Shown: positions 1 through 64,000 of the stretch, in pieces
How positions within the stretch are numbered: the first letter of the stretch is position 1
Layout of the letters: each line of letters begins with the position of its first letter
DNA from: Sphingobium sp. JS3065
Lineage (GTDB): Bacteria > Pseudomonadota > Alphaproteobacteria > Sphingomonadales > Sphingomonadaceae
Length of the DNA stretch: 64,000 nt
NCBI RefSeq assembly: GCF_026427355.1
Contig: NZ_CP102664.1
Location: 1,736,001 to 1,800,000 of the forward strand
Direction of reading: 5' to 3'
Notes under the pieces: model-generated
Database searches by the model: none
Told to the model about the DNA's origin: nothing
What the model saw: only the letters and a program-made list of their open reading frames with translations
Position numbers and translations under genes: made by a program

Positions 1-782
1 ATGGTCGCATAAGTACGCGAGGGGTTCGGCTTGAAATCGTACCTGACACCCGCCTGCAGGTTCCAGTACGGATCGATCGCACGGCTGTAGAGCGCCTGCA
101 CTTCGGCGCTATCGACGCCGCCGCCCTTGAACGCCCCTTCGCCCTCGCTCTTGACGACCAACCGGTTGATGTCCCCGCCGAGCCATGCCTCTCCGTCCCA
201 GCGAAAGCCGTCGCCGCCCTTGCGCGCCTGATACTCGGCCAGATTGAACATGACCTGGTGGAAGCTGCCGCCGCCATGCTCCCTGTAGAGATCGGTCCGC
301 ACGCGCGCCATTTCCGCAGCCGGAAAGGCGCGATCGGCATAATGGTCGGTCGGCGGCGCAGGCGCCGGGGCGGTGCCGGGCGCCAGGGCGGTGCCGCCCG
401 TTCCATGGTCAGCCGTGCCTGGTCCCATCTCCATGCCGGGCATGGTGGCCATGTCGTGCTTTCCCGCGCTCACCGCCGCCGGAGCGCCGGGCATGGCCAT
501 CCCGGGCATCGTCGTCATGTCATGGTCCGCATGCGGATCTGCTCCCCCAGCGACTGCCGGAGCGGGCTTTGCGACGGCCGGACGCGCTGGCGTGGATGCC
601 GACGCGCGCGGAACAGCGGGCAGCGGTCGTTGCGTCGGCGGCTTTCGCATTGTCGGCTTTGCCGCAGGCTTCTTCGGCGCCGGCATCTGCATGCCAGGCA
701 TGTTCGACTGGTCCATCGCCTGCGCCGCGACCGGGGCGGGGATCGCGAGCGGCGCGAGCGCAAGGAGAAGGATGCGGTTCAT
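1..782 (-). CDS. copB: CopB, outer-membrane copper resistance protein (partial)
   Basis: CopB-family outer-membrane protein, thought to bind or sequester copper with the periplasmic oxidase CopA. Translation from ATG at 782 begins MNRILLLALAPLAIPAPVAA, a signal peptide. A long low-complexity stretch rich in Met, His, Pro and Ala follows (MPGMQMP, HDMTTMPGMAMPG, HDMATMPGMEMGPG). The folded CopB barrel then begins, with FHQVMFNLAEYQ and a later AIDPYWNLQAGVRYDF. The start codon overlaps the copA stop as ATGA, so the two are translationally coupled and lie in one operon. The reading frame is still open at base 1, so the C-terminal part of the barrel is outside the window. Met-rich repeats and position next to copA make the call firm. 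Confidence 0.9.
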   Translation of the reverse strand, partial: MNRILLLALAPLAIPAPVAAQAMDQSNMPGMQMPAPKKPAAKPTMRKPPTQRPLPAVPRASASTPARPAVAKPAPAVAGGADPHADHDMTTMPGMAMPGAPAAVSAGKHDMATMPGMEMGPGTADHGTGGTALAPGTAPAPAPPTDHYADRAFPAAEMARVRTDLYREHGGGSFHQVMFNLAEYQARKGGDGFRWDGEAWLGGDINRLVVKSEGEGAFKGGGVDSAEVQALYSRAIDPYWNLQAGVRYDFKPNPSRTYAT

Positions 783-2641
783 GCCGCGTCTCCGCGCGGA
801 CGGACCGAGACAACCTGCATCATCCCGGCGTGCATGTGGTAGAGCATATGGCAGTGGAACGCCCAGTCGCCGACCGCGTCAGTGGTGACGTCAAAGGTCA
901 CCTTGCCGCCCGGCAGTACGTTGACCGTGTGCTTGCGCGGCGCATATTCGCCATGGCCGGTCACCAACTCGAAAAAATGGCCGTGGAGATGGATCGGATG
1001 CGACATCATCGTGTCGTTGACGAGCGTCACCCGCACGCGCTCGTCCTTCAGGAAAGGGATCGGCGCCTTGACTTCGCTCATCTTCAGCCCGTCGAACGAC
1101 CACATGTACCGCTCCATATTGGCGGTCAGGTGGATCTCCATCGCCCGGTCCGGCGCGCGTATATCGGGATTGCGCGTCAACGCCATCAGGTCGCGATAGA
1201 CCAGCACCTTGTGACCGACATTTTCGAGGCCCTGGCCCGGATCGCCGGTGCGGTCCATCGCCATCGGTGCGATCGTCTGCACCCCCGGCCCCATGCGAAC
1301 CTGCGGCGCATTCTTCGGGTCGCGCATGTTCATCCCGCCCATCGCGGAATGATCCATTCCGGCCATTCCGGCGCCGGCTTGCGGCGCCATGCCTGCCATC
1401 GCGCCAGCGGCTCCCGCCGCCATGTCGTGGCCCATCGCGGCATGGTCCATGCCGGCCATGCCGCTGTCGGGCTTGCTCAGGTCGATCGTGCCGCCGCTTG
1501 CTCCCGACATGTCCATGCCCGACATGTCCATCCCCATGTCCTTCATCGTGGCGACTGGCCGGGAGCGGAGCGGCGGCACTCCGGCGGCCATGCCTTCGCG
1601 CGGCGCCAGCGTTGCGCGCGCCAGGCCGGAGCGATCGACCGCCTCGCCGACGATCGTGTAGGCCCGTTCGTCGGTCGGCGTGACGATCACGTCAAAGGTC
1701 TCGGCGACCGTGATCTGGAATTCGTCGACCGTGACCGGACGCACATCCTGCCCATCGGCCTGGACGATGGTCAGCGGCAGGCCCGGAATCCGGACGTTGA
1801 AGATCGTCATCGCCGAGGCGTTGATGAAGCGCAGGCGCACCCGCTCGCCCGGCTGGAAGAGAGCCGTCCAGTTGTCACGCGGGCCATGGCCGTTGACGAG
1901 AAAGGTGTAGGTCGAACCCGTCACGTCGGACACGTCGGTCGGGTCCATCCGCATCTTGCCCCAGTCCATCCGCTCCTTGAGTGGCTGATCGCGGCCCGCC
2001 AGCAGCCCGGCCAGCGTCTGCTTCTGATAGTTGAAGTAACCCGCCTGCTGCTTGAGCTTCAGGAAGATCGCATGCGGGTGCATCGGACTGTGATCCGACA
2101 GGACGATCACATGCTCGCGGTCGTAGCGAACAGTATCCTCGCCCTCGGGGTCGATGACGATCGGGCCGTAATGGCCCATCTGCTCCTGCAGACCCGAATG
2201 GCTGTGATACCAGTAGGTGCCCGCCTGGATGATCGGGAATTCATAGACGAAGGTCGATCGTGGGCGGATACCTGGGAAGCTGATGCCGGGCACACCGTCG
2301 AACTGCGCCGGCACGAGCAGTCCATGCCAATGGATCGAGCTGTCCTCGTCGAGATCGTTGGTTACCGAAAGCCGGACTCTCGTCCCCTGTTTCAGCCGGA
2401 TGAGTGGCGCCGGAATGGTCCCGTTGACTCCGATCGCATGGGTTTCGCGGCCATCGACCGTCATCATCTGGTGGGCAATTTTCAGTGCTATATCGGTACC
2501 GCTTACCGTTGGTAGCGGGCGGACGATTCCGGCTGACACCGGCTGCGCCCACGCCGGAAACCAGTTCGCGAGGGACAGCCCCGCACCGCCAAGCGCGGCG
2601 CCACGCAACAGCGACCGTCTATCGAGGTGGGAGATACGCAT
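779..2641 (-). CDS. copA: CopA, periplasmic multicopper oxidase for copper resistance
   Basis: PcoA/CopA-type multicopper oxidase of 620 residues, the usual family length, which oxidises Cu(I) in the periplasm. A Tat signal is visible (twin Arg at 8-9 in DRRSLLRG). The copper ligand motifs are all present: HWH at 104-106, HSH at 146-148, HPIHLHGH at 548-555 and HCHMLYHMHAGM at 596-607. Residues 366-439 are a Met/His-rich insert (MGMDMSGMDMSG and repeats), typical of copper-binding members. It lies upstream of and overlaps copB. It follows the ECF sigma gene with a 54-bp gap that contains a promoter of the same type as those at 4001-4073. It should not be confused with the P-type ATPase at 5490, which some genomes also call copA. 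Confidence 0.95.
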   Translation of the reverse strand: MRISHLDRRSLLRGAALGGAGLSLANWFPAWAQPVSAGIVRPLPTVSGTDIALKIAHQMMTVDGRETHAIGVNGTIPAPLIRLKQGTRVRLSVTNDLDEDSSIHWHGLLVPAQFDGVPGISFPGIRPRSTFVYEFPIIQAGTYWYHSHSGLQEQMGHYGPIVIDPEGEDTVRYDREHVIVLSDHSPMHPHAIFLKLKQQAGYFNYQKQTLAGLLAGRDQPLKERMDWGKMRMDPTDVSDVTGSTYTFLVNGHGPRDNWTALFQPGERVRLRFINASAMTIFNVRIPGLPLTIVQADGQDVRPVTVDEFQITVAETFDVIVTPTDERAYTIVGEAVDRSGLARATLAPREGMAAGVPPLRSRPVATMKDMGMDMSGMDMSGASGGTIDLSKPDSGMAGMDHAAMGHDMAAGAAGAMAGMAPQAGAGMAGMDHSAMGGMNMRDPKNAPQVRMGPGVQTIAPMAMDRTGDPGQGLENVGHKVLVYRDLMALTRNPDIRAPDRAMEIHLTANMERYMWSFDGLKMSEVKAPIPFLKDERVRVTLVNDTMMSHPIHLHGHFFELVTGHGEYAPRKHTVNVLPGGKVTFDVTTDAVGDWAFHCHMLYHMHAGMMQVVSVRPRGDAA

Positions 2642-2680
2642 GGCAGGAAGGCCCCTGAATGAAAAAGCTATCGATCAGGA

Positions 2681-2706
2681 TACGCATCCAGAGCATCAGT
2701 CCCTCA
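2681..2706 (-). promoter_or_regulatory. Putative ECF-sigma promoter P3 for copAB
   Basis: Read on the minus strand: TGAGGG (2706-2701), 14 bases, TGCGTA (2686-2681). Spacing and both hexamers are identical to the two promoters between cnrY-like and copC. It overlaps the last codons and stop of the sigma factor gene and sits about 40 bp before the copA start, so copAB could be transcribed separately from the regulatory genes. The assignment to the local sigma factor is inference from the shared motif. Confidence 0.7.
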
Positions 2707-3259
2707 AACTTTCCTGCAATTTGGAACGCGCGCGATAAAGCCGCGTCTCGACCGCCTTTTCGCTGATCCCCAAAACCTCGGCCGTCTCGATCTGCGACAG
2801 CCCCTCGATCGTTCGCAGCACGAGGGTATCGCGCAGCGCCACGGGCAAGGCCCCGATCGCCGCCATCGTGCGCTTCAACTCCTGGCGGTCGGAAAGGAGT
2901 GCCTCGGGCGTCGCAGCATCGTCCGCGACCTGGCTCGCTTCGTCGATCGGGAGTGCAAACGACAACAGCCTGCGGACCGCGCGGCGACGCGCCCAGTCAT
3001 GGCATTTGTTGATCGCGATGCGCGCGATCCACAGACGAAACGGTCGCGCGCCGTCATAACGGCCAAGCGCGGAAAAGGCGGACAGAAAGCTTAGCTGGGT
3101 GACATCGAGCGCCGCATCCGCGTCTCCGATGTGCCCACGGATCAGGCGATATACGTTGTCCCGATGGCGATGCATAAGTTCGCCATAGGCGGCCTGCCGA
3201 CCGGCCAGAGCAAGCGCGGCCAGTTCGCCGTCCGTACAGCCGGCGACGTCGATCGTCAC
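2696..3259 (-). CDS. ECF-family RNA polymerase sigma factor (CnrH-like)
   Basis: A 187-residue extracytoplasmic-function sigma factor. Region 2 is visible around residues 22-90 (AYGELMHRHRDNVYRLIRGH, then RPFRLWIARIAINKCHDWAR). Region 4, with the helix-turn-helix, is at about 130-183 (LVLRTIEGLSQIETAEVLGI and ETRLYRARSKL). Start is GTG at 3259, overlapping the stop of the upstream sensor gene. The order anti-sigma, sensor, sigma and the lengths 92/146/187 match the CnrY/CnrX/CnrH arrangement of Cupriavidus (about 95/148/191). Located directly upstream of copAB, it probably drives the metal genes from the TGAGGG-N14-TGCGTA promoters. The exact inducing metal cannot be read from this gene. Confidence 0.9.
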   Translation of the reverse strand: MTIDVAGCTDGELAALALAGRQAAYGELMHRHRDNVYRLIRGHIGDADAALDVTQLSFLSAFSALGRYDGARPFRLWIARIAINKCHDWARRRAVRRLLSFALPIDEASQVADDAATPEALLSDRQELKRTMAAIGALPVALRDTLVLRTIEGLSQIETAEVLGISEKAVETRLYRARSKLQESLRD

Positions 3260-3696
3260 CGATCCTTGGCCGTGAGCGCCTTGACCACCGCGGAATCGAA
3301 TTTGGCCGCCTGATCGGCGCGCAGCACGCTACGCATGGCGAAGATATGTTCGAGCGTCTCTTTCTGAAGCTGACCCATCGCCTGATGCGAGCGATCGACC
3401 GCCGCACTCACCTGGGGACCATAGCCATGCTCCGCCTCGATCGCGTCGGCGAGGCGCGCATTGTCCGCGCGAAGCTCGAGTTCGAGCGCCTGCTTGCGCA
3501 CTGCGAACCGCCGTTCGATCTCCTCGATCCTCGCGTGCTGGCCGGAATCCAGTTCCAGCTGGCTGTGAAGGAGCGTGTGCAGTTCGGTTTCGACGGGCGT
3601 CTGTCGTGCCACATAAGCCCGCCCCACGAGCACGCCGGCAACTGCCGCGAAAAACGCGATCAGCGCGATGAGCAGCAGACGGCGACGGTCGTTCAT
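3256..3696 (-). CDS. CnrX-like periplasmic metal sensor
   Basis: A 146-residue membrane-anchored periplasmic sensor of the CnrX/heavy-metal-sensor type. One N-terminal transmembrane helix (about 6-26) is followed by a helical periplasmic domain. The five residues that bind Ni/Co in CnrX (known set His42, His46, Glu63, His119, Met123) have exact counterparts with a constant offset of two: His40, His44, Glu61, His117 and Met121 (LHTLLHSQL, EIERRF, LEHIFAMR). Start ATG at 3696 overlaps the anti-sigma stop and its own stop overlaps the sigma start. It presumably relays metal binding to the small membrane anti-sigma protein and releases the sigma factor. What is odd is that the downstream genes are for copper. 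Confidence 0.85.
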   Translation of the reverse strand: MNDRRRLLLIALIAFFAAVAGVLVGRAYVARQTPVETELHTLLHSQLELDSGQHARIEEIERRFAVRKQALELELRADNARLADAIEAEHGYGPQVSAAVDRSHQAMGQLQKETLEHIFAMRSVLRADQAAKFDSAVVKALTAKDR

Positions 3697-3971
3697 TCGC
3701 TGCCGCCGAGGAGCGACGAGGGAACGAGCGCAGACGGCGCACCAAATGGCGTAACCGAGGCGGCTCTGACTGGGGTACCGGGAATGACCGAACTGGCAAT
3801 CCCGATCGAAAGAGCCGCCAGCGCCGCCAGGCCGAAGACGCTTCCCGAAAGCGGTCGGGAGCCAAGCGCGCGAGACGTTAGGCCCTCCAGTACCGCGCCG
3901 TCGATCGCCCCCAATCCAGGATGGACGGGCAGTTCGCGCAGCCGCGCCAGCGCTCTATCAATATCGGTCAT
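3693..3971 (-). CDS. CnrY-like membrane anti-sigma factor
   Basis: A small 92-residue protein with one hydrophobic segment around residues 43-62 (SVFGLAALAALSIGIASSVI). The hydrophilic N-terminal part (about 1-40, DIDRALARLRELPVHPGL) would face the cytoplasm and hold the sigma factor. The short C-terminal part is periplasmic. Size, topology and position as first gene of a three-gene unit with a CnrX-like sensor and ECF sigma fit CnrY. Sequence recognition alone is weak because such proteins are short and variable, so the call rests mainly on context. Expressed from P2 (4001-4026). Confidence 0.75.
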   Translation of the reverse strand: MTDIDRALARLRELPVHPGLGAIDGAVLEGLTSRALGSRPLSGSVFGLAALAALSIGIASSVIPGTPVRAASVTPFGAPSALVPSSLLGGSE

Positions 3972-4000
3972 GCGTCAATCTCCACGCTCTCTACCGATAC

Positions 4001-4026
4001 TACGCATCGGTGCCGGCGATCCCTCA
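4001..4026 (-). promoter_or_regulatory. Putative ECF-sigma promoter P2 for cnrY-cnrX-sigma
   Basis: Minus strand TGAGGG (4026-4021), 14 bases, TGCGTA (4006-4001). It lies 30 bp before the anti-sigma start codon, giving a short leader. Its extended upstream box forms a perfect 10-bp inverted repeat (CCCTCATAGC at 4021-4030, GCTATGAGGG at 4044-4053) with that of the divergent copC promoter. Autoregulation by the encoded sigma factor is the natural reading. Confidence 0.72.
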
Positions 4027-4047
4027 TAGCATATCGTCACAGCGCTA

Positions 4048-4073
4048 TGAGGGGTGAGGCCCTACCCTGCGTA
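4048..4073 (+). promoter_or_regulatory. Putative ECF-sigma promoter P1 for copCD
   Basis: TGAGGG (4048-4053), 14 bases, TGCGTA (4068-4073), 29 bp before the copC start. It is the mirror image of P2, with the two upstream elements facing each other, and has the same spacing as P3 before copA. A ribosome-binding sequence GAGGAG lies just before the copC ATG. Confidence 0.72.
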
Positions 4074-4102
4074 TTCAGCAGGGAAACCAAGAGGAGTCCC
4101 CC

Positions 4103-4489
4103 ATGAAGTCAGTTCACCTCATCGGTGCAGCCATTGCCGCCGCACTCGCGACCATCTCCGCTCCGGCCATCGCGCACCCGAAACTGATATCATCGACGCC
4201 GGCGGCGCAGGCGACCGTCACCAATACAACGCAGGTATCGCTGACTTTCAGCGAAACATTGATGGCGCCCGTGTCCGGGATCGACCTTGCCATGACCGGC
4301 ATGCCCGGCATGGCGAACCACGCCCCGATGAAGATGGCCGGCTTCAAGACTTCGGTTGCCGCAAACGGCAAGACGTTGGTTGCGGTCTTTCCGCGCCCGC
4401 TGCCCGCTGGCACCTACAAGCTCGACTGGCATGCGGTATCGACCGACACGCACAAGATCACCGGAACGCTCGCCTTCACCGTCCGATAG
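4103..4489 (+). CDS. copC: CopC, periplasmic copper-binding protein
   Basis: A 128-residue CopC/YobA-family copper carrier. The signal peptide ends at about residue 24 so that the mature protein would begin with His25 (HPKLISSTPA), the N-terminal His of the Cu(II) site in this family. Asp115 and His117 (STDTHKITG) are the other expected ligands. The central segment 64-78 carries several Met and His (MTGMPGMANHAPMKM). Start chosen for the GAGGAG ribosome-binding site and the signal peptide. It is followed three bases later by copD, its usual partner. Confidence 0.95.
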   Translation: MKSVHLIGAAIAAALATISAPAIAHPKLISSTPAAQATVTNTTQVSLTFSETLMAPVSGIDLAMTGMPGMANHAPMKMAGFKTSVAANGKTLVAVFPRPLPAGTYKLDWHAVSTDTHKITGTLAFTVR

Positions 4490-4492
4490 GTC

Positions 4493-5416
4493 ATGCTGGA
4501 CTGGCTTCTGATTGCCACGCGGCTTGTGCTCTACCTCGATCTCGGCCTGTTGTTCGGTGCGCCCTTGTTCGGCCTCTATGCGCTGCGTGGCGATGAGCAA
4601 ATCCATATGGTCCGGTTCAGGCCGTTGATCGGCAGTTTGGCGGCAGCCGGGATCATCGCGACCCCGCTGGGTTTCGGTCTGATGTCTGCCGCCATGAGCG
4701 GAACCGATCTCTGGAGCATCGACAGGAATATCTTGACGATGCTCCTGACCGAAACTGCGGTCGGCTGGGCCTTTGGAGTCCGCGAGGTCTCTCTCGTCCT
4801 GATCCTGGCGTCGGCAATGTTGGTGCGACGTCCTTCAACTGGCTCCCTGGCGGTCGTTTCGGCTCTGGCGGCGATCGCGGTCGGGACGCTTGCCTGGTCG
4901 GGTCATGGCGCCGGGACCGAAGGAACCAGCGGCCTGTTCCACCTCACCGGCGATATCGCGCACCTCCTTGCCGCGTCGGCCTGGCTTGGCGCGCTCATGA
5001 TGCTCATCTTGTTGACGCTTCCTGCGCGGGTGACCGACGTCTCGCGGATCGAGGTCGCGCACCGCGCATTGAACGGGTTTGCAGGGGTCGGATCGGTCAT
5101 TGTCGGACTGATCGTCATCACCGGACTTACGAATGGCCTTTACCTGGTCGGCATCGACAAGATCGCGAACCTTGCGACGGACCTTTGGGGCCAGCTGCTG
5201 CTGGCGAAGATCGCGCTGTTCGTCGCCATGCTGGTCATGGCGGCGGCCAACCGCTTCCGGCTTACGCCTCGCCTTGACGAGGCGATCGCGCACGGAAGTC
5301 CTGGCCGGGCGCTTTCAAGCCTGCGGCGGAGCATAGCGCTGGAAGCCGCGATGGCGATCACGATTCTTGCGTTGGTCGCGTGGCTCGGGACGCTGGAGCC
5401 CCTCGCCGCTGGATAG
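4493..5416 (+). CDS. copD: CopD, inner-membrane copper transport protein
   Basis: A 307-residue polytopic membrane protein with about eight hydrophobic segments, typical of CopD/PcoD. CopD proteins are believed to move copper across the inner membrane together with CopC. The segment TGDIAHLLAASAWLGALMML and the nearby His residues are characteristic of the family. It directly follows copC, and both are probably transcribed from P1. The end of the gene is 73 bp before the P-ATPase start, and that gap contains a separate CueR-type promoter. Confidence 0.92.
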   Translation: MLDWLLIATRLVLYLDLGLLFGAPLFGLYALRGDEQIHMVRFRPLIGSLAAAGIIATPLGFGLMSAAMSGTDLWSIDRNILTMLLTETAVGWAFGVREVSLVLILASAMLVRRPSTGSLAVVSALAAIAVGTLAWSGHGAGTEGTSGLFHLTGDIAHLLAASAWLGALMMLILLTLPARVTDVSRIEVAHRALNGFAGVGSVIVGLIVITGLTNGLYLVGIDKIANLATDLWGQLLLAKIALFVAMLVMAAANRFRLTPRLDEAIAHGSPGRALSSLRRSIALEAAMAITILALVAWLGTLEPLAAG

Positions 5417-5433
5417 ATAATTTGTAGCGGCCC

Positions 5434-5464
5434 TTGACCCTGACACGATGTCAGACCCTAGATA
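5434..5464 (+). promoter_or_regulatory. CueR/MerR-type promoter-operator of the copper ATPase
   Basis: TTGACC (5434-5439) and TAGATA (5459-5464) are separated by 19 bp, the over-long spacer that MerR-family activators untwist. The spacer holds a perfect dyad, CTGACA-CGA-TGTCAG (5440-5454). A ribosome-binding site AAGGAG lies at 5478-5483 before the ATG at 5490. The cueR gene at the end of the same operon is the likely regulator, giving autoregulation. Confidence 0.85.
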
Positions 5465-5489
5465 GGGGGCGTCGATAAGGAGAACGGGA

Positions 5490-7867
<2,378 letters not shown>

Positions 7868-7871
<4 letters not shown>

Positions 7872-8254
7872 ACATCGGCGCGGCCTCCGACGCGAGCGCT
7901 GTGTCGCAGCGGATGATCCGCCATTATGAGAAGATCGGGCTTATCCCGTCGCCGCCGCGACGTGACAGCGGGTATCGTGACTATTCGCAAGCCGACGTGC
8001 ATCGCCTGCGCTTCATCGCCAACGCCCGCGATCTCGGCTTTCCCATCGAGGAAATCCGCGTGCTGCTCGATCTCTGGTCTGATCGCGATCGCGCCAGCGC
8101 GGAAGTCAAGACACTGGCGGAATCGCGCGCCGCAGATCTCGGCCGGAAGGCGGACGCGCTCAATGCAATGCGCGAAGCATTGCTCGAACTGGCGAAGGCC
8201 TGCCACGGCAACGAGCGGCCCGAATGTCCGATAATCACGCGCCTGGCTTCCTGA
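7868..8254 (+). CDS. cueR: CueR, copper-responsive MerR-family regulator
   Basis: A 128-residue MerR-family activator. The N-terminal winged helix covers about 1-70 ([20 protein letters not shown], then RLRFI and [12 protein letters not shown]) and a dimerisation helix follows. Cys112 and Cys120 in [12 protein letters not shown] fall at the same positions as the Cu(I) ligands of E. coli CueR, so it should sense monovalent copper, silver or gold. The start is GTG at 7868, overlapping the ATPase stop, which implies translational coupling. The first residues ([13 protein letters not shown]) match the canonical NIGEAA...GVS start of the family. Confidence 0.92.
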
Positions 8255-8282
8255 GCCTATCTGGCGGGGTCGGACAGAGCGC

Positions 8283-8300
8283 GCTAGCCGCCAGGCTAGC
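8283..8300. terminator. Hairpin between convergent cueR and DUF1289 genes
   Basis: A perfect 7-bp stem (GCTAGCC / GGCTAGC) with a 4-base loop lies between the converging genes. It has no clear T-run on either side, so terminator function is only likely from position. Confidence 0.45.
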
Positions 8301-8303
8301 CGA

Positions 8304-8486
8304 TCACTTATGCAGGCCGCGTCCTGCCAGCTTCGCGAGCCGGCGCGGTAGGTCGGCAGCGATCTTGCGTTGCTGTTGCGGCTGCGCCTTCTTCCATGTC
8401 CTGCATTCGGGTTTGGACCTGCCGCACCCTCGGCACCAGCCGGTCGAACCGTCGAACGCGCACAAGTCTATGCACGGGGACTTCAC
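8304..8486 (-). CDS. DUF1289 family small cysteine-rich protein
   Basis: A 60-residue DUF1289 protein. Visible motifs are SPCIDLCAFD, then WCRGCGRSKPECRTW and a basic tail. The four conserved Cys (positions 5, 9, 18, 21) could bind metal or an Fe-S cluster, but function is not established for the family. It lies 10 bp downstream of dmeF on the same strand and may be co-transcribed with dmeR-dmeF. Confidence 0.8.
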   Translation of the reverse strand: MKSPCIDLCAFDGSTGWCRGCGRSKPECRTWKKAQPQQQRKIAADLPRRLAKLAGRGLHK

Positions 8487-8496
8487 GGGTGCGCTT

Positions 8497-9417
8497 TCAA
8501 TGGCATTCGATTGTCAGATGCTTCAACTCGTGGACGGGGACGAGCCGGTTACGGATAACACTCGCATCGATGCCCACGCCACCAACGACACCGACGATCG
8601 CGGCATGCGCGTCAGGGCCGACGCGCCAGACATGGAGATCGGAAATGCGCGCATCTCCTGGGCCTTCGACAAGATCCTGTATTTCCTCGGCCACATGATT
8701 GTCGGTCGTATCGAGAAGGACCGCGGCGGTATCGCGCATCAAGCTCCAGGACCAGCGAGCGATCACCGCCGCCCCGACGATGCCCATGACTGGGTCCATC
8801 CATACCCAGCCCAGATAGCGACCTGCCAGAAGAGCCGTGATGGCCAACACCGAGGTGAGAGCGTCGGCGAGGACGTGCACATAGGCTGAGCGGAGGTTAT
8901 TGTCGCCGCCATGGGCATCATGGTCATGGGCGTGATCGTCATGACCGTTATGATGGTGACTACCCGACAGCAGGAATGCGCTGACGATGTTCACGCCGAG
9001 CCCAATGACCGCAATCACCGTTGCTTCGCCAAACGCGACCTTGATGGGTTCGAACAGCCGCAGGATCGATTCGACCCCGATTCCCAAGGCGATAAGGCCT
9101 AGCACGAGCGCCGAAGCGAAGCCTGCCAAGTCGCCGACCTTCCCGGTTCCGAAGCTGAACCGTCCATTGGATGCATGCCGCTTGGCATAGGCATAGGCAA
9201 TCGCTGCGACACTCAGCGCCCCGGCATGGGTCGCCATATGAAAACCGTCGGCAAGGAGCGCCATCGAGCCTGTGACATAGCCGGCGAAGATCTCGCCGAT
9301 CATCATCACAGCCGTCAGCACCACAACCCACAAGGTCCTGCGGGCGTTCTCGTCGTGAGAGGCCCCAAGATACACATGGTCGTGCGTAAAGGCTTCAATG
9401 TCGCGGGACGTGGTCAA
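8497..9417 (-). CDS. dmeF: DmeF, CDF-family Co/Ni(divalent metal) efflux transporter
   Basis: A 306-residue cation diffusion facilitator exporting divalent cations from the cytoplasm by proton exchange. The TM2 metal-site residues Asp57 and His60 (LLADGFHMATH) and the TM5 pair His181/Asp185 (HVLADALTS) are in place. A His/Asp-rich loop at residues 154-169 (HHHNGHDDHAHDHD) lies between TM4 and TM5, as in DmeF/ZitB types. The cytoplasmic C-terminal domain (ISDLHVWRVGPDAHAAIV) is present. It sits 10 bp after an RcnR/DmeR-type repressor, which identifies it as DmeF (cobalt/nickel) rather than a zinc pump. Confidence 0.9.
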   Translation of the reverse strand: MTTSRDIEAFTHDHVYLGASHDENARRTLWVVVLTAVMMIGEIFAGYVTGSMALLADGFHMATHAGALSVAAIAYAYAKRHASNGRFSFGTGKVGDLAGFASALVLGLIALGIGVESILRLFEPIKVAFGEATVIAVIGLGVNIVSAFLLSGSHHHNGHDDHAHDHDAHGGDNNLRSAYVHVLADALTSVLAITALLAGRYLGWVWMDPVMGIVGAAVIARWSWSLMRDTAAVLLDTTDNHVAEEIQDLVEGPGDARISDLHVWRVGPDAHAAIVGVVGGVGIDASVIRNRLVPVHELKHLTIECH

Positions 9418-9427
9418 TATCTCAGCC

Positions 9428-9703
9428 TCATTTTGCGTAGCGGCGTATGACCGCGATCAGTTCTTCCGCCCCTGCGGCGCGCTCCTCGGCCGGAAGATCG
9501 GGATGCGCCACATGCGCGCGGACATGCTCCTCGATAATCACGTCCATGAGGCCATTGATGGCACCGCGTGTCGCCGCGACCAGATGCAGCGTCGTCGTGC
9601 AGTCCGTCCCTGCCGCGAGCGCTTTCTCAATCGCCGTGACCTGACCGGCGATTCGGCGCACCCGCTTCAGGAGTTCATCATTGCCTTCGGTCAAATGTCC
9701 CAT
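9428..9703 (-). CDS. dmeR: DmeR/RcnR-type metal-sensing repressor
   Basis: A 91-residue all-helical CsoR/RcnR-family repressor. Candidate metal ligands His3, Cys35, His60 and His64 (MGH, TDCTTT, EEHVRAH) fall at the same numbers as the Ni/Co ligands of E. coli RcnR. They differ from the Cys-His-Cys set of copper sensor CsoR. It should repress its own operon (dmeR-dmeF) until Co(II) or Ni(II) binds. The G-tract operator expected of this family lies immediately before the start codon at 9707-9718. Confidence 0.9.
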   Translation of the reverse strand: MGHLTEGNDELLKRVRRIAGQVTAIEKALAAGTDCTTTLHLVAATRGAINGLMDVIIEEHVRAHVAHPDLPAEERAAGAEELIAVIRRYAK

Positions 9704-9706
9704 AGC

Positions 9707-9718
9707 ATACCCCCCTAT
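9707..9718 (-). promoter_or_regulatory. RcnR-type G-tract operator overlapping the ribosome-binding site of dmeR
   Basis: On the minus strand the sequence is ATA-GGGGGG-TAT, a G6 tract flanked by inverted ATA/TAT. This is the kind of site bound by RcnR/FrmR-family repressors. It is only 3 bases from the dmeR ATG, and the G-tract is the only Shine-Dalgarno-like sequence, so repressor binding and translation initiation share the same bases. An AT-rich stretch, CTATATAGG, lies just upstream as possible -10. Confidence 0.7.
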
Positions 9719-9990
9719 CCTATATAGAAGCGGTGCGGTAACAGTATTCTGATCTGGTCTAACGTCGAATTAACTTGCGTTGCGGCTTGCCCACATAAGA
9801 AAGCGCCCTAACAGAGCCAGACAGCCGCACTCGTCTACGCTCCCAAGCGACCGCATCGCAACTGGATCAGGGGACGACTGCCCGGTGCTCGTGAAGGCCT
9901 CTCGCATAACTGCGAGGCGGTCCGTCCTCGTCCCGACGAAGTCGCACTCGGCGGCGTCCACAAAGTGAGATCTGCGGTGAAGGAGTTTCA
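9719..9990. other. Intergenic region between dmeR and the glycosyltransferase operon
   Basis: It holds the presumed dmeR promoter at its left end. A minus-strand frame of 74 codons (9770-9994) starts with an ATGA overlap on the glycosyltransferase stop, but its product resembles nothing I recognise and I do not call it a gene. Confidence 0.4.
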
Positions 9991-11166
9991 TCAAGCCGCA
10001 ACCCGCATCGGCGCACGCACAGCTTCATAGTGCGCGAACAACTCGATGAAATGATCCGCCATCGTGCGGGGCGCCGAATGGACAATTGGGGCTGGTGCTA
10101 CCAGCTCAAGCTGCCTTGATTGAACAAAATCCAGCATCGCCCGCGCTGCCCCCGCTGCCGAGCCGGACGGATATCGCCAGCCTCGCTGAGCCAGCGCCTG
10201 GTCCGAAGCTCCCCCGTCACTTGGAACAATCAGTGGCAGCCCTGACGCAGATGCTTCGGCCGCAACCATACAAAAGGTTTCAGCTTCGCATCCGTGAACA
10301 AGCCCGTCGGCACTGGCCATCATTCTGGCAAGCTCCTCCCGATCGGTGATTGGCGCCAACAGTTGGATATGGGGATTAGCGCCAATCTGCCGGACAATTC
10401 TCGCTCGCTCCCGGCCATCGCCTACCAGAATCAGCCCAACCGGGGCACTAAACTGGACCGACATCACAGCTTCGACGATCATCGGCCATCTCTTTTCGGG
10501 GCCATGACGACCGACACCGAGCAACAAGGTCCCGCTTGCCTCGAGCCCGCACATATCAAGCAAGCGACGCCGTAGAGGGAGATCGCGCAATGCAGGGGAG
10601 AAGAGGCCCGGTTCGACTCCCATGGGAATGGTCGAAACACCACGCAATCCACCTGCTTCGAGCCTTGCAGAAAGGCTGAAACTCGCGCTGATCACGGTTT
10701 CAAAGCGGGCGTCGAGCCGCCGCAGATGACGCCAGAACCAGTCAAAACCACGATCGATGGTCGGCCGATCAGCCAGCATCTCGAACCACCGATAGGCGTA
10801 GGCTGCCAATGGATCGGCATGCATCACCAGCGAACGCGCCGCCTGTCCCTGCCAGTCTGCGACCATAGAAGCGCTGCGCCAGGGCGAGGAAACTTCGACC
10901 ACATCGGGCCGTTCGCAATCCAGAGCAGCGTGAAGGGCCTTGGCATCGGCGAAATAGTGATAATTGCCGTCCAATGGGAATTTGGGGGATTCCAACCACA
11001 CTATCCGCGCGCCCTGCCCCCTCTCTTCGATCAGTGAACGGGGACCGGGCGCGATTACCACAATCTCGTGTCCTGCCTTCGGACCTTCTGCGAGCTTGCG
11101 ATCGATGTAAGTGCGAACCCCGCCGCCCTTAGGAGAATAGAAAGCGCAGACGTCGACGATCTTCAT
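9991..11166 (-). CDS. Glycosyltransferase family 4 (GT-B fold)
   Basis: A 391-residue retaining GT-B glycosyltransferase. The N-terminus KIVDVCAFYSPKGGGVRTYI carries the Gly-rich loop of the acceptor domain. The C-terminal nucleotide-sugar domain has LLGVGRHGPEKRW, LVGDGRERARI and the EX7E-type region HGCEAETFCMVAAEASASG. Start placed at ATG 11166, five bases after the preceding gene's stop; an upstream in-frame start would overlap that gene. It is the last gene of the leftward operon that also encodes a DUF2141 protein, a flippase-like membrane protein, a second GT4 and a DUF2334 protein. Substrate unknown. Confidence 0.85.
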   Translation of the reverse strand: MKIVDVCAFYSPKGGGVRTYIDRKLAEGPKAGHEIVVIAPGPRSLIEERGQGARIVWLESPKFPLDGNYHYFADAKALHAALDCERPDVVEVSSPWRSASMVADWQGQAARSLVMHADPLAAYAYRWFEMLADRPTIDRGFDWFWRHLRRLDARFETVISASFSLSARLEAGGLRGVSTIPMGVEPGLFSPALRDLPLRRRLLDMCGLEASGTLLLGVGRHGPEKRWPMIVEAVMSVQFSAPVGLILVGDGRERARIVRQIGANPHIQLLAPITDREELARMMASADGLVHGCEAETFCMVAAEASASGLPLIVPSDGGASDQALAQRGWRYPSGSAAGAARAMLDFVQSRQLELVAPAPIVHSAPRTMADHFIELFAHYEAVRAPMRVAA

Positions 11167-11170
11167 ATCA

Positions 11171-11695
11171 TCAATTCCCGATCGGCCCGAACGACAGCAG
11201 GCCATGGCGATAGTTCATACGGATTGTGAGCGGCGTGATGCCCGCACCTGCAACCGCGCGCGCCGCGCTGGCGGGCGGTTTCGAGAAGCGCAGTTTTGGA
11301 TTATTGGGAAAGCCGAGCCCATCGACCGACAGGCCGAATTTCCGGTTGCTGTCACGATCATGCAGCAATGAGAGCGTGTAAGTTCCCGGACCAGGGATGC
11401 GGATGCACATTTTCACCGGCCCGGATGACGGAACTGCGACCTCCGCGCGACGAAATGTTTTGCTTTCATTGAGAAGAACATTGTCGTCTTCTAAGAAATC
11501 ATCATCATCCGGAGGATAGACCTCTAGCCGCATTCGACCCTGGCGATCCTTGAGGCCAACCGCTGTTACCAGAAAGGCCGGTCCTACTTCCCCGGCGCGG
11601 CAGCGTCCCTCGTTCATGCCCAGATCTGGGTTTGAGCGCAGTTGGGCCTGGGCTACCACTGGCATGAAAACGGCGAGCCACAACGCACGCCTCAT
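11171..11695 (-). CDS. DUF2141 family secreted protein
   Basis: A 174-residue protein with a short signal peptide (MRRALWLAVFMPVVAQA) and a DUF2141-type beta-sandwich domain over about 40-170. The segments GTYTLSLLHDRDSNRKF and FGLSVDGLGFPNNPKLRF are characteristic. The function of the family is not established; the protein would be periplasmic or surface-exposed. The start ATG at 11695 overlaps the stop of the membrane protein gene upstream as ATGA, and its own stop is 4 bp before the glycosyltransferase start, so it is firmly inside the operon. Confidence 0.8.
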   Translation of the reverse strand: MRRALWLAVFMPVVAQAQLRSNPDLGMNEGRCRAGEVGPAFLVTAVGLKDRQGRMRLEVYPPDDDDFLEDDNVLLNESKTFRRAEVAVPSSGPVKMCIRIPGPGTYTLSLLHDRDSNRKFGLSVDGLGFPNNPKLRFSKPPASAARAVAGAGITPLTIRMNYRHGLLSFGPIGN

Positions 11696-12645
11696 TTCGG
11701 CCGGCTCCAGTTGACAAGTTCGGCGCCGGCAAGAGCGAGCCCGACCACCAAATGGGTCGCCAAAATGATCCCGGCCATCAGCGCCATCAGACCGACGACC
11801 TGGTGATCCTGGCCAACGAGGAAGATCGCCATGCCCGCGAACACGACGTCCTTGTTCGGCACAAATGGCAGGCGTGACAGGAGCAGCCTTAACGTGGAAA
11901 GCAGCAACCAGAGGCTGACCGATACGCTCGGAAGAGCGATATGCCACATCCAGGCCGCAAGCCCCGTGGTCATAATGATCCGCGCAAAATGGATCAGAAC
12001 AACGAACCAAAGATCCTGTCGCGGCAAACTGAACAGCTTTTTGCGATACAGCATTGCCGCGACAGACGTGAGCAGGACCACGCTGATCGAAAAGACCAGT
12101 GTCCTGTTATCCAGCCCTAGATGGAGCGACCCGAAGAGCGGATAGGCAAGGCCAAGCATCGCGAGCGTTACGCAATTGCCGACCACGGCGGAGAGGATGG
12201 CGACATCCTTGACCGCCCCGAAAGGCGCCCCCACCATATTCGAGCGCTTGCGCGCCCAACTGTAAAAATAGAGCTCGCCGACATAACCGAGCAGCAGTTC
12301 GTTGCCGATCAGCTTGCGGACGAGCGCGAAAAACCCAGCGATCGGGATCGACCACAGGCGGCGGAAGATCACCCAGTCTGCAAATGGCGCCGCAGCGTAA
12401 TAACAGGCGAAGATCAGCCAGAACCCCAGGGACGTCGGGAGCAGCGCCCAAATGCTGGTGAGATCGATCGTCGCGAGTTGCGCGACAACGACGCCAAGGA
12501 TAGCCAATGAAATCGCGGGCGCTGCCGCACGGCTGATGCGGGACACCCCCACCTTGAGGACGACCGGATCCGGCCGCGTCGGTACAATTTCCTTCCAATC
12601 CAAAACAATAGGGTCAGAATCTATACTCTCGCTGATCCGATACAC
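11692..12645 (-). CDS. UPF0104/lysylphosphatidylglycerol synthase TM-type integral membrane protein
   Basis: A 317-residue polytopic protein with about eight hydrophobic helices. Signature segments include LLGYVGELYFYSWARK and LRLLLSRLPFVPNKDVVFAG. These fit the flippase-like membrane domain family related to the N-terminal half of MprF, without the catalytic domain. Such proteins often accompany glycosyltransferases and are thought to move or modify lipid-linked substrates. It overlaps the DUF2141 gene and follows a GT4 gene by 48 bp in the same direction. Role in transporting a lipid-linked sugar is inferred only from context. Confidence 0.72.
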   Translation of the reverse strand: MYRISESIDSDPIVLDWKEIVPTRPDPVVLKVGVSRISRAAAPAISLAILGVVVAQLATIDLTSIWALLPTSLGFWLIFACYYAAAPFADWVIFRRLWSIPIAGFFALVRKLIGNELLLGYVGELYFYSWARKRSNMVGAPFGAVKDVAILSAVVGNCVTLAMLGLAYPLFGSLHLGLDNRTLVFSISVVLLTSVAAMLYRKKLFSLPRQDLWFVVLIHFARIIMTTGLAAWMWHIALPSVSVSLWLLLSTLRLLLSRLPFVPNKDVVFAGMAIFLVGQDHQVVGLMALMAGIILATHLVVGLALAGAELVNWSRPK

Positions 12646-12693
12646 GCGTCACATCCGTCGCCGTTACTGGTCAGTTCTGGGACGCCACCACCG

Positions 12694-13872
12694 TCACAAC
12701 ATCGCATCGGCACCGTGAGAATTTTTCTCGGGGTTTGGAACATTGCGCGCTTTGGTGATCTGGCGCGCGAAAAGGGCGGCATAGGCGTCTGCTGCGCATT
12801 CGACGGTGAAGCGACTGGCCTGTCGTCTGGCGCGACCGGGGTCAGGCGTGCGCACGGCTGCCGCACGCATCGCCTGTTCAAGGCACCAGAGACTCCGCCT
12901 CGGCACCAATTCCCCCAATGCGCCGTGTTCAAGAAGACTGGCCATACTGACGCTGCAATCGGTCGCGACAATGACCAGGCCTGCAGCGAGTGCCTCGATG
13001 ATCACGGCCGGCACGCCTTCATAGTCGGACGACAGGACAAAGACATCGCTTGCCTTGAGCCGTTCGATGACCGGACCTATGTGACCCGGCATATACACCT
13101 GCCCGGTCATGCCCACCTCCGCAATCAGGCGCGTCAACGACGTGCGCTCCGGGCCATCCCCCAGGATCGTCAGGCAATCCTGCGGACCGGCCATAGCGGC
13201 GAACGCGCCGATCAAGAGTGCGAAGTTTTTCTGCGCTACCAGCCGTCCGACCGCGATGTAGCGTGTGCCTCGGTCGTCACCGTCTCGCAGTGATCGCACC
13301 CGCTCTGCTCGCGGAATATCTGCCGCGCTGATTGCCGGATCGTTGATGATCGCCACTTGCGATCGGAGAAGCGCCATCGCGTCCGCAATCTCTGTGAACA
13401 TAGGCGATGCCATCCCGACAAACTGGTCGATTAAGCGCCCCTGGATCCTTAGCCAGAGCCGATATCCCCATCGTACAGGACCGACCAGATCCCGCCGCGC
13501 CAGATCATTGCTGACCTTGGCCACAATCGGCGGACAGGTGCTGCCCAGCAGCAGTTTCATGGCGACGGCTACTACCGTGTAGGTGTTGCCAGCGCAGAAC
13601 AAGATATCCGGGCGCTGGCGACGAATTTCGCCTGGCAGGCGCAGGATCATCCAGAGCGTCTCGAAGCGCCCGGTCGCGATGCCGCGAATCGCCAGCGACG
13701 AGTAGGAAAGCGCGGGCCACTCCGATCGCATGGCTCCATCGCTCCTGCCGAGCACGAGTTGGGTGTCGATACCGCGTTCCGTCCAGGCCTGGGTAAGGCG
13801 TAATGCAACTCTCTCAACCCCGCCGGGCTCAAAACTGTGAAGAAAGATCATGACGCGGAAAGGCTGTTGCAT
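12694..13872 (-). CDS. Glycosyltransferase family 4
   Basis: A 392-residue GT-B fold enzyme. N-terminal RVMIFLHSFEPGGVERVALRL is the acceptor-domain Gly-loop. The C-terminal half has IAVGRLVAQKNFALLIGAF, ILGDGPERTSLTRLI and SSDYEGVPAVIIEALAAG, the donor-binding EX7E motif. Close similarity of this last motif to the enzyme at 32340 (SRYEGLPAVALEAMAAN) suggests the two are paralogues. It is in line with the DUF2334, DUF2141 and flippase-like genes on the minus strand. Sugar and acceptor unknown. Confidence 0.87.
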   Translation of the reverse strand: MQQPFRVMIFLHSFEPGGVERVALRLTQAWTERGIDTQLVLGRSDGAMRSEWPALSYSSLAIRGIATGRFETLWMILRLPGEIRRQRPDILFCAGNTYTVVAVAMKLLLGSTCPPIVAKVSNDLARRDLVGPVRWGYRLWLRIQGRLIDQFVGMASPMFTEIADAMALLRSQVAIINDPAISAADIPRAERVRSLRDGDDRGTRYIAVGRLVAQKNFALLIGAFAAMAGPQDCLTILGDGPERTSLTRLIAEVGMTGQVYMPGHIGPVIERLKASDVFVLSSDYEGVPAVIIEALAAGLVIVATDCSVSMASLLEHGALGELVPRRSLWCLEQAMRAAAVRTPDPGRARRQASRFTVECAADAYAALFARQITKARNVPNPEKNSHGADAML

Positions 13873-13940
13873 GCGAGGGGGTCTCGATCAGGGATGCCCC
13901 TTGGACGCCACGCCCGGCGCGATGTCGCATGGATCAGCAC

Positions 13941-14687
13941 TCAATCCAGTAGATCTCCATAGCGTCCGACCGTCCGATCCCGCACGAAGCGGGTGACAGT
14001 CTTATCGATGCTATTCAGCAGGCTCGGCACCTTGGTGTCGCCGGGATGGACGGCGATTCGCACCGTGGGCATGATATCCAGCGCTGCGCGCGCCAAGCTT
14101 GCAAAGGCAAGAGAGCTCGCGATGCGAGACGTGCTGCGGCTCGCCCATGTTATAACCGGCCCGCGTGCGAGGACGCGCCCATCAGACGGACACCACACCC
14201 GCATATGGTCCTCGGTGAGCGCGAAATCTTCGTCCAGGAGGGCTGCACGGGCACCCTCGCCATAGAGCCAGGCTGGCGCAATGAACCCGGCAACGGGTCG
14301 CCCGATGGCGTTCTCGACGATTGCACGTCCGGCCCGCATGCGCCGCAGGGCTTCTTCGCGCTCAAGCCCCAGGAACTCGCCCTCACCTGCTGTCATGTGT
14401 CTGGCACGAAAACGGGCAACGCCATGAACGTGAACGCTGTCGTCGCGATGGCGCCAGCCGTGCAGGAACATTTCCACGCCAGCATCTGACCAGGCACGCA
14501 GCTTGCGTTGATAGCCCTTGGCTTTGCTGAGCGGGGCTTCATCCCAATGATCCGGGACCACCAGCATCGCAAAGCGGGGACCACCCAGAAGCCCCGCCAT
14601 GCGATCAGCCAACCTGTCGACCTCATGCTCGAACCTGGGGCCGACATCATGGATCGAAGCGAGTAGGAGGCGTTTAGAATTTGGCAT
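13941..14687 (-). CDS. DUF2334 polysaccharide deacetylase-like protein
   Basis: A 248-residue protein of the DUF2334 branch of the polysaccharide deacetylase (NodB-like) fold. The start region LLLASIHDVGPRFEHEVDRL carries the His-Asp metal motif. Later motifs are FAMLVVPDHW, MFLHGWRHRD (His pair) and a C-terminal RIAVHPGDT. No signal peptide is seen. The ATG at 14687 overlaps the 3' end of the TonB-receptor gene by 14 bp. It probably removes acyl groups from a sugar intermediate made by neighbouring glycosyltransferases; this is inference. Confidence 0.8.
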   Translation of the reverse strand: MPNSKRLLLASIHDVGPRFEHEVDRLADRMAGLLGGPRFAMLVVPDHWDEAPLSKAKGYQRKLRAWSDAGVEMFLHGWRHRDDSVHVHGVARFRARHMTAGEGEFLGLEREEALRRMRAGRAIVENAIGRPVAGFIAPAWLYGEGARAALLDEDFALTEDHMRVWCPSDGRVLARGPVITWASRSTSRIASSLAFASLARAALDIMPTVRIAVHPGDTKVPSLLNSIDKTVTRFVRDRTVGRYGDLLD

Positions 14688-17091
14688 CAAGACCAATCCG
14701 GATACTGCGCGGTCGCAGCGGCGTGATCTGGTTCCGCGCGACCAAACCGAAGGGATTGCCGAACGCAAAGCGGTTGCCCCGCACATCTCCCAGATTGCTC
14801 ACATCCAGCGACAATCCCATTCGCCCAAATTCTAGCCTGCCGCCAACGCTGCTTTCGAGATATTTACCCTGACTGACATCGATTGGTGGACCAATCCCGA
14901 GTTGGGATGTGCCGACATAGCGGAGGCTTCCGTCCAGCACGAGAGACGCGGACGGCGACAGCGTGGCACGATAGGTAATGGCTGCGCGGCCACCCGACTC
15001 CGCAACATTGGGCAGATCGCGTTCGTCCGCAGCCGCGTAGGCCGGGGCTGCGTCCGTCAGCCTGGAACGATTAAAAAACGCCGACAACTCGAACTGCAGG
15101 GCCGCAATCGGCATCCACGCGATATTCGTGTCGAGGCCGATGATCCGGCCATTGCCGATATTGACGGTAAAAGGGAGACCCGTCTCATCAACGAGATCAG
15201 CCTGAATGTCCGACCAGCGCGAATAGGACAGCGTCGCACTGGCGGCGAACCGGTCACGACCGGGCCGGCCGAATCGGAAACCCCCTTCGATCATATTGAG
15301 CGTGTCGCTTTCGAATCGTTGGACGCTTTGGGGGCTGGATGTCGGGCCGACCGCCAGACCGCCCGCCCGCGCGGCTTCCTGGTAGTGCACGAATACCAGC
15401 AACCGATTGACCGGGCGCCACGATAGCGCCAGCGACGGCGAGGTGCGCACCGCTGTGCGCTTGGGCTCCATATCTTCGGGCAGCGCGGTATCGAGCGCCT
15501 GACCCACAGCGCTGGAATAGGTGACCCGCCCGCCGATGGTCGCGCCCAGGCGCGGTGTGATGGGGATTGTATATTGTCCGAACAAGGCAGCCTCTGTGAC
15601 CTCGTTACGCACACCCGTGATCGTCGCGGGGGCTAAGGGATCTCCCAAGCGCCGCCTCTGCTGCTCAATGTCGTGGACAACACTGACACCGGCGACCCAA
15701 TCGTCGGTGCCCCGACGACGGCCGGACAGACGCGTTTCGTGCGAAATGAGCGAGATACCTATCGTTTCATCGAACAGGCGCGGCGGCGCTCCTGTAGAGG
15801 CAGTTGTTGCATCATAGCGCGTCTCGACGTCGTGCCGCACAAGCGCGGTCGAGGACACGAGCTCCATATCATTCCAGCGCTTGGCAATCCGGAATTGCGC
15901 CAGGCGATAATCATTGTCGAATGGCTGAGCGAGCAGCGTAGTGCGCGTGAGGTCGGGTTGGCCGCGCAGCGTATATTGCCCATCGCGGCTGGCGATATTT
16001 TGAACGACGCCGCCCACATCGAAGGTCCAGTCATTGCCAAGCGCATAGCGTATGTCGAGCCGCCCGCCATAGCTGATAGACCGGTTGATGTTGGATTGCC
16101 TCCGCAACGGGTCGTCAATATAGCCGGCGTCAATGACCCGATACCCAACTGCACGGATCGCCAGCCTGTCACCGACGATAGGGACATTGAGCATTGCGGC
16201 ACCATCGCTACTGGTGCCTCCCTTTCGCGTAGTCCCAAGGCCGACTGAAGCAGAGCCCGCCCCGCCCGAGGGGTCGGGCATATTGGGAACAAGCCGGATG
16301 ATACCACCCAACGCACCGGTGCCGTACAGCGTACCTTGCGGACCCGCGAGCACTTCGACACGTTCCATGTCATAAAGATTTAGATCGGGATCAGGCGCAT
16401 TATACGTCAGGCGCACATCGCCGAGATACTGACCGACGGTTGCCTGTGTTGGTCCATTAAAGCTGCTGTCCGCCACTCCCCGAATGAACAATTTGTCCCG
16501 GCCCGGACCCAGGCTCGTTGAAGCGAGCGTGGGCAGGCGCGCTACGATGGCCGACGTTCCCCGCGAAGCCGACCGGGCGTTCCGATCGGGGTCGAGATCG
16601 ACCACATCGACCGACCCGGCATAGCGATCGAGCATAATGCCCTGTTTGCTCGCCGTGACCACGATCTCGCCTGTATCGACCGCCCTCGGTTCGGGCGGCG
16701 CGATCCGACGCGGGCTTGCCGTCCGCCTGGCGCGCGTTGGCGGTGCGTCGATGATCCGAACGGTGCGCGGATTGATGAACTCGAAGGTGGCCCCCGTCCC
16801 GGTGAGCAGCAGCCTAAGCGCAGCGCGCGCCGAGAAGCGACCTTGTATGCCCGCAGTTCGGCGCGACCCGAGGCGCGCATCTGCCAAGCCGATCGTGAGG
16901 CCGGACTGCTCGCCGAATCGTGCAATCGCCTCGCCTAGAGAACCCGCAGGAATCGAGAACGATCTGCTCTGGGCCGCTGCAACCGTCGGCATTGCAAGCG
17001 CAATACCGGCGAGTGCGATCAGAACATCAGCGCCCCGCACGATTGCGTGTAACCAGCTTCCAGCCGGAGGCGCCGTGCTCCGCGCGCACAT
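14674..17091 (-). CDS. TonB-dependent receptor with N-terminal STN signalling domain
   Basis: An 805-residue outer-membrane TonB-dependent transducer of the FecA type. A signal peptide (LIALAGIALAMPTVAAA) is followed by an STN domain (about 43-110: FSIPAGSLGEAIARFGEQSG) that would contact the FecR protein. Then come a TonB-box/plug region (GEIVVTASKQ, later ERVEVLAGPQGTLYGTGALG) and a long beta-barrel ending in ...LDAKF with the terminal Phe typical of porin assembly. It overlaps the fecR-like gene by 65 bp; a GTG at 17040 is an alternative start with less overlap. Ligand unknown: siderophore, or a glycan or lipid relevant to the adjacent genes. Confidence 0.92.
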   Translation of the reverse strand: MCARSTAPPAGSWLHAIVRGADVLIALAGIALAMPTVAAAQSRSFSIPAGSLGEAIARFGEQSGLTIGLADARLGSRRTAGIQGRFSARAALRLLLTGTGATFEFINPRTVRIIDAPPTRARRTASPRRIAPPEPRAVDTGEIVVTASKQGIMLDRYAGSVDVVDLDPDRNARSASRGTSAIVARLPTLASTSLGPGRDKLFIRGVADSSFNGPTQATVGQYLGDVRLTYNAPDPDLNLYDMERVEVLAGPQGTLYGTGALGGIIRLVPNMPDPSGGAGSASVGLGTTRKGGTSSDGAAMLNVPIVGDRLAIRAVGYRVIDAGYIDDPLRRQSNINRSISYGGRLDIRYALGNDWTFDVGGVVQNIASRDGQYTLRGQPDLTRTTLLAQPFDNDYRLAQFRIAKRWNDMELVSSTALVRHDVETRYDATTASTGAPPRLFDETIGISLISHETRLSGRRRGTDDWVAGVSVVHDIEQQRRRLGDPLAPATITGVRNEVTEAALFGQYTIPITPRLGATIGGRVTYSSAVGQALDTALPEDMEPKRTAVRTSPSLALSWRPVNRLLVFVHYQEAARAGGLAVGPTSSPQSVQRFESDTLNMIEGGFRFGRPGRDRFAASATLSYSRWSDIQADLVDETGLPFTVNIGNGRIIGLDTNIAWMPIAALQFELSAFFNRSRLTDAAPAYAAADERDLPNVAESGGRAAITYRATLSPSASLVLDGSLRYVGTSQLGIGPPIDVSQGKYLESSVGGRLEFGRMGLSLDVSNLGDVRGNRFAFGNPFGLVARNQITPLRPRSIRIGLDAKF

Positions 17092-17989
17092 TCAACAGAA
17101 CCGCCAAATCCGCAAAGAGACGGGCCCGGTCGGTGTCGAGTGTGATCGTGCCCGTAAAACGCTGGTTTTCGAGGACGGGATCCAGTGTTACTTTCTCCCC
17201 AATCGCGCGGGCCAGATCGGCGGCGACCAAAGACAGCGGGGTGGCGGTATAACTCAAGCGCCCCTCACTCCAGGAGCCGACCGCAGTGGGATCGACGCCA
17301 CTCCGGATGATTGCGCCATTGCCGCCTGGGTCGCGCAGCGATTCTCCGGCCGCCAGGGTCACAGCTTCACTCTGCGGGTTATAAAGCACCGACCCTTCCG
17401 CGACGGCCACACGCACGCCATCCTCATCTCGAACGACATTGAAGACCGTTCCAACGTCCTGAATGCGCTCATCCCCAACTTGAACGACGAATGGCGCTGC
17501 AGGGTCATGCCTGATCGTGAAGATAGCCTCGCCGCGCTCGAGCTTGGCAAAACGGGGATTTTGGTGATCGAGCGTGATGCTGCTGTTCCCGTTGAGGGCA
17601 ATGCGATCACCCGATGGCAGCGCCACGGTCCGCGTTTGGCCCGCCAGCGTTGCCACGTGATAGGGATCACCACGCTGGACGAGGCCAGGGCCGAAGATTG
17701 CGGCGAGCGCAATCGATGCTGCCACGCCGCCGCCCCACCACCAACCACGAGCAGGGCTGGGGTTATCGTCATTGGCGGCCTGCGGCGCCTGCGGTTGGGC
17801 CTCAAGAATTGCCGGACCAGCTTCCGCATCGACCGCTTCAATCGCATCATAGGCCTGCGCATGAGCCGGATCAGCACCCAGCCAGTCGACGAACGCCTCC
17901 CAGTCCTCCACCGAACCCTCCGCGATACGGACGTGCCAGCGGATCGCTTCCTCGCGCAAAGCGTCGTCTCGTTCAGCGGTCATGGTCAT
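17027..17989 (-). CDS. FecR-family anti-sigma/sigma regulator
   Basis: A 320-residue FecR-type membrane regulator. An N-terminal DUF4880 segment (REEAIRWHVRIAEGSVEDWE, with W-x-x-A-DPAHAQAYD) is cytoplasmic. One TM helix is near residues 88-106 (WWGGGVAASIALAAIFG). A periplasmic FecR domain follows (LAGQTRTVALPSGDRIALNG) with a C-terminal STN-like part (PLSLVAADLARAIGEKVTLD) that would contact the receptor. It starts 17 bp inside the end of the sigma gene, so translation is coupled. It links ligand binding by the TonB receptor to the ECF sigma factor. Confidence 0.92.
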   Translation of the reverse strand: MTMTAERDDALREEAIRWHVRIAEGSVEDWEAFVDWLGADPAHAQAYDAIEAVDAEAGPAILEAQPQAPQAANDDNPSPARGWWWGGGVAASIALAAIFGPGLVQRGDPYHVATLAGQTRTVALPSGDRIALNGNSSITLDHQNPRFAKLERGEAIFTIRHDPAAPFVVQVGDERIQDVGTVFNVVRDEDGVRVAVAEGSVLYNPQSEAVTLAAGESLRDPGGNGAIIRSGVDPTAVGSWSEGRLSYTATPLSLVAADLARAIGEKVTLDPVLENQRFTGTITLDTDRARLFADLAVLLNVRAEHGASGWKLVTRNRAGR

Positions 17990-18554
17990 CGCTCATGTCC
18001 CTGTGACGTTCTCCTTCCCCGATTGTCGCATCCCCGGGCTCTTCGTCCAGGCGGGCCTTTGCCGCCGCGACAACATGGTACGCCCGATAGAGATGCTTCT
18101 CCACTGCGCTCTTGCTGACACCCAGCTCGCCGGCAATCACCTTTTGGGTCTGCCCGTCGATCCTGAAGCGCCGGAAAATGTCGCGGGTCCGCTCCGGCAA
18201 AATCTTCAGGGCAGTTGTGATCACATTTAATCGTTCGCGCGCAATCAACGCCTCTTCCGCCGAGGGGCGTACATCGACCTCGGAAACCACGCCGGTTCCA
18301 CCCGCAGACCACTCCTTCTCGCGCCGAATCCGTCGCGCCGCAGAACGGCGTCGATCCAGCAGAAGATTATGTGTCATGCGATACAGATAGGCGCGTGGTT
18401 CACCAACCGGACCGCCCTGATAGCTCTCCAGCTTGAGATACATGTCCTGGATAAGATCGTCGGCATCGTCCTGCGACAGTCCGCGCACGAGCAGATAGCG
18501 CGTTAACGCTGGCCTCAAATCGAGAAATAGCCCTTTGAGTCCGCCCTCCGACAT
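17973..18554 (-). CDS. FecI-type ECF sigma factor
   Basis: A 193-residue ECF sigma factor of the iron-starvation (FecI) group. Region 2 is seen at RGLSQDDADDLIQDMYLKLE and YLYRMTHNLLLDRRRS. Region 4 is at LPERTRDIFRRFRIDGQTQK and GVSKSAVEKHLYRAYHVV. Start placed at ATG 18554 (MSEGGLKGLFLDLRP) because an upstream in-frame ATG adds 26 residues with no sigma similarity. First gene of the sigma-FecR-receptor set. This is a second, separate ECF circuit from the CnrH-like one in the window. Confidence 0.9.
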   Translation of the reverse strand: MSEGGLKGLFLDLRPALTRYLLVRGLSQDDADDLIQDMYLKLESYQGGPVGEPRAYLYRMTHNLLLDRRRSAARRIRREKEWSAGGTGVVSEVDVRPSAEEALIARERLNVITTALKILPERTRDIFRRFRIDGQTQKVIAGELGVSKSAVEKHLYRAYHVVAAAKARLDEEPGDATIGEGERHRDMSDDHDR

Positions 18555-18926
18555 CCGTCCTGCATTGCTCCAACCGACGCCGCGCGCATATTTATGCACG
18601 ATCGACTTTCTTCCGCCGCCACCTTGAGGCACGACCGGATGACAATGTCGTTACGATCGAGGCGTGAGCGATGGATGCGACTTTGGATCGCCCCCGCGTC
18701 TTCTGGCACAAGTTTGTGGTGTCCGCTACCGCCGTGAAACCCATCCGCGGTGAACCCCATCGAGCGGTAGCATTCATCAGAGGCGCAGCTACGGAGAGGA
18801 CGGGTGGCCGTAACGTTCCGCGGCTGGCTAAGTGAGACTTTGTCCAAGGCGCGCCGTCTAACCTCGGAACCGAAGGCAGGTAGGCACGCGCTGCACATTG
18901 GTCTCGCCCGACCTTTTGGAGATATT
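18555..18926. other. Divergent intergenic region between FecI-type sigma and lipoprotein-RND operon
   Basis: 372 bp that should hold two divergent promoters. I see no long open frame, repeat or clear operator. A ribosome-binding site GGAG lies before the ATG at 18927. Confidence 0.5.
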
Positions 18927-19679
18927 ATGCCCCGCACCCGAAATTGTCTTCCGATGGTCCTTGCATTCACCGCACTGTCAGCCTGCGGGAGTAACAGCGC
19001 CGCGCCACCCAAAGCGCCTGACGCTCAATCAGACACAACGAGCGCCTCAGCAAATGGCCTGGGCCAGGCGACACTCGCCGTATCCAACTATCCTGCAGTC
19101 ACCGCTCAATTGCTTGCCGCGGCCGAGCCGTTTGAAAGCCTGACCGAGACCGCCTTTAGCGCCACGCCCCCCGCGCGTTCGAAAGCCATCGATGCCGCCG
19201 AGAACGCCGCGAAGGGCATCGCGGGCATCGTGCCACATGCGATTTCAGTGAAACTCGCAGACGAGCTGACGTCTATACGGCGAGCCAATGCGGCCGACAG
19301 ACCCGCTGACGTCGCTCTTGCCTCGATGGAATGCTTTCGCACGCTAGTGAGCGCAGTTCCCGGCACCCCTGCGATTCCGGTCGATGTCAGCCTCCTCGAC
19401 TATGCCGGATTTCGCTACGATGCAGATGCACAAGCGGCGCCCGTACGCTGGGCGGATATGGCTCGCGCCATGATCTTTGCGCGCGAACGCTGGTCCAACA
19501 TCCGCATGCGCCCTGCCGCTGCGGGTCTCGTCACGCGATTCGAGACGGTTCTTACGGATATGGAGAAAGCGGTATCAGCGCAGAATGTGCCGCACGCACG
19601 GGCCAGCGCCAAAGCCGAGCTCGATATGGTCGACGAACTCGAATCTGTTTTCCAGCATGTGGACAGTTCCAAGTCTTGA
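18927..19679 (+). CDS. Putative lipoprotein of unknown function
   Basis: A 250-residue protein with a lipoprotein signal: short basic start, hydrophobic core, then lipobox LSAC with the acylated Cys at about residue 20. The mature part begins with a flexible Ser/Ala/Pro-rich linker and is then largely helical (ATLAVSNYPAVTAQLLAAAE and EMVDELESVFQHV-like stretches). I recognise no family. Start chosen at ATG 18927 for the GGAG ribosome-binding site and the signal peptide; in-frame codons upstream lack one. It precedes an outer-membrane factor/RND efflux operon in the same direction and faces away from the FecI set, so it may be regulated with either. Confidence 0.65.
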   Translation: MPRTRNCLPMVLAFTALSACGSNSAAPPKAPDAQSDTTSASANGLGQATLAVSNYPAVTAQLLAAAEPFESLTETAFSATPPARSKAIDAAENAAKGIAGIVPHAISVKLADELTSIRRANAADRPADVALASMECFRTLVSAVPGTPAIPVDVSLLDYAGFRYDADAQAAPVRWADMARAMIFARERWSNIRMRPAAAGLVTRFETVLTDMEKAVSAQNVPHARASAKAELDMVDELESVFQHVDSSKS

Positions 19680-20005
19680 GGGTGCCAAAGGTTGTGAAAA
19701 AGCCCCGAACGGACGATAGAAGATGCTCGCTCGGGCCTGTAATGTTTGTGGATTTCACCGGTGTGCAATCCAGCGCAGCAATTCCCTGATTTGGCTATGC
19801 CAATGACCAACATAAACTCGCACCGTTGCTGCGTATGTGTGATGGCAGAATCTGACATCCGCATGACCAGAATCAGCCTGATAACCTTGCGTATACTTGG
19901 TGATGGCCAAGAGCTCGTCGACGAAAGTGACTGACCGCCTTGAAGAACCCGTGGCTCGCCCCTCCAACGATTTCGTATCGGTCCGGCTATCTGACGCCGA
20001 TCACC
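19680..20005. other. Gap before the RND efflux operon
   Basis: About 260-326 bp depending on the true start of the outer-membrane factor. No coding frame with recognisable product, no strong hairpin. Likely contains the operon promoter. Confidence 0.4.
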
Positions 20006-21373
20006 GTGCCGCGCGGCTCTTCGTTAGAGCCTGCACGCTGGTGCGTGATGGCAATCCCGTTTTTTCTTCTCGCAGGGTGTGCAACTTATCAACCGTCTCC
20101 CCTTTCCTCATCGGAAGTGGCATTCGCCAAGCCGGACTTGTCGGCGCTTTCACTCGATGCTTCCCTTCTCGACCGACCCTTCCTCTCTGCGCAGGCGATC
20201 GACCTTTCGCAACCGTTGACGCCCAATGCACTCGCGGTGATCTCCGTTCTCGAGAACCCGGATTTGAAGGCCCTGCGCATCAAGGCGGGCGTGAGCGACG
20301 CGCAAGCCTTTGCCGCGCGGCTCCTGCCTGATCCCACCGCTCAGCTAGGGTTTGACAAACTTCTGTCGGGGCCAGACACGCTCAACGGTCTTGCGGGGCA
20401 GATCGGCTTTGATCTCTCGGCAATGCGCACCCGCAACGTCACGGCCGAGTCCGCGCGTGCAACGCGACGGCAGGTTAGGCTCGATCTGGCATGGGCAGAA
20501 TGGCAGACATCGGGTGCGGCGCGGCTCCAAGGCGCCCGAATCGTCGCGCTGCAGCGCCAACTGGGCCTGGCACGGGCCAGCGCCTCGTCGGCCGAAGACC
20601 TTCTACAGCGATCCCAACGGGCGGCGGGACGAGGCGATATTACCGCATCGGATACCGACGCACGCCGTCTGGCCGCGCTCGACTCAGGCGACCGATTGCG
20701 AACGGTCGATCGCGACCTGACGGCTGCCCGGCTGGAACTCAACCGCTTGCTTGGCCTGCCGCCTTCCTTCGCTGTGCGACTGGCGCCAGCGCCAGACCAT
20801 CCAGTTCCGCCTTCGACAGAAATACTCGTCGCCCAGGCTGTCGCGCGCAGGCTCGACCTGCAGGCATTACGCGCAGGATATGATGCAAGCGAAGCAGACA
20901 CGCGAAAGGCCATCCTCGATCAATTTCCAAACCTTTCGCTAACCGTCGCCAGCGCGCGCGATACCGCCGGAAACGTGACTCTGGGACCGCAAATCGGGTT
21001 CACTTTGCCGCTGTGGAATCGCAACCGGGGCGGCATCGCTGTCGCCCGGGCCACACGCGCGCAGCTTCATGCTGAATATGATGCACGCCTGTTCCAGACC
21101 CGAGCGGATATAGCCGCCGCCACCGCCTCCCTGGCAACGATTCGGCGCCAACAGGCTGCGCTGCGCGCTGCCATGCCTGCCCTCGAACGCTTTGCCAGTG
21201 CCACCGCACGCGCCGAGATGCGCGGTGATCTCTCGCAGGCCACGGCCCAGACGGCCGCTCAGACGCTTCGAGATCGCCAGATCGCCCTGGCTGCCCTCGA
21301 TCAGCAGGCTGCCGAAACGATAATCTCCCTCGAACTGTTATCCGGTGGACCCAGCGAAGTATGGAATCGATGA
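20006..21373 (+). CDS. TolC/NodT-family outer-membrane efflux factor
   Basis: An outer-membrane channel lipoprotein for the RND pump that follows. The lipobox region is IPFFLLAGCATYQP. The body is an alternating helical OEP repeat (RTVDRDLTAARLELNRLLGL, later GPQIGFTLPLWNRNRGGIAV, the conserved P-L-NR-G turn). The start is uncertain: no strong ribosome-binding site precedes the candidates TTG 19940, GTG 20006 or ATG 20048. GTG 20006 gives the basic residues a lipoprotein signal needs. The stop overlaps the adaptor start as ATGA, placing it first in a three-gene efflux operon. Substrate unknown; the metal-rich window suggests a cation, but the pump at 22395 has drug-pump-like features. Confidence 0.85.
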   Translation: MPRGSSLEPARWCVMAIPFFLLAGCATYQPSPLSSSEVAFAKPDLSALSLDASLLDRPFLSAQAIDLSQPLTPNALAVISVLENPDLKALRIKAGVSDAQAFAARLLPDPTAQLGFDKLLSGPDTLNGLAGQIGFDLSAMRTRNVTAESARATRRQVRLDLAWAEWQTSGAARLQGARIVALQRQLGLARASASSAEDLLQRSQRAAGRGDITASDTDARRLAALDSGDRLRTVDRDLTAARLELNRLLGLPPSFAVRLAPAPDHPVPPSTEILVAQAVARRLDLQALRAGYDASEADTRKAILDQFPNLSLTVASARDTAGNVTLGPQIGFTLPLWNRNRGGIAVARATRAQLHAEYDARLFQTRADIAAATASLATIRRQQAALRAAMPALERFASATARAEMRGDLSQATAQTAAQTLRDRQIALAALDQQAAETIISLELLSGGPSEVWNR

Positions 21374-22398
21374 TCAGAGCCCTGCCCTTCGCAGCGTTGA
21401 TAATCTTGGCGGCCTGCGGCAGCGCACCCGAAACGGGCACCGCTCCCGATCCGATTGCGCGTGTTCGCACCGCTGTCGCGAGCATGGGCACCTCGGGTGA
21501 AACCCTTACTGTTTACGGCATTGCAGAGGCGGGGCCTGGCGGCGTTCAGAATCTTATTATCCCAAGCGAAGCCGTCCTCACTCGCATTGTTGCCCCCACC
21601 GGCACCGGAGTCCAACGTGGGCAGGTCATCGCGCTCTTGCAGCCGAGTCCGACGACACGACTGGACCTCGTGCGCGCCACGAGTGACGCGGCCGCAGCCA
21701 ATGCGACGCTGGCTCGGTTCCTGCGCCTCCGTACCGACGGTCTGGCGAGTGATGCAGATGTCGAAACCGCGCGAGCTGCGGCCGCGACCGCAAATGCCTT
21801 GCGTGCGAGCCTGGCCAACCGAGCTGATGGCTTGACTTTGCGTGCGCCCATGGCTGGCACAGTGCAAAATCTCAGCGCTAAGGCGGGCGACCAGTTGGCC
21901 GCAGGTACTATGGTGGCGAGCATAGCTGCCACGGGAAATGCGCGTGCGCGCTTCGGCGTCGATGCCGCTGCCCTGCAGACGATGCGTATTGGCCAGCGCG
22001 TCAGGATACAGAGAGTCGGATCGACAAAGGCAATCGAGACTATCGTGATCGGCGTCGATCCCCAACCCGAGGCGACAACGCGCCTTGCGTCGGTTTTTGC
22101 AATCTTGCCACCCGGTTCGAACATATCGGTTGGCCAGCCTCTCCAAGCTGTCATTACGGTTGGGGCCGTGAAGCCCGGCATCACGATCCCCTATGGCGCT
22201 TTGCTGGATGATGGCGGCAAGCCCTACGTTTTTGTCGTCAGCAACGACGCTGCCCATCGAGTCGATATCGTGCCAGGCAACACGGCGGGCGACCAGATCA
22301 CCGTGCTTCAGGGACTGGTCGCGGGAAATCGGGTGGTTATCGAAGGCGGCACCGCGCTTGAGGATGGCATGAAGGTTCGCGAACGAGGCAAGCGATGA
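21370..22398 (+). CDS. RND efflux periplasmic adaptor (membrane fusion protein)
   Basis: A 342-residue membrane fusion protein and probable lipoprotein (LIILAACGSAPETG). It has a lipoyl-like half near AEAGPGGVQNLIIPSEAVLT and DGLTLRAPMAGTVQNLSAKA, a short helical hairpin (SDVETARAAAATANALRA), a barrel domain (ARARFGVDAAALQTMRIGQRV) and the membrane-proximal domain (PYGALLDDGGKPYVFVV). ATG 21370 overlaps the outer-membrane factor stop, and its own stop overlaps the pump start at 22395. It bridges the inner-membrane pump and the outer-membrane channel. Confidence 0.9.
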   Translation: MIRALPFAALIILAACGSAPETGTAPDPIARVRTAVASMGTSGETLTVYGIAEAGPGGVQNLIIPSEAVLTRIVAPTGTGVQRGQVIALLQPSPTTRLDLVRATSDAAAANATLARFLRLRTDGLASDADVETARAAAATANALRASLANRADGLTLRAPMAGTVQNLSAKAGDQLAAGTMVASIAATGNARARFGVDAAALQTMRIGQRVRIQRVGSTKAIETIVIGVDPQPEATTRLASVFAILPPGSNISVGQPLQAVITVGAVKPGITIPYGALLDDGGKPYVFVVSNDAAHRVDIVPGNTAGDQITVLQGLVAGNRVVIEGGTALEDGMKVRERGKR

Positions 22399-25300
22399 GG
22401 CCTCTGCTCGAGCGGCATCGCCGGTCTATCTGGCTCAGCGTCTTTCTCGTCACCCTGGCAGGGCTTTTCGCGGGGACTCGGCTCCCGGTCACATTGTTCC
22501 CGCAGATCAATTATCCACGGGTTGTCGTGGCGATTGATGCGGGCGAACGCGACGCTGCCCAGATGGCGGCCGACATCACACGGCCGGGGGAAATTGCGTT
22601 AAGAAGCGTGCCTGGCGTCACGCGGATTCGCTCGACCACCAGCCGCGGCTCGGCCGAAATTTCGCTAAGTTTCGACTGGGGTCAGGACATGGTGGCGGCA
22701 ACGCTCGCCACTCAGGGAGCGTTGGCCACCATCTTGCCCGATTTGCCCGCGGGCACCCGATTCAATGTGAGGCGCTCGGATCCAACAATCTTTCCGGTGC
22801 TCGGTCTTTCGCTGACATCGGACCGTCGAGATGGCGTTGCTCTCCAGCAACTGGCTCAGTTGCGGTTGCGCCCCCTGCTTTCAACGGTTCCAGGCGTTGC
22901 CGGCGTCGATATCGTTGGCGGGGGAACACCGGAGATCGCCGTCGACGTCGACCCGGCGCGGATGCAAGCGCTGGGGCTGACCATCAACGACGTCGCGACC
23001 GCCCTTAACAGTGCGAACAGCGTCGCCGCCGTGGGAAGAGTCGAAGACCGCCATAGGCTCTATCTTGCCCTCGTCGAAAATCGCATCGCGAACGAGGCTG
23101 ACATAGCGGCGGTCCCACTCAAGGCTGCAACTGATCCGGGAGCTGGAATCGTCACACTCGGACAGGTCGCCACGATTCGGCGGGCTCCTGCCCCGGCTTG
23201 GACGCGTGTGACCTCCAACGGCACCAACGCTGTGCTGGTGAATATTCGCCAGACCCCGGCAGCAGACGCGGTTACACTCGTCAAAGCGATCGACGAGCGT
23301 CTGAAAAGCGCCGGGTTGCCCACAGATGTGATCGTCAGCCCATTTTATGATCAGTCGGAGCTGGTCGCAGGCGCAGCCAGCGCCGTACGCGACGCAATTT
23401 TGCTTGGCGCTTTCCTGGCCGGTCTGGTTCTCTTCCTTTTCCTACGTAGTTGGCGGCTGATGGTGATCACGGCGGCTCTACTGCCCGCCGTGCTTGCCGC
23501 GACATGTCTCGCGCTTCTCGTCCTGGGCATGAGCTTCAACATGATGACGCTCGGGGGCATGGCGGCGGCTGTCGGCCTGATCGTCGACGACGCTGTCGTC
23601 ATGCTCGAACATCTCATGCGCCGGATGCAGGAGGCGCCTGCCAGTACCAAACCATCGTTGCTGGACGCTGCGGCGGAAATGGCACGGCCGTTGTTCGGAT
23701 CGACGGCTGCGACGATCGTTGTCTTTCTGCCGCTTGCATTCATCACCGGTGTCACTGGTGGTTTCTTCAAGGCCCTGGCAGTGACGATGACGGCCGCTCT
23801 GATCGTGTCGCTGCTATATGCCCGCTACGCTTTGCCCCTCGTCGCCTCGCGCTGGCTCACGATGCGCGATGTCGAGGCGGCAGAGAAGGCTGACGGATTC
23901 ATGGGTCGTATTGGCGACGGCTACGATCGTGCGGCCCATCGTGCCTTAGTACGGCCGGGCGTCTTCGTCGGTGTAGGCGCTGCAATCCTGCTGCTGGTTG
24001 GCACCTTTTCCTGGACCCATGTACAATCCGGCTTCATGCCGAAGATGGATGAAGGCGGTTTCATTCTGGACTATAAGGCCAAATCCGGCGCGGCGCTCAG
24101 CGACACCGATCAGCTCCTGCGTCAGGTTGAAGCAATCATCCGCGATACCCCGGAGGTGGTAAGCTATTCTCGCCGCACCGGCTTCCAGCTGGGCGGGGGG
24201 TTGACCGAAGCCGACGAGGGCGATTTTTTTGTCCGTCTCAAAGGTGGCAGCCGCCGTCCGATCGAAGCTGTCATGACCGAAATCCGGTTAAAAATAGAGG
24301 CACAGGTTCCCGGCCTTCAGGTTGAACTGCTGCAGTTGATGGAAGACCTGATCGGTGATCTCACGGCTGTCCCCCAACCCATCGAGGTAAAACTATTTGG
24401 CGATGATCCCGGTACCCTTGCATCAGCGGCCCGCAAGGTTGCCCAAGGTATCGGCACCATCAATGGGATTGTCGAGGTACAGGACGGATTGCGCGTGGCG
24501 GGCGATGCGATCATCCTGAAGGTCAATCGGCCAGCCGCTGCGCTGGCTGGCCTCGACCCCGACATGGTCGCAAAACAGGTCGAAGCCCAGATTGCGGGCA
24601 CAGTGGCCACGCGGCTACTCGCTGGCGAAACTTTGATCGACGTCCGCGTCCGCGCGCCACTCACTTTGCGTCAGCGCGCCGACATGTTGGGTGCCCTCAT
24701 TTTGCGCGCGCCGGATGGGCGGACCGCTGCTCTGAACCAGGTAGCTCACGTCGAGATCGCTGCAGGTCAGCGCCAGATAACGCGGGAGGATCTGGCGCCC
24801 TTCATCGCGGTGACGGCGCGGCTCGAAGGACTTGACCTTGGCTCTGGTATGAAGGCCGTGCAAACGAAGGTTGGACAGCTCCATCTCCCAGCGACGATCC
24901 GCATCGACTATGGCGGCCTTTACGCGCAACAAACACAATCTTTTTCGGATCTTACGACTGTTTTTGTCGCAGCATTGCTCCTGTCGGCATTATTGCTCAC
25001 GCTTCTCTATGAAAGCTGGGCATTCACTATCGCGGTTATCTGCACGGTCCTCCTTTCGATCTGTGCCGTCCTGTTCGGCCTATGGATTACCGGTACCGAA
25101 CTCGACATATCTGCACTCATGGGCGTGACGATGGTCGTCGGCATGCTGACCGAACTTGCCATTTTCTTTCTCGCCGAGCTTGTCCCGGACGCATCAATTA
25201 CCAGCGAGTCTCTCATCGAGGCAGGCCGTGCCCGGTTGCGGCCAATCCTGATGTCGGCCTTGATTGCGATCCTCACATTATTGCCGCTGGCGTTGGGGTT

Positions 25301-25460
25301 AGGCCGCGGATCCGGGCTGCAGCGGCCGTTGGCGACGGCGATCATCGCCGGCTTGGCGATCGGCGCCCCGCTTGTGCTAACTCTACTGCCCGGACTAATT
25401 TTGTTGCTGGGCAGGATCGGAGCCGGTGTGCGGATAACGGAAAATACGGCGCCATCCTAA
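22395..25460 (+). CDS. RND efflux transporter permease
   Basis: A 1021-residue inner-membrane RND pump. Opening RSIWLSVFLVTLAGLFAGTR is TM1, followed by PVTLFPQINYPRVVV and a porter domain. TM4 carries paired Asp398-Asp399 in VGLIVDDAVVMLEH, the proton-relay position (Asp407/408 in AcrB). The second half repeats the topology (KMDEGGFILDYKAKSG, later GVTMVVGMLTELAIFFLAEL). TM10 lacks an obvious Lys at the AcrB site. The FPQINYP start and the PKMDEGGF motif occur in both multidrug and CusA/CzcA-like pumps, so substrate class is open. Translationally coupled to the adaptor. Last gene of the operon, converging on the barrel protein at 25549. Confidence 0.93.
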   Translation: MRPLLERHRRSIWLSVFLVTLAGLFAGTRLPVTLFPQINYPRVVVAIDAGERDAAQMAADITRPGEIALRSVPGVTRIRSTTSRGSAEISLSFDWGQDMVAATLATQGALATILPDLPAGTRFNVRRSDPTIFPVLGLSLTSDRRDGVALQQLAQLRLRPLLSTVPGVAGVDIVGGGTPEIAVDVDPARMQALGLTINDVATALNSANSVAAVGRVEDRHRLYLALVENRIANEADIAAVPLKAATDPGAGIVTLGQVATIRRAPAPAWTRVTSNGTNAVLVNIRQTPAADAVTLVKAIDERLKSAGLPTDVIVSPFYDQSELVAGAASAVRDAILLGAFLAGLVLFLFLRSWRLMVITAALLPAVLAATCLALLVLGMSFNMMTLGGMAAAVGLIVDDAVVMLEHLMRRMQEAPASTKPSLLDAAAEMARPLFGSTAATIVVFLPLAFITGVTGGFFKALAVTMTAALIVSLLYARYALPLVASRWLTMRDVEAAEKADGFMGRIGDGYDRAAHRALVRPGVFVGVGAAILLLVGTFSWTHVQSGFMPKMDEGGFILDYKAKSGAALSDTDQLLRQVEAIIRDTPEVVSYSRRTGFQLGGGLTEADEGDFFVRLKGGSRRPIEAVMTEIRLKIEAQVPGLQVELLQLMEDLIGDLTAVPQPIEVKLFGDDPGTLASAARKVAQGIGTINGIVEVQDGLRVAGDAIILKVNRPAAALAGLDPDMVAKQVEAQIAGTVATRLLAGETLIDVRVRAPLTLRQRADMLGALILRAPDGRTAALNQVAHVEIAAGQRQITREDLAPFIAVTARLEGLDLGSGMKAVQTKVGQLHLPATIRIDYGGLYAQQTQSFSDLTTVFVAALLLSALLLTLLYESWAFTIAVICTVLLSICAVLFGLWITGTELDISALMGVTMVVGMLTELAIFFLAELVPDASITSESLIEAGRARLRPILMSALIAILTLLPLALGLGRGSGLQRPLATAIIAGLAIGAPLVLTLLPGLILLLGRIGAGVRITENTAPS

Positions 25461-25548
25461 CCGGTGATGGGTCTCTGCTTCGCCGGTCTGACCTAGCGGC
25501 GCACCAGTCCGAGCGCTCCAAGCTATCTGTGAAATCAGGCCGGCGCTT

Positions 25549-26283
25549 CTAGAAGCGGTGACGTAGCGTGAACGCTAAGCGACTGTCCGTCCCGCTGGTC
25601 CGGCCACCGATCATCGTGGCATCGGCCAAGCCTACACGTTGAAGGCGGGCATCGAAACCCAAGGTCGTTCCGCGGTTTCCTGTACCTGCCAGGCCCCACG
25701 CCAGGACATCTCCTTCAAAGCGAAGACCCGAAGCGTTGAGTGGAGCACCGGCGGCAAGTTCGGCCAGCCGATCAAAGCCGTGTCGTACCCCACTATTGCC
25801 GGCCTTGAACACGCCAAGTGCGATATGTCCGCGCTCCTCGCCGACCCATTCGACGCCGGCGAACACCGTTCGTGAACCTAGCGCGTGTCCGCCAGACATG
25901 AGCCCCCACGGACGTCGCTTTTCAACCAAAACCGTGCCGACAAGACCGATGGTGCCAAGCGATCCAATATTATGGTCATAACGGCCAGACAGCGACCAGG
26001 ATTTGATCTTGTTGTCCGGCCTGAGCGCAAAGCGATCGACAAGGCTCGCCGATTTTGCACGCGTACCGTCGATTGACAGACGCTGGTTACCAAAATCAAA
26101 AGTACGTTTCCAGTCTTTGCGGCGGAGATCAGGCTGTTTCACGACAGTTGCATGACTAACGCCGGGCGAATCATAAACTATTGGGACTGCTTCGGCTCGC
26201 GCAATCTGAGGGATCACCAAAAGCGCCAATGCTATCCCGTACCGCGTCCAATGATAGCGTTGAGTATCTGATGCCCTGTCCAT
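25549..26283 (-). CDS. Putative outer-membrane beta-barrel protein
   Basis: A protein of about 244 residues with a signal peptide (YGIALALLVIPQIARAEA). Alternating beta segments follow (SWSLSGRYDHNIGSLGTIGL, LGFDARLQRVGLADATM) and it ends with LAFTLRHRF. A terminal Phe after alternating hydrophobics is the usual barrel-assembly signal, so an outer-membrane location is likely. No named family recognised. Start taken as ATG 26283 (GGGGA ribosome-binding sequence upstream); ATG 26304 is possible. It faces the RND operon convergently and lies divergent to the EEP-fold enzyme. Confidence 0.6.
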   Translation of the reverse strand: MDRASDTQRYHWTRYGIALALLVIPQIARAEAVPIVYDSPGVSHATVVKQPDLRRKDWKRTFDFGNQRLSIDGTRAKSASLVDRFALRPDNKIKSWSLSGRYDHNIGSLGTIGLVGTVLVEKRRPWGLMSGGHALGSRTVFAGVEWVGEERGHIALGVFKAGNSGVRHGFDRLAELAAGAPLNASGLRFEGDVLAWGLAGTGNRGTTLGFDARLQRVGLADATMIGGRTSGTDSRLAFTLRHRF

Positions 26284-26441
26284 GATGAATTCCCCTGACA
26301 TCGAGACATCATCATGTCCCGGCACCTCTGGGACGTTGCCACGCCGGGATTATCGCATCCTGCGCAAACTGCTCCAGCCCACTGCGACATTGGGAGGCGC
26401 ACGACGTCATTGCCTTGACGATCCGAGCGAGGGAGCGACAA

Positions 26442-27476
26442 GTGCGAACGAGAAATTGCTGGATACTGGTTGCCTTTAGCCTCCTTGGCGCTTCCCCACC
26501 GCTGCGTTCAGCACCCTTTGATCTTGAACCAAATAGCAGTGCTGCCCCCGAAGCGCTTTCGGTCATGACCTACAATGTAAAGGGCCTGCCCTGGCCCGTG
26601 GCATGGGGGCGTGATGGTGCACTTGAGGCCATCGGGCAACGACTTGGTCAGCTCCGCTCACGGGGACGTCAACCGCACATTGTCGCATTGCAAGAAGCAT
26701 TTACAGACGAAGCCAAGTCGATAGGGCGGGCTGCCGGCTATGCCCATATCGTCACCGGTCCAGCAGCCGATACGCATGACGATAGAGCCTTGTCCGCCGA
26801 TGATCGACGGTTTGCAGCAGCCGGTAGCTGGATCAAGGGGGAAACTCAGGGCAAATTCGTCGACAGCGGCCTGCAGATTCTCTCTGATTATCCCATCGTG
26901 CGTATGCGGCGCGCCGCATTCCCAAGCTATACTTGTGCCGGTTACGACTGCCTTGCCAACAAGGGCGTGCTCCTTGTCGCCGTTGCCGTACCTGGCGTCC
27001 CCATCCCTGTCGAAATCCTGACCACACACCTCAATTCCCGGCGTGCGTCCGGTGTAGCGGATGATCGCTCACTCTATGCCTATCAGCGCCAGGTCGCGTT
27101 TCTGCGCCGCTTCGTTGCGATCTATCACGATCCTGCCTCCCCCCTCATTATGGCTGGTGACTTCAACATGGGACCGCGCCCAGCGCGACGCAGCCTCCTG
27201 CTAGGTTCGGTCCGCGGCTTAAGCAACGACCGGGGTCGAGCCGTTGTGCGCGATGGCCTAAGCATCTGCTTCACCAATCCGGCGGGCGGAATCGCGCAAT
27301 CGGCCGATGCCAAATGGATCCTGAAACGCGGGCGCGACTGGCAGTTCATGAGCGATGGCGAACATGTCATATTAAATGCCATGCACGCCGCTATTCCATT
27401 CGGGCGGGCGGGCGGTGCCGATATGCTATCGGACCATATGGGTTTTTCTGTCGATTACCGGCTCAGCCATTCTTGA
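26442..27476 (+). CDS. Secreted endonuclease/exonuclease/phosphatase-fold phosphodiesterase
   Basis: A 344-residue secreted enzyme with the DNase I/neutral sphingomyelinase (EEP) fold. The signal peptide is CWILVAFSLLGASPPLRSA. Catalytic motifs are seen in order: SVMTYNVKGLP (metal Asn), IVALQEAF (metal Glu), TTHLNSR (His), MAGDFNMGPR (Asp and Asn) and LSDHMGFSVDY (terminal Asp-His pair). All active-site residues appear intact. Start taken as GTG 26442, preceded by GGGAG. With MlaA, LptF-like and phosphatase genes next door a phospholipid or lipid-linked substrate (sphingomyelinase-like) fits better than DNA, but the family also contains nucleases. Confidence 0.82.
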   Translation: MRTRNCWILVAFSLLGASPPLRSAPFDLEPNSSAAPEALSVMTYNVKGLPWPVAWGRDGALEAIGQRLGQLRSRGRQPHIVALQEAFTDEAKSIGRAAGYAHIVTGPAADTHDDRALSADDRRFAAAGSWIKGETQGKFVDSGLQILSDYPIVRMRRAAFPSYTCAGYDCLANKGVLLVAVAVPGVPIPVEILTTHLNSRRASGVADDRSLYAYQRQVAFLRRFVAIYHDPASPLIMAGDFNMGPRPARRSLLLGSVRGLSNDRGRAVVRDGLSICFTNPAGGIAQSADAKWILKRGRDWQFMSDGEHVILNAMHAAIPFGRAGGADMLSDHMGFSVDYRLSHS

Positions 27477-27609
27477 TATGTCGACCATGAGCGCTCAATC
27501 AAAATCATGACAGCCCTTTCATCTGCCGCATCCAGTTCGCACCGACTTCGCCCCCACCTAACCTACGCACTGGCGGGGATGGGAACGGAAGACCGTAAGG
27601 AAAGACACC

Positions 27610-28704
27610 ATGAGCATTTCGGCAGCCATCGTCGCGCTACATTTGCTCAACGCACCCGTCGCGGGTGACGGAAAACTGCCCCGCGAGATCGAACATCTCC
27701 GAGTTGCTGGTCCGCGCATCGACGCGACTCCAGTTCAGGAAACAGCACTCGCATCACCTCCGCAGGTGGCGCCGGTCACACCAGCAACGCGCCAAGAGGT
27801 CGATCAGGATGATATCGTCGTAACGGCGCGACCACGCATCGTCAGCGATCCGTTGGAAAGCGTCAATGTGAAGTCCTTTGAGGTCACGCAATCGGTCGAC
27901 AAGGCATTTGTCGGCCCTATAGCGCTCACTTATCAGCACAGGGTTCCTGGACCGATACGCAGCGGACTACGCAACTTCCTCTACAACCTCCGCGAACCAG
28001 TCGTTTTCCTTAACTTCCTGCTTCAGCTCGAACCCGGCAAGGGCGCTGAAACATTCGGGCGTTTTGCCATCAACTCCACTATCGGCGGCGCAGGTCTGGT
28101 CGACGTGGCGAAACGGCACCCTTTTGCCCTTCCCCGACGACCAAACGGCTTTGCCGACAGCATGGGCTACTACGGTATTAAACCAGGGCCGTTCCTGTTC
28201 TTGCCCCTGATCGGACCCACTACCCTACGCGATCTTGTCGGCGACGGGTTGGACCGGCTCGTCCTGCCACTCGCTTTTGGCAAGCCATTTAACCAGGCCA
28301 CTTTCACACTCCCGGCAAGTGTCATCGGAGCGCTTGATCACCGAGCCGAGTTTGACGAGCAACTCCATACGATACGAGATGGAAGCGCTGATCCCTATGA
28401 AGCCTCACGCGCTTTCTATCTTCGCAAACGCCAGGCCGAAATCGATGGCCTTCGAGGCAGACGCACAGAGCAAGGCACGCCGACAGCGGTGCTAGGCGAT
28501 CCCGCCTTCGATCCTAATGTGGTCCCGGCCCCTCGAGCAGCGGTGCCGGTCACCGTTCCATTGTCCGTGCCAGTAGAAGGTCCTGAAAAGGTAACGCCCC
28601 AGAGCGCGCCGATTTTCTCCAACACCTCAGACGAAAGGCCCGAGATCAGGATGTCGAACTCGGACTTACACAGCCCTTCGCCCCGACATGGCGGAACCAC
28701 CTGA
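27610..28704 (+). CDS. MlaA/VacJ-family outer-membrane lipid asymmetry protein
   Basis: A 364-residue protein with the MlaA core at about 80-260: SDPLESVNVKSFEVTQSVDK, FVGPIALTYQHRVPGPIRSG and LRNFLYNLREPVVFLNFLLQ, then GRFAINSTIGGAGLVDVAKR. MlaA normally removes misplaced phospholipid from the outer leaflet of the outer membrane. Unlike typical MlaA there is no lipobox Cys: the N-terminus is a short hydrophobic signal (SISAAIVALHLLNAPVAG) plus a Pro-rich linker. A Pro/Val-rich tail of about 80 residues extends the C-terminus. No mlaBCDEF genes are nearby. AAGGA precedes the ATG. Confidence 0.85.
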   Translation: MSISAAIVALHLLNAPVAGDGKLPREIEHLRVAGPRIDATPVQETALASPPQVAPVTPATRQEVDQDDIVVTARPRIVSDPLESVNVKSFEVTQSVDKAFVGPIALTYQHRVPGPIRSGLRNFLYNLREPVVFLNFLLQLEPGKGAETFGRFAINSTIGGAGLVDVAKRHPFALPRRPNGFADSMGYYGIKPGPFLFLPLIGPTTLRDLVGDGLDRLVLPLAFGKPFNQATFTLPASVIGALDHRAEFDEQLHTIRDGSADPYEASRAFYLRKRQAEIDGLRGRRTEQGTPTAVLGDPAFDPNVVPAPRAAVPVTVPLSVPVEGPEKVTPQSAPIFSNTSDERPEIRMSNSDLHSPSPRHGGTT

Positions 28705-28823
28705 CGCCCAGCATCGGAACTCCCTTGGTGCCTGGCAATAAGCAGGCCGTCATCGCCCCACGACGCAAGCCCGAGGAGATAGTCTCGTAATGTGACTCCC
28801 CGTCGATCGCGACGTCTCATAAG

Positions 28824-30122
28824 GTGGCATCAGCGATCCCATCCTATGGGGAAACCCTTCAGCAACCCCGGCTCGTCGAACAAGGAATCCTCGATGGACC
28901 TCTCCCGCTCGACAAGCTCATTCGAGCCGATCCAAAAGCGCGGCCACGACGATCAATCCTGTCGCACCGTCGCATACTGCTGATCGACAGGTACATTGCC
29001 TCCGGCATCATCGCACCCTTTGCCGCAACAGTGGCGATCATCGTGATGCTGCTGACGCTGGAGAATGTGCCGCGCCTGATCAAGGCGATGGTAGATGTTT
29101 ATGACCCTATCAACCTTTTGGGCCGCTATGTCGTCGCACTGCTTCCTGAATATCTTGGGTTCGGATTGCTCGTAGCTCTTTATCTGTCCGTTGCTTTGGC
29201 TTTACGAAGGTTGGCGCTGCAAGGCGAGCTCGAGATTTTCGCCGCAGCTGGGTTTTCCAATGCTGCGATCCTGAAAGTCCCCATTATTACCGCATTCTGC
29301 GTGGCAGTTTTGATTTTCGGAATACGCGGCTACGCGCAACCCTGGGGCGAACGTCAGCTCGACTCATTAGGTACAGAAATCCAAAGCGGCGACCATGGTC
29401 TGAGAATTCGCCCTGGCACCGTCGTGCATCTCGCCAAGGATGTAGCCCTATCGGTCGATCGGATGGGGATTGCCCCAAATACCTTCTCCGGTGTTTTCGT
29501 ACAAACGGGTACCACCACTGTGGCAGCTGCGTTTGCAACAGCGCAATTTGACTCAGATCATCGGCTTCGACTCATACTAGAGGATGGAACTTTTGTGCGA
29601 TGGAATCGCGGTTCATGGTCAGGCTCCGGTCAGTTCGCTCGGCTCGAACTGCCATTGCCGTTGGGAGCAGCCTTACCACCACGCATCTCGCCTCGCGAAC
29701 AGCTGGATCGCGTGCGGATTGATACGTTGCTGGCCATGACGCGTGGCGAGCCAAGGGTGTCGACGGGCTCCCCAAATGGCGCCATCGCAGCGCTGGCAGC
29801 CAGGATTGCCGGGATGTGCTTTTGTTTCATCGTGCCTTTCCTTGCTTTTGCCCTCGCGATTCCGCCCAAGCGCTCCCGTTCCGCTATTGGGCTCGGCGTA
29901 GGACTTGTTTTGCTGGTCGTTTTCATCCGGATGAGCGCGGCCGTCGAGGCCGTCTACGCGTCGAACGCAATATCTTTTTTTGCTCTACTTCTGGCGGGTT
30001 GGGCTGTAGCTGCCTGGCTGCTAATGCGTATTACGACCGCCGGTGGCCTGGGGGTGATCGAATCACATCTGATCAAATGCATATCTCGACCGATAGCATC
30101 GCTTGGACGCCGATACCGCTAG
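28824..30122 (+). CDS. LptF/LptG (YjgP/YjgQ)-family permease
   Basis: A 432-residue inner-membrane protein of the LptF/G family. TM1 region is LLIDRYIASGIIAPFAATVA, then the coupling region RLALQGELEIFAAAGFS. A periplasmic jellyroll (about 190-290) and three C-terminal TM helices follow. LptF/G with LptB move LPS out of the inner membrane. This copy is alone, without an ATPase or partner permease, so it may be an accessory paralogue dedicated to another lipid. About 45 residues precede TM1, unusual for LptF; the GTG start at 28824 is poorly supported and the true start may be further in. Confidence 0.82.
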   Translation: MASAIPSYGETLQQPRLVEQGILDGPLPLDKLIRADPKARPRRSILSHRRILLIDRYIASGIIAPFAATVAIIVMLLTLENVPRLIKAMVDVYDPINLLGRYVVALLPEYLGFGLLVALYLSVALALRRLALQGELEIFAAAGFSNAAILKVPIITAFCVAVLIFGIRGYAQPWGERQLDSLGTEIQSGDHGLRIRPGTVVHLAKDVALSVDRMGIAPNTFSGVFVQTGTTTVAAAFATAQFDSDHRLRLILEDGTFVRWNRGSWSGSGQFARLELPLPLGAALPPRISPREQLDRVRIDTLLAMTRGEPRVSTGSPNGAIAALAARIAGMCFCFIVPFLAFALAIPPKRSRSAIGLGVGLVLLVVFIRMSAAVEAVYASNAISFFALLLAGWAVAAWLLMRITTAGGLGVIESHLIKCISRPIASLGRRYR

Positions 30123-30168
30123 ACTCGATGCCTTTTCGCTCGGTGTGAGCGGCTGTGCTCGGGACAGT

Positions 30169-31425
30169 CTATATCTGTGTCGATGCAATTTTGAGAATTG
30201 CTCTGGCGGCCCGCTGCGCTGATGGCTCGGCAGCAAGATCAAACGTATATCCGAACAGTTGTTCCTGGATGGGGCGGTATAGCACGTCATGATCCCGAAT
30301 TGCCTGATCCAATGCAGCGTCCAGCCGATCGATGGTTTCGATCACCGGACCGGCCTGCCAATGAGCGAAGTTAGGATCTTCCTCCCATGCACAGCGATGG
30401 GCATTTATAAATACACAAGGTCGAGGCTTTTTGAGGAATTCGTACACTTGGCTGCTTACGTCCCCCAAATAAATGTCTGCCATTCTAACATAGCTCATGT
30501 CAGTTGATGCAACCGATCCGGTATCAATATGAAAATGGGCCGCTTCACGGTATCTGGGAGCTATAGATCCTGTTCGCGCTACCCTTAGCTTATCAATTGT
30601 CACCGTGACGGCACGCTGGAACAACATCATGTGCGGCGCAAAAATGAGATTGTACCGATCACTGTTGAGAAAATGCTCAAGTACGCGAGCCCCCATCCCG
30701 AACCATGACGAGAGATGCGGCGAGACATGCGGGTTGTAGAGAACGGTTGGTTTGCCATTGGATTGCATCGGCAGAGGAACCGCGTCACCTGGGCAGGCAT
30801 CAAATTTTGGGTAGCCGGTTATCGTCAATCGCGCCGGATCCACACCGGCATCTCGAACCAAACGATCGCGTATTTTTGGGCCTGCGGCCAGTATGTGGTC
30901 AAATAGGGCCGCCTTGCGACCAAAACCAATCGCACGGTCACCTGCTCCATGATCGGCAAGGACCATGAGCGGGCGATCCAGGCCATACCGGGTTTTGAGC
31001 AGCAAAGAAGTCCGTTCGCTTACAACAAGAATGTCTAACGAGCGAAAAAACTCGAGGTTGTCGCGATAAATAAGAATCTTGTGCGCTGGCAACGCTTTGC
31101 CAAATATGGTGACCAATGAACGCGACACAGCCGACGTCATGTTCAGGTCGACGAGCGTAATCCGGTCCAAAAGCGATCCAGCCAATCGCACGATTTCCTG
31201 CCGCATCGTGGCGTTAGTCGATGCGATGATAACCTCAAAAGCGCCGTCCTGCGCTGCCAATGCAAGGGCAATCGGGAGGCTGTGGGCGATCTGGTGTATC
31301 TGATCATGGTTGAACAAAAAACCGATCCGCCTCGATCGACCAGCGACGCGGGCTGCCCCTCGTTTGCTTGTCGCTCCCGGTTCCAGACCAGCGACGACGA
31401 GGGATGTCTGGTCTGGTTTGTTCAT
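30169..31425 (-). CDS. CDP-glycerol glycerophosphotransferase-like protein
   Basis: A 418-residue GT-B-like protein similar to CDP-glycerol:poly(glycerophosphate) glycerophosphotransferases (TagB/TagF group). Supporting segments are RIGFLFNHDQIHQIAHSLPI, PLMVLADHGAGDRAIGF, TVLYNPHVSPHLSSW, MSYVRMADIYLGDVSSQVYE and KKPRPCVFINAHRCAW, with the conserved DVSS/PCVF near the C-terminus. It lacks the long N-terminal membrane region of TagF. Start at ATG 31425 after GGCGGG. In a Gram-negative it would add glycerol-phosphate-like units to a surface glycan or lipid. It converges with the LptF-like gene and diverges from the HAD gene. Confidence 0.7.
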   Translation of the reverse strand: MNKPDQTSLVVAGLEPGATSKRGAARVAGRSRRIGFLFNHDQIHQIAHSLPIALALAAQDGAFEVIIASTNATMRQEIVRLAGSLLDRITLVDLNMTSAVSRSLVTIFGKALPAHKILIYRDNLEFFRSLDILVVSERTSLLLKTRYGLDRPLMVLADHGAGDRAIGFGRKAALFDHILAAGPKIRDRLVRDAGVDPARLTITGYPKFDACPGDAVPLPMQSNGKPTVLYNPHVSPHLSSWFGMGARVLEHFLNSDRYNLIFAPHMMLFQRAVTVTIDKLRVARTGSIAPRYREAAHFHIDTGSVASTDMSYVRMADIYLGDVSSQVYEFLKKPRPCVFINAHRCAWEEDPNFAHWQAGPVIETIDRLDAALDQAIRDHDVLYRPIQEQLFGYTFDLAAEPSAQRAARAILKIASTQI

Positions 31426-31581
31426 TATCCCGCCCTTCCCAGCTAGGACGGCAGCGATCCGACAATGTTGCACCTCCAGCTGTTCGCAGAGACAATTTCA
31501 TGGGCACAGGAGGTGCGACTCTCGACCAGTCGTGCCGTCCTAGAGCTGCCTCATGCGCCAGGGGACAACAGGGCAGACCAA

Positions 31582-32343
31582 ATGCAGAACTCATTGTCGC
31601 CGAAAACCAGTAGATGCTCTCCCTTAGCCCCTGAGCAGGCGCGAGGGAGGCTGCCAGAGCTTAGGACTGACAGTCGAATCCGGCTGTCGATATTCGATCT
31701 CGACCGGACGCTGACGCGCAAACCAACCTACACCGCCTTTCTCATATTCGCCGCCCTGCGACTTGCTCCATGGCGGCTATTGCTAGCACCTGCGGTCATC
31801 GCCTGCATGCTCGCCTATCTTGCGGGTCTGATCACCAGACGTCGCGTGAAGGAACTGGAACAAGCGCTGCTGCTTGGTCGCTCCACACCAGGCCCCGCAA
31901 TCACGGCCTTGGCAGAGCGTTTTGCGAGCAAAATCTGCCGGAACGGGATTTACCCATCCGGAATGGCACAAATCGATCAGGAGCGTGCGGACGGTCGAAG
32001 AGTGATTATGGCAACCGCCGCCAATAGCGTGTATCTTGATGCGATCGCGGCAAAGCTGGGTATTGACGAGGTCGTAGGAACCCGGTCTTCCTGGCACGAC
32101 GATCACCTCATCGCAAAGATCGACGGCGAGAACTGCTATGGCAGCGCCAAGCGCGACATGCTCGCGGCCTATCTTGAAACCAACCGCCTCTCGCGTGGTA
32201 AGACCGACATTCGCTTCTATTCAGACCACATATCAGATCGACCGACATTCGAGTGGGCGGACGAGCAGGTCGCCGTGAACCCTTCACCCAAATTGCGAGA
32301 ACTGGCATCACGTCGCAGTTGGTCGATCATCTTATGGGAATGA
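31582..32343 (+). CDS. HAD-superfamily phosphatase (HAD-IB, PSPase-like)
   Basis: A 253-residue HAD hydrolase. The nucleophile motif is SIFDLDRTLT with Asp39 and Asp41. A hydrophobic pair of helices lies at about 53-85 (AFLIFAALRLAPWRLLLAPA), motif II region is VIMATAANSVYLDAIA, and the acidic motif is YSDHISDRPTFEWADEQVAV. HAD-IB members with this cap dephosphorylate small or lipid phosphates. Start ATG 31582 is preferred over longer frames that overlap the divergent gene's 5' end. Its stop overlaps the next glycosyltransferase start, suggesting a shared pathway. Confidence 0.82.
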   Translation: MQNSLSPKTSRCSPLAPEQARGRLPELRTDSRIRLSIFDLDRTLTRKPTYTAFLIFAALRLAPWRLLLAPAVIACMLAYLAGLITRRRVKELEQALLLGRSTPGPAITALAERFASKICRNGIYPSGMAQIDQERADGRRVIMATAANSVYLDAIAAKLGIDEVVGTRSSWHDDHLIAKIDGENCYGSAKRDMLAAYLETNRLSRGKTDIRFYSDHISDRPTFEWADEQVAVNPSPKLRELASRRSWSIILWE

Positions 32344-33524
32344 GATTTGCGCCGCCGCCGACGACTACCCCGCACCTCCCGGGGCGAAGGAAGGTAGTCC
32401 TATTCGCCTATATGTTGAGCCAAGGCGGCACCGACCGGGTGACCGCCCTGCTGGCGCGCGGTTACGCCGATGCGGGATTCGACGTCGAGCTGCTGGTCCT
32501 ATGTCGGGGTGGTACCGCACAATCGCTGCTTTCAGACATGCTTGGTCCGGCGGTTTCCGTTCGCTTTATCAGTCAGCAATCGACTTGGCGGACATTTGAC
32601 CTGCTAAGGTTGATGCCTGCACTCGTCCGAGCGCTTCGTGCGGCGGAACCGGACGTTCTTATTTCGACAGCCAACAATACAGCCTGGATTTGCACAGCGG
32701 CCCGAAAGTTTGCGCAAATTGAAAAGGCAAAACTGGTTCTAAAAACGACCAATCCCGTTGTCGGCTCGCGTCATCGTGGACCGGTCCGAAAATTGCGCCT
32801 CTGGGGCTATGGGAAAGCCTTTTCCTGCGCGAGCGCCATATGGACATTGAGCGAGGCAGAAACGACGATGTTGAAAGCTGCCTATCCTCAGGCAGCGCGC
32901 CGTGTCCGAACCGTGATCAATCCCTATGTAACTGATGCTATGCTGGCACCAGACGGCTCGAGCGCCTCTGCCACCGCACCTCCTCTAATCCTGGGTATCG
33001 GTCGCCTGACGAGGCAGAAGCGCTTCGATCTTCTGATCCGCGCCTTCGCGCGTGTACAACGGACTGATGCGCGGCTGATCATATTGGGTGACGGCTCAGA
33101 CCGAAAGAGATTGGAGCAACTGGTCAGGTCGCTTGGCCTCACAGCTCGCGTTACCCTCCCAGGATATGTGTCCGACGTCGCTGGATGGCTCAAGCGCGCG
33201 AACCTGTTCATTCTGCCGTCTCGCTATGAAGGCTTACCGGCCGTGGCCTTAGAAGCCATGGCAGCCAACTGCCCGGTCCTAAGCACAGATTGCTTTGCGT
33301 CCGCGCGCGCATTGCTGCGCATGGCACCTGGCTGCGGCATCATCGAAAAGGCCGATCCGTTAAATCTTGCCCAGTTGATAGACAGCAGGCTGGAGGGCGA
33401 AAGGCCCACGACATTGCGGGCGATAGCGCAGGGTCACTCTGTTACGGGGGGGATTGCCGACCATGTGAAGGCCCTTTGCGCGTTGTGGGAGGGGGAGGGC
33501 GCTTGCCGGCCCGATGCACGATAG
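32340..33524 (+). CDS. Glycosyltransferase family 4
   Basis: A 394-residue GT-B enzyme. N-terminal VVLFAYMLSQGGTDRVTALL is the acceptor-domain Gly-loop. The C-terminal domain shows LGIGRLTRQKRFDLLIRAF, ILGDGSDRKRLEQLVRSLG and PSRYEGLPAVALEAMAAN (EX7E). It overlaps the HAD gene as ATGA (ATG 32334 six bases earlier is also possible). Very similar in motif layout to the enzyme at 12694, so the two ends of this envelope region probably act on related substrates. The flippase gene follows 82 bp later. Confidence 0.87.
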   Translation: MRFAPPPTTTPHLPGRRKVVLFAYMLSQGGTDRVTALLARGYADAGFDVELLVLCRGGTAQSLLSDMLGPAVSVRFISQQSTWRTFDLLRLMPALVRALRAAEPDVLISTANNTAWICTAARKFAQIEKAKLVLKTTNPVVGSRHRGPVRKLRLWGYGKAFSCASAIWTLSEAETTMLKAAYPQAARRVRTVINPYVTDAMLAPDGSSASATAPPLILGIGRLTRQKRFDLLIRAFARVQRTDARLIILGDGSDRKRLEQLVRSLGLTARVTLPGYVSDVAGWLKRANLFILPSRYEGLPAVALEAMAANCPVLSTDCFASARALLRMAPGCGIIEKADPLNLAQLIDSRLEGERPTTLRAIAQGHSVTGGIADHVKALCALWEGEGACRPDAR

Positions 33525-33606
33525 TGTCGCTGCTCAGGGCTCGTTATTGTGAGCATCGCTTTAGCCGGTCAGGCTGCCTCTCAATACGGATTGGACCGAC
33601 CCTCCC

Positions 33607-34953
33607 GTGACTTATGGCAGTAATCTCTTGCGCCGCTTACGACACCCAGAGTCTGACACGCATCGCGATGGCGCATGGCACGGCATTTTACGCAATACTG
33701 GTTGGTTGCTCGCCGGAAAGATTGTGGGGGCAGTTCTGAGCCTTATCTATCTTGGACTGGCAACGCGCTCGCTTGGCCCAACCGCCTTTGGCCAGTTTGT
33801 CGTGATTCTCGGGACGGGCCAGGCGATCGCCACTATTGTCAGCTTCGAATCCTGGCAGTTGCTCATTCGGTACGGAATGGGCTTCCTTCGTGCCGGGCAG
33901 TCCGATGCGCTGGGGCGCCTGGTAGCTTTTTGTACCATATTGGATTTCGCAGGTGCCATAATCGGCGCAGGCCTGGCTGTTGCCGGCGTAGCGCTTCTTG
34001 GACCCTGGTTCGGCTGGTCGAGCGGAACGCAAACCCAAGCGTTGATCTTCTGTTTCGTCCTACTCGTTTCTTTCCGTTCCGCCGCCACCGGCGTGTTGCG
34101 TCTTCACGACCGCTTTGGGGCGGCCGCTCTTGCCGAGACAGTGACGCCTGTGGTCCGTCTGATAGGCGCATTGCTGGTGATAAGCACGGGCGCCTCCGTC
34201 ACGGGATTGTTGATCGCGTGGGCGGTGGCTGAATTGGTAACGGCCATAGCCCATTGGGCGCTTGCATTCCGCGTGCTGCAACCTCAGCGAGAATGGTGGA
34301 ATTGGCGAGGTTTGGTAGCCGTACCCAAAGAGTGTCCCGGTCTCTGGCGATATGCTGCCATCACCAATGCGGGGTCAACGCTGGGGCTCGTCGGCAAGCA
34401 GTTCGCGGTATTGCTCGTCGGCGCCTCCGTCAGTCCTGCTGCAGCGGGTGGTTACAGGATCGCTCATCAGCTCGGCCAGGCTCTCGCGAATATCTCAGAC
34501 ATGCTCTCGCGTGCGACATTCTCAGAGATCATGCGCGCGCGCGCCGGTCACACAGCAGCCGAACTTGCGCGGCTGTTCCGAAGCGCTTCGCTGCTTGCGC
34601 TGATTACCGCAGCTATCATGATCGCAATGTTGCTGCTGCTCGGCCGCCCAACGCTCGCGTTATTGGCCGGTGCGCCCTATGCCCCGGTCTATCCGTTGGT
34701 GCTGATTCTGGGTACGGCAGCAGCGCTGGACGCGGGAAGTGTTAGCTTTGAGCCTGCCCTTCTCGCAACGGGTCGAGTGTGGCTGGCGCTCCGCCTTCGC
34801 CTTGTATCAACGGCATTTTTATTTGGTGCCCTCTTCCTGTTTCTCGACAAGATGGGAACGATTGGCGCAGCGTTCGCGACGGTTACAGCCTCCCTGCTCG
34901 CACTCATCATGCTTGGTACAGCCGCTTGGCGCGCTGTTCATCAACCGCGATGA
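33607..34953 (+). CDS. Wzx-like polysaccharide flippase (MVF/MOP superfamily)
   Basis: A 448-residue membrane protein with about 12-14 hydrophobic helices. It opens NTGWLLAGKIVGAVLSLIYL then GLATRSLGPTAFGQFVVILG, the signature of Wzx/RfbX-type O-unit or exopolysaccharide flippases. Start GTG 33607. It would turn a lipid-linked oligosaccharide assembled by the local glycosyltransferases across the inner membrane. No Wzy polymerase or Wzz chain-length regulator is visible in the window, so either a short glycan is made or polymerisation genes are elsewhere. Confidence 0.85.
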   Translation: MTYGSNLLRRLRHPESDTHRDGAWHGILRNTGWLLAGKIVGAVLSLIYLGLATRSLGPTAFGQFVVILGTGQAIATIVSFESWQLLIRYGMGFLRAGQSDALGRLVAFCTILDFAGAIIGAGLAVAGVALLGPWFGWSSGTQTQALIFCFVLLVSFRSAATGVLRLHDRFGAAALAETVTPVVRLIGALLVISTGASVTGLLIAWAVAELVTAIAHWALAFRVLQPQREWWNWRGLVAVPKECPGLWRYAAITNAGSTLGLVGKQFAVLLVGASVSPAAAGGYRIAHQLGQALANISDMLSRATFSEIMRARAGHTAAELARLFRSASLLALITAAIMIAMLLLLGRPTLALLAGAPYAPVYPLVLILGTAAALDAGSVSFEPALLATGRVWLALRLRLVSTAFLFGALFLFLDKMGTIGAAFATVTASLLALIMLGTAAWRAVHQPR

Positions 34954-35021
34954 CGCTGCCGGTTGAGCGGGCAGTGCCGCTATTACCCCCGGACCGGTTC
35001 ATCAAATGACGCGCACCGACG

Positions 35022-35036
35022 TTGGGGTTTTGTATA
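35022..35036 (+). promoter_or_regulatory. Shared 15-bp upstream element, copy 1 (before PAP2)
   Basis: TTGGGGTTTTGTATA, identical to the copy at 36033-36047, lies 61 bp before the PAP2 start. The end TGTATAAC resembles an extended -10. Flanks also partly agree (GCGC upstream, CC-rich downstream). Probably a shared promoter or operator, perhaps for the response regulator at 42957. Confidence 0.6.
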
Positions 35037-35097
35037 ACCTCTCCAATTTTCCTCCAACCACTTCATGCTAAACTGATTGGCAAATTGAGCGAGAATC

Positions 35098-35838
35098 ATG
35101 GTTCCCCAAATATTTGCGCATATCTTCACGCGCCACCGCATAGACAGCCGCATCTTGATGGTATTTCTCGTCACAGCTGTAGGAGCGCTTATATTCCTTC
35201 GTCTCGGATCGGAAGTCCGGGAGGGCGATAACTTCGCGCTGGACAGGCTAATCCTGCGCGCGCTGCGCGGAGCAAACAATTCTGCTGTCCCGATCGGTCC
35301 AGCTTGGTTGCAGGGAGCCATGATCGATATCACCGCTTTGGGAGGTGTGACGGTTCTGACTCTGCTGACCGCACTCACCGCTGGGTATTTGCTGGCCTCA
35401 GGGAAAACGAAAACGGCAATTTTTGTGACCATCGCCATCACAAGCGGGGCGATTTTGAGCAACATTCTGAAGTTTGGCTATGCTCGGCCCCGACCTGATC
35501 TGGTCGCACATCTGGTCGATGTGCACAGCCTGAGTTTTCCAAGCGGCCATGCGATGAACTCGGCGATAACGTATCTTACGCTTGGCGCACTCCTCTCACG
35601 CGCGGAAGGCAGCCGCAGCATGCGGATTTTCCTCATGGGCGTTGCCATCCTTCTCACCCTGACGATCGGTTTCTCGCGCGTATATCTGGGCGTGCACTGG
35701 CCAAGCGATGTTGTAGCAGGGTGGTGTGTCGGCGCCAGTTGGGCCGCACTTTGTTCGCTGGTTGCTCGGAGCCTGCAGCGGGGCCACAAAATCGACGAGC
35801 CCGGGTCAATCTCAGCCGTGCCTCCCAATCAGACATAA
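35098..35838 (+). CDS. PAP2-family membrane phosphatase
   Basis: A 246-residue type 2 phosphatidic-acid phosphatase with about five to six TM helices. All three catalytic motifs are present: KFGYARPRP (KX6RP), FPSGHAMNSA (PSGH) and SRVYLGVHWPSDVVAG (SRX5HX3D). It could dephosphorylate phosphatidate, undecaprenyl pyrophosphate or another lipid phosphate on the periplasmic side, recycling the carrier used by the flippase. Its upstream region carries the element it shares with the RND adaptor gene at 36092, suggesting control together with the efflux system instead of, or in addition to, the glycan genes. Confidence 0.9.
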   Translation: MVPQIFAHIFTRHRIDSRILMVFLVTAVGALIFLRLGSEVREGDNFALDRLILRALRGANNSAVPIGPAWLQGAMIDITALGGVTVLTLLTALTAGYLLASGKTKTAIFVTIAITSGAILSNILKFGYARPRPDLVAHLVDVHSLSFPSGHAMNSAITYLTLGALLSRAEGSRSMRIFLMGVAILLTLTIGFSRVYLGVHWPSDVVAGWCVGASWAALCSLVARSLQRGHKIDEPGSISAVPPNQT

Positions 35839-36032
35839 GCCTAACGCCAGACTGGATGGACTTCCCTGAAAAGAGAGGACGATTTCATGACGTCCAGATA
35901 ATCCAATCTACCAATACCGCGTTGGGGTCCAAAAAATTTATAAATCCCGTTAAAGCAATGCGATAGCTGTTCAATGGCTCCCTGGCTGTCCCCCATGATG
36001 TTCGTGGGTGTCGAAGGTGGCGCGCCTCAACA

Positions 36033-36047
36033 TTGGGGTTTTGTATA
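36033..36047 (+). promoter_or_regulatory. Shared 15-bp upstream element, copy 2 (before RND adaptor)
   Basis: TTGGGGTTTTGTATA, identical to 35022-35036, lies 44 bp before the adaptor ATG and heads the efflux/two-component operon. The 253-bp stretch 35839-36091 around it holds no gene. Confidence 0.6.
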
Positions 36048-36091
36048 GCGCCGCCAAGCTCGCCCCAATCGCGTTATCTTAAGGAAGCGCG

Positions 36092-37084
36092 ATGAACCGC
36101 GTCCTACACATCGCCCTGCTACTGCCCATCACCCTGCTTCAGGGTTGTAAGAGCGAACCTGCGGCGAAGCCAGCAGTGTCGGCCAAGGCTGAAGCCGTTG
36201 CCCATGAGGCCGACCTCCTGAAACTTAGGCTAACGCCCCAAGCCCAACAGCGACTTGGCATTCGCGTCGTGCGAATCGAGGACGGCAGCGCGGAGCGAAT
36301 GCGCGAGACGAGCGGCGAAATCGTCGTGCCGCCATCAGGCGCGGGCGGCGTCCCTACGGGCTCGACCAGCAACATTGCCCAGATCGGCGCCAGCCAGGCA
36401 GCAGCCGATGGTGAGGTTGCTCGAACCCAGGCACTCGTTCGTCTCGCGCGCATCGCCCTCGCCAGAGCCGATGCGCTGGTCCGGGAAGAAGCGGGCAGCG
36501 TGCGCGCCCGCGATGAAGCAGCGGCGGGATTAGCGACGGCACGCGCCGTGGCAGATGCCGCTCAGGCGCAGCGACGATTGCTAGGGCCATCCGTCGGCGC
36601 GATGGGCAATCAGTCAACCCTGTGGGTCCGCGTACCTGTCTTCGGAACCGATGTTGGCGGCGTCGAGCGTGGACGCGCCGCGACTGTCCGGCCCTTGGGC
36701 GACGCTATCGCTTCGCCGCGCAGCGCGCGCGCCGTTCAGGCTCCACCCTCAGCAAATGCAACGGCGGGCACCGTTGATCTGTTCTTCGCGCTCGACAATC
36801 GTGACCGCACCTATCGTGTCGGACAGCGGGTGGCTGTCGCTCTACCGCTTGGCGGAACGGACGCCGGGCTATCCGTACCGACCGGGGCGATAGTCCGCGA
36901 TATATATGGCGGTGAGTGGGTCTACCGGCGCACCGCGCCCAACAGTTATGTCCGCCAGCGTATCGAGGTTGCGAGCGTTACGGGTGACGTCGCCTTGCTG
37001 TCACGCGGCCTTCAGCGCGGCGCCGACATCGTCACGGACGGCGCGGCCGAATTGTTCGGCACCGAGTTCGGGACGCCGCACTGA
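36092..37084 (+). CDS. RND efflux periplasmic adaptor (membrane fusion protein)
   Basis: A 330-residue lipoprotein adaptor (lipobox LLQGC, Cys19). It is short compared with CzcB/CusB. A helical hairpin ([20 protein letters not shown] and [20 protein letters not shown]) and a C-terminal domain ([32 protein letters not shown]) are visible. The last base of its stop is the first of the pump ATG. It belongs to a five-gene unit: adaptor, pump, outer-membrane factor, response regulator, sensor kinase. It joins the inner-membrane pump to the channel that the insertion at 40371 has broken. Confidence 0.88.
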
Positions 37085-40000
37085 TGCTTGGCCATCTGGT
37101 TCGCGCTGCGCTGACCCAGCGGGTGCTGGTTATCGCCATGGCCGCGCTGCTCGTCGTCCTCGGTCTGCGGGCCACCGGCGACGTGCCTCTCGACGTGTTC
37201 CCGGAGTTCGCACCGCCGATGGTCGAGGTGCAGACCGAGGCGCCGGGCATGTCGACCGAGGAAGTCGAAAGCCTGGTCACGGTGCCGATCGAGGTGGCGG
37301 TAAGCGGCGTTCCCGATCTGGCGACGCTGCGCTCGAAATCGGTGCTGGGGCTTTCGTCGGTCCAGATTCTGTTCAAGCTTGGCACCGATGTGATCCGGGC
37401 ACGGCAATTGGTGCAGGAACGGGTGACGCAGGCGCAGGCGCGGTTGCCCACCGCCGCGCGGCCGCCTGTCATGCTGCCACCGCTCTCATCGACCAGCCGC
37501 GCGATGAAGATCGGCATCACCTCGACAAAGCTCGACCAGATGCAGATTTCGGAACTGGCGCGCTGGACGATCCGGCCGCGGCTGATGGCGGTGCCGGGCG
37601 TCGCCAATGTGGCGATCTGGGGCCTGCGTGACAGGCAATTGCAAATCCTCGTCGATCCAGATCGGCTGCGCGCGGCAGGCGTGACGCTCGCCGAACTGCG
37701 GGCAGCGGCCGGTGATGCCGTGCTGGTCGGTGGGGGTGGCTTCGTCGATACGCCCAACCAGCGGCTCGCGGTGCAGCAGACGAGCGCGATCCAGAGTGCC
37801 GATGATCTCGCACAGGCGATCGTCAAGCAGAGCGGCGACGCGCCAGTGCGGATCGGCGACGTTGCCCGCGTGGTCGATGGGTTCGCGGCCCCGATCGGCA
37901 ATGCGATCATCGACGACGTGCCCGGCCTGATGCTCATCGTCGAGAAGCAGCCGACCGGCAATACCCTGCAATTGACCCGCGACGTCGAGGCCGCACTTGG
38001 CGAGCTCGCACCGGGACTTCGCGACGTGAAGGTCGACACGACGATCTTCCGTCCGGCAACATTCATCGAACGCTCGATCGACAACCTCACCCGTGCGCTG
38101 CTGATCGGCTGCGTCCTGGTGGCCATCGTCCTGTTCGTGTTTACCCGCGACTGGCGGCAGGCCACGATCAGTCTGGTCGCGATCCCGCTGTCGCTGCTCG
38201 GTGCGGGGCTGGTGCTACTGTGGAGCGGCGCCACGATCAACACGATGGTGATCGCCGGCCTGGTGATCGCGCTTGGCGAAGTGGTCGATGATGCGATCAT
38301 CGATGTCGAGAATATCGCCCGGCGGCTACGGCTCAATCGCGAGGCGGGCAATCCGCGCTCGGCGTTCGACGTGGTGCTGTCGGCCTCACTTGAGGTGCGC
38401 TCGGCGGTTGTCTTCGCGTCGCTGATCGTGATGCTGGTGTTCTTGCCGATCTTCTTCCTCGGCGGCGTGGCCGGCACTTTCTTCCAGCCGCTCGCCATCG
38501 CTTATGTGCTTGCGATTGCCGCCTCACTACTGGTCGCACTGGTCGTCACGCCCGCGATGTGCCTGTTCCTGTTGCCGAATGCGCCGCTGAAGGCCGAGCG
38601 CGATACGCGGCTCGTGGCGTTGCTCAAGCGGCGCTATGCGGGTGCGCTTCCCCGGCTGGTCGCGCGCCCGACGCTCGCCATGGGGATTGTCGCGGGTGGA
38701 CTGCTGCTCGCCGGGCTAAGCTATGCCGGGTTCAAGGATCAGTTCCTGCCCGATTTCCGCGAAACCGACTTTCTGATGCACTTCGTCGAAAAGCCGGGGA
38801 CGTCGATCGAGGCGATGGAGCGCATCACCATCCGCGCGTCGAAGGAGCTGCGCGCCATCCCCGGGGTGCGTAATTTCGGCGCGCATATCGGCCGCGCAGA
38901 GGCTGCCGACGAGGTGGTCGGGCCGAACTTTACCGAACTGTGGATCAGCCTCGATGAAAACGCGCCCTATGACGAGAGCGTCGCGCGCATCAAGGCGGCG
39001 ATCGACGGCTATCCCGGACTCTACCGCGACGTGCTGACCTATCTGCGCGAGCGCATCAAGGAAGTGCTGACAGGCGCTGGTGCGACCGTCGTCGTCCGCA
39101 TCTTCGGCCCCGATCAGGCCGAGCTGCGCGCAGCCGCGGAGCGTGTTCGCGCAAAGGTGGCAGGCATCCCTGGCGTTGCTGATCTGAAGGTCGAGCAGCA
39201 GGTGCTAGTGCCGCAGATACAGGTAATTCCGCGCCCGGCCGATCTTGCGACCTTCGGCCTGACCGCCGGCGAAGTCCGCCGACAGGCGCAAACGCTCGTC
39301 GCGGGGCAGAAGCTGGGCGAAATCTACCACGACCAGAAGGCATTCGATGTCGCGCTGTGGGGCGAACCCGCGGTGCGCGGCGACTTGCACGCGCTAGCCG
39401 ACCTGATGATCCTGTCACCATCAGGCGCGCCGGTGCGATTGCGCGATGTTGCCGATGTGCGGATCATGCCAGCGCCAAACGAAGTGAAGCGCGAAAATGG
39501 CCAGCGCCGGATCGACGTGACGCTCAACGTCGCAGGCGCCGATCTGGGCGGTGTCGCCCGCGCGGTGGAATCGGCAGTGGCACAGGTGCCGTTCGCCACC
39601 GGCTACAGCCCGCGCGTCCTCGGTGAATATGCCGCGCTCCAGGAATCGCGCCAACGCCTTTGGAGCACGGGACTGCTGTGCCTGATCGGCATCCTGCTGC
39701 TGGTGTGGCTGGAGTTTCGTTCGGGACGGATCACCGCGCTTGTCGCCTTGAGCCTGCCTTTTGCGCTGGTAGGCGGGGTAGTTGGAGTGGCGTTGACCGG
39801 TGGCGTGCTGTCGCTCGGTTCGTTGGTCGGCTTCGTCACTGTGATCGGCATTTCAGCGCGAAACGGCATCATGCTGCTGTCGCATTATGACCACCTCCGC
39901 CGGGTGGAGGGAGAGGCGTTTGGCCCTGCATTGATCCTGCGCGGCGCCGAGGAACGGCTGGTGCCGATCCTGATGACCGCCCTGTGCGCGGGCCTTGCGC

Positions 40001-40185
40001 TCCTGCCGTTGGTGGTCGCGGGTGACAAGCCCGGACACGAGATCGAGCATCCAATGGCGATCGTCATCCTGGGCGGGTTGGTGTCGTCGACCCTGCTCAA
40101 CCTGTTCCTGATGCCAGCGCTCTATGCGCGCTTCGGTGAGGAGAAGCGCAGGCCCGAGGCCGCAGGAGCGGGGCAACCGGCATGA
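37084..40185 (+). CDS. RND efflux permease, CzcA/heavy-metal-like family
   Basis: A 1033-residue RND pump. Start [20 protein letters not shown] then [20 protein letters not shown] and [16 protein letters not shown], the P-D-V-F-P-E-F and E-E-V-E motifs that mark CzcA/CusA-type pumps rather than AcrB. TM4 has [17 protein letters not shown] with Asp402-Asp403 and Glu. The classical CzcA DFGXXXDGA motif is not present, so substrate (divalent cation, Cu/Ag or organic) is not fixed. The second half has [15 protein letters not shown]. The linked two-component system is consistent with metal or envelope-stress induction. Confidence 0.92.
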
Positions 40186-40370
40186 AGCGCCTCACCCCCC
40201 TCGCCGCTTTTGTCCTCACAGCCTGCATGACCGCCCCCGCGCCGCCTCCGACGATAGCGCCGCCCGCCGCCATGGGGCCGTTCGCGGACCTGCCCATCGC
40301 GGCCATCGCACCCGTTCCGGAGAATTGGTGGCACCTCTACGACGATCCCGTACTCGACCGCCTGGTCCAG
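40182..40370 (+). pseudogene. Outer-membrane efflux factor, 5' fragment (interrupted by IS)
   Basis: The first 63 codons of a NodT/CusC-type outer-membrane factor. Lipoprotein signal with lipobox VLTAC and then the family motif ENWWHLYDDPVLDRLVQ. The start overlaps the pump stop (ATGA). The frame then runs into the insertion element at 40371. Without the element the next codon would be AGA at 41765, giving LVQ-RSLAANADLRVAY, the normal continuation in this family. Confidence 0.88.
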
Positions 40371-40380
40371 ACGAGATGGG

Positions 40381-40393
40381 GTGGTTGCCGCCC
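40381..40393 (+). repeat. IS left subterminal inverted repeat
   Basis: GTGGTTGCCGCCC, exact reverse complement of 41752-41764. It starts ten bases inside the left boundary. Confidence 0.85.
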
Positions 40394-40461
40394 TCCCCAG
40401 ACGGCACTGAGATGTGCCAGGATAGTGGAATTAGGACCACTGAGCGGAAAGGACGGCAATC

Positions 40462-41493
40462 GTGTCAAAAGATACAATGATCGGCGTGGACTTGGCAAAG
40501 TCCGTGTTTCAGCTTCATGCAGCGTCAATGACAGGCGAACCCAAGTTTCGGAAAAAGCTTCCGCGTTCAGCCTTCGCCGCATTTATGGCAGCGCAACCGT
40601 CGGCGGTGATCGTGATGGAAGCATGTGGCAGTGCGCATTATTGGGCCCGGGAAATGATCCGGCTTGGCCACGAGGTCAAACTTATCGCACCACACTATGT
40701 TAAGCCGTTCGTGAAGCGACAGAAAAATGATGCCGCTGACGCTGAAGCGATCGTAATTGCGGCTCAACGACCAGAGATGCGGTTTGTTGATCCAAAGTCG
40801 GAAGAGCAGCAAAGCAGGGCGATTCTATTTCGCGGAAGAGAACGGCTGGTTCATCAACGCACGGAACTGGTCAATGCCGTAAGGGCGGCGCTCTATGAAT
40901 ATGGTCATGTTGTCCCCCAAGGCATAAATCAGCTCTGCAGGATTGCGGACATTCTTGATGAGCTTAACAGCGATTTGCCCGTTTTGATGCGGGAGGAATG
41001 CCGAGATCTATTGGCACAGATCGCTGAGAAAACTGAGCGTATCAATATACGGACAAAGAAGATCAAAGCGCTGGCGGCTGAAACTGACGCGGCCAAGCGG
41101 CTACAGACGATTCCGGGAGTTGGCCCTTTAACAGCCTTAGCGGTCGAGGCCTTCGCCCCATCAATGGAGAGCTTCCGATGCGGGCGGGACTTCGCGGCCT
41201 GGCTCGGTCTTGTCCCGCGACAATTCTCCTCGGGCGGAAAGGAGCGCCTTGGACGTATTTCGAAAGCGGGTCAGGCCGATATCCGCAGACTGCTTATCAT
41301 AGGTGCAATGTCCCGTCTGAATTGGATGGGTCGAAGATCGATTCCAGAAAATTCCTGGCTCGCAGATATGCTTGCCAGGAAACCGAGAATGCTTGTGGCA
41401 ATTGCCCTCGCCAACAAGATGGCCAGAACGATTTGGGCCCTGATAAAAAATGGTAATGAATACAGAATTCCGGCGCAGGCAGCAGTTGCATGA
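40462..41493 (+). CDS. IS110/IS1111-family transposase (DEDD recombinase)
   Basis: A 343-residue transposase with an N-terminal RuvC-like DEDD domain (Asp10 in IGVDLAKSVF, Glu53 in VMEACGSAHYW, Asp90 and Asp93 in KRQKNDAADAEA). A coiled linker and the C-terminal Transposase_20 domain follow (LQTIPGVGPLTALAVEAFAP and DFAAWLGLVPRQFSSGGKER). All recognisable catalytic positions are intact, so the element may be active. Members of the group are guided to targets by an RNA encoded in their own non-coding end. Codon use is less GC-biased than in the flanking efflux genes. Confidence 0.95.
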   Translation: MSKDTMIGVDLAKSVFQLHAASMTGEPKFRKKLPRSAFAAFMAAQPSAVIVMEACGSAHYWAREMIRLGHEVKLIAPHYVKPFVKRQKNDAADAEAIVIAAQRPEMRFVDPKSEEQQSRAILFRGRERLVHQRTELVNAVRAALYEYGHVVPQGINQLCRIADILDELNSDLPVLMREECRDLLAQIAEKTERINIRTKKIKALAAETDAAKRLQTIPGVGPLTALAVEAFAPSMESFRCGRDFAAWLGLVPRQFSSGGKERLGRISKAGQADIRRLLIIGAMSRLNWMGRRSIPENSWLADMLARKPRMLVAIALANKMARTIWALIKNGNEYRIPAQAAVA

Positions 41494-41764
41494 TCGGCAT
41501 GCCAACAAGCTTACCTAACGTCGGATGATGGGGGTGTGAGAAGGCGACGACCCGAATGGGCGAAATGAGCGAACAGATCTGGTTCGGGAAAACCAGTTAC
41601 GAGGCGTGAGCATCCCAGCTCGAAAACGAGATTTGGACTCGAACCGCAGATCACCATACCGGCCAGCGGCTTCTGAAACGCCGCAACCAAAGGCCTGACA
41701 GAAGACCGCACTCGATCACTCGCTCTTCGGATCAGAAACTTCTTGCATCACGGGCGGCAACCAC
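41494..41764 (+). ncRNA. Putative bridge/seek RNA region of the IS1111-type element
   Basis: The element leaves about 271 bp after the transposase but only 91 bp before it. In the IS1111 subgroup the guide (bridge/seek) RNA comes from the downstream end. This stretch contains several hairpins: CTGGTT/AACCAG (41580-41597 area), CTCG-AAAA-CGAG (41620-41632 area) and GCGGC/GCCGC (41665-41685 area). I could not assign target and donor guide loops with confidence, and transcript ends are unknown. Confidence 0.5.
41752..41764 (-). repeat. IS right inverted repeat
   Basis: GGGCGGCAACCAC, exact reverse complement of 40381-40393, ending at the right boundary of the element. Confidence 0.85.
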
Positions 41765-42952
41765 AGAAGCCTTGCTGCCAACGCCGACCTGCGCGTCGCC
41801 TATGCCAATCTCGACGGCGCGCGCGCTGCGCTGCGCCAGGCACGCGCGGCGCGGTTGCCACAGACGACGATAGAGAGCGCCGCCACGGTCGATGGCAGCG
41901 CCAGCCAGCCAAGCGCCTCGTCGAACGTGCCCACGACCGACTATGACCTTGCGCCGACTGCGAGCTGGGACGCCGATCTGTTCGGTCGCCTGCGCTCGGG
42001 TGCGCTTGCCGCTGCTGCTGACGCAGAGGCGCAGGCGGCCGCGCTCGACGGGCTTCGCGTCGCGGTCGTCGCAGACACCGTCCTTGCCTATGTCGAGCTG
42101 TGTGGCGCGACGCAGGCGCTGCGCGTTGCGGGCGAACAGGTGCGGGTGCAGGAACGCTCTGTCGCCGCTATACGCAGCCAGCTACGCGCCGGCGAGGTTT
42201 CGCCACCCGAAGTATCTCAGGCGGCAAACCTGCTCGAAACTACCCGCGCGACGATTGCGCCCTATGAGGCGCTGCAAGCGAACGCCCGCTATCGGATCGC
42301 CACGTTACAAGGCCGCCCACCGGCTGACGCGCGGACCGATCCGATCATCTGTAGCGCCCCGCCGAAGCTTGGCGCGACCGTCCCGGTGGGCGATGGACAG
42401 GCGCTGCTCCTGCGCCGACCCGACATCCGCGAAGCTGAGCGCCGCATCGCCGCTGCCGCCGCTCGCATCGGAGTTGCTCGCGCGGACTTGTATCCGCGCG
42501 TCAATCTTGGAGGCGCCGTCGGGTTGCTGACCGGCAATTTCGTCGCGACCGCATCGCCGTTGATCAGCTGGGCATTCCCCAACCAGGCACCCGCGCGCGC
42601 AAGGATCGCGCAGGCGCGCGCGACCGAGCGGGCAGCGTTGGCGAGCTGGGATGTCGCCGTCCTGCGCGGGCTGCGCGAGGTCGAGACCGCGCTGGCAGCC
42701 TATGACGCCGAGATGCGGCGAAACTTCACGCTGGGCGCAGCCTTGACGCAAGCCGACCTCACGGCCCGCCGCGCCGCAGCGCGCGTCCGGCTCGGCGATG
42801 TCGCTTTCTTGGTTCAGCTCGACGCGGAACGGACCCGCGCCCAAAGCGCACTGGCGCGAGCGCAGTCCGATCTTGTTGTTGCACAGGCCCAAGTCGCATT
42901 GTTCCGGGCGCTCGGTGGTGGGTGGCAGACCGACGCCGCGGCGCTACAGTGA
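41765..42952 (+). pseudogene. Outer-membrane efflux factor, 3' fragment (interrupted by IS)
   Basis: The remaining 395 codons of the outer-membrane factor: RSLAANADLRVAYANLDGAR, then WDADLFGRLRSGALAAAADA, LLLRRPDIREAERRIAAAAA and ALGGGWQTDAAALQ at the end. These are the conserved OEP/NodT segments. With the 5' piece the ancestral protein would be about 458 residues, the normal length. An internal ATG at 41855 could start a truncated product, but it would lack the lipoprotein signal and so could not form a channel. Downstream regulator genes follow after 4 bp and may be affected by polarity. Confidence 0.88.
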
Positions 42953-42956
42953 CGCC

Positions 42957-43631
42957 ATGCGTATCCTAATTGTCGAGGACGACGCCGACACCAGTCGATT
43001 CGTCGCCCGCGGCCTGAGCGAACTCGGGCACCATGTCGTCACCAGCTTGGACGGTCGCGACGGACTGTTCCTGGCGACCGAGGGCGGCTTCGATGCGCTG
43101 GTGATCGACCGGATGCTCCCTGGGCTCGACGGGTTGTCGCTGGTCAGGGCGTTGCGCGCTGCGGGCAACACAGCGCCGGTGCTGATGCTGACCGCGATCG
43201 GGGGCATCGCCGACCGGGTCGAAGGGCTGGAAGGCGGCGCCGACGATTATCTAATCAAGCCTTTCGCCTTTTCCGAGCTTGCAGCGCGGCTCCAGGCACT
43301 TGGCCGCCGCCCGGTCGCGGCGGTCGAACCTGCGCGCCTGTCAGCAGGCGACATCATCCTCGACCTTCATCGCCGCACAGTCACGCGCTCAGGCCAGCGC
43401 GTGACGCTCCAACCGCGCGAATTCGCGCTGCTCGCCGAGCTGATGCGTCATCCCGGCCGGGTGATGACGCGCACGATGCTGCTCGAACGTGTTTGGGATT
43501 TCGATTTCGATCCCAAGACCAACATTGTCGAGACCCATCTCAGCCGACTGCGCTCGAAGCTCAATGCCGGATTTGATACCGATGCGATCGAGACGATACG
43601 CGGCGCGGGCTATATGATCCGAGAGGCGTGA
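42957..43631 (+). CDS. OmpR-family response regulator
   Basis: A 224-residue winged-helix response regulator. Receiver domain: ILIVEDDADTSRFVARGL, phosphorylated Asp51 in LVIDRMLPGLDGLSL, LMLTAIGGI and the Lys in DYLIKPF. C-terminal OmpR/PhoB DNA-binding domain: VTLQPREFALLAELMRHPG and TNIVETHLSRLRSKLN. Start ATG 42957, 4 bp after the outer-membrane factor. With the sensor kinase it resembles CusR/CopR-type regulators of metal RND pumps. Likely targets are the promoters carrying the element at 35022 and 36033. Confidence 0.92.
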   Translation: MRILIVEDDADTSRFVARGLSELGHHVVTSLDGRDGLFLATEGGFDALVIDRMLPGLDGLSLVRALRAAGNTAPVLMLTAIGGIADRVEGLEGGADDYLIKPFAFSELAARLQALGRRPVAAVEPARLSAGDIILDLHRRTVTRSGQRVTLQPREFALLAELMRHPGRVMTRTMLLERVWDFDFDPKTNIVETHLSRLRSKLNAGFDTDAIETIRGAGYMIREA

Positions 43632-44980
43632 TGCCCGGCTCGCAGGCAAAGAGCTGGTGGCGGACAACCTTCGGCCTTGTTGCGCTTGTCGCGATCGGGT
43701 TCGGGGTCGCCACCCTGGTAGTTGGTGGTATTGCCTTCGAGGTCGTCCATGAAGAACTGGAAAAGCAGCTCGACCACCGTGTTGCCGCGGAGACCGCCGC
43801 GCTGATCGACGAGGGAGATGATGGTCCAAACGGCGTCGCCAAAGCAATCGCGCGGCGCGAAGCGGCGCGGAGTACCGCCAGTCTCGACTATCGCCTCGTC
43901 GATGCAAATGGCCGCGCCGTCGCCGGAAAGCTCGATGCAACGGTGCCGGCTGAACCGGGCTATGTCGAACTACTGCCCTACACTCGCGACGGGGAACGAC
44001 GGATTGCTCAGTCGCTGACCACCCGGTTGTCGGGCGGCCACCGCCTGCTCGTCGCCGCCGACCGCGCGGTTATCGACGAAATGGACGCGACGATGATCCG
44101 CCTGTTTGCCGGGGCATTTGGCGCGATAATGCTGCTGGGTATCGGAGCTGCATGGATTGTCGGTGCGGTCACTCGATCACGCCTGGCGCGGATCGACCGC
44201 ACGGCGCTGGCAATCATCGATGGTGATATGACGCAGCGAATGCCGATCACCGGCCAAGGCGACGAGTTCGATCGCGTCGCGGAAACCTTGAACCGGATGC
44301 TCGACCGCATCGGCCTGCTCATGGACAATCTGCGTCAGGTGTCGAGCGACGTCGCGCACGACCTGCGCACCCCTCTCACCCGGCTGCATAACCGGCTCGA
44401 TGAGGCACTCAGCAGTGAAGATCGCGCGGTCCAGTTGTGCGCGATCGAGGCTGCAAGTGCGCAATCGCATGAACTTCTGGATATCTTTGCCGCCTTGCTC
44501 CGCATAGCCGAGGTCGAAGGATTGGGTTTAAGGGGGGAGTTCAGCGATGTCGCACTAAGCGACCTCGTCGAGGGAATCGTGGAGACCTATCGCCCCGACA
44601 TGGAAGCCGGGGGCCATATTCTCATCGCGAACATTAGCCCTGACATCAATCTGAAGGGAGATCGGCGCCTACTCCAACAGTTGATGACCAACTTGCTGGA
44701 CAACGCCCTCACCCATACACCACGAGGGACCACGGTAAACGTGACGCTGAATCGCCGAGGAGCGTCCACCCGATTGCTCGTCGTCGACGACGGACCTGGC
44801 GTCGAGGGCGACGTCACCAAACTCTTCGAGAGGTTCACGCGTGACGAGCGGAGCCGTACCACCAACGGTCACGGCCTTGGCCTCGCCTTAGTGTCAGCAA
44901 TAGCGACCGCCCATCGGGGCAGTACCCAGATCACCTCACCACCCGGATTCGAAGTGTTGGTCGAACTATCGGCATTATGA
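43631..44980 (+). CDS. Sensor histidine kinase
   Basis: A 449-residue membrane sensor kinase. TM1 at about 14-36 (FGLVALVAIGFGVATLVVGG), a periplasmic domain of about 125 residues, TM2 near 158-178 (FGAIMLLGIGAAWIVGAV), a HAMP segment, then the H-box SSDVAHDLRTPL with His243. N-box NLLDNALTHTP, the G1 motif VVDDGPGV and G2 GHGLGLALV follow. Start ATG 43631 overlaps the regulator stop. The periplasmic loop is the presumed sensor; I see no clear Met/His metal motif in it, so the signal is open. It ends the accessory region; an AT-richer stretch follows. Confidence 0.92.
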   Translation: MPGSQAKSWWRTTFGLVALVAIGFGVATLVVGGIAFEVVHEELEKQLDHRVAAETAALIDEGDDGPNGVAKAIARREAARSTASLDYRLVDANGRAVAGKLDATVPAEPGYVELLPYTRDGERRIAQSLTTRLSGGHRLLVAADRAVIDEMDATMIRLFAGAFGAIMLLGIGAAWIVGAVTRSRLARIDRTALAIIDGDMTQRMPITGQGDEFDRVAETLNRMLDRIGLLMDNLRQVSSDVAHDLRTPLTRLHNRLDEALSSEDRAVQLCAIEAASAQSHELLDIFAALLRIAEVEGLGLRGEFSDVALSDLVEGIVETYRPDMEAGGHILIANISPDINLKGDRRLLQQLMTNLLDNALTHTPRGTTVNVTLNRRGASTRLLVVDDGPGVEGDVTKLFERFTRDERSRTTNGHGLGLALVSAIATAHRGSTQITSPPGFEVLVELSAL

Positions 44981-45069
44981 TCGTCCGAGCGGACACGCCT
45001 TTTTGACTGGCGCCATCAATGCGCCAAAATCAAAATAGTTTTAAGTTGGTGCGGTACAAACTTGGGAAG

Positions 45070-45093
45070 AAAAGGGTAAATTTGTGCCCTTTT
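45070..45093 (+). terminator. Possible terminator of the efflux/two-component operon
   Basis: AAAAGGG (45070-45076) and CCCTTTT (45087-45093) form a 7-bp stem with a 10-base loop, about 90 bp after the kinase stop, with Ts in the 3' arm. Confidence 0.5.
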
Positions 45094-45271
45094 GTCCGCA
45101 TTGATACGCAAGCGGCACTTCAGTGCCCTACCTATTGCGGCGATCAAAATCCTAAGCCATCATCACTCCCAGATCGAACCGAGAGAGAGCCGAGCTACAC
45201 GCTTTTTGCGGGCGATGAACCGCTGGACCTCGTGCCACGATTTTAATTAAACGCTGCCTTATTGATTCAAA

Positions 45272-45320
45272 GCGCAAGAGAATAGCCACACAAAAATGGA
45301 ACTGGCATGTTCTCTTGCGC
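45272..45320. repeat. Perfect 11-bp inverted repeat
   Basis: GCGCAAGAGAA at 45272-45282 and TTCTCTTGCGC at 45310-45320, separated by 27 bases. Not attached to a recognisable gene; could be an end-like repeat of a lost element, a binding site or a hairpin in RNA. Confidence 0.6.
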
Positions 45321-45369
45321 CATTTTGAACACTACAGGACGTATTGTCTGTCGTTAAATAATATATCAA

Positions 45370-45389
45370 GCCGCGTTCTTGAACGCGGC
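45370..45389. repeat. 9-bp palindromic hairpin
   Basis: GCCGCGTTC and GAACGCGGC flank a two-base TT centre. A GC-rich near-perfect palindrome in an otherwise AT-rich stretch. Function unknown; operator or extrusion hairpin possible. Confidence 0.55.
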
Positions 45390-45593
45390 ACGGTAACGCG
45401 TGACCAGTTTTCTAGCTTCCATCGTTGGAATCCTAAAAAAGTTCGCAATGTGGATTATAGGGGGAGCCAATTTTCGCCCTTTCCGGCCAGTGTGGAAACG
45501 GCCGGGATTTCCGGAAATTGACGATATTCGGCGCGCAGATGCGGCGGATGACGTCGGCAGCCGATGGGCCGATTTTGGATATTGGCGGACCTA

Positions 45594-45629
45594 TCCTCCC
45601 CATCTCTCGATCGGGAGGATTTTGTCGGC
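45594..45629. repeat. Palindromic intergenic repeat, copy 1
   Basis: TCCTCCCCATCT-CTCGAT-CGGGAGGA followed by TTTTGTCGGC. Near-identical to 51444-51478. It ends 2 bp before the stop codon of the minus-strand SPOR gene. REP-like element or bidirectional terminator. Confidence 0.65.
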
Positions 45630-45631
45630 GA

Positions 45632-46918
45632 TCAGCGGGCGGCGTATTGGCGGCCGCGTGTCGCCAAGGCCCAGCGCTGGGATGTCGCGCCGGCCACATT
45701 TTCCCGCACGAAGCACTTGCCGCGACGGGCCTGGATCGAGCGGCAAAGCGCGACGGCTTCGGCCCGGTCGTCAAAGCCGCCGACAGCCAGGCGGGCGAAG
45801 GTCGCGCCGTTCAGCGTGATCTGGCTGGTGACGACGGGCAGGTTCGCCAGGGCGCTGTTGCGGCGGGCCATGGCGTACCATTTTTCCTTCGCGATGGCCG
45901 CGTTGTCATAGGCGCCAAGCTGGACCACCCAGTTGCTGCTGCCATTGCCGCTGGGGCTGAAGGCGGCTTTCTGGACGCGGGCGGAAATGGGGGCGGCCGC
46001 GCGGGGCGCGGCGACGCGAACCGGGGCGGCGAGCGCCTGGATCGTCGGCGCGGGCGCTTCCTGGGCGGCGGCGAACGGCGGCGCGGAATCGGCAGCGGCG
46101 ATTGCGACCGGCGCGGCTTCGACGGCCTGCTCAGCCGGAGCGGCCTCCGCCATCTGGACCGGAGCGGTCGCGGGCGCCAGGGCCAGAGCGACCGGCTGGC
46201 CTGCATCGGCGCCGTTGATGGTTACGCCCATCAGGGCAGCCACGCGCTGCGACGAGAAGCCCGGCGCTGCGTTCTGCGCCCATTGGGTTATGCGATCATT
46301 GGCGGCGAGCGGATCGAGGTCGAAGCCCGCCATCATCCGCGCATCCTTCCACCGGCCCGCCAGCGCATAGGCATAGGCGAGATTCTGACGGGTCTGCGCG
46401 TTGGCCGACGGATCGTGGATCACTTCGGACAGGATGCGCACGCCTTCGGGCGCGTCGCCCGCCATCGCCATCGCTAGGCCATAGTCAGCGGCAGGCACGA
46501 TGTCCGTGTGGTTGGCAAGCAGGTCGCGGGCGGCGCGGTCCTTGCCCAACGCCACGTCGACCAGCGCCAGGGTGACAATGGTGCGCGCATCGCGATTGCC
46601 GAGCGTCATCGCGTCCGTCAGCGCGGTTTCGGCCGATGCGAAGCGGCCCGCCGCCACATAGGCGCGGCCCAGCAACTGACGATAACGGGCGTCCTGCGGC
46701 GCGGCCTGCACGGCGGCTTCCGCCAGTTCCACCGCCTGCGCGCCGTTGCGGTCGGCCAGCGCTTTTTCGACGTTGGCGGCAAGGCGATCCGGATTCTGTT
46801 TGGGCGCGATGGCGCCGACATGGCCGGCATCGCGGAATGCCGCGCCGGTGCATCCCACCATGGTCGTGCCGATAAGCATCGATGCGACCGCTGCTTTGGC
46901 GAAGGCCTTGCGCTTCAT
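45632..46918 (-). CDS. TPR and SPOR domain lipoprotein
   Basis: A 428-residue putative lipoprotein (signal and lipobox TTMVGC). TPR-like helical repeats cover about 40-200 (AVELAEAAVQAAPQDARYRQ, YRQLLGRAYVAAGRFASAET). An Ala/Pro-rich linker follows (about 235-320), then a C-terminal SPOR domain (NWVVQLGAYDNAAIAKEKWY ... FARLAVGGFDDRAEAVALCR). SPOR domains bind denuded septal peptidoglycan, so a division-linked envelope role is likely. ATG 46918 is preferred to the TTG nine bases upstream. Third gene after parA and an RHH-type gene, 13 bp behind the latter. Confidence 0.85.
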   Translation of the reverse strand: MKRKAFAKAAVASMLIGTTMVGCTGAAFRDAGHVGAIAPKQNPDRLAANVEKALADRNGAQAVELAEAAVQAAPQDARYRQLLGRAYVAAGRFASAETALTDAMTLGNRDARTIVTLALVDVALGKDRAARDLLANHTDIVPAADYGLAMAMAGDAPEGVRILSEVIHDPSANAQTRQNLAYAYALAGRWKDARMMAGFDLDPLAANDRITQWAQNAAPGFSSQRVAALMGVTINGADAGQPVALALAPATAPVQMAEAAPAEQAVEAAPVAIAAADSAPPFAAAQEAPAPTIQALAAPVRVAAPRAAAPISARVQKAAFSPSGNGSSNWVVQLGAYDNAAIAKEKWYAMARRNSALANLPVVTSQITLNGATFARLAVGGFDDRAEAVALCRSIQARRGKCFVRENVAGATSQRWALATRGRQYAAR

Positions 46919-46931
46919 GGCTTTCAAACCC

Positions 46932-47474
46932 TTAATTGTCGCCGCGGGCGCGCGGCAATTGCTGGGCCAGCCGGTCGACTTCCGGCAGGCTGCTGAGATA
47001 AGCGTCCAGCGCCTGCGTCACCATCTGCTGCGCCGAACGGCCGACAATGGCGCTGGCGAGCCGCAGCTTCAAATGACGGTCCGCGTCGAGCCGCAGGGTG
47101 AAGGCGGCCTTCCGGCCCTTCGTCGCGGCGGCGGTGCGGGTCTTGGCGGGCTTTTTGGGCTTTTCGGCCTTTGCCGGGGCGCCGGCTTCGGCAATGCGCT
47201 CGGCCAGTTCCTCGCGCTCCGTGACGACGGTGGGCACGGGGGCCAGTGCCGGGACGGCAGTCATCGGCGTCAGGCCGGCGACGGATCTGGCCTCGGTCGG
47301 CGCGGGTTCGGACTGGGTCACGTCAAAGCCCATGTCGTTCCAGCCCAGATCCTCCTGAAGCGCGGTGGCGCCGGAAGTCATGCCGAAGACGGGACGGCGC
47401 ATGGCGGGCGATGCGCCCCCCTTGCGGGCCAGCAGGCCGGAGGTCAGCGAGGCGAGAGGTTTCGGTTCGACCAT
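46932..47474 (-). CDS. Putative ribbon-helix-helix partner of ParA
   Basis: A 180-residue protein. The first 85 residues are probably unstructured (Thr/Pro/Ala rich). A basic Lys/Ala stretch (KPKKPAKTRTAAATKGRK, about 105-122) leads into a C-terminal segment, AAFTLRLDADRHLKLRLASA and GRSAQQMVTQALDAYLSSLP. That segment has the beta-helix-helix pattern of RHH proteins and plasmid/chromosome partition adaptors. Strong ribosome-binding site (GGGGAAGGG) before ATG 47474. Located 17 bp after parA. I infer a DNA- or cell-cycle-related adaptor; no family name is certain. Confidence 0.65.
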   Translation of the reverse strand: MVEPKPLASLTSGLLARKGGASPAMRRPVFGMTSGATALQEDLGWNDMGFDVTQSEPAPTEARSVAGLTPMTAVPALAPVPTVVTEREELAERIAEAGAPAKAEKPKKPAKTRTAAATKGRKAAFTLRLDADRHLKLRLASAIVGRSAQQMVTQALDAYLSSLPEVDRLAQQLPRARGDN

Positions 47475-47491
47475 GATATTCCCTTCCCCTC

Positions 47492-48211
47492 TTACTGCGA
47501 GATCCGACGGCCGAAGCCGCCATTTGCCGGACGAACCGCGCCAGCCGTTCCGACCGCATTGTGCGGCACGGCAAAGACGGTGCGGCGGAAATTCTTTTCC
47601 AGCCGGTCCGAAATATAGGTCCACAACTGCGTGACCTCCCCTGCGGAGCGGCTGTTGGCGTCGACCTCCATCACCGTGCGGCCATCGATCATGGACGCCG
47701 CGAAATCGGTGCGGTGGTGCAGCGTGATCGGGGCGACCGTCCCATGTTGGGACAGGGCGACCGCGGCTTCGGAGGTGATCCGCGCCTTGGGCGTCGCGCC
47801 GTTCACCACGAAGATCAACGGCTTGCCCGCGCGTTCGCACAGGTCGACGGTGGCCCCCACGGCGCGCAGGTCGTGCGGGCTGGGACGGGTCGGCACGACG
47901 ATCAGCTCGGCGACGGAAATGACGCTCTGGATCGCCATGGTGATGGCGGGGGGCGTGTCGATGACGGCCAGCTTGAAGCCCTGCTGACGGAGGATTTCCA
48001 GGTCCGCGGCCAGGCGGGCGACGGTGGTCTGGGCGAAGGCGGGATATTCGGCCTCCCGCTCGTTCCACCAGTCGGCCAGCGATCCTTGCGGGTCGATGTC
48101 GATCAGCACGACCGGGCCTGCGCCCGCCATCTGCGCCTGGACGGCCAGATGGCCCGACAGGGTCGTCTTGCCCGACCCCCCCTTTTGCGATGCCAATGCC
48201 AATATCCGCAC
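47492..48211 (-). CDS. ParA-family ATPase
   Basis: A 239-residue ParA/MinD-type ATPase. Deviant Walker A LALASQKGGSGKTTLSGHLA at the very N-terminus, switch I/Walker A' VVLIDIDPQGSLADWW, Walker B LAVIDTPPA. There is no N-terminal DNA-binding domain, so it is the short (type Ib-like) form. Start is GTG 48211 with GGGGGAAG five bases upstream. Followed by the RHH-like and SPOR genes in one operon, suggesting positioning of a division or envelope component rather than, or as well as, DNA segregation. Confidence 0.9.
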   Translation of the reverse strand: MRILALASQKGGSGKTTLSGHLAVQAQMAGAGPVVLIDIDPQGSLADWWNEREAEYPAFAQTTVARLAADLEILRQQGFKLAVIDTPPAITMAIQSVISVAELIVVPTRPSPHDLRAVGATVDLCERAGKPLIFVVNGATPKARITSEAAVALSQHGTVAPITLHHRTDFAASMIDGRTVMEVDANSRSAGEVTQLWTYISDRLEKNFRRTVFAVPHNAVGTAGAVRPANGGFGRRISQ

Positions 48212-48384
48212 GCAACTTCCCCCAAGAAATCCAATCGGTGGAAGGAGTGCCACAGGCCCGCCTAAGAATTGGTTAATCGGCGCGGAAGCGTGAAAGGCGG
48301 TTAAAAGGCGATGTCCTTAATGCTAAGTCGCTATTAACCTTGGTGCGGCATAGGATGGCACGAAGACTCATTGGGAGCATGAGC

Positions 48385-49401
48385 ATGAAGCGTATCTGGG
48401 GCATGCTGGCCGCTGGAACGATGTTGAGCCTGACGCCATTCGGTTTGGCCGGGGCGGCGCGGGCCGATGTGAAGATGGGCGTCGATGCCTGGCAACAGGG
48501 CGACTATGCCAAGGCCGTCGCCACATGGCAGCCGCTGGCGCAGGCGGGCGACCCGGACGCGCAGTTCAACATGGGGCAGGCCTATAAGCTGGGCCGGGGC
48601 GTGAAGGCCGATCCGGCAGCCGCGATCGATTGGTATCGCAAGGCGGCGAAGCAGGGCCATTCCCGCGCCGAGGACAATCTGGGGCTGCTGATGTTCCAGC
48701 AGGGCGACCGGGCGGGCGCCTTTCCCTATCTGCAACATGCCGCCGAGCGGGGCGAGCCCCGCGCGCAATATATCGTCGGCACGGCCCTGTTCAACGGCGA
48801 CCTGACGGCGAAAAATTGGGTGCGGGCCTATGCGCTGATGACGCGGGCGTCCGAATCCGGCCTGGCCCAGGCGACGGCGAGCCTTCGCCAGATGGACAAA
48901 TATATCCCGCAGGACCAGCGCAACGACGGCATCGCCATGGCGCGGTCCATCGGCCGGCAGGAAAAGCCCGGTCTGGCGGTGGATGAGCCTCGCCAGACGG
49001 CGCCGGTGTCGCGTGACGCGCCCAAGCCTATCCGCTCGGCGCAATTGCCGCCGTCGACCCCGCCCAAGCCCAAACCGGTCGAAGCGGTCCCCGCCCCCAG
49101 GCCCGCGCCCGCGAAGGCAGCGGCTGCCAAACCCCCGGCGCCCAAGCCCGCCTTGCCCAAGGCGGCGAACGGCGGATGGCGCGTGCAGATCGGCGCGTTC
49201 AGCGCGGAGGCCCGCGCCCGGACGCTCTGGAGCCAGCTCAGCGCCAAGGTCAGCGGCCTGTCCGGCTATCAGCCCTATATCCTGACGAGCGGCGGGGTGA
49301 CCCGGTTGCAGGCCGGGCCTCTGGCCAGCAGCGCGGACGCCAGCAAGCTGTGCGGCGCGATCAAGGCGGCGGGCGCGGACTGCATGCCCAAGAAGATGTG
49401 A
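48385..49401 (+). CDS. Sel1-repeat and SPOR domain periplasmic protein
   Basis: A 338-residue secreted protein. The signal peptide ends near GLAGAARA. Sel1-like repeats cover about 30-170 (AWQQGDYAKAVATWQPLAQA, DPDAQFNMGQAYKLGRGVKA, RAEDNLGLLMFQQGDRAGAF). A Pro/Lys/Ala-rich linker (205-260) links to a C-terminal SPOR domain (GGWRVQIGAFSAEARARTLW ... VTRLQAGPLASSADASKLC). Start ATG 48385, seven bases after GGGAG. It is divergent from parA. Two SPOR proteins flank a ParA gene here, which points to a septal peptidoglycan function. Confidence 0.88.
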   Translation: MKRIWGMLAAGTMLSLTPFGLAGAARADVKMGVDAWQQGDYAKAVATWQPLAQAGDPDAQFNMGQAYKLGRGVKADPAAAIDWYRKAAKQGHSRAEDNLGLLMFQQGDRAGAFPYLQHAAERGEPRAQYIVGTALFNGDLTAKNWVRAYALMTRASESGLAQATASLRQMDKYIPQDQRNDGIAMARSIGRQEKPGLAVDEPRQTAPVSRDAPKPIRSAQLPPSTPPKPKPVEAVPAPRPAPAKAAAAKPPAPKPALPKAANGGWRVQIGAFSAEARARTLWSQLSAKVSGLSGYQPYILTSGGVTRLQAGPLASSADASKLCGAIKAAGADCMPKKM

Positions 49402-49467
49402 ATCTTGCAACGGCTTGGAATTTTATTTCAAGCATGCGATAATGGGGGCCTTGTCACGGAGCGTCCC

Positions 49468-50496
49468 ATGTCGGTCGAAAATCAAAGGGTGATCAGCGCG
49501 CTGGTGGAAGGGATTTTGGGCGTCGAGGCGGCGCGTGGAGCGCTGGATGCCCTGGACGTCGATCCCGCGCTGATGGCTGAGCGCGGTCCCCATGTTTCCC
49601 GCGCCGCCTTCGCCATGGCGATGAACATCGCCCTGTTCCACGACCTGCTGGAGCGGGTGCCCAGCGGGGCGGCCTATGTCGCGGACAGGCTGGCGCGTGG
49701 AGGCAAGGTGGTGTTCGACCATGGCGCCCTGCGCACCGTGCGGATGCCGGAAGGACCGACCGGGGAATTGCCGCCGGGCGAAGAGGCCTTTACCCGCATA
49801 TTGACGCCCCTGGGCTATCATATGGCGGCGGTCTATCCGCTCGACCGGCTGCGGATGACCGGCCGGGCCTATCGCCATGCCGATTTGCCTGAGGCGATCC
49901 CGCAATTCTTCCTGTCGGAACTGCATGTCGACCGCTTCGACCCGCAATTTGCCGAGGCGGCGGCGCGCGCGTTCGGCACCTCCCGCGATCCGTTGACGGC
50001 GGATGCCAAGGCGGTTCTGGGGAAATATGCGGACGGCGATGCCGTTTCGCTGGCGGAAGCGGCGGCGGCGCTGCCGGTGATCGTCGCGGCCTTCGACCGG
50101 CAGCATCAGCCCGTCAGCATCGGGGATTATGAACTGCTGCTCTCCCGGTCGCATGAAGCCGCCTGGATCGCGACGGAAGGCAATGCCTTCAACCATGCGA
50201 CGGACAGGGTGGCGGACGTCGCGGCGCTGGCGGAGCGGCTGAAGGCGGATGACTGGCCGATGAAGGACAGGCTGGAAATCTCCCGCACGGGGCGGGTTCG
50301 GCAGACCGCCTTCCGCGCCGATACGGTGGAGCGGCTTTTCGCCGGGAATGAATTGCGGCGGGTGCCGGGGTCTTTCTATGAATTCATCAGCCGGGATATC
50401 GATCCGGAGACCGGTCGGCTGGACCTTGCCTTCGACACCGGCAATGCGACGGGCATTTTCGCGATGACCAGCGCACGGGACGAAGGAAGCGCGTAA
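49468..50496 (+). CDS. 2-oxoadipate dioxygenase/decarboxylase family (DUF1338, HglS/YdcJ)
   Basis: A 342-residue DUF1338 protein. HglS of this family is an Fe(II) enzyme converting 2-oxoadipate to 2-hydroxyglutarate in D-lysine breakdown. The three expected metal ligands are recognisable: His85 in VVFDHGALRT, His243 in NAFNHATDR and Glu305 in FYEFISRD. Start ATG 49468 has GGAG upstream. No other lysine-catabolism gene is beside it. It is shorter than HglS (about 450), resembling the compact DUF1338 members, so substrate identity is likely but not proven. Confidence 0.8.
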   Translation: MSVENQRVISALVEGILGVEAARGALDALDVDPALMAERGPHVSRAAFAMAMNIALFHDLLERVPSGAAYVADRLARGGKVVFDHGALRTVRMPEGPTGELPPGEEAFTRILTPLGYHMAAVYPLDRLRMTGRAYRHADLPEAIPQFFLSELHVDRFDPQFAEAAARAFGTSRDPLTADAKAVLGKYADGDAVSLAEAAAALPVIVAAFDRQHQPVSIGDYELLLSRSHEAAWIATEGNAFNHATDRVADVAALAERLKADDWPMKDRLEISRTGRVRQTAFRADTVERLFAGNELRRVPGSFYEFISRDIDPETGRLDLAFDTGNATGIFAMTSARDEGSA

Positions 50497-50557
50497 CGGG
50501 TTGATCGGCGCGCAAGCTTGAGGCAACGGGTTTCCCGGTTTGCGGGGGAGATGCGCG

Positions 50558-51424
50558 TTGATTGATCCGGTTGTCCCATCCTGGGTTCTGACCCTGGCCT
50601 GCGCCGATCGGGTGGGCATCGTCGCGGCGGTGAGCCAGTTCCTGGCCGAGCGCGGCGGCTTCATCACCGACAGCCAGCAATATGCCGACCGGGAGGCGGA
50701 TCGCTTCTTCATGCGCGTCGCGTTCGAGGCCACCGATGAGCGCATGGGCGATACGGAGCGGCTGCGCGGAGACTTTGCCGATGTGGGGACGCGCTTCGCC
50801 ATGGACTGGCGGCTGACGGCGGCGGATGAAAAGCCGCGCATGCTGATCGCCGTGTCCAAGGGGTCGCATTGCCTGGCCGACCTGCTGCACCGCTGGCAGA
50901 CGGGGACGCTGGCGGTCGACATCATGGGCGTGGTGTCCAACCATCCCGACATGCGCCGGATCACCGAATGGCACGGCATCCCCTATCATGAACTGCCCCC
51001 CAATGGCGACAAGGCCGCGCAGGAAGCCGCCTTGCTGGGCATTTTCGAGCGGACGCGGTCCGAATATCTGATCCTGGCCCGCTATATGCAGGTGTTGTCG
51101 GAAGGGTTGGTCGAGGCGCTTGCGGGGCGCTGCGTCAATATCCACCACAGCTTCCTGCCGGGATTCAAGGGTGCGCGGCCCTATCACCGGGCGCATGAGC
51201 GGGGCGTGAAGCTGATCGGCGCGACGGCGCATTTCGTGACCGCCGATCTGGATGAAGGGCCGATCATCGAGCAGGCGGTGGAGCGCGTCGATCATCGCGC
51301 CACGGCGGAGGATATGATCCGGATCGGGCGGGATATCGAGACGCAGGTGCTGGCGCGGGCGGTGGGATGGCTGGCCGACCGCCGGGTGTTGCGCAATGGC
51401 GGCAAGACGGTGGTATTTCGCTAG
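50558..51424 (+). CDS. purU: Formyltetrahydrofolate deformylase PurU
   Basis: A 288-residue PurU, hydrolysing 10-formyl-THF to THF and formate. N-terminal ACT domain (LTLACADRVGIVAAVSQFLA and ERGGFITDSQQYAD). C-terminal formyltransferase-like domain with VVSNHPDMRRITEWHGIPYH and the catalytic NIHHSFLPGFKGARPY, then GATAHFVTADLDEGPII. The start is most likely TTG 50558: it has GGGGGAG seven bases upstream and no ATG or GTG fits better, since the ATG inside that sequence is in another frame. Housekeeping one-carbon metabolism. Confidence 0.93.
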   Translation: MIDPVVPSWVLTLACADRVGIVAAVSQFLAERGGFITDSQQYADREADRFFMRVAFEATDERMGDTERLRGDFADVGTRFAMDWRLTAADEKPRMLIAVSKGSHCLADLLHRWQTGTLAVDIMGVVSNHPDMRRITEWHGIPYHELPPNGDKAAQEAALLGIFERTRSEYLILARYMQVLSEGLVEALAGRCVNIHHSFLPGFKGARPYHRAHERGVKLIGATAHFVTADLDEGPIIEQAVERVDHRATAEDMIRIGRDIETQVLARAVGWLADRRVLRNGGKTVVFR

Positions 51425-51443
51425 GCAGCACAAACCTTCCTGT

Positions 51444-51478
51444 TCCTCCCCATCTATCGATGGGGAGGATTTGTCGGC
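51444..51478. repeat. Palindromic intergenic repeat, copy 2
   Basis: TCCTCCCCATCTATCGATGG and GGAGGATTTGTCGGC; near-identical to 45594-45629. The stem CCTCCCCATC/GATGGGGAGG is perfect. Lies between convergent purU and the small basic gene, touching the latter's stop codon; likely bidirectional terminator or REP-like repeat. Confidence 0.7.
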
Positions 51479-51783
51479 TATCCCCCCGCCATTTTGCGCC
51501 GGGTTTCCCACCCCTTTTTCGCGGCGGCGGAGCGGTCGGCCGCCGTTCGACGGGACGAGGCCGCACCGCCCTTTTTCCCGCCCTTGCGGGATGAGGCGCG
51601 GGTATCGGCCTTCCCCCGGCCGGAACCGGATTTGTTGCCGCCGCCCGATTCCTTGTTCACCGTGGCCCAGGCGCGCCGTTCCGCCTCTTTTCCTGAGACG
51701 CCGCGATCCTCATAGCCCTTCTCTATATGTTCGGCCTTGCGCTTCTGCTTGTCGGTGTAGCTGCTCTTGTCGCCCTGGGGCAT
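51478..51783 (-). CDS. Small basic KGG-rich protein (plasmid-stabilisation-like)
   Basis: A 101-residue, strongly basic, low-complexity protein. The conserved N-terminal part is DKSSYTDKQKRKAEHIEKGY with SGKEAERRAWATVNKESGGG, often labelled plasmid stabilisation protein without experimental proof. The C-terminal half is Lys/Gly/Ser repeats (GSGRGKAD, RKGGKKGGAASS) ending KKGWETRRKMAGG. Probably nucleic-acid binding or stress related. ATG 51783 with AGGAGAGA-like sequence upstream (AAAGGAGAG). Convergent with purU. Confidence 0.75.
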   Translation of the reverse strand: MPQGDKSSYTDKQKRKAEHIEKGYEDRGVSGKEAERRAWATVNKESGGGNKSGSGRGKADTRASSRKGGKKGGAASSRRTAADRSAAAKKGWETRRKMAGG

Positions 51784-51888
51784 GGCTCTCTCCTTTCGAT
51801 CCCCGCTTCGCTGCAACGAGCGACGGGCGTTGCCGTTCACTCCGTTGCGAGGCGGGAACAGAGGAGCGGCGACCGCGTTCATCCCGTC

Positions 51889-52218
51889 ATGGAGCAGCAC
51901 ACCCTATTGGAACGGCTGGCCCGCCACCTGGCAGCCGGGAATCCCGATGACTGGCGGGATCGGGTGGAGCAGGCCGCCGGGCTGATCGCAATCATGAAAG
52001 ACCCGGACGACGCCATGGCGGAGGCGGGTGATGGGCGCGTCTGGCGGGCGATGATCGACGCCGCGCTGCGCGAACGCTGGTCCATCGGGTCCGCCGCTTC
52101 CGGCGATCCGCCCGGTGGTACGGATGAGGAAGGCGAAATCCCGCTGCCGCCCGACAGCATCGGCGGAAATAAGGCCGAGTGGGTCCATCTGCATGAAACA
52201 CAGGAGAAGCCGAAATGA
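51889..52218 (+). CDS. Hypothetical protein
   Basis: A 109-residue soluble acidic protein with no recognised domain (LLERLARHLAAGNPDDWRDR, then DDAMAEAGDGRVWRAMIDAA). No signal peptide or TM segment. ATG 51889 lacks a clear ribosome-binding site. Coding status is supported by the four-base overlap (ATGA) with the next small gene and by strong third-position GC. The pair stands divergent to the small basic gene. Confidence 0.6.
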   Translation: MEQHTLLERLARHLAAGNPDDWRDRVEQAAGLIAIMKDPDDAMAEAGDGRVWRAMIDAALRERWSIGSAASGDPPGGTDEEGEIPLPPDSIGGNKAEWVHLHETQEKPK

Positions 52219-52463
52219 AGGGGCTGTTGAAGCTGGCATTCCTCACCGGGCTGGGCGCCGCGGCGTGGAAGGGGTGGAAGGAATGGCAGAGCAAAGAGGG
52301 GGCCGAGGACCAAAGGCGTGCCGCCTTCACCCCCGTCCGGGTGCGCGATGCGGGGCCGGAAGAGCAGCATATCGATGCCCGCGATTGGGATCTGGTGGAT
52401 GAGCAGAATGACGAGAGCTTCCCTGCCAGCGACCCGCCGGCCAATTATCGCGGGCTGCACTGA
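52215..52463 (+). CDS. Small membrane-anchored protein with ESFPASDPPA motif
   Basis: An 82-residue protein. A short hydrophobic N-terminus (LLKLAFLTGLGAAAW) could anchor it to the membrane. The C-terminal half ends with DEQNDESFPASDPPANY, a motif I recognise from small uncharacterised proteins of sphingomonads and other alphaproteobacteria. Translationally coupled to the preceding gene. Function unknown. Confidence 0.65.
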   Translation: MKGLLKLAFLTGLGAAAWKGWKEWQSKEGAEDQRRAAFTPVRVRDAGPEEQHIDARDWDLVDEQNDESFPASDPPANYRGLH

Positions 52464-52585
52464 CAAGCTGCGCGCCGACAGCCATTTATCGGTTTGAAGC
52501 CGCGCCAATCCATTGCCCCACCCTTGCCCCGCCTCTATGAGACGGCTTCCGGTCCCCTGTCGGGACCAACAGGGGAATTTTATCA

Positions 52586-53515
52586 ATGCCTTCGGGTCTG
52601 ATCGCGCTGCTCGATGACGTAGCGGGGATTGTCAAGCTCACCGCCACGTCGCTGGACGACGTCGCCGCCGCCGCGGGCAAGGCCGGGTCGAAGGCGGCCG
52701 GAGTCGTGATCGACGACACCGCCGTCACGCCGCGCTATGTCATGGGCCTGACGCCCGACCGCGAACTGCCCATCATCTGGAAGATCGCCAAGGGATCGCT
52801 GCGCAACAAGCTGTTGTTCCTGCTGCCCGCCGCGCTGGTGCTCAGCGCCTTTGCGCCCTGGCTGCTGCCGCCGCTGCTGATGCTGGGCGGGGCCTTCCTC
52901 TGTTTCGAAGCGGCGGAAAAGCTGCTCGAAGCCATGCAGGGCGGCCATGATCTGGCGGAAGAAGCGCTGGAGACGCACAGTTCGAAGGAACTGGAGGACC
53001 GGAAGGTGTCCGGCGCGATCCGCACCGACTTCATCCTGTCGGGGGAGATCATGGCGATCGCGCTTGGCACGGTGGCGGCGGAACCGATCTGGGAACAGGC
53101 GATCATCCTGCTCGTCGTCGCCTTCCTGATTACCGCGGGCGTCTATGGCGTCGTCGGCTTCATCGTGAAGATGGACGATATCGGCCTGCATCTGGCCGAG
53201 CGGCGCTCGGTCGGCACGCGGGCATTGGGCCGGGCGATGGTGAAGGCCATGCCCGTGCTGATGCGGATATTGAGCGTGGTGGGCACGGCGGCGATGCTGT
53301 GGGTCGGCGGCGGATTGATCGTCCACGGGCTGCATGAGTTTCACTGGGATCTGATACCCGGCGCGATCCATCATCTCGCGGCAGGCGCCGCCCATGCCCT
53401 GCCCGCCGTCGCGCCGGTGGTCGACTGGGTCGTGAACGCCCTGGGCGCGGGCATCGTCGGACTGGTCGTCGGCGGCATCGTCGTGGCGGTGCTGCACCTC
53501 TTCAAGAAGCATTGA
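52586..53515 (+). CDS. DUF808 (YedI-like) inner-membrane protein
   Basis: A 309-residue membrane protein of the DUF808 family. The N-terminus LIALLDDVAGIVKLTATSLD, the KAAGVVIDDTAVTPRYVMG stretch and LCFEAAEKLLEAM are diagnostic. About seven to eight TM helices. No established function. Start ATG 52586 with AACAGGGGA upstream. The stop overlaps the MATE start (TGATG), so the two are co-expressed. Confidence 0.88.
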   Translation: MPSGLIALLDDVAGIVKLTATSLDDVAAAAGKAGSKAAGVVIDDTAVTPRYVMGLTPDRELPIIWKIAKGSLRNKLLFLLPAALVLSAFAPWLLPPLLMLGGAFLCFEAAEKLLEAMQGGHDLAEEALETHSSKELEDRKVSGAIRTDFILSGEIMAIALGTVAAEPIWEQAIILLVVAFLITAGVYGVVGFIVKMDDIGLHLAERRSVGTRALGRAMVKAMPVLMRILSVVGTAAMLWVGGGLIVHGLHEFHWDLIPGAIHHLAAGAAHALPAVAPVVDWVVNALGAGIVGLVVGGIVVAVLHLFKKH

Positions 53516-54891
53516 TGCGTTCACCCTGGCGCCTGGAGGCCGGGGCGCTGACGGCGCTCGCGCTGCCGATGATCGCCGGCAATATCGCCTGGGCGGGGAT
53601 CGCCGCGACCGACCTGCTGCTGCTAGGCCGCTTGGGGGCGAGCGCGGTGGCTTCGGGGGCGCTGGCGATCAACCTGTTCAACGCGCTGCTGATCTTCGGC
53701 ATGGGGCTGGTCACCGCCGCCGCGCCCCTGATCGCGACCGAGCGCGGGCGGCGGCGGCATTCGGTGCGCGATGTCCGGCGGACGGTGCACCAGACGCTGC
53801 GCGCGGCGGCGCTGTTCGTCCTGCCCGCCTGGGCGCTGCTGTGGGAAAGCGAGGCGATCCTGCTGCTGATGGGGCAGGAAGCCGACCTTGCGGCCCAGGC
53901 GGGCGAATTGATGCGCGGGCTGCAATGGGCGCTGCTGCCCTTTCTGGGTTTCACCACCCTGCGCAATTTCATTTCCGCGCTGGAGCGACCGGTCTGGGGC
54001 CTGATCGTCATGGCCTGCGCCATCCCGTTCAATGTGCTGGCGGGGTGGGCGCTGATCTTCGGGCATCTGGGCTTTCCCGCGCTGGGGTTGTTCGGCGCGG
54101 GGATCGCGAGCAGCCTGTCCTCTTCCTTCCTGTTCTTCGGACTGCTGTCCGTCATTCTGATCGACCGGCGGTTCCGGCGCTACCGCCTGCTGGGGCAGTT
54201 CTGGACGCGGGACAGGGAGCGGCACCGGACGGTCTGGACGCTGGGCCTGCCCATCGCGATCACCCTGGGGCTGGAAACGACCGTGTTCAACGCCTCCGCC
54301 TTTCTGATGGGGTTGATCGACCGCGACTCGCTGGCGGCGCATGCGGTGGCGATCCAGATCGCGGCGCTGGTCTTCATGGTGCCCATGGGCGTGGGCCAGG
54401 CCGCGACGGTGCGCGTGGGGTTGGCCTATGGCAAGCGTGACCGGGCGGGGGTCGGCCGGGCGGGATGGCTGGCTCTGGCGATCGGCACCGGATTCGCGCT
54501 GATGGCGGCGGCGATGCTGATCGCCTTTCCCCGGTGGCTGATTTCGGGATTCCTGGACTTGCACGATCCGGCCAACGGGCGGACGGCGGCGCTGGCGGTC
54601 GGTTTCCTGGGGGTGGCGGCGCTGTTCCAGTTGGTGGACGCCGCTCAGGCGGTCGGCGCGGGCGTGCTGCGGGGCATACAGGATACGCGGGTGCCGATGA
54701 TCTTCGCCCTGATCGGCTATTGGGTGATCGGCATCGGCGTCGGCGTCATCCTGGCCTTTCCGCTGGGATTGCAGGGGCTGGGCATCTGGCTGGGGCTGGC
54801 GAGCGGGCTTGGAGTGGTGGCGCTATCGCTTGTCCTGCGCTGGGCGCTGCGGGAGCGTCTGCACCTGCTGCCGCATGCGCGAAGCGCCTGA
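53515..54891 (+). CDS. MATE-family (NorM-like) efflux transporter
   Basis: A 458-residue multidrug and toxic compound extrusion transporter with 12 predicted TM helices. Typical segments: ALALPMIAGNIAWAGIAATD in TM1, NLFNALLIFGMGLVTAAAPL, and in the second half HAVAIQIAALVFMVPMGVGQ followed by RVGLAYGKRD. ATG 53515 overlaps the DUF808 stop. Exports cationic compounds by Na+ or H+ antiport; substrate unknown. Confidence 0.92.
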   Translation: MRSPWRLEAGALTALALPMIAGNIAWAGIAATDLLLLGRLGASAVASGALAINLFNALLIFGMGLVTAAAPLIATERGRRRHSVRDVRRTVHQTLRAAALFVLPAWALLWESEAILLLMGQEADLAAQAGELMRGLQWALLPFLGFTTLRNFISALERPVWGLIVMACAIPFNVLAGWALIFGHLGFPALGLFGAGIASSLSSSFLFFGLLSVILIDRRFRRYRLLGQFWTRDRERHRTVWTLGLPIAITLGLETTVFNASAFLMGLIDRDSLAAHAVAIQIAALVFMVPMGVGQAATVRVGLAYGKRDRAGVGRAGWLALAIGTGFALMAAAMLIAFPRWLISGFLDLHDPANGRTAALAVGFLGVAALFQLVDAAQAVGAGVLRGIQDTRVPMIFALIGYWVIGIGVGVILAFPLGLQGLGIWLGLASGLGVVALSLVLRWALRERLHLLPHARSA

Positions 54892-54992
54892 CGCCGTTTG
54901 TCCCGCAAATCCGCCAGGTTGCATTGCAGGATGATGGTGCGATGCACAAAGCAATTGAACCTGGGCTTCAAATTTGTCATGAAAAACGCACT

Positions 54993-55313
54993 ATGAACGC
55001 TCCCACCATGTTCTTCGAAGCCATCGCGCTCCAGAAATGTCTGACCGCGACCTATAACAAGATGGTCGTGAAGCTGGCTCCGCATATCCTCTACACGCGC
55101 CATGACGAGATGTTCATCGACGCCGTGACCATAGAGCGCGACGGCCGCCCGCCGCGGGAACTGAAGCTGGGCACTTTCAAGCTGGCGGGGTTGAACGACG
55201 TCAGCCTGATCGAGGAAAAGTTCGAGGCTATGCACGGCCTCTATGATCAGTCCGACAGCAAATATAAGGGCGTGACCCTGTTCGCCGTGGAGCCGGAGAG
55301 CGCGGCGGCCTGA
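54993..55313 (+). CDS. Conserved hypothetical protein
   Basis: A 106-residue soluble protein (FFEAIALQKCLTATYNKMVV, DEMFIDAVTIERDGRPPREL, LGTFKLAGLNDVSLIEEKFE). Pattern suggests an alpha/beta domain; I do not recognise the family. Start uncertain: ATG 54993 has a weak ribosome-binding site and ATG 54942 would add 17 residues. A good terminator follows. It stands alone between MATE and rnr. Confidence 0.6.
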   Translation: MNAPTMFFEAIALQKCLTATYNKMVVKLAPHILYTRHDEMFIDAVTIERDGRPPRELKLGTFKLAGLNDVSLIEEKFEAMHGLYDQSDSKYKGVTLFAVEPESAAA

Positions 55314-55339
55314 TCCTCCGCGGCCCGCTTTGGGATGGA

Positions 55340-55369
55340 AAAGGGGCGGTCCTGCGTGGCCGCCCTTTT
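55340..55369. terminator. Bidirectional terminator between hypothetical gene and rnr
   Basis: A 10-bp stem (55340-55349 with 55360-55369, one G-T pair) of the type AAAGGGGCGG/CCGCCCTTTT and a 10-base loop. A-run on one side and T-run on the other, between convergent genes. Confidence 0.8.
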
Positions 55370-55380
55370 CCGTTGCGTTA

Positions 55381-57702
55381 TCACCGGCGATGCTTGCCCC
55401 GCTTCGCCCCGATATGCCGGATATTGGTGGGCCGTCCGCGCCGGGCGCTGCCCGGCCGCACACGATCCTTCTTGAAGCTGGGCCGCTGCGGCAGGGCATC
55501 GGGCAGTTCGAAGCGCAAAGCCCCGTTGATCGGGTCCGCCTCCACCAGCCGCAATTGCAGCCGTTGGCCGACCGTATAGCGGTCGCCGCTTTCCACGCCC
55601 TCCAGCGCCCGTCCCGCCTCGTCATAATAAAAGCGCTCGTCGCCCAGGGTCGACACCGGCACCAGCCCGTCGCCGCCCAGCCCCTCCACCGTGGCGAAGA
55701 AGCCGAAGCTCTGTACCCCCGTGATCCGCGCCTCGACCAGATCGCCCACATGCGCCGCCAGAAAGGCCGCGACATAGCGGTCGATGGTATCGCGTTCCGC
55801 CTCCATGGCGCGGCGCTCATGCTGGCTGATCATCTCGCCGACGCGGCCCATATTCTCCATATCCTCGCCGCTCAGCGAAGAGCGGTCGGGAATGTCCCCC
55901 TTGGGCGCGGGCAGTTCCAGTCCATGGGCGCCCACCAGCGCCCGGTGCACCAGCAGGTCCGCATAGCGGCGGATGGGCGAGGTGAAATGAGCATATGACC
56001 CCAATGCCAGCCCGAAATGGCCCAGATTGGACGGCGCATAATAGGCCTGCGTCTGGCTGCGCAATATCTGCTCCATGATCAGGGGCTTTTCCTCCGCTTC
56101 CCCGACGCGCTTGATCAACTGGTTGAAGGTGGACGGCTTCACCACCTGCCCCAGGGCGAATTCGATGTCGAAGGTGGCAAGATAGTCCTTCAGCGCCACC
56201 AGCTTGTCGCGGCTTGGCGGTTCGTGGACGCGGTACATGACGGGCGCTTTTTTGGCTTCCAGCGCCTTGGCCGCCGCGACATTGGCGGCGATCATATAAT
56301 CCTCGATCAACATATGCGCGTCCAGCCGTTCGCGCACCGCGACGCTGACGATCTTGCCATGATCGTCCAGCACCACGCGCCGTTCCGGCAGGTCGAGCGC
56401 CAGGGGTTCCCGCTTGTCCCGCGCCTTGCGCAGCAGCGCCCAGCAGGCCCATAGCGGCCTGAGGGCGGTTTCCAGCAAATCGAGCGGCTTTTCTCCGTCG
56501 ATGGCCGCCTGCGCATCCTCATAGGCCAGCACCGCCGCCACCCGGATCACGGCGCGGGAGAAGCGCCAGCTCTTCACCTTCCCCGAAGCGTCGAGGACGA
56601 GGTGGCACGCCATCGCCGCCCTGTCCTCGCCCGCCCGCAGCGAACACATGTCGGAGGAAAGCTGATGCGGCAGCATCGGCACCACGAGGTCGGGGAAATA
56701 GACGCTGTTCCCCCGCTTGCGCGCCTCCCGGTCCAGCGCGCTGCCCGGCCGCACATAATAGCTGACGTCCGCGATCGCGACGATCACCTTGTAGCCGCCC
56801 TCATTGGCGGGATCGTCGTCCGGCGCGGCCCAGACCGCATCGTCATGATCCCGCGCATCGACCGGATCGATGGCGACGATGGGCAGGTGCCGCAGATCCT
56901 CCCGCTTCTCCTCATGCAAAGCGAGTTTCGATGCCGATACCGCCTCTTCCTCCACCCGTTCGGAAAAGACGTGCGGAATGCCATGTTTATGGATGGCGAT
57001 CAGGCTGAAGCTGCGCGGGGCGAAGGGATCGCCCAATATGTCCGTCACACGCGCCGTTATCCGGGGCGGCCGCCCCACCGGCTCGGCCAGCACCAGATCG
57101 CCCTTCTTCGCCGTCCCCACATCCGAAATCGGCGTGTCCCGGCGAATGCGCTTGTCGACGGGGCGCAGCCACAGCTTGCCGCCGTCTCCCTCCTCCACCA
57201 CGCCCAGCAATTCCTCGCTGGCCTTGGCGAGCTTCTTCATCGGATGGGCGACCCAGCCGCGTCCGGCCTCCTCCGTCCGCGCCAGGATGCGGTCGCCGAT
57301 GGTCAGCGCGCCCCGCTTGCCGCGCTCCACGATGCGCAATCGGGGCGCGGGCTGGCCCTCCGCCTCCCAGCGTTCGGGCGTGGCGATCAGGGTCGTGTCG
57401 TCCACATCGACGATCCGCAGCACCGTGACCTTGGGCACGCCGCCCATCTTGTGGAAGGCGCGCGCCGGGCCGATGTCGATCAGCCCTTCATCCGCCATGT
57501 CCTTCAGCAACGCCTTGAGCGCGATCTTCTCCTGCCCCTTCAGGCCGAACGCCTTGGCGATTTCCCGCTTTCCCGCCGCCTGTTCGGAGGTGGTGATGAA
57601 ATCCATCACCTGCTCGCGTGTCGGGAAGCCCGCGGGCCGCACTTTGGTTCGGGCGGGGGTTCGGGCGGGGACGGTTTTCTTCTTCTTTTCGGTGGATGCC
57701 AT
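55381..57702 (-). CDS. rnr: Ribonuclease R
   Basis: A 773-residue RNase R, a processive 3'-5' exoribonuclease for structured RNA. Order: N-terminal helical winged domain (FPTREQVMDFITTSEQAAGK), cold-shock domains, RNB catalytic domain with the metal Asp cluster in IDPVDARDHDDAVWA, and SFPSGEVK-equivalent MLPHQLSSDMCSLRAGEDRA. The S1 domain is near 640-730 (DLVEARITGVQSFGFFATVE) and a basic tail (KKDRVRPGSARRGR, HIGAKRGKHRR) ends the protein. ATG 57702. Housekeeping RNA quality control. Confidence 0.95.
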   Translation of the reverse strand: MASTEKKKKTVPARTPARTKVRPAGFPTREQVMDFITTSEQAAGKREIAKAFGLKGQEKIALKALLKDMADEGLIDIGPARAFHKMGGVPKVTVLRIVDVDDTTLIATPERWEAEGQPAPRLRIVERGKRGALTIGDRILARTEEAGRGWVAHPMKKLAKASEELLGVVEEGDGGKLWLRPVDKRIRRDTPISDVGTAKKGDLVLAEPVGRPPRITARVTDILGDPFAPRSFSLIAIHKHGIPHVFSERVEEEAVSASKLALHEEKREDLRHLPIVAIDPVDARDHDDAVWAAPDDDPANEGGYKVIVAIADVSYYVRPGSALDREARKRGNSVYFPDLVVPMLPHQLSSDMCSLRAGEDRAAMACHLVLDASGKVKSWRFSRAVIRVAAVLAYEDAQAAIDGEKPLDLLETALRPLWACWALLRKARDKREPLALDLPERRVVLDDHGKIVSVAVRERLDAHMLIEDYMIAANVAAAKALEAKKAPVMYRVHEPPSRDKLVALKDYLATFDIEFALGQVVKPSTFNQLIKRVGEAEEKPLIMEQILRSQTQAYYAPSNLGHFGLALGSYAHFTSPIRRYADLLVHRALVGAHGLELPAPKGDIPDRSSLSGEDMENMGRVGEMISQHERRAMEAERDTIDRYVAAFLAAHVGDLVEARITGVQSFGFFATVEGLGGDGLVPVSTLGDERFYYDEAGRALEGVESGDRYTVGQRLQLRLVEADPINGALRFELPDALPQRPSFKKDRVRPGSARRGRPTNIRHIGAKRGKHRR

Positions 57703-57759
57703 GGGCCAGCTATAGGGGGAGCGGTTGCGCCACGCCAGTGCCTGCGGCCAGCCTATGGC

Positions 57760-58410
57760 TCATGCGAGTTTCCGCGCTCGTTCCCGCCACGCTTCGGCCA
57801 GGACCGGCATGTCCGCCAGCGCCCGCACCGCATCCGGATCGGCCTTGTGTCCGCCGCCGATCAGCAGTTGGAACAGCCGCGCCACCGGCCAATCCGGCAA
57901 AGGACGCTCCAGCAGGTTCATCCGCGTGCCGGACTCGGCCTCGCCTTCCCGGATGACGCGGAAATATATGCCGCACCGCGCCGTCTTCACGATGGTCGCC
58001 ATCACGTCCTTCGCGCCGAAACGATGGTCGAGCTTCCAGCAGGGCTGCCGTCCATGGCTCACCTCTATCACCGCACTGCCCAGGGAGAAGCGGTCGCCCA
58101 GGCATATTTCCGCCTCCGTCATGCCGCGTGACGCGATATTCTCGCCAAAGGCGCCCGGCCTGTCGAGCAGCGGATGGTCCGGCTTCCGCTCGCGCCACCA
58201 GTCATAATGATCCTGCGGATAGAGGTGGATCGCCTTGTCCCAGCCGCCATGATGCACGGTGTCGGCCACCCTGTCGCCTTCCAGGCCCAGCCAGCCGATC
58301 CGCACAACTCCCTCCACCGGCCTCTTCGCGATGGCGCTATATTCGCCGTCCCGGAAGGGAACGGGCGCGCCGGTCAGCAGCGCGTCGACGGTCATGGAAA
58401 GCGCGGTCAT
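57760..58410 (-). CDS. MOSC domain protein (YiiM-like)
   Basis: A 216-residue MOSC-domain protein, relative of the molybdenum-cofactor sulfurase C-terminal domain and of YiiM. Key parts: LEGDRVADTVHHGGWDKAIH, YPQDHYDWWRE, GAFGENIASRGMTEAEICLG and the conserved Cys in HGRQPCWKLDHRF. It probably handles molybdopterin-type cofactor or a sulfur-carrying reaction. The frame is open far upstream (to 60396) but that part is antisense to the glycosyltransferase and rarA genes; ATG 58410 with GGGAGG upstream is the sensible start (58395 possible). Confidence 0.87.
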   Translation of the reverse strand: MTALSMTVDALLTGAPVPFRDGEYSAIAKRPVEGVVRIGWLGLEGDRVADTVHHGGWDKAIHLYPQDHYDWWRERKPDHPLLDRPGAFGENIASRGMTEAEICLGDRFSLGSAVIEVSHGRQPCWKLDHRFGAKDVMATIVKTARCGIYFRVIREGEAESGTRMNLLERPLPDWPVARLFQLLIGGGHKADPDAVRALADMPVLAEAWRERARKLA

Positions 58411-58554
58411 GCCCCTCCCTGGCATGAAAGCCGCCGGAGGGGAAAGGCCGCTCGACAGGCAAAGGCATCGGGCCGGGAAAGCGCCGGCAGGCAAAAATCG
58501 CATGGCCCTCGCCCTTCCCTTGGGTTTTGCGATTGCCTGCGTTAAGGGCGACGA

Positions 58555-59733
58555 ATGGATGTCACGGGGCTTCGCGTCGCACTCTTCAGCGGCAATTACA
58601 ACTATGTGCGCGATGGCGCGAACCAGGCGCTCAATCGCTTCGTGGGCTATCTGCTGCGCCAGGGCGCGGCCGTGCGCGTCTATTCGCCCACGACCGATAC
58701 GCCCGCTTTCGATCCGGCGGGGGAGTTGGTCAGCGCGCCGTCCGTGCCGGTGCCGGGGCGCAGCGAATATCGGATTCCCTATCGCCTTTCGGGCGCCGTC
58801 CGCCGCGACCTCAAGCGCTTCGCTCCCAATCTGGTGCATGTCTCCAGCCCCGACCCGCTCGGCCATCGCGCCATCAGTTGGGCGCGCGCGCGCGGCCTGC
58901 CCGCCGTCGCTTCGGTCCACACGCGCTTCGAAACCTATCCGCGCTATTATGGCCTCGCCTTTCTGGAGCCGCTGATCGAATCGATCCTGCGCCGCTTCTA
59001 TCGCCGCTGCGACGCCATCGTCGCGCCGTCCGAATCGATGGCGCAACTGCTGCGCGAACAGCGGATGAGCTATGATGTCGGCATCTGGACCCGCGGCATC
59101 GACCGGGAAATCTTCAATCCCGACCGCCGCGATTCCGCCTGGCGCCAGTCGCGGGGCATGGCGGACGACGAACCGGTGATTGGCTTCGTCGGCCGGCTGG
59201 TGATGGAAAAGGGGCTGGATGTCTTTTCCGACACGATCGATCATCTGACGTCCAGGAATGTGCGTCACAAGGTGCTGATCGTCGGCGAAGGCCCGGCCCG
59301 CGAATGGTTCGAAAACCGCCTGCCGAACGCGATCTTCACCGGCTTTCAGAAAGGCCCGGAACTTGGCCGTGCCGTCGCCAGCATGGACATGCTGTTCAAC
59401 CCCAGCGTCACGGAAACCTTCGGCAATGTGACGCTGGAGGCGATGGCCTGCGGCCTGCCCACCGTCGCCGCCCGCGCCACCGGCAGCGAGAGCCTGGTCA
59501 CCGAAGGCGTGACCGGCCGCCTGATCCGCCCCGGCGCGATCACCGCATTCGCCGATGCGCTGACCGCCTATTGCACCGATCCCGCCATGCGATCCGCCGC
59601 CGGTGCGGCCGCCATGGGCGAAGCGGAACGCTATGGCTGGGATCAGGTCAACCAGGCGCTGGTCGACACCTATCTCCGCGTGATCCGCCAGCGCGAACAT
59701 GGGGCGGTCGTCCGGTCGAGTCCTGTTCCCTGA
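58555..59733 (+). CDS. Glycosyltransferase family 4 (MgtA/SQD2-like)
   Basis: A 392-residue GT-B glycosyltransferase similar in motifs to mannosyl/glucuronosyl-lipid enzymes. N-terminal RVALFSGNYNYVRDGANQAL, then VHVSSPDPLGHRAISWARAR and HTRFETYPRYYGL. Donor domain: IGFVGRLVMEKGLDVFSDTI, LIVGEGPAREWF and NPSVTETFGNVTLEAMACG (EX7E). ATG 58555 after AAGGGCG. Next to rarA on the same strand with 28 bp between. Possible role in outer-membrane glycosphingolipid or glycolipid synthesis, typical of sphingomonads; inferred from similarity only. Confidence 0.88.
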   Translation: MDVTGLRVALFSGNYNYVRDGANQALNRFVGYLLRQGAAVRVYSPTTDTPAFDPAGELVSAPSVPVPGRSEYRIPYRLSGAVRRDLKRFAPNLVHVSSPDPLGHRAISWARARGLPAVASVHTRFETYPRYYGLAFLEPLIESILRRFYRRCDAIVAPSESMAQLLREQRMSYDVGIWTRGIDREIFNPDRRDSAWRQSRGMADDEPVIGFVGRLVMEKGLDVFSDTIDHLTSRNVRHKVLIVGEGPAREWFENRLPNAIFTGFQKGPELGRAVASMDMLFNPSVTETFGNVTLEAMACGLPTVAARATGSESLVTEGVTGRLIRPGAITAFADALTAYCTDPAMRSAAGAAAMGEAERYGWDQVNQALVDTYLRVIRQREHGAVVRSSPVP

Positions 59734-59761
59734 AAGCGAAAGCCTTCCTATATCAAGGGTG

Positions 59762-61075
59762 ATGGCTGACCTTTTCGCTCCCGACGACCTGCCCACCACG
59801 ACCCCGGCCGACGCCCCGCTGGCGGACAAGCTGCGTCCCCGCACCCTGGCCGACGTGGTCGGGCAGGACCATCTGACCGGTCCCGAAGGCGCCATCGGCC
59901 GCATGGTCGCGGCGGGCCGCCTCTCCTCCATCATCCTGTGGGGGCCGCCGGGAACGGGCAAGACCACCATTTCCCGCCTGCTGGCCGATGCGGTGGGCAT
60001 GCGTTTCGAGCCGATCTCCGCCGTCTTTTCCGGCGTGGCGGACCTCAAAAAGGTCTTCGCCGCCGCCAGGGACCATGCCCGGCGCGGCGAAAAGACCCTG
60101 CTCTTCGTGGACGAAATCCACCGCTTCAACCGGGCGCAGCAGGACAGCTTCCTGCCCTTCGTGGAGGACGGCACCGTCACGCTGGTCGGCGCGACCACGG
60201 AAAATCCCAGCTTCGAACTCAACGCCGCGCTTCTCTCCCGCGCGCAGGTGCTGATCCTGCGCCGGTTGGACGCCAGCGCCCTCGAACTGTTGCTGGACCG
60301 CGCCGAAGCCCTGACAGGCCGCCCCTTGCCACTCGCCCCAGCCGCCCGCGAAGCCCTGCTCGCCAGCGCGGATGGCGATGGCCGCTTCCTGCTCAACCAG
60401 GTCGAGACCCTCTATTCCATCGACATTCCCGAACCGCTCGATGCCGCGGGCCTATCCGCCCTGCTCCACCGCCGCGTGGCGGTCTATGACAAGGATCGGG
60501 AGGGCCATTACAACCTGATTTCCGCGCTGCATAAAAGCCTGCGCGGATCGGACCCGCAAGCCGCCCTCTATTATCTCGCCCGGATGCTCACGGCGGGCGA
60601 GGAACCGCTCTACGTCCTGCGCCGCCTCGTCCGCTTCGCGGTGGAGGATATCGGCCTTGCCGATCCGCAGGCCGTCGTCCAGTGCCTCGCCGCGAAGGAC
60701 ACTTACGAATTTCTCGGCTCTCCGGAAGGCGAACTCGCCATCGTCCAGGCCTGCCTCTATTGCGCCACGGCCCCCAAATCCAACGCCGCCTACAACGCGA
60801 TGAAGGCCGCCTGGAAATCCGCCCGCGACACCGGCTCCCTGATGCCGCCGCAGAATATATTGAACGCCCCGACCAAGCTCATGAAGAATATTGGCTACGG
60901 CAAGGGCTATCAGTATGACCATGACGCGGTGGACGGCTTTTCCGGCGACGATTACTGGCCGGACGAGATGCAGCCCCAGACTTTCTACGCCCCCACCGAA
61001 CGCGGGTTCGAAGCGCGCATCGCCGAACGCCTGGCCTATTGGGACCGCCTGAGAGCCGAACGCCATCAGCAATGA
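59762..61075 (+). CDS. rarA: RarA/MgsA replication-associated recombination AAA+ ATPase
   Basis: A 437-residue RarA, acting at stalled replication forks with SSB. Walker A LWGPPGTGKTTISRLLADAV, Walker B LLFVDEIHRFNRAQQDSFLP, sensor 1 LVGATTENPSFELNAALLSR with the Arg finger, then the C-terminal tetramerisation region (HKSLRGSDPQAALYYLARML, APKSNAAYNAMKAA and GYGKGYQYDHD). Start ATG 59762 with AAGGG upstream. The stop overlaps the next gene as ATGA. Confidence 0.96.
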   Translation: MADLFAPDDLPTTTPADAPLADKLRPRTLADVVGQDHLTGPEGAIGRMVAAGRLSSIILWGPPGTGKTTISRLLADAVGMRFEPISAVFSGVADLKKVFAAARDHARRGEKTLLFVDEIHRFNRAQQDSFLPFVEDGTVTLVGATTENPSFELNAALLSRAQVLILRRLDASALELLLDRAEALTGRPLPLAPAAREALLASADGDGRFLLNQVETLYSIDIPEPLDAAGLSALLHRRVAVYDKDREGHYNLISALHKSLRGSDPQAALYYLARMLTAGEEPLYVLRRLVRFAVEDIGLADPQAVVQCLAAKDTYEFLGSPEGELAIVQACLYCATAPKSNAAYNAMKAAWKSARDTGSLMPPQNILNAPTKLMKNIGYGKGYQYDHDAVDGFSGDDYWPDEMQPQTFYAPTERGFEARIAERLAYWDRLRAERHQQ

Positions 61076-61932
61076 CGCCGCGCTTCGCCCGCTATGCCGT
61101 CATCGACTGGTCGGGCGCCAAGGGTTCGCGCCACAAGGGCATCGCCGTGGCCCTTTGTGAGGCGGGCGAGGCGGTTCCCCTGCTCCAGCATCCGGACGGC
61201 GGCGGTTTCTGGTCGCGGCGGGCCGTCGCGGACTGGCTGATCCGCACCGCCCGCGAAGCCCCCACCCTTTTCGGCTTCGATTTCAGCTTCGCCCCACCCT
61301 ATATCGCCCGCCAAAGCTACCTGCCCGGCGACGAAGCGCCGACCGCCGGCCCCGCCTTCTGGGCCTATGTCGATGGCATTTGCGAGGATGAGGATCTGGG
61401 CGCGGCCAGCCTGCTCGAACGGACCCACCGCCGCCATTTCTATTTCGGCAAGGCCGACGGGGTAAAGGCCGACTATATGCACAACCGGGCCTGCGAAGCG
61501 CATTACAACGCGCAGGGCGGCGGCAAGCCCTCCACGGTCTACGACGCCATCGGCGCGGCTCAGGTCGCCAAGGCGAGTTTCTCAGGGATGCGGCTGCTCC
61601 ACCATGTCCACGCCCACGTCCCCGTCTGGCCCTTCGACCCGCCACCCGAAACCGGCTCGCTGGTGATCGAAATCTACACCAGCATAGCCGCCCGCGCCGC
61701 CGGGCGTCCCAGGGGCAGGACCAAGATGCGCGATCTCGCCGCGCTGAATGACGCCCTGCGCGCCGTCGAATCGCAACCGCATCCGGGCCTGCCGCCGGAC
61801 GATCACGGCGCCGACGCGATCCTGACCGCCGCCTGGCTCCGCCGCGCCGCGCCGCAGCCCAGCCTGTGGAGTCCTGGCCCGCTCGATGCGAAAATCGCCG
61901 CAACAGAGGGCTGGACGTTCGGCATCATCTGA
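61072..61932 (+). CDS. Hypothetical protein, RNase H-like fold (DUF429-like)
   Basis: A 286-residue cytosolic protein. The N-terminus RYAVIDWSGAKGSRHKGIAV, the internal FGFDFSFAPPYIARQSYLPG, and the end DDHGADAILTAAWLRRA give the pattern of an RNase H/DUF429-like fold with Asp at three expected acidic positions. Catalytic activity is not established. Translationally coupled to rarA (ATGA), suggesting a DNA- or nucleotide-related role. The fold assignment is by eye. Confidence 0.65.
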   Translation: MTPRFARYAVIDWSGAKGSRHKGIAVALCEAGEAVPLLQHPDGGGFWSRRAVADWLIRTAREAPTLFGFDFSFAPPYIARQSYLPGDEAPTAGPAFWAYVDGICEDEDLGAASLLERTHRRHFYFGKADGVKADYMHNRACEAHYNAQGGGKPSTVYDAIGAAQVAKASFSGMRLLHHVHAHVPVWPFDPPPETGSLVIEIYTSIAARAAGRPRGRTKMRDLAALNDALRAVESQPHPGLPPDDHGADAILTAAWLRRAAPQPSLWSPGPLDAKIAATEGWTFGII

Positions 61933-61963
61933 TAGTAAGGCGCTCCCCGTCCGAAACGGGCGC

Positions 61964-62038
<75 letters not shown>

Positions 62039-62042
62039 TATT

Positions 62043-63173
62043 TCAGGCGTAACGGGAACGTTCCGCCATCGGCGGGGCCTCCTGATTCGCGGGACGACGC
62101 CCCGCAAGGGCCAGTGCCAGCCACAATTCCGCCGCCCGGACGATCTGTCCTTTCAATAGATAGCGGACCGCGATCCGGGAAAAGGGCACGGGCGAATTGC
62201 CTTCCATCATGCCCCTGTACCGGGCGATCAGAACGCGCAGCGCCGCCAGGTCCGCATATTGGCGCGACCGCACAAGCCGCCTCGAAAGCTTGAAGAATTC
62301 GCGCGAGATAAAGCGCCCCAGCAACGCCTCCGTCTCCCGCTTCACGCCCGGAATTGCATGGGCAAGGTCATAGTGAAAACCGTTGAGCGCGCTTGCCAGA
62401 TCATCGTTCCGCCGAACATCGAATTGCCGCGGCACCCTGGAAATCTGGGCGATGATGCTGCCGGGCCGCGACCGGTAATAGACCCACGGCTGGGCCGAAT
62501 AGAAATAGCTTTTCGCCCTCAGCATCAGCCAGGGGACAGTGGCTATGTCCTCGAAGCAGACGCCTTCCGGAAAGCGGATGCCGCTGGCGAACAGCGACCG
62601 GTTCCAGACGCGCGACCATATGTGCAGCCGCCGGTTGGCGAAGGTCCCGGCGATCAACGTCTCGATATTGTCGTCCAGTTTGCCGACCGGCCCGGCAAAG
62701 GCGGCGATGGGCACGCCATCGCCACGCAAATAATCGCACAGCACGACATCGGGCCGAGACGAGCGAACAATATCCCGCAGCGCGGCGACGGACCCCGGCA
62801 GCAACTTGTCGTCCGAATCGACGAACCACAGATAATCGCCCGCCGCCGCTTCCAGCAACGAATTGCGCGCCGCGCTCATCCCCCGGTTTTCGGCATGATG
62901 CATCATCCGGACATTGCATCGCGCCCCGGCGATCAGTTCCGCGCACAGTTCGGCCGACCCATCCGTCGACTTGTCGTCGATCAGGATCAGTTCGATGCCG
63001 CTGTCGCCGTCCATCTGTTCGATGATGGAGGACAGGCATTCTTCCAGATAGGGCAGGACATTATAGAACGGCACCAATATGCTCAGCCATGGCCGCCCGA
63101 TGCCCGCCCCATTGCGCGCATGCCCTCTTACGGAGGATTTCTCCCCCGTCCCCTCCCGAATGTCGGTCTCCAC
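62043..63173 (-). CDS. Glycosyltransferase family 2 (GT-A fold)
   Basis: A 376-residue inverting GT-A glycosyltransferase. N-terminal LSILVPFYNVLPYLEECLSS, IELILIDDKSTDGSAELCAE, then the metal DXD-like DYLWFVDSDDKLLPGSVAAL and a catalytic-base region FPEGVCFEDIATVPW. The C-terminal half is a helical region with many Arg. Start GTG 63173, five bases after GGGGAG. It stands alone, convergent with the tRNA. Likely capsule or exopolysaccharide synthesis; sugar unknown. Confidence 0.88.
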   Translation of the reverse strand: METDIREGTGEKSSVRGHARNGAGIGRPWLSILVPFYNVLPYLEECLSSIIEQMDGDSGIELILIDDKSTDGSAELCAELIAGARCNVRMMHHAENRGMSAARNSLLEAAAGDYLWFVDSDDKLLPGSVAALRDIVRSSRPDVVLCDYLRGDGVPIAAFAGPVGKLDDNIETLIAGTFANRRLHIWSRVWNRSLFASGIRFPEGVCFEDIATVPWLMLRAKSYFYSAQPWVYYRSRPGSIIAQISRVPRQFDVRRNDDLASALNGFHYDLAHAIPGVKRETEALLGRFISREFFKLSRRLVRSRQYADLAALRVLIARYRGMMEGNSPVPFSRIAVRYLLKGQIVRAAELWLALALAGRRPANQEAPPMAERSRYA

Positions 63174-63528
63174 CTCGACTCCCCGATTAGCTGGAGCGAT
63201 TTCAAGTCAGATGGACCATCTGACGACCCGAAAATCGCAGAAAACTCATTAAATCAAAGCATCCTGCGTTAAATCGAACCAGCTTTCGCAGTTCGGGTTG
63301 AACCGGGCGAAGCCATTTCTCTTGAAGAGAAGCAAAGTCCTTCGACAAGCCCAAGGTAACCGAAGTTCCCGGTTTAACGCACGATGGTCCAGGCGCAGCT
63401 TTACCCTTCCGCGCGCTCGACCCGATGCGGCCTATCATATCGGCTTTCGATGTAAAGGCGTTTTCAGGTCGCAAATCAGGCGGTTCGCCGCTTCGCCCTG
63501 CCTGACGATAAAGGCCCAAAAGCAAAAT

Positions 63529-63554
63529 GGGGGCCGGCATTTCTGCCGGTCCCC
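63529..63554 (-). terminator. Strong GNRA-loop hairpin terminator on the minus strand
   Basis: An 11-bp stem (GGGGGCCGGCA/TGCCGGTCCCC read on plus) with a 4-base loop that is GAAA on the minus strand, followed on the minus strand by ATTTTGCTTTT. It should end a leftward transcript starting to its right, though no clear gene is seen there. Confidence 0.7.
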
Positions 63555-63949
63555 ACTTCCGTCGTGTCTCTCGATCCGCTTCTCTTTCGAGATGCGATCA
63601 TCGGACTCGGCGCGCGATAGGTCCGCCTAAAAGGCTTTGCTATCGTGTCGGCTCCGTTCTTCCGGCCGGTCGGCCGTTTTCCCGCAGCCTGTCCTCTTTA
63701 TTCGATGCCCGACGTTCACTTTCGCGCGTGCACAGCATCGTCTATTGAGGACCATCGGCTTTCCGCATTTTCCTTCCGGTCCATGCTTCTTTTCCGACGC
63801 TCGAAAAGTCCTTCAAGTCATTGATTTCTCTTTGACTTTGGCATCCAGATTTCTCTGTCTCCCGTCCTTTCCGATAAGAGGATGCTCTCACCAAAAGCGA
63901 GTCGGGCAAAGCGGAATCTTTCACCTCGAAGACGGATTCGCCCTAAAGC

Positions 63950-63968
63950 TGTGGATAGATGTGGATAA
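63950..63968 (+). promoter_or_regulatory. Two adjacent DnaA-box-like 9-mers
   Basis: TGTGGATAG (63950-63958) and TGTGGATAA (63960-63968), one base apart and followed by a run of seven or more T. The second is a perfect DnaA box (TTATCCACA on the other strand), the first differs at one base. Confidence 0.55.
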
Positions 63969-64000
63969 TTTTTTTCCTGGCGTTTCAGCCGCCCGGCGAC

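Follow-up and report, generated by a model that had tools for sequence, protein, structure and literature searches.

A putative copper variant of CnrYXH signaling and its candidate promoter in Sphingobium sp. JS3065

An ECF sigma factor of the CnrH type, a class known from nickel and cobalt signaling in Cupriavidus metallidurans, lies here among copper genes, and the locus raises the question of which promoters this factor recognizes and which metal sets it free. An earlier note, made from the sequence alone, had tied the factor to the copper genes by three identical promoters, TGAGGG-N14-TGCGTA. The window, by which we mean the whole stretch of 64,000 nt that was analyzed, does contain three exact matches to this motif, at 2681-2706(-), 4001-4026(-) and 4048-4073(+), as claimed. 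We consider it very probable that the motif is the promoter of the local CnrH-type sigma factor, which would act in a CnrYXH-like pathway, most likely for copper.

The copper cluster and its three motif copies

The genes (ORFs were called mechanically by script) and the predicted promoters of the locus are as follows:

1..782, minus strand: 5' part of copB, which runs on to the left of the window (C1:1735637-1736782; PF05275, E 4.8e-91)
779..2641, minus strand: copA, periplasmic multicopper oxidase (TIGR01480)
2681..2706, minus strand: predicted sigma promoter of copA-copB, start predicted near 2671
2696..3259, minus strand: ECF sigma factor, closest solved relative CnrH (PDB match)
3256..3696, minus strand: membrane-anchored periplasmic metal sensor, CnrX family (PF13801)
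3693..3971, minus strand: anti-sigma factor of 92 aa, assigned by position and layout
4001..4026, minus strand: predicted sigma promoter of the anti-sigma/sensor/sigma operon, start predicted near 3991
4048..4073, plus strand: predicted sigma promoter of copC-copD, start predicted near 4083
4103..4489, plus strand: copC, periplasmic copper-binding protein
4493..5416, plus strand: copD, inner-membrane copper protein
5434..5464, plus strand: CueR/MerR-type promoter before the ATPase gene, TTGACC-N19-TAGATA with dyad CTGACA/TGTCAG
5490..7871, plus strand: copper-translocating P-type ATPase (TIGR01511)
7868..8254, plus strand: CueR, Cu(I)-responsive regulator (TIGR02044, above cut-off)

Measured from the end of TGCGTA, the nearest start codon follows after 29 nt for the anti-sigma gene (3971), 29 nt for copC (4103) and 39 nt for copA (2641), in line with the 29-40 bp proposed earlier. 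The copA copy had been placed inside the end of the sigma gene; this is true of its -35 box, which overlies parts of sigma codons 185-187, but not of its -10 box, which lies past the sigma stop codon.

The exact motif is expected 0.02 times in the window, and three or more copies appeared in none of 100 shuffles. However, it was chosen after looking, and about 38 other 6-N14-6 words reach at least three copies in the same GC-rich window, so the window alone is weak evidence and the three copies were ruled out as proof, being post hoc. The earlier statement that they are very unlikely by chance thus fails for the window taken by itself and holds once the genome and the relatives are added: it is conservation, and not recurrence within the window, that makes the motif real.

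The ATPase and cueR genes stand apart. Their promoter at 5434 has the 19-bp spacer and central dyad of a CueR/MerR operator, whereas the motif sites have N14; before the paralogous ATPase gene, TTGACC and the dyad are kept and the TAGATA box is lost. Since the ATPase-cueR pair has its own MerR-type promoter, the cytoplasmic and periplasmic arms look separately controlled, the ATPase being apparently the cytoplasmic arm and not under the sigma factor. The two-component systems CopRS, PcoRS and CusRS sense periplasmic copper for the same cop genes with a kinase and a response regulator; a Pfam scan of ten genes of the window found neither component. Beside the cop cluster, positions 8497-9703 hold the Co/Ni exporter gene dmeF and an adjoining gene of the CsoR repressor family, whose best NCBIfam models, FrmR and RcnR, both score below cut-off.

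Conservation in relatives and in the rest of the genome

Conservation was followed in the best 80 of 522 loci, ranked by similarity of their sigma factor; that of the window is 99% identical to the one of a Sphingobium MAG. The exact motif is present in 110 copies across these 80 loci, all of them at N14; none is found at N11-13 or N15-18, and none reversed. When up to one mismatch is allowed, the operon promoter is found in 71 loci, the divergent one in 61 and the one at the sigma gene end (copA) in 68; all three are present in 50 loci, and one locus has none. The 262 sites obtained at this threshold precede copA (66), copC (64), the anti-sigma gene (54) or another reference gene (11), the rest standing before an ORF that matches no reference (45, several of which look like unrecognized anti-sigma starts) or before nothing (22). 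The genes in the vicinity are those of copper handling, with copA in 75 of these loci, copC and copB in 73 each and copD in 70, as against two for cnrA, one for cnrB and three for cnrC.

An assumption-free search for gapped pentamers led to the same sequence. Among 47 non-redundant regions upstream of the operon, taken from 78, the commonest pair was GAGGG-N15-GCGTA (45 of 47), and its reverse complement, which corresponds to the divergent promoter, was present in 36; the commonest pair in ten block-shuffled sets reached 3-4 at most. A profile of 103 sites reads YGAGGGRT-N12-YGCGTAT, its box columns not being independent evidence because the sites were selected at up to one mismatch. The position 10 nt after the -10 box is a purine in 87% of the 103 sites and is likely the start point. 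Where the -35 box overlaps the sigma gene, Arg186 is encoded by AGG in 22 of 23 non-redundant sigma genes, compared with 42 of 1063 earlier arginine codons (4%); these 23 genes were used in place of a 22/22 count that is circular, its sites having been chosen by the motif.

The earlier note had also called for a search of related Sphingomonadales. A scan of 199 family genomes yields 153 exact matches to the motif, against 14 to the reversed pattern. The motif occurs in 77 of these genomes, the sensor in 80 and both in 64, where 31 are expected (Fisher p 9e-24); the 16 sensor genomes without an exact motif count against our reading, and 13 motif genomes have no sensor. Within the genus, the own genome included, the YGCGTA form is found in 24 of 25 genomes (167 matches vs 22 reversed), and in other families of the order in one of 16. 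Thirty motif loci were read out of the 77 genomes with matches: a fitting downstream gene, meaning by judgement CopA, CopC, anti-sigma-like or His-rich/periplasmic proteins, was present in 22 and absent or unfitting in 8. Elsewhere, the motif precedes genes whose products are rich in His or look periplasmic, a DUF2231 or DUF6152 domain being present in some (L019, L026, L046, L020, L031); these are candidates for new copper proteins.

The genome itself (5.11 Mb, five contigs) was searched as the earlier note had suggested, and copper loci account for seven of its eight exact sites, namely the three of the window, one at 1735583 that precedes a DUF411 gene just left of it, two in a paralogous cop cluster and one at 538817. 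This second cop cluster, at about 515-526 kb (L009, G000:C1:514000-530000), has its own anti-sigma, sensor and sigma genes, whose products are 53, 70 and 57% identical to those of the window, and the two sigma paralogues probably share a regulon. Site 538817 has a CusCBA-type operon behind it and is directed at an ORF of 71 aa, 187 nt on, that has no Pfam match; the operon itself is faced by a one-mismatch site, 538774. The RND protein of this operon matches CusA with E 2.9e-277 and ZneA with 6e-133. Two further one-mismatch sites precede a second copC-like gene and a DUF305 gene. Since the reversed pattern gives 10 matches at up to one mismatch against 22 for the motif (8 exact and 14 with one), one-mismatch sites were regarded as background unless they lay in copper loci. 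The candidate regulon would thus be wider than first noted, taking in the second cop locus and the DUF411 gene and, via one-mismatch sites, the DUF305 gene and the Cus-type operon.

Two observations belong to the same survey. A CusA-like ORF (L010:2558-5980(-)) matches its family in three separate stretches and so may be rearranged or frame-disturbed. Besides, a dispersed hairpin-like repeat (GGTGGAGGGG...CCCCTCCACC-like) occurs near motif matches (L012, L013, L014); its likeness to the promoter is probably a matter of chance, and the exact site 109047 and the one-mismatch sites 1916260 and 3336262, which lie inside it, were dropped as promoters.

Likeness to CnrYXH and to copper regulators

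The sigma factor finds its best PDB match in CnrH (4cxf, E 4.6e-29) and is 42% identical to C. metallidurans CnrH over 173 columns. The best PDB match of the sensor is CnrX (E 6.5e-19), and in a Foldseek search with its model (mean pLDDT 85.6), CnrX and NccX structures take all of ranks 1-15. The anti-sigma factor resembles CnrY, a short class II anti-sigma with a single span, by eye in size and layout, with a short N-terminus, one hydrophobic stretch and a short C-tail; BLAST detected no significant sequence similarity between the two, which we count against the best reading, and neither Pfam nor the PDB gave a match.

On the promoter side, the pMOL28 cnrY and cnrC promoters have CAAGGG/CGAGGG with AGGG-N16-CCGTATA, and the window sites AGGG-N15-GCGTA. 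One source gives 53286 as the cnrY start (PMC11647585), and primer extension places two cnr starts 24 and 25 nt before their genes (PMC9045368). The cnrY start falls 9 nt after CCGTA, as does the cnrC start when computed from the stated 25 nt. The assignment of the cnrY start to CnrH is not clean, since it is tagged RpoD in PMC11647585 and both RpoD-dependent and CnrH-dependent cnrY promoters are described in PMC9045368.

The locus shares with the nickel/cobalt CnrYXH system of pMOL28 the order anti-sigma, sensor, sigma, the family, fold and five ligand positions of the sensor, a second promoter right after the sigma gene and, with the CnrH promoters (CRAGGG-N16-CCGTA), the -35 AGGG and the -10 CGTA. 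It differs in that it adjoins cop genes and not the nickel/cobalt efflux genes cnrCBAT, in a spacing one base shorter, in the first -35 base and the base before CGTA, in the sensor residues H104/M107 in place of E106/A109, in the divergent copC promoter and in an anti-sigma sequence that BLAST cannot relate to CnrY. Because its sites precede cop genes, it is filed as a copper variant and not as cnr. As judged from the sequences, it is probably a copper variant of CnrYXH signaling with a defined promoter and a candidate regulon, and the earlier note was right in substance: its recognition sequence and regulon are supported by the kinship with CnrH and CnrX, the conserved placement of the sites across Sphingomonadales, variants of which are also seen in further families of the Alphaproteobacteria, their co-occurrence with the sensor and the likeness to CnrH promoters.

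Binding of Co or Ni to CnrX, which needs Met123, frees CnrH (PMC7689651, in the part of the text available), and we suppose that the steps follow one another likewise at this locus. The sensor would bind its metal in the periplasm, the anti-sigma factor would then release the sigma factor, and the latter would start transcription of its own operon, as an autoregulatory step, and of copC-copD and copA-copB. It may also start the second cop cluster and the DUF411 gene and, from the one-mismatch site, the Cus-type efflux operon. Cytoplasmic Cu(I) export would be handled separately by CueR, leaving the P-type ATPase out of the sigma pathway. We count against this scheme that pcoAB of C. crescentus, a related alphaproteobacterium, is described as copper-induced only in stalked cells and in one medium (PMC8224329, available text). 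With the sensor in 80 of 199 family genomes, a CnrH-type copper pathway would account for how a large group of environmental bacteria controls its periplasmic copper, and a promoter that can be read from sequence would let regulons be called from genomes.

Other sigma factors respond to copper in different ways. Like the locus studied here, Myxococcus xanthus CorE is an ECF sigma for copper genes, but a Cys-rich domain at its own C-terminus governs it, no anti-sigma is linked to it, and its -35 region contains AAC (PMC3107203); unlike CorE, the 187-aa sigma of the window ends in LQESLRD after region 4, has no Cys-rich tail and is adjoined by sensor and anti-sigma genes. SigF/NrsF of Caulobacter crescentus is likewise an alphaproteobacterial ECF/anti-sigma pair, and is copper-induced, but it has another anti-sigma and another regulon, and no CnrX-type sensor is mentioned in the accessible part of the report (PMC8224329). 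In Acinetobacter baumannii, the activity of the ECF sigma SigAb also rises with copper; it differs in that metal-resistance genes are an indirect regulon and that its anti-sigmas AabA/AabB are encoded downstream of the sigma gene (PMC12153292, in part). Copper ECF sigmas described so far, as far as these texts go, are CorE-like, CarQ-like, SigAb (PMC12153292) and SigF (PMC8224329). Titles and abstracts yielded no CnrH-type sigma over copper genes in sphingomonads; one may have been described elsewhere.

The sensed metal and the spread of the sensor

The sensor of the window carries H40, H44, E61, H117 and M121, the equivalents of H42/H46/E63/H119/M123, which we take to be the full CnrX ligand list. 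A set of 137 distinct sensors was sorted by the genes within the DNA examined: copA is linked to 108 of them, cnr-type genes to 4 and neither to 25. H44, E61 and H117 are present in all 137, and H40 and M121 each in 105 of the 108 copA-linked ones. H104 and M107 occur together in 108/108 copA-linked sensors and in 25/25 linked to neither, whereas the 4 cnr-linked ones all have E and A at these positions. In two sets of proteins chosen by similarity and not by context, 59 of 65 found with CnrX carry E/A within a complete nickel pattern, another five also have E/A but are incomplete or changed at other positions, and the last, a fragment, differs; H/M is seen in all 120 listed of the 2862 matches to a copper-type profile. 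H/M and E/A sensors split into separate clades at 100/100 support, of 54 and 24 rows. In the predicted structure, H104 and M107 lie on the same helix as H117/M121. As twelve other alignment columns separate the two clades as well, H104/M107 is put forward as a copper site hypothetically. Position 40 is D in two sensors from other families, L173 and L180, in which H104/M107 are kept.

These features suggest that a membrane sensor of the nickel/cobalt type appears to have been re-tuned to copper, which is most likely the metal sensed. More tentatively, and with somewhat less than even confidence, we propose that in an old lineage of CnrX-type sensors the metal sensed changed between nickel/cobalt and copper, with the His-Met pair (H104, M107) as a copper-selective marker, and that an alphaproteobacterial copper regulon may thereby have come under an ECF sigma. 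If true, the metal read by a whole signaling family could be told from two residues. Paired copper-type and nickel-type sensors would let one study how metals are selected within a single fold.

The same sigma factor and promoters might instead serve a broad periplasmic metal response, with a sensor answering nickel, cobalt or several metals, copper among them. The retained CnrX ligand positions favor this, and, by the titles of 3epv, 2y39, 2y3b and 2y3d, crystals of CnrX itself have been obtained with copper in addition to Zn, Co and Ni. We nevertheless find it unlikely, given that copA is near in 75 of the best 80 of 522 loci and cnrA/B/C-like genes in at most three, that the pump encoded at the other genomic site resembles CusA much more closely than ZneA, and that the clade-fixed H104/M107 sets these sensors apart from nickel-type ones. 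The copper reading is also supported by the Co/Ni exporter DmeF, which stands next door beside a CsoR-family repressor gene.

It is far less probable still that the motif serves as the operator of some DNA-binding regulator, such as CueR, a response regulator or an inverted-repeat repressor. Its attraction lies in the perfect 10-bp inverted repeat (4021-4030/4044-4053) that two copies form across 4021-4053, just as the earlier note had described; yet conservation outside TGAGGG is at most 0.15 bit at positions -1 to -4 of the 103 sites. Because these flanking bases are unconserved, the simplest view of the repeat is that two divergent -35 boxes produce it incidentally; it gives no hint of a role of its own, and as an operator it was ruled out. 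Moreover, the sites are directional, mostly facing a gene, their spacing is exact, both boxes are common to CnrH promoters, and CueR has a different, canonical-looking site at 5434-5464. As for functionless chance recurrence or shared descent of duplicated DNA, the many 6-N14-6 words that recur three times in the window and the one exact genomic site in a dispersed repeat would be expected of it, but the boxes are fixed while the spacers vary (103 sites), exact matches occur at N14 only with reversed controls empty or rare, and at up to one mismatch most of the best 80 of 522 loci retain the sites with the same genes, so that we regard its probability as negligible.

Beyond the family, scoring the first 10-26 candidates per genome placed the sensor in at least 17 of 398 genomes of the phylum, at least 5 of 289 of the class (overlapping samples) and at least 61 of 149 of another family (f7, perhaps Caulobacteraceae). 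In 13 stretches from other families, copA directly follows sensor and sigma in nine; in the remaining four it is divergent nearby (one), absent although other copper genes are present (one) or the system is nickel-type (two; L183, L187). Sites with up to one mismatch, at N14 or sometimes N15, stand near cop genes in several of the 13, not in all. Before the anti-sigma gene, the relaxed motif is N14-GCGTA in 96 and N15 in 2 of the 108 copA-linked loci, N14 in 12 of the 25 linked to neither, and N15-CCGTA in 2 of the 4 cnr-linked loci; it is missing from 10/108, 13/25 and 2/4, respectively, gaps that count against the best reading. One alphaproteobacterial genome (G538, L187) has a nickel-type sensor/sigma and cnrBC-like genes alongside several copper-type copies. 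Finally, in a plasmid collection, the 60 listed of 690 sigma-matching records are all plasmids of sphingomonads, and most of these 60 have a periplasmic heavy metal sensor annotated beside the sigma gene.
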